From a virus, in IMG/VR virus record IMGVR_UViG_3300048037_000295, positions 1 to 24,436 of that record: a DNA stretch of 24,436 nt. One strand, given 5' to 3'. Numbering within the stretch: position 1 is the stretch's first letter; the number at the start of each line of letters is the position of its first letter. The translations under genes were made by a program, and so were the position numbers. The notes under the pieces were generated by a model that searched no databases, was not told the origin of the DNA, and was given only the letters and a program-made list of their open reading frames with translations. This document shows, piece after piece, positions 1-24,436 of this stretch.

Positions 1-2
1 CT

Positions 3-518
3 GAGAAGTTATTTTTTAATAAGTATCAGGGGCCTCATGATGAATATATGAATATAATAAAAAAATCAAAAAGAGGAATGAGATTAGCTGCTCAACAAAC
101 AAACTGGATTAAAAAAGGTCCTATGGATATCACCGACCCTAAGTATGGTAAAATCTCTCCTAAGAACTCTAGTAATATTAGAGAAATAAAACGTGCATTT
201 GATTATGGTTATAGAACTATGTCTAAGGATGTTGCAAAAAACGTTGCTAGTTTTAATAAACAGTATCATTTAGCAGCAAAAGGTTTAAAAGCTGGATTTC
301 CTGAAGAGAGAATGGTTAGTGCTCAGTTGGCTAAGTATGGTAAAGTTGCTCCTGCAATAGCTAAAGGGAGTAAATTATTAGGTGGAATAACTCCTGGTGC
401 TGTAGCTATGTTAGCTGCTGAAGGATTATATAAAGGTACTAAACGTGCTTTAGGTCCTGGTGGTACAGAGTTTCATACTAAGAAGAGTAAAAACAAATAT
501 GGAACTAAAGGATACTAA
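3..518 (+). CDS. Phage protein of unknown function, 5'-truncated by the window edge
   Basis: The reading frame is open to the left edge of the window. The 15 codons before the first ATG (position 48) read as ordinary protein (EKLFFNKYQGPHDEY), and that ATG has no Shine-Dalgarno sequence, so I treat this as the C-terminal end of a gene that starts outside. The visible part is strongly basic. Near its end is a glycine/alanine-rich apolar stretch (AKGSKLLGGITPGAVAMLAA) that could be a short membrane-interacting segment or a packed helix. It ends in a lysine-rich tail. The stop overlaps the ATG of the next gene by one base (TAATG), so translation is probably coupled. I recognise no family. Its position at the end of a rightward block suggests a late or virion-associated gene. 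Confidence 0.6.
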   Translation, partial: EKLFFNKYQGPHDEYMNIIKKSKRGMRLAAQQTNWIKKGPMDITDPKYGKISPKNSSNIREIKRAFDYGYRTMSKDVAKNVASFNKQYHLAAKGLKAGFPEERMVSAQLAKYGKVAPAIAKGSKLLGGITPGAVAMLAAEGLYKGTKRALGPGGTEFHTKKSKNKYGTKGY

Positions 519-883
519 TGTCAGCTATAGACCCTAAGAAAGATTGGACTACTCATGGTTTAGGTGAGCGTGAAATGAAAGCTCGTATTAAATCTCATAC
601 AGCTATGAGAGATAAAGCTAGAGAACGAATGGTAACTACCTGGATAGATAAAGATTTTTCAAGTCCAGGATTTAATATGTGGTTTAAAAATAATCCTAAT
701 TCACCTTGGTTTGACAAAGGTGGAGGTTATGAAAAATATGTAGACCGAATATTTAGTCATGCAGGTTCTAGAAGGAATTACAATAAACGATATGATACTG
801 TTCAAGGATTAAAAAAACAACAAGCTTTAAATAAACAAATAAAATTAAGAAACAATCTTAAGAAAATAACAAGAGGATATTAA
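518..883 (+). CDS. Basic phage protein of unknown function
   Basis: This is a 121-residue protein rich in lysine and arginine, with short motifs such as FNMWFKNNPNSPWFDKGGG and a basic C-terminus ending in KKITRGY. There is no signal peptide, no clear membrane segment and no catalytic motif. An AAGGA-type ribosome binding site lies just before the start, and the ATG shares one base with the stop of the preceding gene. The C-terminal KKxTRGY resembles the KYGTKGY end of its neighbour, so both may bind nucleic acid or the same partner. That resemblance is only a few residues long and is weak evidence. Confidence 0.65.
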   Translation: MSAIDPKKDWTTHGLGEREMKARIKSHTAMRDKARERMVTTWIDKDFSSPGFNMWFKNNPNSPWFDKGGGYEKYVDRIFSHAGSRRNYNKRYDTVQGLKKQQALNKQIKLRNNLKKITRGY

Positions 884-884
884 T

Positions 885-935
885 ATGCCAATTACTAAAA
901 CTGGTAAGAAGAAAAGATACAAGAAAAAATATTAA
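885..935 (+). CDS. 16-residue lysine-rich micropeptide
   Basis: ATG at 885 follows the stop of the previous gene by one base, and AGAGGA sits about 8 bases upstream. The peptide reads MPITKTGKKKRYKKKY, with nine of its sixteen residues lysine or arginine. Small phage proteins beginning MPxTKxGKK are familiar to me from marine phage genomes, which supports it being real. No function can be assigned. RNA or DNA binding is the obvious guess from charge alone. It is the last plus-strand gene before the convergent junction. Confidence 0.5.
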   Translation: MPITKTGKKKRYKKKY

Positions 936-1038
936 CCTGAATACCCCTGAGAGACGAATAGAGCCCTTTTAAGAGATACAAATTGCCCGTCTGCCATTGC
1001 CTTATATTCTATTATGTATTTAAAAAAAAAGCAGAAGG
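936..1038. other. Convergent intergenic junction
   Basis: This stretch lies between the last rightward gene and the last leftward gene. It is richer in G and C than its surroundings around 955-1000. A short inverted pair AGACG/CGTCT (around 952 and 989) brackets the AGCCCTTTT tract. On the minus strand a run of nine T (plus-strand A run at 1021-1029) could serve as a U-tract, but it lies downstream of the leftward gene without a convincing stem. I see no ORF and no confident terminator here. Confidence 0.4.
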
Positions 1039-1344
1039 TTAATCATTGTTGATATCATACATATGGTATTTTAAAGTAAGTTCTTCTCCAGTAATGATGA
1101 GCTTATTTGTAAATAAAAAATACTCGTCATCTCTAATTTCAAGTATGCAATTAGGATAGTCAGAATGATTAATGAAACCTCCTAAAGGCGTTCTAATAAC
1201 ATCATGTGCTGTCTTTTTATCTGTCTTGTAATGTGTTATTCCTAGTTCTGTATTTTTCTCAATAGTTCTAGTTGAAAAGAGGCCAAGGCCTTCTACCTTG
1301 GACCTCTTAATAGTTACTTCTTTAGGTAATGGTTTATAACTCAT
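1039..1344 (-). CDS. Small SET-domain protein (putative lysine methyltransferase)
   Basis: This is a 101-residue protein that is essentially a minimal SET domain. Residues 13-24 (KRSKVEGLGLFS) match the N-terminal SET motif, G56-FINHS-61 carries the NHS motif that helps bind S-adenosylmethionine, and GEELTLKY (86-93) matches the C-terminal motif that normally ends in the catalytic tyrosine (Y93). SET proteins transfer a methyl group from SAM to lysine side chains. The pre- and post-SET cysteines of eukaryotic enzymes are absent, as is usual in bacterial and phage forms. I chose the internal ATG at 1344: a longer frame reaches 1416 but runs through the end of the upstream gene and adds an uncharacteristic leader. 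It overlaps that gene by 11 bases. The target is unknown; a host or virion protein is possible. Confidence 0.75.
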   Translation of the reverse strand: MSYKPLPKEVTIKRSKVEGLGLFSTRTIEKNTELGITHYKTDKKTAHDVIRTPLGGFINHSDYPNCILEIRDDEYFLFTNKLIITGEELTLKYHMYDINND

Positions 1345-1927
1345 CAGGATATGACCATGTTCCTTCTGGTACAAAGTATATACTTTCTGGAAGATTACAG
1401 TAATCCATAATGTCATGTTGAGTTACATCAGTTCCTACATAAATAGCATCTGCAATGTATTTAAACATTAACTTTGTAGGTTTGTCTTTAACAAAACCTT
1501 TGTGAAACTTAATATCAATTAGTTCATATAGTCGCTGCAAATAGTTTAGAGTTTGGATGGTTACTTCTCCACCTCTTTTCTTGTCTAACTTTCTTGTCAT
1601 TAAGTCAAAGCTAATGTTAGGTCTAGTTTTCATTTCAAATGTATATCTGTCATTCGCAAGTTTGGCACCTTCTTCCGTTAAGATACGCAGCTGATGAGAG
1701 AAAGACATCTTTAATTTTAAATCGGAAAGATTAAATTCATAAGAAACAAAGACAGGTTTACCTGCTTTAGTTAATCCTAGAAATCTTTTACCACCATAAC
1801 TTTTAAGTAATAAAGTTTTAGCTTTCTTTTCTTCTTTAAGTTTAAGCTTATTTATATGTGTTGTTGATATTAAATTATCATTTAATTCTTTTTGTGTTTT
1901 TGTCATAAATTTTGTATTTATAGACAT
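1334..1927 (-). CDS. Phage protein of unknown function
   Basis: This 197-residue protein has a lysine-rich N-terminal third (LKLKEEKKAKTLLLK) and a mixed alpha/beta remainder with no motif I recognise. The start at 1927 is supported by a strong AAGGAGG site 7 bases upstream. It overlaps the 27-residue zinc-knuckle ORF upstream and the SET gene downstream, so all three are probably made from one message. Residues after about 45 (GGKRFLGLTKAGKPVFVSYEF) look like paired beta strands. No membrane segment or signal peptide is visible. Confidence 0.7.
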   Translation of the reverse strand: MSINTKFMTKTQKELNDNLISTTHINKLKLKEEKKAKTLLLKSYGGKRFLGLTKAGKPVFVSYEFNLSDLKLKMSFSHQLRILTEEGAKLANDRYTFEMKTRPNISFDLMTRKLDKKRGGEVTIQTLNYLQRLYELIDIKFHKGFVKDKPTKLMFKYIADAIYVGTDVTQHDIMDYCNLPESIYFVPEGTWSYPDEL

Positions 1928-2001
1928 ATATGTCCTCCTTCTTCTAAATCTTTAAAGCATTCTTCACAAAAATATTCTAACCCTGGTATTGGGTGACTCA
2001 T
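1918..2001 (-). CDS. 27-residue zinc-knuckle-like micropeptide
   Basis: The ATG at 2001 overlaps the upstream stop in a TAATG arrangement. The 27 codons end at a TAA inside the first codons of the next gene. The peptide contains CEEC (residues 12-15) and HIC near the C-terminus (24-26), a CxxC...HxC set that could hold one zinc ion. Tight overlap at both ends and the strong ribosome binding site for the next gene lying inside it fit a genuine small cistron in an operon. The ORF is short, so chance cannot be excluded. Confidence 0.5.
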   Translation of the reverse strand: MSHPIPGLEYFCEECFKDLEEGGHICL

Positions 2002-2207
2002 TATTCTTCTTCCTCTCTCATTTTATTGTAGTAAAAGTTATAATCTTTAACGAATTGTCCTATTAACTCATCTACTTTTGTTGTATTAGGTAATGTATTT
2101 GTTCTACTATCTCCTAAGTATCCTATTAATGTTACTGCCCAATGTCTTAATTTCATTGGTGCATTAAATATATTATCTACAGAATCATCTCTTTTTGGTT
2201 TAGCCAT
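2001..2207 (-). CDS. Small phage protein of unknown function
   Basis: This 68-residue protein has a basic N-terminus (MAKPKRDDS), an apolar centre (LRHWAVTLIGYLGDS) and an acidic end (KMREEEE). The centre is too short and too mixed to call a membrane helix. The start overlaps the upstream gene by 8 bases and the stop overlaps the next start by one base, so expression is coupled on both sides. No family recognised. Confidence 0.65.
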   Translation of the reverse strand: MAKPKRDDSVDNIFNAPMKLRHWAVTLIGYLGDSRTNTLPNTTKVDELIGQFVKDYNFYYNKMREEEE

Positions 2208-2616
2208 GTTTATCTACATCTCCCCAACAGTGTTTGCTACTATTCCAATGATACCAACCGTCATTGTACACTAACCATGAAGCCACTGCTGTTGATACTT
2301 TAGGGTTAGTTCTATTGCTTTTTATTTTTAATTTTGGTTTTAGCCATGCCCATGTATCATCATTAAATTGCCATAGTCCTATGTCTCTTGTTCCATTTGT
2401 ATTGTCATTTACTACATAGTCTCTACCTGAAGATTCACAATATATAATTGCTAATGCTTTAGGTATGTCTTCTTGTTTAAAGTATTCAGATACTAATGGT
2501 TTCCATTCAATAACATATTCTATTTTTTTTTCAATGTTTCTACATTGGACATACTCAGCTATACTGTCTAGGCTCACAGGCAAAGATAATGCACAACTGA
2601 GTAATATTCCAACCAC
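2200..2616 (-). CDS. Lysozyme/lytic-transglycosylase-like protein with hydrophobic N-terminus
   Basis: This 138-residue protein probably cleaves peptidoglycan. The motif IIYCESSGRDY puts a likely catalytic glutamate at E61 followed by SSG, as in SLT-type transglycosylases. DIGLWQFND (78-86) matches the G-L-x-Q-F block, and TAVASWLVYNDGWYHW matches the A...W...W block after it. The start is GTG at 2616, two bases after the previous stop, so it is probably coupled. Residues 2-18 (VGILLSCALSLPVSLDS) form a short hydrophobic stretch that could be an export signal or anchor, though there is no basic residue before it. It could be the endolysin or a virion-associated hydrolase. Lying inside the leftward block fits an endolysin expressed apart from the virion genes. 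Confidence 0.65.
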   Translation of the reverse strand: MVGILLSCALSLPVSLDSIAEYVQCRNIEKKIEYVIEWKPLVSEYFKQEDIPKALAIIYCESSGRDYVVNDNTNGTRDIGLWQFNDDTWAWLKPKLKIKSNRTNPKVSTAVASWLVYNDGWYHWNSSKHCWGDVDKHG

Positions 2617-2618
2617 TT

Positions 2619-2933
2619 CTAGGCCATTGCTTTTCTTAACTTATTAAGTAAGCGTTGTCCTTTCTTTTTCATAGTTGTACTATCTGCAGGTGTACTAACT
2701 AAGTAATAAAGGTAATGTCCTCTTTTCTTAGCTGGCATAGTTGCAATATCATAACCTTCAGCTCTAAGGTTAAACAATGTACTACCGAATCTAGTACATC
2801 TAAGGTCAAAAACAAACTCACCATTACTAATAGGTTCTTTAAAACGATTTGTTTCTAAAGCCCATCTAATGAGTTCCTCTTTTGATTTAATATCTTTAGG
2901 AACAGTTATGCCCCTAAACGATTCTACTATCAT
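2619..2933 (-). CDS. Winged-helix-like small phage protein
   Basis: This 104-residue protein has the pattern of phage winged-helix domains. There is a helix (SKEELIRWALETNRF), then ISNGEFVFDLRCTRFGSTLFNLRAEGYDI, where the FGSTLFNLRAEGYDI part resembles a recognition helix followed by the first wing strand, then a beta hairpin (RGHYLYYLVS) and a basic tail (MKKKGQRLLNKLRKAMA). Such domains bind DNA as small regulators. AGGAG lies 6 bases before the ATG, which supports the start. The ATG overlaps the stop of the small zinc-ribbon gene upstream (ATGA). Confidence 0.55.
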   Translation of the reverse strand: MIVESFRGITVPKDIKSKEELIRWALETNRFKEPISNGEFVFDLRCTRFGSTLFNLRAEGYDIATMPAKKRGHYLYYLVSTPADSTTMKKKGQRLLNKLRKAMA

Positions 2934-3058
2934 TTATTTCTCCTAATCTCTACCATATATTGAAGACAACCTAAATTGTTACAAGCAATAATACGATAGT
3001 TTTTTTTTCTTTTTTTTATAGATAGAATTTTAGTACAGTCTTTACACTGTTCCTTCAT
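2930..3058 (-). CDS. 42-residue zinc-ribbon-like protein
   Basis: This gene fills what would otherwise be a gap. The frame starts at ATG 3058, inside the end of the upstream gene (17-base overlap), and ends with TGA overlapping the next ATG by four bases (ATGA). It has CKDC at residues 5-8 and CNNLGC at 26-31, separated by a very basic stretch (KKRKKNYR). That is a four-cysteine ribbon layout. The basic stretch is encoded by two A runs separated by one G (minus strand, 3001-3017), a possible slippage site. No enzyme motif is present. Nucleic-acid binding is a reasonable inference. Confidence 0.65.
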   Translation of the reverse strand: MKEQCKDCTKILSIKKRKKNYRIIACNNLGCLQYMVEIRRNK

Positions 3059-3593
3059 TTAAGTTCCAGTCTTCGGGGATATCATTATTATCCATCCACC
3101 AAGACTTTCTCCATTTACCACTATGTCCACCGCATATAGCAGGGTCATTAGTAGAACAAACAAAGTCTGGACTTTTATCTGATTTTTTATTGTTACGATT
3201 ATCAAAGACCATTTGTCCACAGTAAGGACATTTTAAATCGTCTCTATATTTTTTTGCTTCGGCCATTTTACTAACCACTCCTTGAATAGTTGATGAGTTA
3301 TCTCCACCTTCTATTTCTATCTCTGTAACTTCTCCCATTATACTAGATACTTTTTCTATAAGGGGTAGTTTTTCAAATGATTCTTGTGTGAATACCTCTG
3401 GCATATCTGATAATTTTTCAATAAATCCAAAGTATTTATCTAATTGTTTATCATTATAATCAGTAAGTTTCATAGGAAATTTAAGTACTTGACAGTATTG
3501 ATTAGCTAATCCTAGAATTTTCATTCTAGTTTCACTATTCTTTCCCTCTAACATAGCGTTAACAGTTGTTTGTATAAACTCCATATCTGCCAT
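3042..3593 (-). CDS. Phage protein with C-terminal zinc ribbon, next to the annealase
   Basis: This 183-residue protein has a helical N-terminal two-thirds and a C-terminal zinc-binding module made of CPYC (122-125), C146 and C154, followed by a tryptophan-rich end (GKWRKSWW). The second half of the ribbon (CSTNDPAICGGHSGKW) reads as a treble-clef or ribbon variant. It starts directly on the stop of the Rad52-like gene (TAATG), so the two are coupled, which suggests a role in recombination or in loading the annealase. That role is inferred from position only. Confidence 0.65.
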   Translation of the reverse strand: MADMEFIQTTVNAMLEGKNSETRMKILGLANQYCQVLKFPMKLTDYNDKQLDKYFGFIEKLSDMPEVFTQESFEKLPLIEKVSSIMGEVTEIEIEGGDNSSTIQGVVSKMAEAKKYRDDLKCPYCGQMVFDNRNNKKSDKSPDFVCSTNDPAICGGHSGKWRKSWWMDNNDIPEDWNLNEGTV

Positions 3594-4135
3594 TAGAAAG
3601 GTGCCTCAGCTATAGTTCCATCATCATTTAACTTAACTTCATCTATAGGTTTTGGTTCTGGTTTAGGAACTTTGTTCTCTTTTAAACGCATGTCAACTTT
3701 AGTAACTTCAACTGAAGCTTCTCTAGCTGCCTCAGCCGCAGCCTCTTCTTCAGTCTGAGTTGAACCTGACCATAGCTCTACACCAAGACCAAACCTCATA
3801 CATGCACGCTTAAATGCATCTGATTCTGCGTCTTTAAGGTTAGTACCATCATTGAACTTATCATTGTTCATTTTAAATGTATCTATATCACCAAAGCCAT
3901 CGTAACTTCCCATACCTTCAATAGTTATAGTACCTTTAGCACCTACTATTCTCTTTTCACCGTTGTGTGTACTATATACTGGTTCACATTTCCAGGTATA
4001 GTTAATACCACTATCTCTTAGTCTTTCAACATAATTAGCGTGTGGTACATAGTCCCCAAACTTCCCAGCTGGTGCTTTCTTAACCAAATGAGGTGGAAAA
4101 GGGGATAATAATTTCTTGGTATCTTTTTCTACCAT
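3593..4135 (-). CDS. Rad52-family single-strand annealing protein
   Basis: This 180-residue protein matches the short phage Rad52/Rad22-like annealases. The strongest evidence is the helix LKDAESDAFKRACMRFGLG (100-118), the signature of the Rad52 DNA-binding domain, preceded by a beta sheet (TITIEGMGSYDGFGD) typical of the fold. These proteins coat single-stranded DNA and anneal complementary strands during phage recombination. The acidic and proline-rich C-terminus (from about 124) is probably disordered and may contact SSB. The start has a good site (AGGAAGG) upstream, and a terminator-like hairpin lies 42 bases before the ATG, separating it from the upstream transcript. Confidence 0.8.
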   Translation of the reverse strand: MVEKDTKKLLSPFPPHLVKKAPAGKFGDYVPHANYVERLRDSGINYTWKCEPVYSTHNGEKRIVGAKGTITIEGMGSYDGFGDIDTFKMNNDKFNDGTNLKDAESDAFKRACMRFGLGVELWSGSTQTEEEAAAEAAREASVEVTKVDMRLKENKVPKPEPKPIDEVKLNDDGTIAEAPF

Positions 4136-4159
4136 AATATCCTTCCTATATATTCATAA

Positions 4160-4192
4160 TAGAGAAAAGAAATAAAGGGACCGATAGGTCCC
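4160..4192 (-). terminator. Intrinsic terminator-like hairpin with G(A/C)TA centre
   Basis: The stem GGGACC/GGTCCC (4177-4182 with 4187-4192) encloses GATA. On the minus strand it is followed by TTTATTTCTTTTCTCTA, an imperfect U-tract. It lies 8 bases after the stop of the 44-residue gene and upstream of the Rad52-like gene's ribosome binding site. It belongs to the palindrome family described in the findings. Confidence 0.7.
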
Positions 4193-4200
4193 GTTAATTC

Positions 4201-4335
4201 TTAACCTATTTTTTCTTTTTCTAAGTTAGTTATACCTCTTTCAATTGGCACTAGTTCAACTCTTTCATCTTCATATCTTACTATAAAGTAAGGTTGAGTC
4301 CCAATTCCAGCGTATTCTATTCCTATTACTTTCAT
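4201..4335 (-). CDS. 44-residue phage protein of unknown function
   Basis: This short frame lies between the phosphoesterase gene and the terminator-like hairpin. It starts at ATG 4335 and ends at TAA 4201-4203. The product (MKVIGIEYAGIGTQPYFIVR, then YEDERVELVPIERG and a charged end) reads as a small beta-rich domain. A competing frame from ATG 4342 is only 24 codons long and less protein-like. AGAAGG lies further upstream than ideal. Its stop sits 8 bases before a strong hairpin, which fits a last gene in its transcript. No family recognised. Confidence 0.55.
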   Translation of the reverse strand: MKVIGIEYAGIGTQPYFIVRYEDERVELVPIERGITNLEKEKIG

Positions 4336-4363
4336 TGCTTGACATACCTTCTGTTAATATGTA

Positions 4364-5419
4364 CTATACATCTTCCAATTTTACTAGATATTCTGCTGTT
4401 ACGCCAGTACCTGCCTTACAAAATAGTAACCATTGACATGGTCTACCCATGCTAGCTAACTGTTCTAATGCATATGTATTGTAACTTTCAGTACTACCAT
4501 TAACCCATAACCTTATATCATTAAGATACATTGTTGTAGGTGTATGAAAATGGCCTGCTACAGCGTTGTCAAAGTCTGGCATAAGACCATTAGCTGCTAA
4601 TGTTTTCCAACCTTGTAGCTTCTTACCGAAACCATACCATGGAAATCCACTAAAACCTCTCACATTGTCTCCGTGCCACAATAAAAACTTACATTCTTTA
4701 CCTAAATCAGCTATGTCGAACCAATGATTGTCTCCTGTACTGTCAGGTATTGTAAATTTTATACGCTTTTCATCTCTAAATACCATCTTCATGATGTTAC
4801 CTAGCATCCTATCAGCGTTAGAATCTGGATGATAGTCTTTACGACTACGACCACCTAAGTGGCCATGATTACCTATAACCCAATGAACATCTACTTCATT
4901 AAAGTTAGCAAGTAATATATCAAAGAACTTACCTATAATTCTAGGCCCATCAACTGTTACTTGTTTGTATAAGCTGCTGTCAATTAAATGTGATTGGCCT
5001 GGAAATATTAATTCACCTTCTATAATATCTCCAACTGCAAACACTGCAACTTTATTAACAGGATGAGATTGTCTTTGTACATTAGTAATGTCAACTATCT
5101 TTTTAGCATAAGCTATTACTCTTTCTTCTGCTACTTCTGTATTGTAATCAGGTGTAACTTTAGCAAGTTGTATGTCACTTAATACTGCTATGGCTATTTC
5201 TTCATCCTTAGTCTTCTTTAAGTTAGAAGGTTTAGGTATTGAAGGTTTGTCCCATGTTCTTAAGTTAGCTGATACTGCATCATATACTGCATCAACCATC
5301 TCTTCTTTTTTATTCTTTGACTTCTCAAGTTTTTTTAAAAGATTTAAGTTATCTTTTTTTAAATCTTGAATAACTTTAGATTCAACTTCAGCCATTAAGC
5401 TATCAATATCTTTAGACAT
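4364..5419 (-). CDS. Calcineurin-like metallophosphoesterase
   Basis: This 351-residue enzyme carries the ordered metal-binding motifs of the calcineurin-like superfamily: SDIQ (D82; the usual DxH has Q84 in place of His), VGDIIEGE (D131), GNHGH (N184, H185), WHGDN (H249) and AGHFHTP (H290, H292). Residues 1-50 are a charged helical region, probably a coiled coil. The family includes phosphodiesterases and nucleases of the SbcD/Mre11 type. In this phage a nuclease or nucleotide phosphodiesterase acting with the recombination genes is likely. It overlaps the small HTH gene by 8 bases, so the two are co-translated. Substitution of the first motif histidine occurs in some family members and may alter metal binding. 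Confidence 0.8.
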   Translation of the reverse strand: MSKDIDSLMAEVESKVIQDLKKDNLNLLKKLEKSKNKKEEMVDAVYDAVSANLRTWDKPSIPKPSNLKKTKDEEIAIAVLSDIQLAKVTPDYNTEVAEERVIAYAKKIVDITNVQRQSHPVNKVAVFAVGDIIEGELIFPGQSHLIDSSLYKQVTVDGPRIIGKFFDILLANFNEVDVHWVIGNHGHLGGRSRKDYHPDSNADRMLGNIMKMVFRDEKRIKFTIPDSTGDNHWFDIADLGKECKFLLWHGDNVRGFSGFPWYGFGKKLQGWKTLAANGLMPDFDNAVAGHFHTPTTMYLNDIRLWVNGSTESYNTYALEQLASMGRPCQWLLFCKAGTGVTAEYLVKLEDV

Positions 5420-5657
5420 TGTTATCCCTTTCTAGCTTTTGTAAGTATCTTCTTATTGCAGATTCAGATATTTCTATACCAAATTCATCATGCAATAACC
5501 TATGTACTACATAAGGTCTCATCTTTATTTTCTTTTTTACTATTCTATCTTTTAAAGCAATCCAAAAAGGTTCTGCTTCTGGAGTAATTCTATCCTCAAC
5601 ATAGTTACCTTTCTTTCCATGCTCTGCTTCATTAAGTAGTTCATCTATATTTGTCAT
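5412..5657 (-). CDS. Small helix-turn-helix-like protein paired with the phosphoesterase
   Basis: This 81-residue protein has a C-terminal half that reads as a helix-turn-helix: RPYVVHRLLHDEFGIEISESAIRRYLQKLERD, with the turn at FGIE and the recognition helix starting at SESAIRRYL. The pattern recalls domains that bind DNA through a short tri-helical unit. There is no Shine-Dalgarno sequence before the ATG, but a TATAAT box lies 6 bases upstream, so the message may be leaderless. It overlaps the phosphoesterase start by 8 bases. A DNA-targeting or regulatory partner for the phosphoesterase is likely by position. Confidence 0.65.
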   Translation of the reverse strand: MTNIDELLNEAEHGKKGNYVEDRITPEAEPFWIALKDRIVKKKIKMRPYVVHRLLHDEFGIEISESAIRRYLQKLERDNNV

Positions 5658-5663
5658 AAGATA

Positions 5664-5690
5664 ATTATAGTTGATTTAAAAAAAATACAA
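5664..5690 (-). promoter_or_regulatory. Candidate leaderless promoter for the HTH-phosphoesterase pair
   Basis: On the minus strand TATAAT (5669-5664) is a perfect -10 box. TTGTAT (5690-5685) could be the -35, but the spacer is 15 bases and therefore short. Transcription would start about 7 bases after the -10, that is at or next to the A of the ATG at 5657. No ribosome binding site exists there, consistent with leaderless translation. Confidence 0.5.
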
Positions 5691-5707
5691 GTAAATATAA
5701 AAGAAAA

Positions 5708-5786
5708 TGGTGGAGGTGGGAGGAGTTTAACCTCCGTTAGCATAATATCAACGGGTAGTTGTTTATGCTCTAACTTGGACACCCCC
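5708..5786 (-). ncRNA. tRNA-like structure with alanine-type acceptor (tmRNA-like 3' domain)
   Basis: Read on the minus strand, GGGGGTG (5786-5780) pairs with CACCTCC (5718-5712) as a 7-bp acceptor stem whose third pair is G-U, followed by discriminator A (5711) and an encoded CCA (5710-5708). A 5-bp T-stem GGAGG/CCTCC (5735-5731 with 5723-5719) carries a 7-base loop TTAAACT, close to the canonical TTCRANY. G1-C72, G2-C71, G3-U70 and A73 are the known identity set for alanyl-tRNA synthetase. There is no D-arm; a 6-base linker (TCCAAG) leads to a long hairpin, TTAG-AG-CATAA paired with TTATG-CTAA, closed by CAAC/GTTG around TACCC. This resembles the tRNA-like domain of tmRNA more than a decoding tRNA. 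The usual tmRNA tag reading frame and pseudoknots are not visible. Confidence 0.6.
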
Positions 5787-5800
5787 ATCCACAGATGGAA

Positions 5801-5854
5801 TACCGTGCTTAAGGTCGGAAAGGAGTACAACCCACTGTTGCCAGTTGCACGGTA
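5801..5854 (-). ncRNA. Three-way-junction RNA element just 5' of the tRNA-like structure
   Basis: On the minus strand an 8-bp perfect closing stem TACCGTGC/GCACGGTA (5854-5847 with 5808-5801) encloses two arms. One is ACTG/CAGT with a GCAA (GNRA) tetraloop (5845-5834). The other is GGTTG/CGACC with a 10-base loop (5832-5813). A TTAA linker closes the junction. A further small hairpin (CATC/GATG) lies between this and the acceptor stem. It sits in the only long gap inside the leftward block and is probably part of the same transcript as the tRNA-like element. I do not recognise the class. Confidence 0.55.
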
Positions 5855-5873
5855 CCCCTAATTTTCCTTCCTT

Positions 5874-7388
5874 CTATTGTAGCTGATTCAGTTGATAAGC
5901 AAACTCTTTTACTTCATCAACATCAGCTAGCCTAGTAATTCCTGAACGCTTACATTGTTCAATACAATCTTTTAATAAGTTATTTGAGTTTGAATTATGT
6001 AATCCAAAGACATACATATCACTAACCCATATTCTTTTAGGTGGTTGTTTAGCCAGCCAAGCTAACGCTGGGCCATCAACTAAGTTACCACCGCCAGTCC
6101 ATCTATCTAGATAGTCTTGATTAACTCTCTTACCATTTTGACCAATGATACGCAATGAACCTGTTTCCCAATCCTGACCTCTATCGTTATACATAGCAAT
6201 AGTAACTGCAGGTAACATCTGCATTATTTCTAGTATATCTTCGCCACTAAAGGACATAGAACCTGACGCATCTATTAGTATTGTTCCACCATATACTCTT
6301 TGTTTTTGTTTGAATACTTTTTTATCCACACACCAACGATTCATATACTTTGGATTTACACCGTAATCCATAGGCCTGTATTCTCTACCACCTTTAATTT
6401 TAGATTGTAGATTTACTTCAAGATGAGGTTTGAATATTTGCATCTTACCCCACTTACCTGCCATATCATTTAGATTAGGTTTATAATTCATATTACTATT
6501 ACTCTGAGATGTCATTTCAAACATCTGCTCTGCATTTCTAGACATTAATTCATCAAGTGAAGCTATATCATCACCTTCACCTTCTGAACTGTTACCACTT
6601 GTTTGCTTATTAGCACTATTAGCTTTTTGTTTAGCTAATGCAGCTTTTCTGGCTTGTTCAAGAACCTGTTCCTCTTTAGGTGGTTCACTAAACTGTTCCA
6701 TAAGTTTAAACAAGATTTTAGCTGCATTTCTAGTTTTAATATACTTACTAGGTTTTTTATAATAACCTCTAGTATATGTAATTCTTTCCCATAAATTATT
6801 TGCTTGTTTAAAGCACCAATTTATTTGATTGAGTCGCAAATTAGTTAATGCTTTTGCTGAGTCCCTAGGTATTTCTCTTAGGTCTTCAAATATTTCTATC
6901 AAAGATGCAAACTCTTTACTAGCTGGCCTTCTTCCAGAATAATAACTATTGCTATTAGTTTCTATAGGTGCCATACATATCATAATATATGAAACTATAT
7001 CGAACAAAGAACTATTATAAAATAAATCTATAGCTCTTTCTTCATGAATAGGTTGACATACAACCCAATCATCTAGATATATATCTTTTATACCTAAGTT
7101 ATAGTTAATACGAATTTCTTCACATATCTCAATGCATTTTTCATTCTCATTCTCTTTGAGTTTACCTACAGTTTTAGGACTCCACTTAGCATGGCCAAGT
7201 TCATGTCTTCTAATTTGTTTGTTATGGTTTGAACCACATAATGAACATAGTTCATCATCTGTAGGAACATACATTTCATGAGATAGAGTAGAAGTTCTAG
7301 GTTGATTTGCATCATCATAGATTTTCCATGGTCCCTCCCCAGAAGCTATTTCTGGAAAGGGTACCTTACTATTCTTCTTCTTGTACAT
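5874..7388 (-). CDS. HExxH metallopeptidase-like and VWA-domain protein, partner of the MoxR ATPase
   Basis: This 504-residue protein has a zinc-peptidase-like N-terminal region with HELGH at residues 62-66, preceded by CSLC (48-51) and followed by an acidic helix (ICEEIRINYN, E90/E91) that could give the third ligand. A low-complexity linker (about 240-300, rich in Q, A, S and N) leads to a C-terminal von Willebrand A domain. Its metal-ion site is visible as DASGS (373-377), T431 in TGGGN and D457 in VSDM. VWA proteins work with MoxR-type ATPases as metal-dependent chaperone pairs, as in CobS/CobT. The ATG overlaps the ATPase gene by 20 bases, which supports a complex. Both catalytic motifs look intact. 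The substrate is unknown. Confidence 0.75.
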   Translation of the reverse strand: MYKKKNSKVPFPEIASGEGPWKIYDDANQPRTSTLSHEMYVPTDDELCSLCGSNHNKQIRRHELGHAKWSPKTVGKLKENENEKCIEICEEIRINYNLGIKDIYLDDWVVCQPIHEERAIDLFYNSSLFDIVSYIMICMAPIETNSNSYYSGRRPASKEFASLIEIFEDLREIPRDSAKALTNLRLNQINWCFKQANNLWERITYTRGYYKKPSKYIKTRNAAKILFKLMEQFSEPPKEEQVLEQARKAALAKQKANSANKQTSGNSSEGEGDDIASLDELMSRNAEQMFEMTSQSNSNMNYKPNLNDMAGKWGKMQIFKPHLEVNLQSKIKGGREYRPMDYGVNPKYMNRWCVDKKVFKQKQRVYGGTILIDASGSMSFSGEDILEIMQMLPAVTIAMYNDRGQDWETGSLRIIGQNGKRVNQDYLDRWTGGGNLVDGPALAWLAKQPPKRIWVSDMYVFGLHNSNSNNLLKDCIEQCKRSGITRLADVDEVKEFAYQLNQLQ

Positions 7389-8142
7389 TTTTCAAGCTAT
7401 TGTCATGTATATTAACATCAGATAATTTAATAGCGTCAAGCAGTTCATCTGCTCTTTCACCAAATATTAAATTACCTGCCATTTTCATTTCAACACCACG
7501 TTGTTGTAACTCAAAGTATTCTCTCCAAGCTCTAACTGATACTCTATCTTCCATATTTTCTGTTAATGAAGTATCACTAATTACCTGATGCCATGTTTTT
7601 GGAAACATTTTTAATGCACTAGGGTGTATTGTATCTACATGTATTTTAACTGGGAACCTATCTTTAAGTGCCATGGGTAGGCTCTCTGGTAGGCTGTTAG
7701 TTGTAGCTATAACATTAAAACCTTTCTTTGGTCTTACTGTTTCTTTGTCGTCATTATTTAATGTCAACTGTGCTATATCTTTATCATCTAATACAGCATG
7801 TAAGAATGTCATAGCATCTGGTGAAGCGTGGTCAATTTCATTGACTACTAATCTTCCACCATTTCTCCATGATTGGATTGCTATACCATCATGCCATTCA
7901 AATCCACCTGACGAATTGGGTTTATAAAACCCTTCTAAGTTTGCACTAGCAGTGTCTTCTGTCATAGTAATTTGATAAACATTAGGTTCTCCACTCATGT
8001 TTAATCCTATTTTATTAGTTGCAGCTGCATATGTTTTACCAGTACCAGGTGGCCCGTATAACAGTATTCTATCTGCATTACCTATAGCTGATGCGACTTT
8101 GTCCCAACAAGTTATAGGTCCTTTCTCCATTGTTTCTTCCAA
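7369..8142 (-). CDS. MoxR-type AAA+ ATPase
   Basis: This 257-residue ATPase carries Walker A GPPGTGKT (30-37), a Walker B-like RLVVNEIDHA (97-106, where N101 replaces the usual Asp and E102 is kept), sensor 1 VIATTN (144-149) and an arginine-finger region (ALKDRF, R162). This matches MoxR/CobS-type AAA+ proteins, which remodel protein targets together with VWA-domain partners such as the overlapping downstream gene. The start is TTG at 8142, chosen because CAGGAG lies 6 bases upstream; the ATG four codons later is too far from that site. The Walker B Asp-to-Asn change may slow magnesium binding or hydrolysis. Confidence 0.8.
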   Translation of the reverse strand: MEETMEKGPITCWDKVASAIGNADRILLYGPPGTGKTYAAATNKIGLNMSGEPNVYQITMTEDTASANLEGFYKPNSSGGFEWHDGIAIQSWRNGGRLVVNEIDHASPDAMTFLHAVLDDKDIAQLTLNNDDKETVRPKKGFNVIATTNSLPESLPMALKDRFPVKIHVDTIHPSALKMFPKTWHQVISDTSLTENMEDRVSVRAWREYFELQQRGVEMKMAGNLIFGERADELLDAIKLSDVNIHDNSLKNVQEEE

Positions 8143-8155
8143 TGTATTCTCCTGT

Positions 8156-8470
8156 CTAGAATGTATTATCTACATCCTCTAATTTAATAAAACGACAATA
8201 GATATCTATTTCTCCATCGTCATTTTTTCTTTGTTTAACTTCAAACTTACCAACATCTTTAAGATGTCTGATATTAGTTTGAGTCATATTTTCTATATTT
8301 TGTTTAACACCTGATACCCAATTGCTACAACTAGCTATTAAATACCATTCATAAGGTGTACTTAACAAAGTTTCTACTTTTTCATCTGTTAATATCGTAG
8401 CTGTCTTACCTTTTCTACTATGATTTGAAGCAGGTGGATTTTGTCTAACAAGCTTACTCTTGCTCGTCAT
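8156..8470 (-). CDS. Small phage protein upstream of the MoxR gene, unknown function
   Basis: This 104-residue protein has a basic, probably flexible N-terminus (about 1-25). A folded part follows, with a helix (EKVETLLSTPYEWYLIASCS) and a beta hairpin (GKFEVKQRKNDDGEIDIYC) ending in acidic residues. The hairpin after a helical region recalls a winged-helix wing, but the match is loose. I use ATG 8470; a GTG three codons earlier is the alternative. It overlaps the gene before it and lies 13 bases before the TTG start of the ATPase, so it is in the same operon. Confidence 0.6.
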   Translation of the reverse strand: MTSKSKLVRQNPPASNHSRKGKTATILTDEKVETLLSTPYEWYLIASCSNWVSGVKQNIENMTQTNIRHLKDVGKFEVKQRKNDDGEIDIYCRFIKLEDVDNTF

Positions 8471-9023
8471 TTTTACCACTATTCTCTGTCATATCTTTAA
8501 GCCAATCTTCTGCTAAGTCACCAGTATGACTCATAACATGAGTAGTAGCTTCCATAGCTTTATCAATTAACTTATTTTCATTCTCTACAAGAACAACTTG
8601 TATTCCTGTAGGTTCACTAAAGAAAAATCTGTTAAATAATCCTGAGTTACCAACACTATTTAATACTTCTCCCATATCATCTGTACTTATTTCATCAGGT
8701 AAACAGTTCCACCAACCTGTCATAATAGAAGCTTTACGATAACTATCTAATCTCATCGCTGCATCTATTGCTTCTTTTGGTCCAACTGCATCAACTTCAT
8801 ATCTAGTCATTAATTCATCTGTTTCATTAAAATTTGCAAATCTATCTTTCCAAAAATTAACATATTCATCATCTTTTAGATAAGTTAAAACAACTGCATA
8901 TGCTTTTAAGTCTACATCAACAATTTTTACTGCATCGTGACTACCAAACATTGATTTTCCTACAAAATCATCGTTCAGTTCGTTACAATTATCACAGCAG
9001 TCTTCTCCGTCATGCTCACTCAT
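8454..9023 (-). CDS. Acidic phage protein of unknown function
   Basis: This 189-residue protein has an acidic, cysteine-bearing N-terminus (C9, C10 and C13) and an acidic C-terminus (ENSGKNDEQE). The middle contains aromatic-rich segments (YVNFWKDRFANF; TGWWNCLPDE) and looks globular. The start at 9023 is preferred over a longer frame that overlaps the upstream gene, because GAGAGGA lies about 10 bases upstream and the extension simply re-reads the neighbour. It overlaps the upstream zinc-ribbon gene by 8 bases. No known family. Confidence 0.65.
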   Translation of the reverse strand: MSEHDGEDCCDNCNELNDDFVGKSMFGSHDAVKIVDVDLKAYAVVLTYLKDDEYVNFWKDRFANFNETDELMTRYEVDAVGPKEAIDAAMRLDSYRKASIMTGWWNCLPDEISTDDMGEVLNSVGNSGLFNRFFFSEPTGIQVVLVENENKLIDKAMEATTHVMSHTGDLAEDWLKDMTENSGKNDEQE

Positions 9024-9312
9024 ATATTTTATTCCTCTCTTCAATTTCCCATGGTTCGTAAATAGATTCACATCTTTTACACCACCATAGTTCTGAATGT
9101 TCATCATCAAATGCCAATTGTTCATGACATTGATGACATACATATCCTGTTTCTAATTCTTCTGACATTAAATCAAACATATTCAATACGATTTGTTTTT
9201 CTAATTTAAATTGCATGTTATTATATCTAAACCAACGCACAATGTTATAATTAAATTCACTTAATCGCATATATACTAAATTAAAGTATCGAACATAGTC
9301 TTTATATGTCAT
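9016..9312 (-). CDS. Zinc-ribbon protein
   Basis: This 98-residue protein has a basic and aromatic N-terminal helix region (KDYVRYFNLVYMRLSEFNYN). At its C-terminus is a clear four-cysteine ribbon, CHQC (59-62) and CKRC (78-81), with the typical knuckle pattern Y-V-C-x-x-C and W-W-C-x-x-C. Such ribbons bind nucleic acid or mediate protein contacts. It overlaps both neighbours by about 10 bases. Its function is not otherwise predictable. Confidence 0.65.
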   Translation of the reverse strand: MTYKDYVRYFNLVYMRLSEFNYNIVRWFRYNNMQFKLEKQIVLNMFDLMSEELETGYVCHQCHEQLAFDDEHSELWWCKRCESIYEPWEIEERNKIYE

Positions 9313-9517
9313 CTTCTTCGTCTAGTTTTTCTTCTATTAAGTCAATGCTATGACTTAAAAAAGTAAACAACTTATTGTTATCAGCTAGTTTCACAAGTTC
9401 ATCAACTTGTTCATCTATCTGTTCACTTGTTGTTTCCTCTGGAAATGTTAGAGTTATTACGCAATCTTTATCCCAATCTTTTTTCATTGGGTTTTTATAT
9501 ACATAAGGCTCTGTCAT
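9302..9517 (-). CDS. Small acidic protein behind a structured leader
   Basis: This 71-residue protein begins MTEPYVYKNPMKKDWDKD and is strongly acidic afterwards, ending EEKLDEEDDI. The start at 9517 has a textbook AGGAGG site. A longer frame to 9622 would run into the long stem of the upstream inverted repeat and gives an implausible leader. It is the first gene after the 300-base structured region, so its translation may depend on that RNA. An acidic DNA-mimic or inhibitor role is possible but unsupported. Confidence 0.6.
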   Translation of the reverse strand: MTEPYVYKNPMKKDWDKDCVITLTFPEETTSEQIDEQVDELVKLADNNKLFTFLSHSIDLIEEKLDEEDDI

Positions 9518-9539
9518 ATTTCCTCCTCTCTCTATCTGT

Positions 9540-9642
9540 ATAGATAGCTTATAGTATGTATGGAAAATTGGTCTTGGTATAACGTAATTAAAAAACCTCA
9601 CAATTTTTACTATGAAAACCATACATACTATAAGCTACCTAC
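9540..9642 (-). repeat. Long stem-loop A (24-bp stem)
   Basis: The two arms, 9619-9642 and 9540-9563, pair over 24 bases on the minus strand. Nineteen of these form a perfect inverted repeat (9545-9563 with 9619-9637), and the outer five include two G-U pairs that exist only in minus-strand RNA. The 55-base loop is AT-rich. The stem ends 22 bases before the ATG of the downstream gene, close to its ribosome binding site. Confidence 0.65.
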
Positions 9643-9680
9643 CTCCACCTAACAACAGCACGCTATTGTATTATTGTTTT

Positions 9681-9764
9681 ATAGATAGCTTGTAACACAC
9701 AGTTGATTAGACCTAATGGATTGGTTACCAAATGGTCGACTTCTATGTGCTACAAGCTACCTAC
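9681..9764 (-). repeat. Long stem-loop B (19-bp stem), related to A
   Basis: Arms 9746-9764 and 9681-9699 pair over 19 bases in minus-strand RNA, including three G-U pairs. The outer part (GTAGGTAGCTT with AAGCTATCTAT) is identical to element A, whereas inner pairs differ in a compensatory way. The loop holds a further nested pairing, GACC/GGTC enclosing TTGG/CCAA. A small hairpin (CAATAG/CTGTTG) sits between B and A. Confidence 0.6.
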
Positions 9765-9818
9765 CATAGATAAATCCAACAGGGTATTTTTTTGATTTAC
9801 CTATTTCGGTAGCTTATG

Positions 9819-10430
9819 CTAGTTACTAATATTTTTATCAATCATTTTAATCATTTTTATCCTAGATTCTTCATACTCTTTATATATTTTTTTAGTATCT
9901 TCATCTGTCCAAGGATAATTACTATTAAGTTTTGTTGTTTCAAACTCGTGTATTACAGTATTACATATTTCTACATCATACTTTTTAGCTATATCATTTA
10001 ATAATCTAAATGGTTCTCCCCAAGCAGAACTAAATGCAAATACTAACTTGCCATTTTCATATGGGTCATCTTCTGATATTTGCATTGATAACAATTCAGT
10101 ATCAGAATCACCCCATTTAGTTCCCCAATTGATATATTCCCAATCAACTGGTTGATATGTACCATATTTTTCAATTAATTCTTGCTTAGTGATATCCATA
10201 ATTGGTCTAGCACCTTCATCATCTTCGAACCAAGCATTAACTCTAACACCATCAAAATCTCTTGAACCTTGATGTATTTTCTCAAATATTTCTGGTCTTG
10301 GAAAACAATTAGTAAAATTATATTGTATATCACTAGGGTCGGAGTCATCAGTTGTTATCTTTTTTAATAACTTATCTAGATGTTCTCCTGTTCCTGTGAT
10401 AACTAATGTATTATCTGTCCAGTTAGGCAT
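9819..10430 (-). CDS. YubB/DUF1281-like protein
   Basis: This 203-residue protein begins MPNWTDNTLVITG, the hallmark start of the YubB ferredoxin-like family (DUF1281), found on plasmids and phages. Further features match that family: aromatic and acidic middle blocks (DFDGVRVNAWFEDDEG; WEYINWGTKWGDSDTE) and FAFSSAWGEP. The molecular role of the family is not established. I chose ATG 10430 because GGGAGAG precedes it and the family starts at this methionine; a longer frame begins at 10466. It overlaps the upstream gene by 8 bases. Confidence 0.7.
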   Translation of the reverse strand: MPNWTDNTLVITGTGEHLDKLLKKITTDDSDPSDIQYNFTNCFPRPEIFEKIHQGSRDFDGVRVNAWFEDDEGARPIMDITKQELIEKYGTYQPVDWEYINWGTKWGDSDTELLSMQISEDDPYENGKLVFAFSSAWGEPFRLLNDIAKKYDVEICNTVIHEFETTKLNSNYPWTDEDTKKIYKEYEESRIKMIKMIDKNISN

Positions 10431-10704
10431 TATCTCTCCCTTCTTTAATTTCTTTGATACCTTCATTAATTTCTATCATTTGTAATTTAACTTCATCTGG
10501 TGCATCATCTCTACTAAGCAGAAAATTTGTAAATGATTCTCTAAATTTATCAACTGCTAATACTTCGGAAATAACATCACTTCTAAATTTGTGGTCTTTC
10601 TCACCTAAGTATGTAACAACAGCCATTTGAACTGATGCCATTAATTTTATTTGTTCTGTCATATTTTTTAATGTTTCAGTTATTAAGTCTGCTTCTTTTG
10701 ACAT
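10423..10704 (-). CDS. Small helical phage protein of unknown function
   Basis: This 93-residue, probably all-helical protein has heptad-like spacing near both ends (ITETLKNMTEQIKLMASV; LQMIEINEGIKEIKEG), which could give coiled-coil contacts. A strong GAGGAGG site precedes the ATG, which overlaps the previous stop by one base. There is no catalytic or metal-binding motif. Confidence 0.65.
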   Translation of the reverse strand: MSKEADLITETLKNMTEQIKLMASVQMAVVTYLGEKDHKFRSDVISEVLAVDKFRESFTNFLLSRDDAPDEVKLQMIEINEGIKEIKEGRDNA

Positions 10705-11114
10705 TATTCCTCCTCCAATAAACTATCAAGATAATCTTGATTTATTTCATTATTTTTCCAATCAACATAGTCATTCCATAATGTATCAAATACATTCTTT
10801 AAATCACCGTTGCCTATGTCTTTTTCTATTTGTGGTGCTATATCAGCTTTAACTACTTCATCTGACTCATTTATTGCTAATGGTGTTAGCTCTAAGTCAA
10901 AGTAGTCATTAAAGTTGTGTATAACTTTCCAATTTAATTTTCTGTTGTTAATTGTTATATTAAATTCTATTCCCCCGTGAAACTCTTGTAATCGTTCCCC
11001 TGTTGGATTATTAGTTATAACTACAACATCTGTTAATAATGTATCATACATACCTTCAGGCATTAAATCTACAATACTACCTGCTGAATATGTATTTACT
11101 TCATTTTTTATCAT
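10704..11114 (-). CDS. Acidic phage protein of unknown function
   Basis: This 136-residue acidic protein looks beta-rich in its first two-thirds (DTLLTDVVVITNN; GGIEFNITINNRKLNWKVIH) and helical with an acidic end (DYLDSLLEEE). AAAGG lies 5 bases before the ATG. It follows the SSB-like gene and a terminator-like hairpin, so it may be reached by read-through or by its own promoter. No family recognised. Confidence 0.6.
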   Translation of the reverse strand: MIKNEVNTYSAGSIVDLMPEGMYDTLLTDVVVITNNPTGERLQEFHGGIEFNITINNRKLNWKVIHNFNDYFDLELTPLAINESDEVVKADIAPQIEKDIGNGDLKNVFDTLWNDYVDWKNNEINQDYLDSLLEEE

Positions 11115-11162
11115 ATTTACCTTTCTCGTCTCGCATTTTAGTTACTGCTCAATAATTACTTA

Positions 11163-11192
11163 CGAAAAATAAAGGGGGCTTTAACACCCCCT
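11163..11192 (-). terminator. Intrinsic terminator after the SSB-like gene
   Basis: The stem AGGGGG/CCCCCT (11173-11178 with 11187-11192) is followed on the minus strand by TTTATTTTT. It lies about a dozen bases past the stop of the SSB-like gene. The loop (8 bases) does not have the G(A/C)TA centre seen in the other hairpins. Confidence 0.75.
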
Positions 11193-11203
11193 CTATTAAT
11201 TAT

Positions 11204-11653
11204 TTATTCTTGTTCTTCACTAGCCTTAGTTTCAACTACTGGATTTTCATATCCAAAAGTTTCATTTTTAACTGGTGCTTCCCAGATATCTGTAATAACC
11301 ATTTCGGTTTTATAGTGCATAACACCTTCTTTATCCTCATAGTTATTATTCTGTAATTTACCTGTAACACCAACTCTAATGAATGGTTTATTTGTTACAC
11401 TACTAACTGGTGCATTAGAGAGAGTTGATACTATCTTCTGTATCAAATTATCTCCATAAGCTACTGCTAATAGATTTGCTTGTTTATTTCCTCCGTCTAA
11501 TACGAACTTAATCCCATTAGCATAAGAGTTACCTGTTTTGGCTGAACTACCAACTCGTGGCATTCCATCCTCTGTTATTGTTGTAAGCAACCCAGTATAA
11601 TTAAGTGAATTAATTACACCTAAATCGCCTGCAAATTGTTCTAATTTTGTCAT
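11204..11653 (-). CDS. Probable single-stranded-DNA-binding protein
   Basis: This is a 149-residue protein. Its C-terminal half reads like the OB-fold of phage SSBs: RVGVTGKLQNNNYEDKEG (93-110) followed by YKTEMVITDIWEAP matches the strand pattern G-x-L-Q...Y-x-D-x-x-G...Y-x-T-E-x-V. The tail is acidic (ETKASEEQE), as in SSBs that recruit partners. The N-terminal half (about 1-75) is less typical. The start at 11653 has GAGAGGAG upstream; a longer frame reaches 11803 but would read through the preceding hairpin and the 3' part of the small zinc-ribbon gene. An SSB fits the Rad52-like annealase in the same block. Confidence 0.6.
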   Translation of the reverse strand: MTKLEQFAGDLGVINSLNYTGLLTTITEDGMPRVGSSAKTGNSYANGIKFVLDGGNKQANLLAVAYGDNLIQKIVSTLSNAPVSSVTNKPFIRVGVTGKLQNNNYEDKEGVMHYKTEMVITDIWEAPVKNETFGYENPVVETKASEEQE

Positions 11654-11694
11654 TATTACTATACTCCTCTCGAACAATATACCAATACTCAAAA

Positions 11695-11728
11695 TAGAAA
11701 AAAGAAATAAGGGGACCGCTAGGTCCCC
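11695..11728 (-). terminator. Terminator-like hairpin with GCTA centre
   Basis: The stem GGGGACC/GGTCCCC (11711-11717 with 11722-11728) encloses GCTA and is followed on the minus strand by TTATTTCTTTTTTCTA. It lies between the stop of the 47-residue zinc-ribbon gene and the start of the SSB-like gene. The sequence after the stem matches the corresponding sequence at 4160-4176. Confidence 0.75.
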
Positions 11729-11738
11729 ATATCTCAAC

Positions 11739-11882
11739 TCATTTAGATTTTCTCCATTTTGTATTGAAGTTCCACTCAACATTTTGGTCAAGTGGTTCCT
11801 CAAAGCTTATATCCCAGCAACTATTACATAACATACCGTCAAGTAATAAATGCTTGGTCTTTGTTTTACAATTCGGACACAT
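11739..11882 (-). CDS. 47-residue zinc-ribbon protein
   Basis: ATG at 11882 opens a frame with CPNC at residues 2-5 and CNSC at 19-22, a compact zinc ribbon, followed by an aromatic and charged tail (EWNFNTKWRKSK). AAAGGAG lies 12 bases before the ATG, a long but usable spacing. The gene is bracketed by two hairpins of the same family (at 11931-11946 and 11711-11728), so it may form a monocistronic unit. Confidence 0.65.
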   Translation of the reverse strand: MCPNCKTKTKHLLLDGMLCNSCWDISFEEPLDQNVEWNFNTKWRKSK

Positions 11883-11910
11883 TTGAATGTATCACTCCTT
11901 TCATAGAACA

Positions 11911-11946
11911 TATTAGAAGAAAGAAAGAATGGGAGCGCTAGCTCCC
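11911..11946 (-). terminator. Terminator-like hairpin overlapping the end of the upstream gene
   Basis: The stem GGGAGC/GCTCCC (11931-11936 with 11941-11946) encloses GCTA. On the minus strand it is followed by ATTCTTTCTTTCTTCTA. The stop codon TAG of the upstream 126-residue gene lies in the loop and the first base of the 3' arm, so a terminating ribosome would cover the stem. Confidence 0.65.
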
Positions 11947-12318
11947 GTCCTTATGATATTCTCTTTTGTCTTTAATAAATTCTCTAATTAGTTTGGGGTT
12001 TCTAAATAACATAGTTAATAATGGAAAGATATATATTTTAATACTATACATAGATACTTCCCACCTAATATGCCAGCGTGAGTATCCAGGTTCTTTACCA
12101 CTGTGACTTCCACTACCATAGTTTTGATATCCGTATATCATATTAAAGAATTGATGTGAATGTTTATGGCATAGTCCCATCTCACTTTGTGGTCTTACCC
12201 AACTGTCTATAAAATCTCCATAACCACCGCTATAGTTTATAAATAAACAGTTGTTATTGTTAGTGATAGGTTCACCACATTTGTGATGTTCACAGATACC
12301 TTGAATTTCCTCATTCAT
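11938..12318 (-). CDS. Cysteine/histidine-rich phage protein of unknown function
   Basis: This 126-residue protein has CEHHKC near the N-terminus (9-14), a further cysteine, then CHKHSH (50-55), which together could bind one zinc. Next come an aromatic/glycine region (YGYQNYGSGSHSGKEPGYSR) and an apolar stretch (MYSIKIYIFPLLTML) that is borderline for a membrane helix. The tail is basic. The ATG overlaps the upstream gene by 8 bases. No known family. Confidence 0.6.
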   Translation of the reverse strand: MNEEIQGICEHHKCGEPITNNNNCLFINYSGGYGDFIDSWVRPQSEMGLCHKHSHQFFNMIYGYQNYGSGSHSGKEPGYSRWHIRWEVSMYSIKIYIFPLLTMLFRNPKLIREFIKDKREYHKDGS

Positions 12319-12421
12319 TAGGAAACTTTCTTTCTTTCCTAAATCTATTTTCTATCATTGTATCCATATGACATTCATCACACATTGTATATTTTGTACA
12401 TTCTCTGTATGGACAAGCCAT
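12311..12421 (-). CDS. 36-residue zinc-binding micropeptide
   Basis: Starting at ATG 12421 with AGAAAGGA upstream, this small protein has CPYREC (3-8) and CDECH (14-18), a cysteine-rich N-terminal half followed by a charged helix (IENRFRKERKFPNE). A longer frame to 12514 runs into the terminator hairpin at 12485-12505 and is not credible. It overlaps the next gene by 8 bases. The role is unknown. Confidence 0.6.
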   Translation of the reverse strand: MACPYRECTKYTMCDECHMDTMIENRFRKERKFPNE

Positions 12422-12470
12422 AATATTCCTTTCTTCTTCGTCTCTTTTAGTTTGTGCGAACACCCCTAAA

Positions 12471-12505
12471 TCAAAAAATACCAAGGGGGGCAAGGGTAAC
12501 CCCCC
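12471..12505 (-). terminator. Intrinsic terminator after the 99-residue gene
   Basis: The stem GGGGGG/CCCCCC (12485-12490 with 12500-12505) has a 9-base loop and is followed on the minus strand by TTGGTATTTTTTGA. It lies 19 bases past the stop of the first leftward gene, so the leftmost transcript from the control region may be attenuated here. Confidence 0.6.
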
Positions 12506-12523
12506 AAGGTACAATACCCCAGA

Positions 12524-12823
12524 TTAGTTTCTAGGGTATTTAGCCCTAATAGCTTTATCAGAAACATTAAGCCAAATGACATAGTCGTGAAAGATAGTAG
12601 GACCATACTTATCATTCCCAGCAATAACTCTATAGTTAGAATTATTAGTGTCTATCTCATTTAAGTGGTTACAACCAGCCTCTAAATCCTCACCAAACAG
12701 GGATTTAATCTGCAACATTGCAACACGGTCAATAGGCTTTGAACTCATAAGTTTAGCATTAGTACCCTTTTCAAGTTCTTCACCAGTTTCTGCACATATG
12801 TAAGTTCCACTCACAATAATCAT
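12524..12823 (-). CDS. First leftward gene from the control region, unknown function
   Basis: This is a 99-residue protein of mixed composition with a CAETGEE motif near the start and no recognisable domain. The listed ATG (12823) stands only one base after AAAGGAG, which is too close for normal initiation; the in-frame GTG at 12814 has a 10-base spacing and may be the true start. The gene is first in the leftward block and is followed closely by a strong terminator, so it could be an early regulator. That is inference from position. Confidence 0.6.
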   Translation of the reverse strand: MIIVSGTYICAETGEELEKGTNAKLMSSKPIDRVAMLQIKSLFGEDLEAGCNHLNEIDTNNSNYRVIAGNDKYGPTIFHDYVIWLNVSDKAIRAKYPRN

Positions 12824-12860
12824 TCTCCTTTAATAGTCTTATAATAGAAAGATAAGCTAA

Positions 12861-12878
12861 AGAGTTCGATAGAACTCT
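12861..12878 (-). repeat. GATA-centred palindrome before the first leftward gene
   Basis: The stem AGAGTTC/GAACTCT (12861-12867 with 12872-12878) encloses GATA. It lies 38 bases before the ATG at 12823. The minus-strand sequence after it ends in CTATTATAAG, like the corresponding sequence after the 4177 hairpin. Its U-tract is poor, so it is a weak terminator if one at all. Confidence 0.6.
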
Positions 12879-12966
12879 CAACCTACCCACTGTATCTTTA
12901 AACTTAGAACAGATGTCCTCATATGGGAACATATAAGTCTAAGTTATAGTAGAGAGAGAGTAAAAG

Positions 12967-13046
12967 GTAGACGCTAGTCTACATACTGCTAAGTTGCGCT
13001 AGCAGAGGTCGATAGACCCACAGATGCTAATCTGGCGCTAGCTGTT
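12967..13046. repeat. Array of five palindromes with G(A/C)TA centres
   Basis: Five small palindromes stand in a row: GTAGAC-GCTA-GTCTAC (12967-12982), TTGC-GCTA-GCAG (12994-13005), GGTC-GATA-GACC (13007-13018), CAGAT-GCTA-ATCTG (13021-13034) and TGGC-GCTA-GCTG (13033-13046). The second and last contain T-G pairs that would form only in rightward RNA. The second can alternatively pair CTGCTA (12986-12991) with TAGCAG (13000-13005). The array ends about 285 bases before the terminase start. Confidence 0.65.
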
Positions 13047-13174
13047 GTAACATGTATCTAGTAAAAAATATGATGGTAATTCTCTATACAGTATTGGAGG
13101 AGAGTCTTTCCGAGCATGAGCGGGCCTACTATATAAGGTTATTATGATTAAGTTATCTGTATAGTCCTTGGGTA

Positions 13175-13215
13175 CTTAGTTTGCGTTTCTACGTTACTGT
13201 CTCACCAGTCCTAAG
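13175..13215. other. Possible three-way junction in the control region
   Basis: CTTAG (13175-13179) pairs with CTAAG (13211-13215) and encloses CGT-TTCT-ACG (13184-13193) and ACTG-TCTCAC-CAGT (13196-13209). The layout can be drawn on either strand. On the minus strand the first arm is again ACTG/CAGT, as in the element at 5801-5854. The stems are short, so this is tentative. Confidence 0.35.
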
Positions 13216-13267
13216 CTTTCTGCCTCCCGATGGCACCTTTACCTGTAACTAAATTCCTTCTTAATGT

Positions 13268-13296
13268 TTGTAATTATTCTTAATATAACATATAAT
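13268..13296 (+). promoter_or_regulatory. Sigma70-type promoter for the late rightward genes
   Basis: TTGTAA (13268-13273) and a perfect TATAAT (13291-13296) are separated by 17 bases. The predicted start, near 13303, gives a leader of about 29 bases with AAAGGA about 8 bases before the terminase ATG. The flanking sequence is very AT-rich, as expected of a strong promoter. Confidence 0.7.
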
Positions 13297-13331
13297 AAAA
13301 TCTATACAAGTATCTACAAAGGATTAGATTA

Positions 13332-15239
13332 ATGAGCGGTAAAGTTTGCCAGGCCATAGGATGTAGGAAGTGGTTGAAAGGAAGACAAAGGAAGTTTTGT
13401 TCAGAACAATGTAATAAAAGAACCTGGGCTCAAAAGCAAAGAGACGGCCATGACGTACCTGTTAAGCCAGTTAATCAAGAATTTAAATCAGATAGCGGGG
13501 ATTACGCTTCAGTACGGAGGGGTAGGTACTATGAAGACTTTAAAATGTACTGGGCAGAGTCTCTAGCTAGTGGAGAAGTAACCAATTTAGACGTAGCAGA
13601 CCAGCTTGGCACCACCCAGGCTACAGTTTCTCGCATGCTCGCTGCCTACCGTATAGATAAAAGTAATGAAATTAAAGCAGAAGGTTGGCAAAGAGACGAG
13701 TCAGTTGATGATTTATTAGAAAATTTTTCTCGCTTCCGCAATAAATACTTTGCTACAGAAACGGGGGAAAAGTATGAGACTGCAGACTTTCATACTAACT
13801 GGATAGAAAAGATTGAGAACTCAATTGAACATGGTAGAGAGCTATTAATACTATCACCACCCCGACATGGGAAGACTGAACTCTTAATACACTTTGCTGT
13901 GTTTCAGATTATGAAAAATCCTAACATAAGAATTATGTGGGTAGGTGGAAACGAAGATATAGCTAAGAATGCAGTGTCATCTGTACTAGACCATCTTGAT
14001 GAGAATGAAAGATTACAAGAAGACTTCTGTGCTCCTGGAAAAAACTTTAAACCTGATAATAGGTCAGGTAAAAACTGGTCACAGAATCAATTTACTATAG
14101 GTACTAGAACAGTACCAGGTATTAAATCTCCAACAATGGTTGCAGTAGGTAAGGGAGGAAAGATTCTTTCTCGTGACTGTGACTTAATTATTGCTGATGA
14201 CATTGAAGACCATCAAACAACAATGCAACCTGGTGCAAGAGAGAACACTAGACAATGGTGGACTACTACTTTGTCCTCAAGGAAAGAGGAACATACTGCT
14301 GTAGTAGTTATAGGTTCAAGACAACACTCTGATGACTTATATCATCACTTGTTAGGTAATGAAAGTTTTGATTCAATAGTTGAAACAGCACATGATATGG
14401 CATGTCAGATACCAGACCACTTTACAGAAGAACATTATGACTGCATGTTATGGCCAGGTAAAAGAACTTACAAATGGTTAATGTCTCGTATGCATGCAGC
14501 AGAGACAACAGGTGGTAGAAAAATTTATGAAATGGTTTATTACAACCAAGCATATGTAGAAGGTACACAAATATTTACTATGGATATGATTGATGGTTGT
14601 ATGCGTGATGATTTAATTATTGGGCAGATACCAGGTAGCTTACATTTAGTTGCTGGACTTGACCCTGCTTCTTCGGGATATCAAGCTGCTGTACTATGGG
14701 GAATAAACTCCTATAAAGGTGAATTATTTCTTATTGATATAGAAAACAGACAAGGTGGGGGAGTGAAACATGCTTTACAAATTATGTCTGATTGGTATAA
14801 CAAATATGATTTACAACATTGGGTTATTGAAGAAAATGGTTTCCAGACTGCTATTAGACAAGATGATAAAATTAAAGAATTTGTTTTAAGAGCAGGTATA
14901 ACTATGCAAGGCCATGTTACTGGAAAAAATAAACATGACCCTATGTATGGTGTAGGTTCAATGGCTGGTTTATTTGAAAATAATAAAATACATTTACCTA
15001 TTGGAGATTCAGCTAGTTCATCTAAAGTACAAGCTTATAGACAACAGTTATTATATTTTGATGGAAAACCTGTTAGTAATAGAAACAAAGAAAAGACAGA
15101 TATTGTAATGGCAGGGTGGTTTCCAATGAAAGTATTTAGAAGAATGAATAAAGAACAGTTAGCTAGTATGGGATTAGATTATACTGCAAGTTACACAGAA
15201 TTTGGATTTACCGACTATAATGAGGCACCATGGGAATAG
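13332..15239 (+). CDS. terL: Large terminase subunit with N-terminal zinc ribbon and HTH
   Basis: This 635-residue packaging motor is recognised by Walker A SPPRHGKT (175-182), Walker B DLIIADD (284-290) followed by E292, the coupling motif GSR (328-330), and an RNase H-like nuclease domain with GLDPA (D444) and later acidic residues (VIEENG; KTDIVMAGW). It pumps DNA into the prohead and cuts it. Before the ATPase are two additions: a four-cysteine ribbon (C6, C11, C23, C27) and a helix-turn-helix (about 84-108, NLDVADQLGTTQATVSRMLA). The HTH resembles the DNA-recognition domains of small terminases. No separate small terminase gene is visible next to it. Its stop overlaps the portal start by 10 bases. 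Confidence 0.9.
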   Translation: MSGKVCQAIGCRKWLKGRQRKFCSEQCNKRTWAQKQRDGHDVPVKPVNQEFKSDSGDYASVRRGRYYEDFKMYWAESLASGEVTNLDVADQLGTTQATVSRMLAAYRIDKSNEIKAEGWQRDESVDDLLENFSRFRNKYFATETGEKYETADFHTNWIEKIENSIEHGRELLILSPPRHGKTELLIHFAVFQIMKNPNIRIMWVGGNEDIAKNAVSSVLDHLDENERLQEDFCAPGKNFKPDNRSGKNWSQNQFTIGTRTVPGIKSPTMVAVGKGGKILSRDCDLIIADDIEDHQTTMQPGARENTRQWWTTTLSSRKEEHTAVVVIGSRQHSDDLYHHLLGNESFDSIVETAHDMACQIPDHFTEEHYDCMLWPGKRTYKWLMSRMHAAETTGGRKIYEMVYYNQAYVEGTQIFTMDMIDGCMRDDLIIGQIPGSLHLVAGLDPASSGYQAAVLWGINSYKGELFLIDIENRQGGGVKHALQIMSDWYNKYDLQHWVIEENGFQTAIRQDDKIKEFVLRAGITMQGHVTGKNKHDPMYGVGSMAGLFENNKIHLPIGDSASSSKVQAYRQQLLYFDGKPVSNRNKEKTDIVMAGWFPMKVFRRMNKEQLASMGLDYTASYTEFGFTDYNEAPWE

Positions 15240-17026
15240 AAAATACGAATATTAAAAATTATCAAGAAATTGTAGATAATGCAACAATACTAGTAACAGG
15301 TAAACCTAGTAAACATAGACAAGTACAGAAAGCTAGAATCAAAGCAATTCTTAATGGTGGTGCTGAAGGTATGAAAGCATTACTAGGAAACAAAATGGAA
15401 ACATCAGATATTGATTTGTTACCTGCACCTAATATGCTTCAATCAGGTATTGACCGACTTGCACAAAAAATATCAGGAATACCTCAAGTTAGAATAGATA
15501 TATTAAATCATAATACTTCTGATAGAGCTAAAAGAAGAGCTGAGAAATTAGAGAGAATTGTAACTTCTTATGATGAAAAACAAAATTTAAATTTACAGTT
15601 AAATCAGGCAGCTAGATGGTTGCCAGGTTACGGTTATTGTGCGTGGGTAATAACGACAAGAGTAGATAAAAATGGTTATATTTATCCCACTGCCGAACTC
15701 CGTGACCCTTATGATACTTTCCCTGGGAACTTTGGTCCTAACCAAGAACCTAGAGAATTAGCTGTATTAAGAAGAATACCTAGATATAAACTTGCACAGT
15801 TGTATCCTGAGTTTGCTAAAGAGATTCTAAATCCTGCAGAGGAAGAACAACAAGAAGCTGCTTTTGGAAAAAATGCTGTTGGTACTCAATATGAAAATGA
15901 TAAAGAAAATAACTGGGAAGATAACAGTGGCCAAGGTGTAAGAATAATTGAATACTATGACCAAGGCGGTACTTATGTTGTATTTCCTGAAAAGAGAATG
16001 ATACTTGATTTTGTACCTAACTATTTAAGTACTCCACCTTTTGTATTTGCTAAAAGAACTTCTTTTGATGAATTAAAAGGCCAGTATGACCATGTAATAG
16101 GATTAATGGGAATGATGGCTAAGATAAATATTATGTCAGCCATTGCTATGGAAGACTCTGTATTTACAGAAACAAATATTTCTGGTGAATTAGAATCAGG
16201 CCAATATAGAAAAGGTAGATTTGCAATTAACTATCTTGCTCCTGGAACACAAGTTTCTAAACCACAAAATAATATTCCTTATCAATTGTTTCAACAAGTA
16301 GATAGATTAGAAAGACAATTAAGACTAGTAGGTGGTTATCCAGTTACTGATGATGCACAGTCACCTAACTCTTTTGTTACTGGTGCTGGGTTACAAGAAC
16401 TTAATGGAACTATGTCATTAATGATTAATGAATATAGAGAAATTATTAGACATGCTTTAGAATCTATGGATGAAAAAAGATTAGAACTAGATACTTTGTT
16501 ATCTGCACAATTTGAAGAGTTAAGAAAAAAACCAATACAAGGTTATTATGCTGGAACTGCTTTCTCAGAGAACTATGCTCCTATAGCAGATATTGGTGGA
16601 GATTTCAGAACTAGAAGAGTTTATGGAGTAATGGCTGGTTTTGATGAACCACAGAAAATTGTAACTGGTTTGCAATTACTTCAAGCAGGTGTTATAGACG
16701 TAGAAACACTACAAGACAATATTGATGGCCTTGATAATATAGCTAAGGTACAAGAACGTATTAGAAAAAATAAAGCTGAAAATGTTTTATTTGAATCTGT
16801 ACTTGCTAGAAGTGCTCAAGGAGACCCACAGGCTACAATGGCAGTTATTGCTATTTATGAATACCCTGGTGAAATGACTGATATATTAAAATTATTTTAT
16901 ACTCCACAAGAGCCACAAATGAGTCCTGAAGAGGAAGCGTACATACAACAACAAATGGCTCAACAACAACAAATGATGGGGCCAGGAGCTCCTCCAAGTG
17001 TTGCAGGTGCATTAGGTGGTGTATAG
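15230..17026 (+). CDS. Portal protein
   Basis: This 598-residue protein directly follows the terminase and overlaps it by 10 bases, the usual portal position. The sequence fits a portal: an N-terminal helical region, a mixed alpha/beta core (LRDPYDTFPGNFGP; DFVPNYLSTPPFVFAKR), long helices in the second half (LMINEYREIIRHALESMDEKRLELDTLLSA), and a glutamine/proline-rich flexible C-terminus (YIQQQMAQQQQMMGPGAPP). Portals form the dodecameric ring through which DNA enters and leaves the head. Assignment rests on position, length and general pattern rather than on a catalytic motif. Confidence 0.75.
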   Translation: MGIENTNIKNYQEIVDNATILVTGKPSKHRQVQKARIKAILNGGAEGMKALLGNKMETSDIDLLPAPNMLQSGIDRLAQKISGIPQVRIDILNHNTSDRAKRRAEKLERIVTSYDEKQNLNLQLNQAARWLPGYGYCAWVITTRVDKNGYIYPTAELRDPYDTFPGNFGPNQEPRELAVLRRIPRYKLAQLYPEFAKEILNPAEEEQQEAAFGKNAVGTQYENDKENNWEDNSGQGVRIIEYYDQGGTYVVFPEKRMILDFVPNYLSTPPFVFAKRTSFDELKGQYDHVIGLMGMMAKINIMSAIAMEDSVFTETNISGELESGQYRKGRFAINYLAPGTQVSKPQNNIPYQLFQQVDRLERQLRLVGGYPVTDDAQSPNSFVTGAGLQELNGTMSLMINEYREIIRHALESMDEKRLELDTLLSAQFEELRKKPIQGYYAGTAFSENYAPIADIGGDFRTRRVYGVMAGFDEPQKIVTGLQLLQAGVIDVETLQDNIDGLDNIAKVQERIRKNKAENVLFESVLARSAQGDPQATMAVIAIYEYPGEMTDILKLFYTPQEPQMSPEEEAYIQQQMAQQQQMMGPGAPPSVAGALGGV

Positions 17027-17187
17027 TGGAAGAATCAGATAATATGTTTTGGGATATTATTGATAATGAATTTGGAGAAGGACCTTACGGTGATGATTTT
17101 TTTCCTACATTACCTAATTTTACAATTTTAAAACCTGCACCAAATATAATAATAATGATTACGGAGGAATATTATGGCCAAGAGTAG
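17026..17187 (+). CDS. 53-residue acidic protein of unknown function
   Basis: A GTG overlapping the portal stop (TAGTG) opens a frame of 53 codons filling the gap to the next gene and overlapping it by 14 bases. The product is acidic and aromatic (NMFWDIIDNEFGEGPYGDDF, then FPTLPNFTILKPAPN). AGGTGG lies upstream. Without this ORF there would be a 147-base gap in an otherwise gapless operon. GTG start and short length keep confidence moderate. Confidence 0.5.
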   Translation: MEESDNMFWDIIDNEFGEGPYGDDFFPTLPNFTILKPAPNIIIMITEEYYGQE

Positions 17188-17581
17188 AAGAGGTGGTTAC
17201 AGAAGACCTACTCCTAATAGCAAAAATGCAGTTAGTGGTCCAGGTGCTTTAAGTCAAAGAACTGATGGAACACAACCTATTATGCGTGGACAAGACATGC
17301 CTTATGGAGAAAGTCAAGCATATCAAAATTTACAACAATCTGCACCTATGGGAGATTCAGGTGGAGCTAATATGGGAGTTCCTCAAGAGTCTGTTCAAGC
17401 ACCAGATGTTTTTGCACCCACAGAAATACCAGGAGAACCAATTACAGCAGGAGTACCAGTCGGAGATGGAATGGGACCACAAAGACAAATTGCTGAAGAT
17501 GTAGATATATTATTATCTGCAATGTATTCAGTTAATCCTCATCCTGTAATAGCGGATTTAATAAATAACAGAAGTCAATAA
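17174..17581 (+). CDS. Small RG/G/P-rich protein between portal and large virion protein
   Basis: This is a 135-residue low-complexity protein. It begins MAKSRRGGYRRPTPNSKNAV, then SGPGALSQRTDGTQP and MPYGESQAYQNLQQSAPMG, with glycine, proline and glutamine dominant until a short folded end (AEDVDILLSAMYSVNPHPVI). This pattern, with RRGGYR at the start and a GPGALSxRTDG block, resembles small proteins next to the portal in actinobacteriophages and marine phages as I recall them. A GGAGGA site precedes the ATG. The role is unknown; a head or scaffold-associated factor is possible. Confidence 0.7.
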   Translation: MAKSRRGGYRRPTPNSKNAVSGPGALSQRTDGTQPIMRGQDMPYGESQAYQNLQQSAPMGDSGGANMGVPQESVQAPDVFAPTEIPGEPITAGVPVGDGMGPQRQIAEDVDILLSAMYSVNPHPVIADLINNRSQ

Positions 17582-20500
17582 ATGTGGATTGACCCAATAC
17601 AGGAATCTGAATTTCATAAAGTCGTTGCAATTGACAAACAAAGATTCAAACAAGCACAAGAAATAGTAAAAGCAAATCCCTTAATAACTGATTTAACTAT
17701 TGCTCATACACAACAGAATCCTATTTTATCAAAGAGTATAGTTACAACTTTAGCTATGATGAATGTTCCACCTGATGACCCTTCTGTTCAAACATTAGTA
17801 GATGAAGCTCAAGCTAATTGGGTTGTACAAGAAACTGAAAAATGGCAAGAGATTAATGAAAAGTATAGAGATGATAAAGTAACAGATGATATGCACCTTA
17901 GCATTGTTGATATTCTTACTGGTGGATATGCACCTGGAGGTAGAACTCCTAAAGAAGTAGGAGGTTGGTCACCAGCTATATGGCTTATTGGAACACTAGA
18001 TGCAATTAGAGAAACTTGGAATAAATGGAATCCATTACCAACTTCTGATGTATTGCAATTTGGTGGTGGAGGTGTTCCCTATAGAGCACAAGGTCGTATA
18101 TGGAGATATTATCAAGACCTTAATAGATATGATGAATTATTAGAAAAAGGATACTCTCCTAAACAAGCTCAAGCTAATATAGCTTCTTTAGTAAATATAT
18201 CTGAAGTACCTAATTTAGGTAGAGATATGGGAGCTGGAGAATTTGAACAGAATTTAGATTTCTTACAAGAAGCAATTAAATTTTCAGGAGAAAGTTATAT
18301 TTGGGCAGCAGCTAAAAAAGTATTTAAAGGTGAAGCTGTCAATATGGATAGAAGTAAAAAATTCTTTTTTGAATCTGTACATCATGATAAAGACCCTAAG
18401 TATCATGAATTATTACAAAAAATGAATGGAGATGAAGAGAAAGCTAAACAGTTATATTATTTACAAATTGGTACCCCAATTAAAAAATTAGATGGAAATG
18501 GTGAAATAAATTATTTAAGTATTGAAAATCCAAATAAAATTCAAATCTTTGCTGATAGAAGAACTAATTACAATGATATGAATGTTACTGAATATGCTGC
18601 AAGAGAACAAATGAAAGATGCTCAGTTAACAGATTATTCTTGGGGAAGATATGAGACTGGACAATTGTTTACACCTGGAGATACACCATACAAAGTAATG
18701 TCTGGTTTACTAGACTTTGCATCTGCTTTGCCAGCAGAGTATGCAACAGGTGGTTTATTAAATCTTTATAAAATCAAAGCTGCTTCTAAAAGTGTTAATG
18801 TAGTTAATCAGGCAAAAAAAGTAATAGATAAAACTGGAGATATCAGATGGCTTGATACTAAATTAGAAGCTAAAGAATTAACTGAGTTAATTAATGTAGC
18901 TAAAGATAGGACTACTAAAGCAGGTAAGCAAGCTTTTGATAAATTAACTAAAAGAGAAAAAGCATTTATTACTGATAAAGCAGAAGCTTCAGCTTGGGCT
19001 CTCAATATGGCTAAAGCTGATAAATACAATGGAGTAAATCCACTCATACAAAAAGTATTAAAATCTCAAAGAACTTTAAAAAGAAAACATGGAATGTTTA
19101 ATGGAAGATTACAAGGTGTATTCTCTTCAACAGCTGATAGATTAATAAATACTCCTGAAGCAAGAATACTAATAAAACATTTTGCAGATTCTAGGTCAGC
19201 TGATTTAATGTCAGACCCTACATTAAGAAATTGGATTAACAATGATGATTATTGGGAATGGGTAGGAAGACAAACCGATGAAGGAATAATTTCAGATTCA
19301 TTAAAAAGTATGATGCATGATGGTTTTACTTATAAGAAATTATCACCAAAAGGTACAGTTATAAGCGAAGAACTATTGACAATACCAGGATTACCTAAAG
19401 GTTTTTCATATTTAACTAACAAAGCAGTACGTGCAGTAACAGGCAATCAAGATTTTGCAATGAGAAGTCTTGGAGGTGTGTTAGGAAAAAATATTAGAAC
19501 TCCATATCAAGTTTCAAGAAACACTTTAAGACTATTAACACATAAAACTACTAGACAAAACGCTGTAAGAAATGCTACAAAGAAAGTAGAAGGGTTAGTT
19601 GATGGCCAAGCAGATAGTTGGGATATATTAAAAGAAATATATAAATCGGGAATTAATCCAAATAAAATATCATTTAAAAAATATCTAGGTTTTAGTGCTA
19701 ATTTTAGTGATGGAATATCTCCAAGGATGAAAGCTTTGATGTCTGAGTTACCTGGAAGCTCTATGAATTTAAGTAATCCAAGAATTGCAGCTAGACAATT
19801 AGTTAATCATATGAAAGTTAATAAATATACTGCTGATGAATTTGAAACAACTTATAGGTTATTTCAAACATCATTAGAAGGTGGATATCAAAAACAAGTT
19901 CAATTTACTATGGATTTAATGGAAAATGATTACAACAGAATTAAAAGAAGTCTTCAAGAAAAGAAAGCTGCAGGTTTAATAAATGATTCACAAGCTAGAG
20001 GTCATGAAGTTATTGCTGCTCATATTAAAAAAGTAACAGCTGAATGGAATAAAAAAGAAAGAGCTTACTGGAAAAGCAATGGTGTAGATACTAATGGTGT
20101 ATCAAATAACATTCATTCACCTGGTGGAAATACTCCTGAACAAACATTTAAGCTTCTTATTGATGGAGATGAAATAGAAATTGTTGTACCACACGCACAT
20201 GTATTAGCAGAGATGAGTGAAAACGTTATGCCATTTATTAATCAAGATATGGTAGATAGAGTTAATAGCAAATTGTTTTATCATGTAGATGTTGATGATA
20301 TTGGTGCTTGGGAAGTTACAGGTGCTGCTAAACAAAATCTTAAAAACTTTTTTGGTAATTGGAAAGCTGATGGATTAAAAGTTGCTAAATCAGAATATCC
20401 AGGTTGGATACCTACTAACAATACAATGGATGATGCAATGACTAAACTATTAGATTTTTACACAAGAAAAGTTTTTAAACCAATTGTGTTAATGAGACCA

Positions 20501-23389
20501 GCTTTTTTTACAAGAATATTTATGGAAGAACAGTTTAGGATATATGCAGCTGGTTTAGATAGTGCTTGGAATAATCCATTGCAATATTTATCATGGGTAT
20601 TTTCACATACAGAAAAACATCAAGCAGAAGCATTCAAATCTTTATCTACTTGGGACAATATTATGAGAAGTCCTGAACATAGAGCATTAACGCATGAACA
20701 ATGGACTATTAATCTTTTATCTGGTGGAGTAAGTAAAAATAAATATTTAGCTAATTACGAACAAGTTGCTTTTGGTCAAAATACTTATAACAAAGGATTA
20801 AGAGAAACATTGTTTAAATTAAGAAATGACCCTGTAGCTAGACACTTAGCTAGAGAAGGTGGAGTTAATGAAGACACTATTAGGTGGTTTCTTGAAGGTA
20901 GTGGAAATAGATTTAGACAAGAACTAGCTGAAAAAAGTGATAATTTTAAAAATGTTCGTGATATAGATGAACATGCAATAGCGTATCTACATTCAGTAGA
21001 AAATAGAATTAGACAAGCAACTGGTCATAATTTAAAAGCTGGTAGAGATTACATGCCATTTGACCCTAAAGCAATAAACAATCCTAATGCAACTAGTGAT
21101 TTAATAACTGCACAATTAAGTCACACTACTGATGGAATAGCTGACGAAGGATTTATAGTATTAAGAGACATTATTGCTAATGGTGAAATAAAACATATAA
21201 AAGGAAATAAATCAACTTTACCTTTCTTGTCAGAAATATCTGATGGAAAATTAAAAGTTATTAGTAAATCAGAACAAAAAGAAATAGATAAAGTTTTAAA
21301 TGATATGATTGATTTCTATGGTCCTGAAAAAATGGATGTAGGTAATTTATTTTATGATAACCCTAAAAGAATCGCAGAAGGTAGTGCATGGAAAGGTGAA
21401 GAAGTATACGATAAAGCTGTTAATTTTTTGTTTGATAAATTAATGGAAAAACCTTTAAATTATTTAAACAGAAGTTCTACATTTAAACAATACCGTTGGG
21501 CTTATATAACTAATAATTTTCATAAATATGACGGTGCTTTACAAGTACACTTTATAGATGAAGCTAAAGCAATGGGTGTACCTAGAAAAGTTATAAAACA
21601 ATTAGAAAATTTACAATCAGTAGCAGGAGGGAGATATGGTATGGATGCTTATCAAACTATAAGTGATGCTAGTAAAGCTTTCGGATTGCAAGCTTCACAA
21701 GATTTATTGTATGACATAACTAAACGACATAACATATCTCATAAAACTAGAAACATATTCCCATTCCCTGAAGTTTGGTTTGAAATGCTTACTACCTGGC
21801 CAAAATTATTAGCAGGAAATCCTAAGATATTAAGAAAAGTACAATTGGGACTTAAAGGCGGTAGGGGTGCATCAGGTCTAGGATTTACAGGAGATGGTTT
21901 CTTTGCTGAAGACCCTAATGGTTCAGGTGAACAAATGTTTGTTTATCCATTTGGTGGCTTTATGGGTAATTTAATATTTGGTGAAGATTCAAATATAGAA
22001 ATGTCACCTAGAGCATATGTAACAGGAGTTAACTTATTAGGCCAAGGTTTTGTACCTGGTCCTACACCGTTAGCAGGATTTGCTTTAGATAAAGTTTTAC
22101 CTGAAACTAGTACAGGAGATGAAGTTAGAAGTGTATTCTTTGGAGACTTTGGACCTCCAACAGGTAGAGGTTTCTGGGATGCAATAATTCCTACATCACC
22201 ATCAATTCAAAAGTTTATGGCTGCATCAAATTGGAACCCTGTAGGTAGTCAAAGTGAAGTAGAATCTATGAGAGCTAGTACTTCTATTGAAATATATAAG
22301 TTATTAAAAATGGAAGGTGGAGAACAAAGGTTATTAGCACAAGGAGCACTTGACCCATACTTAGCAAAGATGGAATGGAAAGGTACAACTGCTGATAAAC
22401 TAGCTGATGAAGATTTAACTCCTGATATAATTGATTCTGCTTTAATTAGTTATTCTAATGATAAAGCTAAAACTACTTTCTTATTTAGAGCTATAGCTCA
22501 ATTCGTAGCACCTACTGGATTTACACCTAGATATTATGCTAAAGATGTAAATGGAAAAATGTGGGGTACACAATTGTTAGCTAAAGAATATCAAAACATG
22601 GTACAAGAACATAACAATGACCATATAGCTGCTTATGAAACATTTGTAAGAGAATATGGTTATGAACATGGTTGGTTAACTACTGCTAAAAGTGCTAGTA
22701 AATCAGGAAAGAAAGCATATACAAATAGAGTATTAGATTGGCAAAGAGATAATAAAGAAATATTAGAACAATTACCATTGTCATCTTTCTATTTATTACC
22801 TGATTCAATTTATGAAGAAAGAAGTTATCAAGAAATAATCCAACAATATAATATTGGAGAAAGAGAAACACTATCTACTGAAGAATTTGCTAAAGCTGCA
22901 AATGATACTGTAGGTTATTTTAGATATACAGCTTACAAAAGAAAATTAGAAGTTAATAGATTACCAGAACAACAAAAAAATATGTTACTAAGAATATATA
23001 GAACTGCATTAATACAAGAATTACCAGGATTTGAAGCAACTGGTGGTTTAAGACAACCTGCAACATCTAAAGAGATATTAAATGAAATGATAAACAAATG
23101 GCCTGAGTTATCTGTATCTTATGAAACAGAAGCAGGTAAAGCTTTTGTAGAAGAGTTTTTACCTAAATGGCAACAAAATCAATTAGCTTCTACTTATCGT
23201 TCTCCTTCACAAAATCCTGACTGGTGGTTAAGCAGTACAAACCCTACAGCTGTATGGATGAGAGCTGACTTTCAAGCATGGGCAAATGATTTAATAAGAA
23301 TATCACCTGATTTTGCACCTATATGGACTAATATAGTTAGCAGAATGTTTAGGAACGACTTAGAATATTATAATGTACAGGATGTGTAA
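17582..23389 (+). CDS. 1935-residue putative internal virion (ejection) protein
   Basis: This is the largest gene in the window and starts directly on the stop of the previous one. The product is mostly helical and hydrophilic. One conserved-looking segment at about residue 971 (MRPAFFTRIFMEEQFRIYAA) recalls the RPAW-x-x-R...E-E-Q-x-R block of large proteins next to the portal in actinobacteriophages. No peptidase, lysozyme or VWA motif stands out. A moderately apolar region near 380 (VMSGLLDFASALPAEYATGG) could be a membrane-active helix. Size, helical content and a head-gene position fit an internal core protein that is ejected with the DNA, but a minor structural protein is equally possible. 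The codon use matches its neighbours. Confidence 0.6.
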   Translation: MWIDPIQESEFHKVVAIDKQRFKQAQEIVKANPLITDLTIAHTQQNPILSKSIVTTLAMMNVPPDDPSVQTLVDEAQANWVVQETEKWQEINEKYRDDKVTDDMHLSIVDILTGGYAPGGRTPKEVGGWSPAIWLIGTLDAIRETWNKWNPLPTSDVLQFGGGGVPYRAQGRIWRYYQDLNRYDELLEKGYSPKQAQANIASLVNISEVPNLGRDMGAGEFEQNLDFLQEAIKFSGESYIWAAAKKVFKGEAVNMDRSKKFFFESVHHDKDPKYHELLQKMNGDEEKAKQLYYLQIGTPIKKLDGNGEINYLSIENPNKIQIFADRRTNYNDMNVTEYAAREQMKDAQLTDYSWGRYETGQLFTPGDTPYKVMSGLLDFASALPAEYATGGLLNLYKIKAASKSVNVVNQAKKVIDKTGDIRWLDTKLEAKELTELINVAKDRTTKAGKQAFDKLTKREKAFITDKAEASAWALNMAKADKYNGVNPLIQKVLKSQRTLKRKHGMFNGRLQGVFSSTADRLINTPEARILIKHFADSRSADLMSDPTLRNWINNDDYWEWVGRQTDEGIISDSLKSMMHDGFTYKKLSPKGTVISEELLTIPGLPKGFSYLTNKAVRAVTGNQDFAMRSLGGVLGKNIRTPYQVSRNTLRLLTHKTTRQNAVRNATKKVEGLVDGQADSWDILKEIYKSGINPNKISFKKYLGFSANFSDGISPRMKALMSELPGSSMNLSNPRIAARQLVNHMKVNKYTADEFETTYRLFQTSLEGGYQKQVQFTMDLMENDYNRIKRSLQEKKAAGLINDSQARGHEVIAAHIKKVTAEWNKKERAYWKSNGVDTNGVSNNIHSPGGNTPEQTFKLLIDGDEIEIVVPHAHVLAEMSENVMPFINQDMVDRVNSKLFYHVDVDDIGAWEVTGAAKQNLKNFFGNWKADGLKVAKSEYPGWIPTNNTMDDAMTKLLDFYTRKVFKPIVLMRPAFFTRIFMEEQFRIYAAGLDSAWNNPLQYLSWVFSHTEKHQAEAFKSLSTWDNIMRSPEHRALTHEQWTINLLSGGVSKNKYLANYEQVAFGQNTYNKGLRETLFKLRNDPVARHLAREGGVNEDTIRWFLEGSGNRFRQELAEKSDNFKNVRDIDEHAIAYLHSVENRIRQATGHNLKAGRDYMPFDPKAINNPNATSDLITAQLSHTTDGIADEGFIVLRDIIANGEIKHIKGNKSTLPFLSEISDGKLKVISKSEQKEIDKVLNDMIDFYGPEKMDVGNLFYDNPKRIAEGSAWKGEEVYDKAVNFLFDKLMEKPLNYLNRSSTFKQYRWAYITNNFHKYDGALQVHFIDEAKAMGVPRKVIKQLENLQSVAGGRYGMDAYQTISDASKAFGLQASQDLLYDITKRHNISHKTRNIFPFPEVWFEMLTTWPKLLAGNPKILRKVQLGLKGGRGASGLGFTGDGFFAEDPNGSGEQMFVYPFGGFMGNLIFGEDSNIEMSPRAYVTGVNLLGQGFVPGPTPLAGFALDKVLPETSTGDEVRSVFFGDFGPPTGRGFWDAIIPTSPSIQKFMAASNWNPVGSQSEVESMRASTSIEIYKLLKMEGGEQRLLAQGALDPYLAKMEWKGTTADKLADEDLTPDIIDSALISYSNDKAKTTFLFRAIAQFVAPTGFTPRYYAKDVNGKMWGTQLLAKEYQNMVQEHNNDHIAAYETFVREYGYEHGWLTTAKSASKSGKKAYTNRVLDWQRDNKEILEQLPLSSFYLLPDSIYEERSYQEIIQQYNIGERETLSTEEFAKAANDTVGYFRYTAYKRKLEVNRLPEQQKNMLLRIYRTALIQELPGFEATGGLRQPATSKEILNEMINKWPELSVSYETEAGKAFVEEFLPKWQQNQLASTYRSPSQNPDWWLSSTNPTAVWMRADFQAWANDLIRISPDFAPIWTNIVSRMFRNDLEYYNVQDV

Positions 23390-24436
23390 TGGCAAATAAA
23401 AAAAGTTTTTGGTATAAATTAGGTAAAGCTTGGTCAAAAAGAGATGAAATTTGGGCAGAAGTATTTGAAGACCCTAGTTTAATAGGTGTAACTCCTGAAG
23501 CTCAATTAGGATTACTTTTAGGTGAAAAGTTTAATAATGTTGTTCAATGGATAGCAGATAATTGGTCAGCAGAAGAAATTAATGAATTCTTTGGTGATGT
23601 ACCAATCGGCCAAACTCCTGAAGCTTACATAGGAATTAAAATGGGCGAAGGCCTAGCTGGAGCAACAGATAACTGGTCTGCAGGTGTAGAAGAAGGTGAG
23701 TATGAAAATTTATCTCCAGATGAGAAAGATGCATTAAGAGAAGAGAAAGCTGAATTTACTGAAAGTAAAGGTATTGATACAGAAACTCAAGGACCATCTG
23801 CTTTAGAAATTCAATCTCAAATGGGTAAAGCTTTTGATGAAGATGAAAGTGTACAGGATGCTATTGGAGCACCAGAAGTAACAAATCAAGATATATTAAA
23901 GCGTACTCCTATTGGTGGATTATCTGGCCCACTATTAGAGCAATATTTACAGATGGTATCAGAGGGAGAATATAGTCCAGAAGATGCATATAAAAGTATT
24001 ACTGGTAGAGATTTAGCTTCATTCGTTACTGATGATGATGGAAAAATTCAATTTGAAGAAGTAACTAATAAAGAAGGTAAGAAATTATTTATACCTATTC
24101 CAGTACAAGTACAACCTGAATCTTTGTTTATGAATGGTTTTGTAAATCATATTAGAAGACAAAACTCAGGAGCTATTGAAGAACTAAAACAATTCTTAGT
24201 ATTAAGTGGTATAGCTGAAGAAGATGATTTTGATGATAGTGGTGAAATGGACGGAGCATTAGAAGGAGTTATTAATACATTAATGACTAATGCTAATTAC
24301 AAATATTCACATGTAACTTTTGGTAGCCACGAATGGAATGAGTTAGTTGATTCAGTTCCTAGAAACTTTGGGTGGGTTCTTGAAAGTGATATGGATAGAG
24401 AGAAAGCATCATGGGCCTTACTTGGTAAAGCTATTA
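23389..24436 (+). CDS. Acidic phage protein, 3'-truncated by the window edge
   Basis: ATG at 23389 overlaps the previous stop (TAATG). The frame stays open for 349 codons to the right edge, so the gene continues outside. After a basic start (MANKKSFWYKLGKAWSKRDE) the protein becomes very acidic (EEDDFDDSGEMDGALEG). It contains repeats of the phrase LGLLLGEKFNN / YIGIKMGEGL around TPEA, and a central PIGGLSGPLLEQYLQMVSEG. No catalytic motif is visible. Its place after the large virion protein, and before where capsid genes would be expected, suggests a head-associated or scaffold-like protein. That is inference. Confidence 0.65.
   Translation, partial: MANKKSFWYKLGKAWSKRDEIWAEVFEDPSLIGVTPEAQLGLLLGEKFNNVVQWIADNWSAEEINEFFGDVPIGQTPEAYIGIKMGEGLAGATDNWSAGVEEGEYENLSPDEKDALREEKAEFTESKGIDTETQGPSALEIQSQMGKAFDEDESVQDAIGAPEVTNQDILKRTPIGGLSGPLLEQYLQMVSEGEYSPEDAYKSITGRDLASFVTDDDGKIQFEEVTNKEGKKLFIPIPVQVQPESLFMNGFVNHIRRQNSGAIEELKQFLVLSGIAEEDDFDDSGEMDGALEGVINTLMTNANYKYSHVTFGSHEWNELVDSVPRNFGWVLESDMDREKASWALLGKAI

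Follow-up and report, generated by a model that had tools for sequence, protein, structure and literature searches.

The 216-base gap between two minus-strand open reading frames of a viral record (IMGVR_UViG_3300048037_000295, positions 1 to 24,436; the whole 24,436-nucleotide stretch is referred to here as the window) is best read, with a probability of about 0.6, as a promoter-driven RNA gene of two fused modules. One module would be a tmRNA tRNA-like domain (TLD) acting as a decoy that damps host trans-translation, and the other a separate three-way junction (3WJ) with an anti-SD-like loop. The TLD-only form was known earlier from one phage, DS6A; its wider range and the fused arrangement are new.

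Structure of the gap

The gap separates the reading frames at 5412-5657 and 5874-7388, and the RNA features of the window described below lie on the minus strand. Folded as a whole it reaches -63.8 kcal/mol (z = -5.2), and none of 200 shuffles was equally stable; its structure is far above chance expectation. The TLD at 5708-5786 (-27.9, z = -3.9) and the 3WJ at 5797-5858 (-27.2, z = -3.8) each stand out against shuffles when folded alone, and the tRNA-like RNA and the 3WJ are two independent modules. The initial annotation had described exactly this order, a 3WJ followed by a tRNA-like structure, and had proposed folding of the minus strand as a check, which reproduced the structure. The span it gave, 5708-5854, truncates the 3WJ, whose true edge is 5858.

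Identity and conservation of the tRNA-like module

The 79-nt module begins with the acceptor 5' strand GGGGGUG, including G3 (5780-5786), and ends with the 3' strand CACCUCC, including U70, followed by A73 and an encoded CCA (5708-5718). As annotated, these form a 7-bp acceptor stem with G1-C72, G2-C71 and G3.U70. The T-arm, GGAGG-UUAAACU-CCUCC (5719-5735), was called near-canonical; it has a 5-bp stem and a 7-nt loop, but at position 56 the window copy carries A instead of C, whereas the loop in relatives is the canonical UUCGAUU. The D-arm and the anticodon arm of tRNA-Ala are absent, and an extended bulged hairpin (GUUA..UAAC and GCAUA..UAUGC, 5736-5774) stands in place of the anticodon arm, as tmRNA helix 2 does; this part of the annotation was confirmed by the fold, and ARAGORN called 0 tRNA or tmRNA genes in the window. 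No tag reading frame with a resume codon is present in the 79 nt. The string GCAUAA in the hairpin (5763-5768), which had been offered as a possible Ala-stop and possible coincidence, can be rejected as a tag: relatives have GCATAT, GGATAT, GCTAAT or GGTTTA at that site, and the string is not conserved. The apex of the hairpin (about 5750-5754 in the window; also in L012, L023, L026, L044 and L009) is often a C-rich loop such as UCCCC, ACCCG or CCCCUUU, which could itself pair with G-rich sites.

Rfam gave no match in the window at the gathering level. Under permissive settings, the tmRNA model RF00023 aligned to the window TLD across model positions 1-374, leaving out the central part, at 21.6 bits (E 1.3e-7), which is below the gathering score of 47. 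Two relatives, L009 (52.4 bits) and L005 (51.4 bits), pass this score and align end to end, and L008 reaches 36.9 bits (E 4.7e-14). In these alignments the whole central part of the model, pseudoknots PK1-PK4 included, is deleted. The gene order is standard, from 5786 to 5708, and the two-piece permuted order, with the 3' acceptor half first, was not met. A TLD-only covariance model (R2), trained solely on TLDs outside the window's phage family, scored the window at 48.1 bits and its relatives at 42-54.6 bits, whereas seven viral tRNA-Ala controls scored 33.5-39.1 bits, all below the window's phage family. Judged by its sequence, the tRNA-like part is therefore a tmRNA TLD without the mRNA-like domain or pseudoknots, and the earlier view that a tmRNA TLD is the closest analogue, with tag frame and pseudoknots missing, is upheld by both models. 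It shares with full-length tmRNA the G3.U70 acceptor, A73, the T-arm, helix 2 and the lack of a canonical D-arm, but full-length tmRNA is about 350 nt long and has an mRNA-like domain, a tag frame and pseudoknots. Compared with the stemless D-loop of tmRNA, GGNUUCGAC, the window reads CCAAGUUAGA; the D-regions form a series from UUGGAUUAG (L012) through AGGUUAGA (L005) to CAAGUUAGA in the window, the canonical form being UGGAUUCGA.

A scan of viral contigs for the neighbouring exonuclease yielded 80 loci, to which pattern scans added more. L002-L004 are exact repeats of the window RNA. The initial annotation had made its reading depend on conserved acceptor and T-stems in related phages, and in the 15 distinct TLDs of the window's phage family every acceptor and T-stem cell pairs (100%). 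These stems hold 27 compensatory cells, compared with 8.2 in shuffles. Compensatory changes occur at acceptor pair 4-69, in the T-stem (GGAGG, GGGGG, GCCGG, CUGGG and others) and in helix 2, where 6 of 9 pairs of the extended hairpin covary. G3.U70 is present in 14 of the 15 although pair 4-69 flips; this pair was built into some of the search patterns, and L002-L012, L017, L020, L023, L026, L029, L030 and L044 were collected via the neighbouring protein and not via the RNA. Six of seven distant TLDs (L012, L017, L023, L026, L029, L030 and L044) have the acceptor GGGCGUG/CACGUCC, in which G-C at 4-69 has become C-G, and L017 alone has A3-U70. The encoded CCA is kept only in some relatives (L005, L008), with CUA, CAA, CGA or similar after A73 in L006, L007, L009-L012, L017 and others.

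Beyond this family, we found at least 44 distinct TLD-only RNAs of 57-85 nt (counted to A73) in IMG/VR phages of several lineages, and ARAGORN called neither a tRNA nor a tmRNA for any of them. They share an acceptor of the type GGGGNUG...CANCUCCA, inside which lie a D-region that forms no D-arm, a single hairpin and a T-arm. Many have a textbook tmRNA D-loop, for example GGGGGUGUAAUGGAUUCGAUCUCAGUUUCGGCUGAGACACGGAGGUUCAAUUCCUCCCACCUCCACCA in L082, and L157 reaches 72.7 bits to tmRNA in just 67 nt. From their sequences, these RNAs are tmRNA TLDs in which a short loop takes the place of the mRNA-like domain and pseudoknots. When the 241-nt region was compared with isolated phages by BLASTn, no match rose above chance level. 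TLD-only RNAs missing from the annotation occur in two isolates, Stenotrophomonas virus Jojan60 (L256 393-475, about 37,722-37,804 of ON045087; 61.8 bits to tmRNA) and Vibrio virus SBP1 (L258 359-433, about 8,662-8,736 of MK301608; 48.7 bits to R2); both RNAs lie near tRNA genes. A third structured element, a long stem GCAACAUAUAGGUUCU...UAUGUGUUGC, was seen just 5' of TLDs that are not beside a 3WJ (L009 about 4140-4250, L012 about 4290-4410, L017 about 4260-4390).

The three-way junction

The 62-nt 3WJ (5797-5858) consists of a 12-bp closing stem (P1), a hairpin with a GNRA tetraloop (P2, ACUG-GCAA-CAGU, 5834-5845) that covaries across the family, and a second hairpin (P3) with the loop UACUCCUUUC (5818-5827). 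A covariance model of the 3WJ (R1) matched the window at 5796-5859 with 77.3 bits and gave a single match, in the same place, at 71 of 76 related loci. An alignment of 48 distinct sequences has 94.2% of its cells paired, with double-sided compensatory changes at 22 of the 23 pairs; the covariation score was 0.789, compared with 0.197 after shuffling and at most 0.124 when slid. The 3WJ is thus a new RNA structure with very strong support, and its loop suggests direct action on SD sites.

The P3 apical loop is (C/U)UCCUUUC in nearly all members while the P3 stem covaries. Within it, CUCCUUUC is identical to the 16S rRNA 3' end, and the loop corresponds to eight bases of TGGATCACCTCCTTTCT, an end that occurs without mismatch in 17 of 30 relatives of an Actinomycetota metagenome-assembled genome (MAG) discussed below; the tested pattern was not found in the host MAG itself. 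The loop is complementary to SD sites of the form GAAAGGAG, and because hexamers of this type precede 20% of phage ORFs, compared with 4-5% in shuffles, these include the phages' own SD sites. Among L002-L081, the C/U base of the loop was also associated with the SD base (AAAGGAG or AAAGGAA; 50:29 versus 10:43, odds ratio 7.4). We regard this correlation as suggestive and do not use it as proof because of lineage confounding and because a weaker bias in the same direction exists outside SD sites (odds ratio 3.2). On the basis of this complementarity, the anti-SD loop probably pairs with SD sites. Pairing of the loop with its own 5' leader, an idea derived from the fold, was inconsistent across sequences and was discarded.

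Just upstream of the 3WJ lies a putative -10-like element, TACAAT (5876-5881), preceded at a spacing of 15 by a weak candidate -35-like TTGCTT (5897-5902). The generic promoter scanner did not call the TACAAT element in the window. Of 54 distinct upstream regions, almost all contain a hexamer of the TATAAT, TACAAT or TATAGT type, in most cases 2-17 nt ahead of the 3WJ stem, and the 3WJ probably has its own promoter. Together with a T-rich stretch 3' of the 3WJ at some loci, the upstream hexamer indicates that the 3WJ is an independent small-RNA gene. The 3WJ was absent from 58 related bacterial genomes and from the TLD-only phages of other lineages. Rfam at gathering gave no family for it in the window or in relatives L067, L045 and L022, and a search of an incomplete body of literature turned up no match. 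It therefore appears to be an undescribed, phage-specific RNA family.

A second conserved structured RNA, GUAGCAGAAUAGAGUGCAAGGAGAACUUGCAA...GUCAACA...CCUAUAGUGAACACUGCUAC, lies directly 3' of the 3WJ in other relatives (L045:2670-2765, L067:2768-2862, L031:7310-7410, L076:7477-7575 and about 40 more). It has 40 invariant columns and 8 compensatory pairs and gave no match in Rfam. It occupies the position that the TLD has in the window, and its phages are without a TLD in the records searched.

Proposed function and alternatives

We propose that this phage locus is a short RNA gene whose own promoter would drive a two-module transcript. Its 3' module would be a tmRNA cut down to the TLD, with an Ala-type acceptor, a T-arm, a capped helix 2 and a D-region that lacks the canonical D-arm; RNase P and 3' trimming or CCA addition may set this module free. 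The freed TLD would vie with the tmRNA of the host for SmpB, and copies that retain G3.U70 would compete for AlaRS and EF-Tu as well. As it has no reading frame, the TLD would be unable to complete trans-translation. Host trans-translation would be damped during infection, and the phage would benefit either because its mRNAs and proteins are spared from rescue-coupled decay or because rescue factors are sequestered. The 5' module, the separate phage 3WJ, would capture SD sites through its anti-SD loop, and in the window's phage subgroup the two would be fused into one transcript.

By analogy with a published inhibitor, the TLD is most likely a trans-translation decoy. PMC4131195 and PMC11915505, citing Mao et al. 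2009, describe a TLD-only-like molecule that was a strong inhibitor of tmRNA in E. coli in both chargeable and unchargeable form, perhaps through titration of SmpB, the cause proposed there. Of the roles suggested by the initial annotation, the decoy fits this inhibitor. Charging would appear dispensable in such a decoy, and the A3-U70 pair of L017 is in line with this. Against the decoy we count that about half of the related records have no TLD: it was found in 13 of 27, and some of the records without it are fragments. In addition, the window TLD scores below the Rfam gathering level, and as it is without the canonical D-loop core and C56, its contacts with SmpB or AlaRS may be weakened. 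In favour of the decoy, SmpB was found in 0 of the 27 related phage records, and the MAG with a related phage contig, described below, encodes full-length tmRNA and SmpB.

It is unlikely, though worth weighing, that the RNA is instead a working minimal rescue RNA, in which an alanine-charged TLD and host SmpB enter the stalled ribosome, take the nascent chain and free the ribosome untagged. In favour are the conserved G3.U70, A73 and T-arm; in addition, CDS-less mitochondrial tmRNAs (jakobids, oomycetes) are retained together with SmpB according to PMC11915505, which suggests that some positive rescue role is possible for such RNAs. However, the similar TLD-only molecule inhibited E. coli tmRNA, chargeable or not (PMC4131195), the relative L017 carries A3-U70, and no stop codon is present for ribosome recycling. 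We find it quite improbable that the RNA is an SmpB-independent decoy for AlaRS or EF-Tu, or a sink for alanine-tRNA. The full alanine identity set of G3.U70 and A73, with a T-arm for EF-Tu, is kept in 14 of 15 TLDs, but G3.U70 is lost in L017, and the D-region resembles that of tmRNA rather than that of tRNA, which suggests selection linked to SmpB.

We give equally little credence to the TLD as a processing signal that sets the 3' end of the 3WJ RNA via RNase P. The TLD starts only about 6-10 nt past the 3WJ in the window, L002-L008, L020, L213 and L221, which leaves no room for a promoter between the two, so that RNase P cleavage would free both. In contrast, the TLDs of L009-L012, L017, L023, L026, L029, L030 and L044 lie kilobases from the 3WJ; those of L012, L017, L023, L026, L029, L030 and L044, none of them beside a 3WJ, were revealed by R2, and some are 3-5 kb away. 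The majority of 3WJs lack a TLD, and the 3WJ is missing from TLD-only phages of other lineages. Because the modules are so often separate, the RNase P signal suggested in the initial annotation is not the reason for the TLD, although it may be a by-product. We dismiss a degenerate tRNA-Ala, which has neither D- nor anticodon arm here and which ARAGORN does not find, and likewise an attP remnant of a phage integrating into host tmRNA, as some isolated mycobacteriophages carry just the tmRNA 3' half beside an integrase (L260), whereas here the RNA retains helix 2 and both halves, all of them covarying, and a tyrosine integrase (PF00589) was found in 0 of 27 related records.

Returning to the trans-translation decoy, its nearest known counterpart is the TLD-only tmRNA of Mycobacterium phage DS6A (tmID 11587), reported in PMC4131195 and PMC11915505, for which titration of SmpB and inhibition of tmRNA have been proposed in print; we liken the window TLD to it by published description and not by sequence. 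In the window, unlike in the DS6A form as described, the D-region is degenerate (CCAAGUUAGA), helix 2 is bulged with GUUA/UAAC and the TLD is fused to a 3WJ, and the TLDs of the related group lie at differing genome positions. The lack of a tag reading frame is shared with CDS-less mitochondrial tmRNAs and with plastid tmRNAs of about 65 bp in Mallomonadaceae (PMC11915505), but these organellar genes are mostly permuted, rely on SmpB supplied by the cell and have no phage context. The two-piece permuted tmRNA of Melnitz (PMC9004378) is, like the window RNA, encoded by a marine phage, but it is complete with a tag and permuted, whereas the window RNA has standard order and no tag.

TLD-only tmRNAs are thus common, although gene finders miss them systematically, and RNA-decoy counter-rescue could consequently be a general phage strategy, an idea that the Jojan60 and SBP1 isolates make testable. 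More tentatively, phages of probable marine Actinomycetota might carry a toolkit made of RNA only, in which a 16S anti-SD sequence is held in a rigid 3WJ and, in some members, is fused to a tmRNA decoy. If this is true, a single transcript would manipulate both initiation and rescue of host translation, through SD capture and a block of rescue.

Host and neighbouring genes

The neighbouring exonuclease is closest to that of Streptomyces phage Dagobah (47% identity). The sole match to the 3WJ pattern in the genome collection lay on a phage contig that had been binned with an Actinomycetota MAG (about 1.1 Mb); this MAG also encodes a full-length tmRNA (162 bits) and SmpB. The host is therefore likely a marine streamlined actinomycetote, an assignment that rests on binning.

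Downstream, the 81-aa gene at 5412-5657 has an apparent promoter of its own, TATAAT-N6-ATG, with no SD site (5654-5700 in the window, and homologous sites), and its mRNA is probably leaderless. On the other side of the gap, the 504-aa protein encoded at 5874-7388 has phrog_33218, a phage family of unassigned function, as its sole match; it carries a DASGSM motif and resembles a VWA-domain protein. Its partner is the adjacent MoxR/AAA_5 ATPase (PF07728) at 7369-8142.
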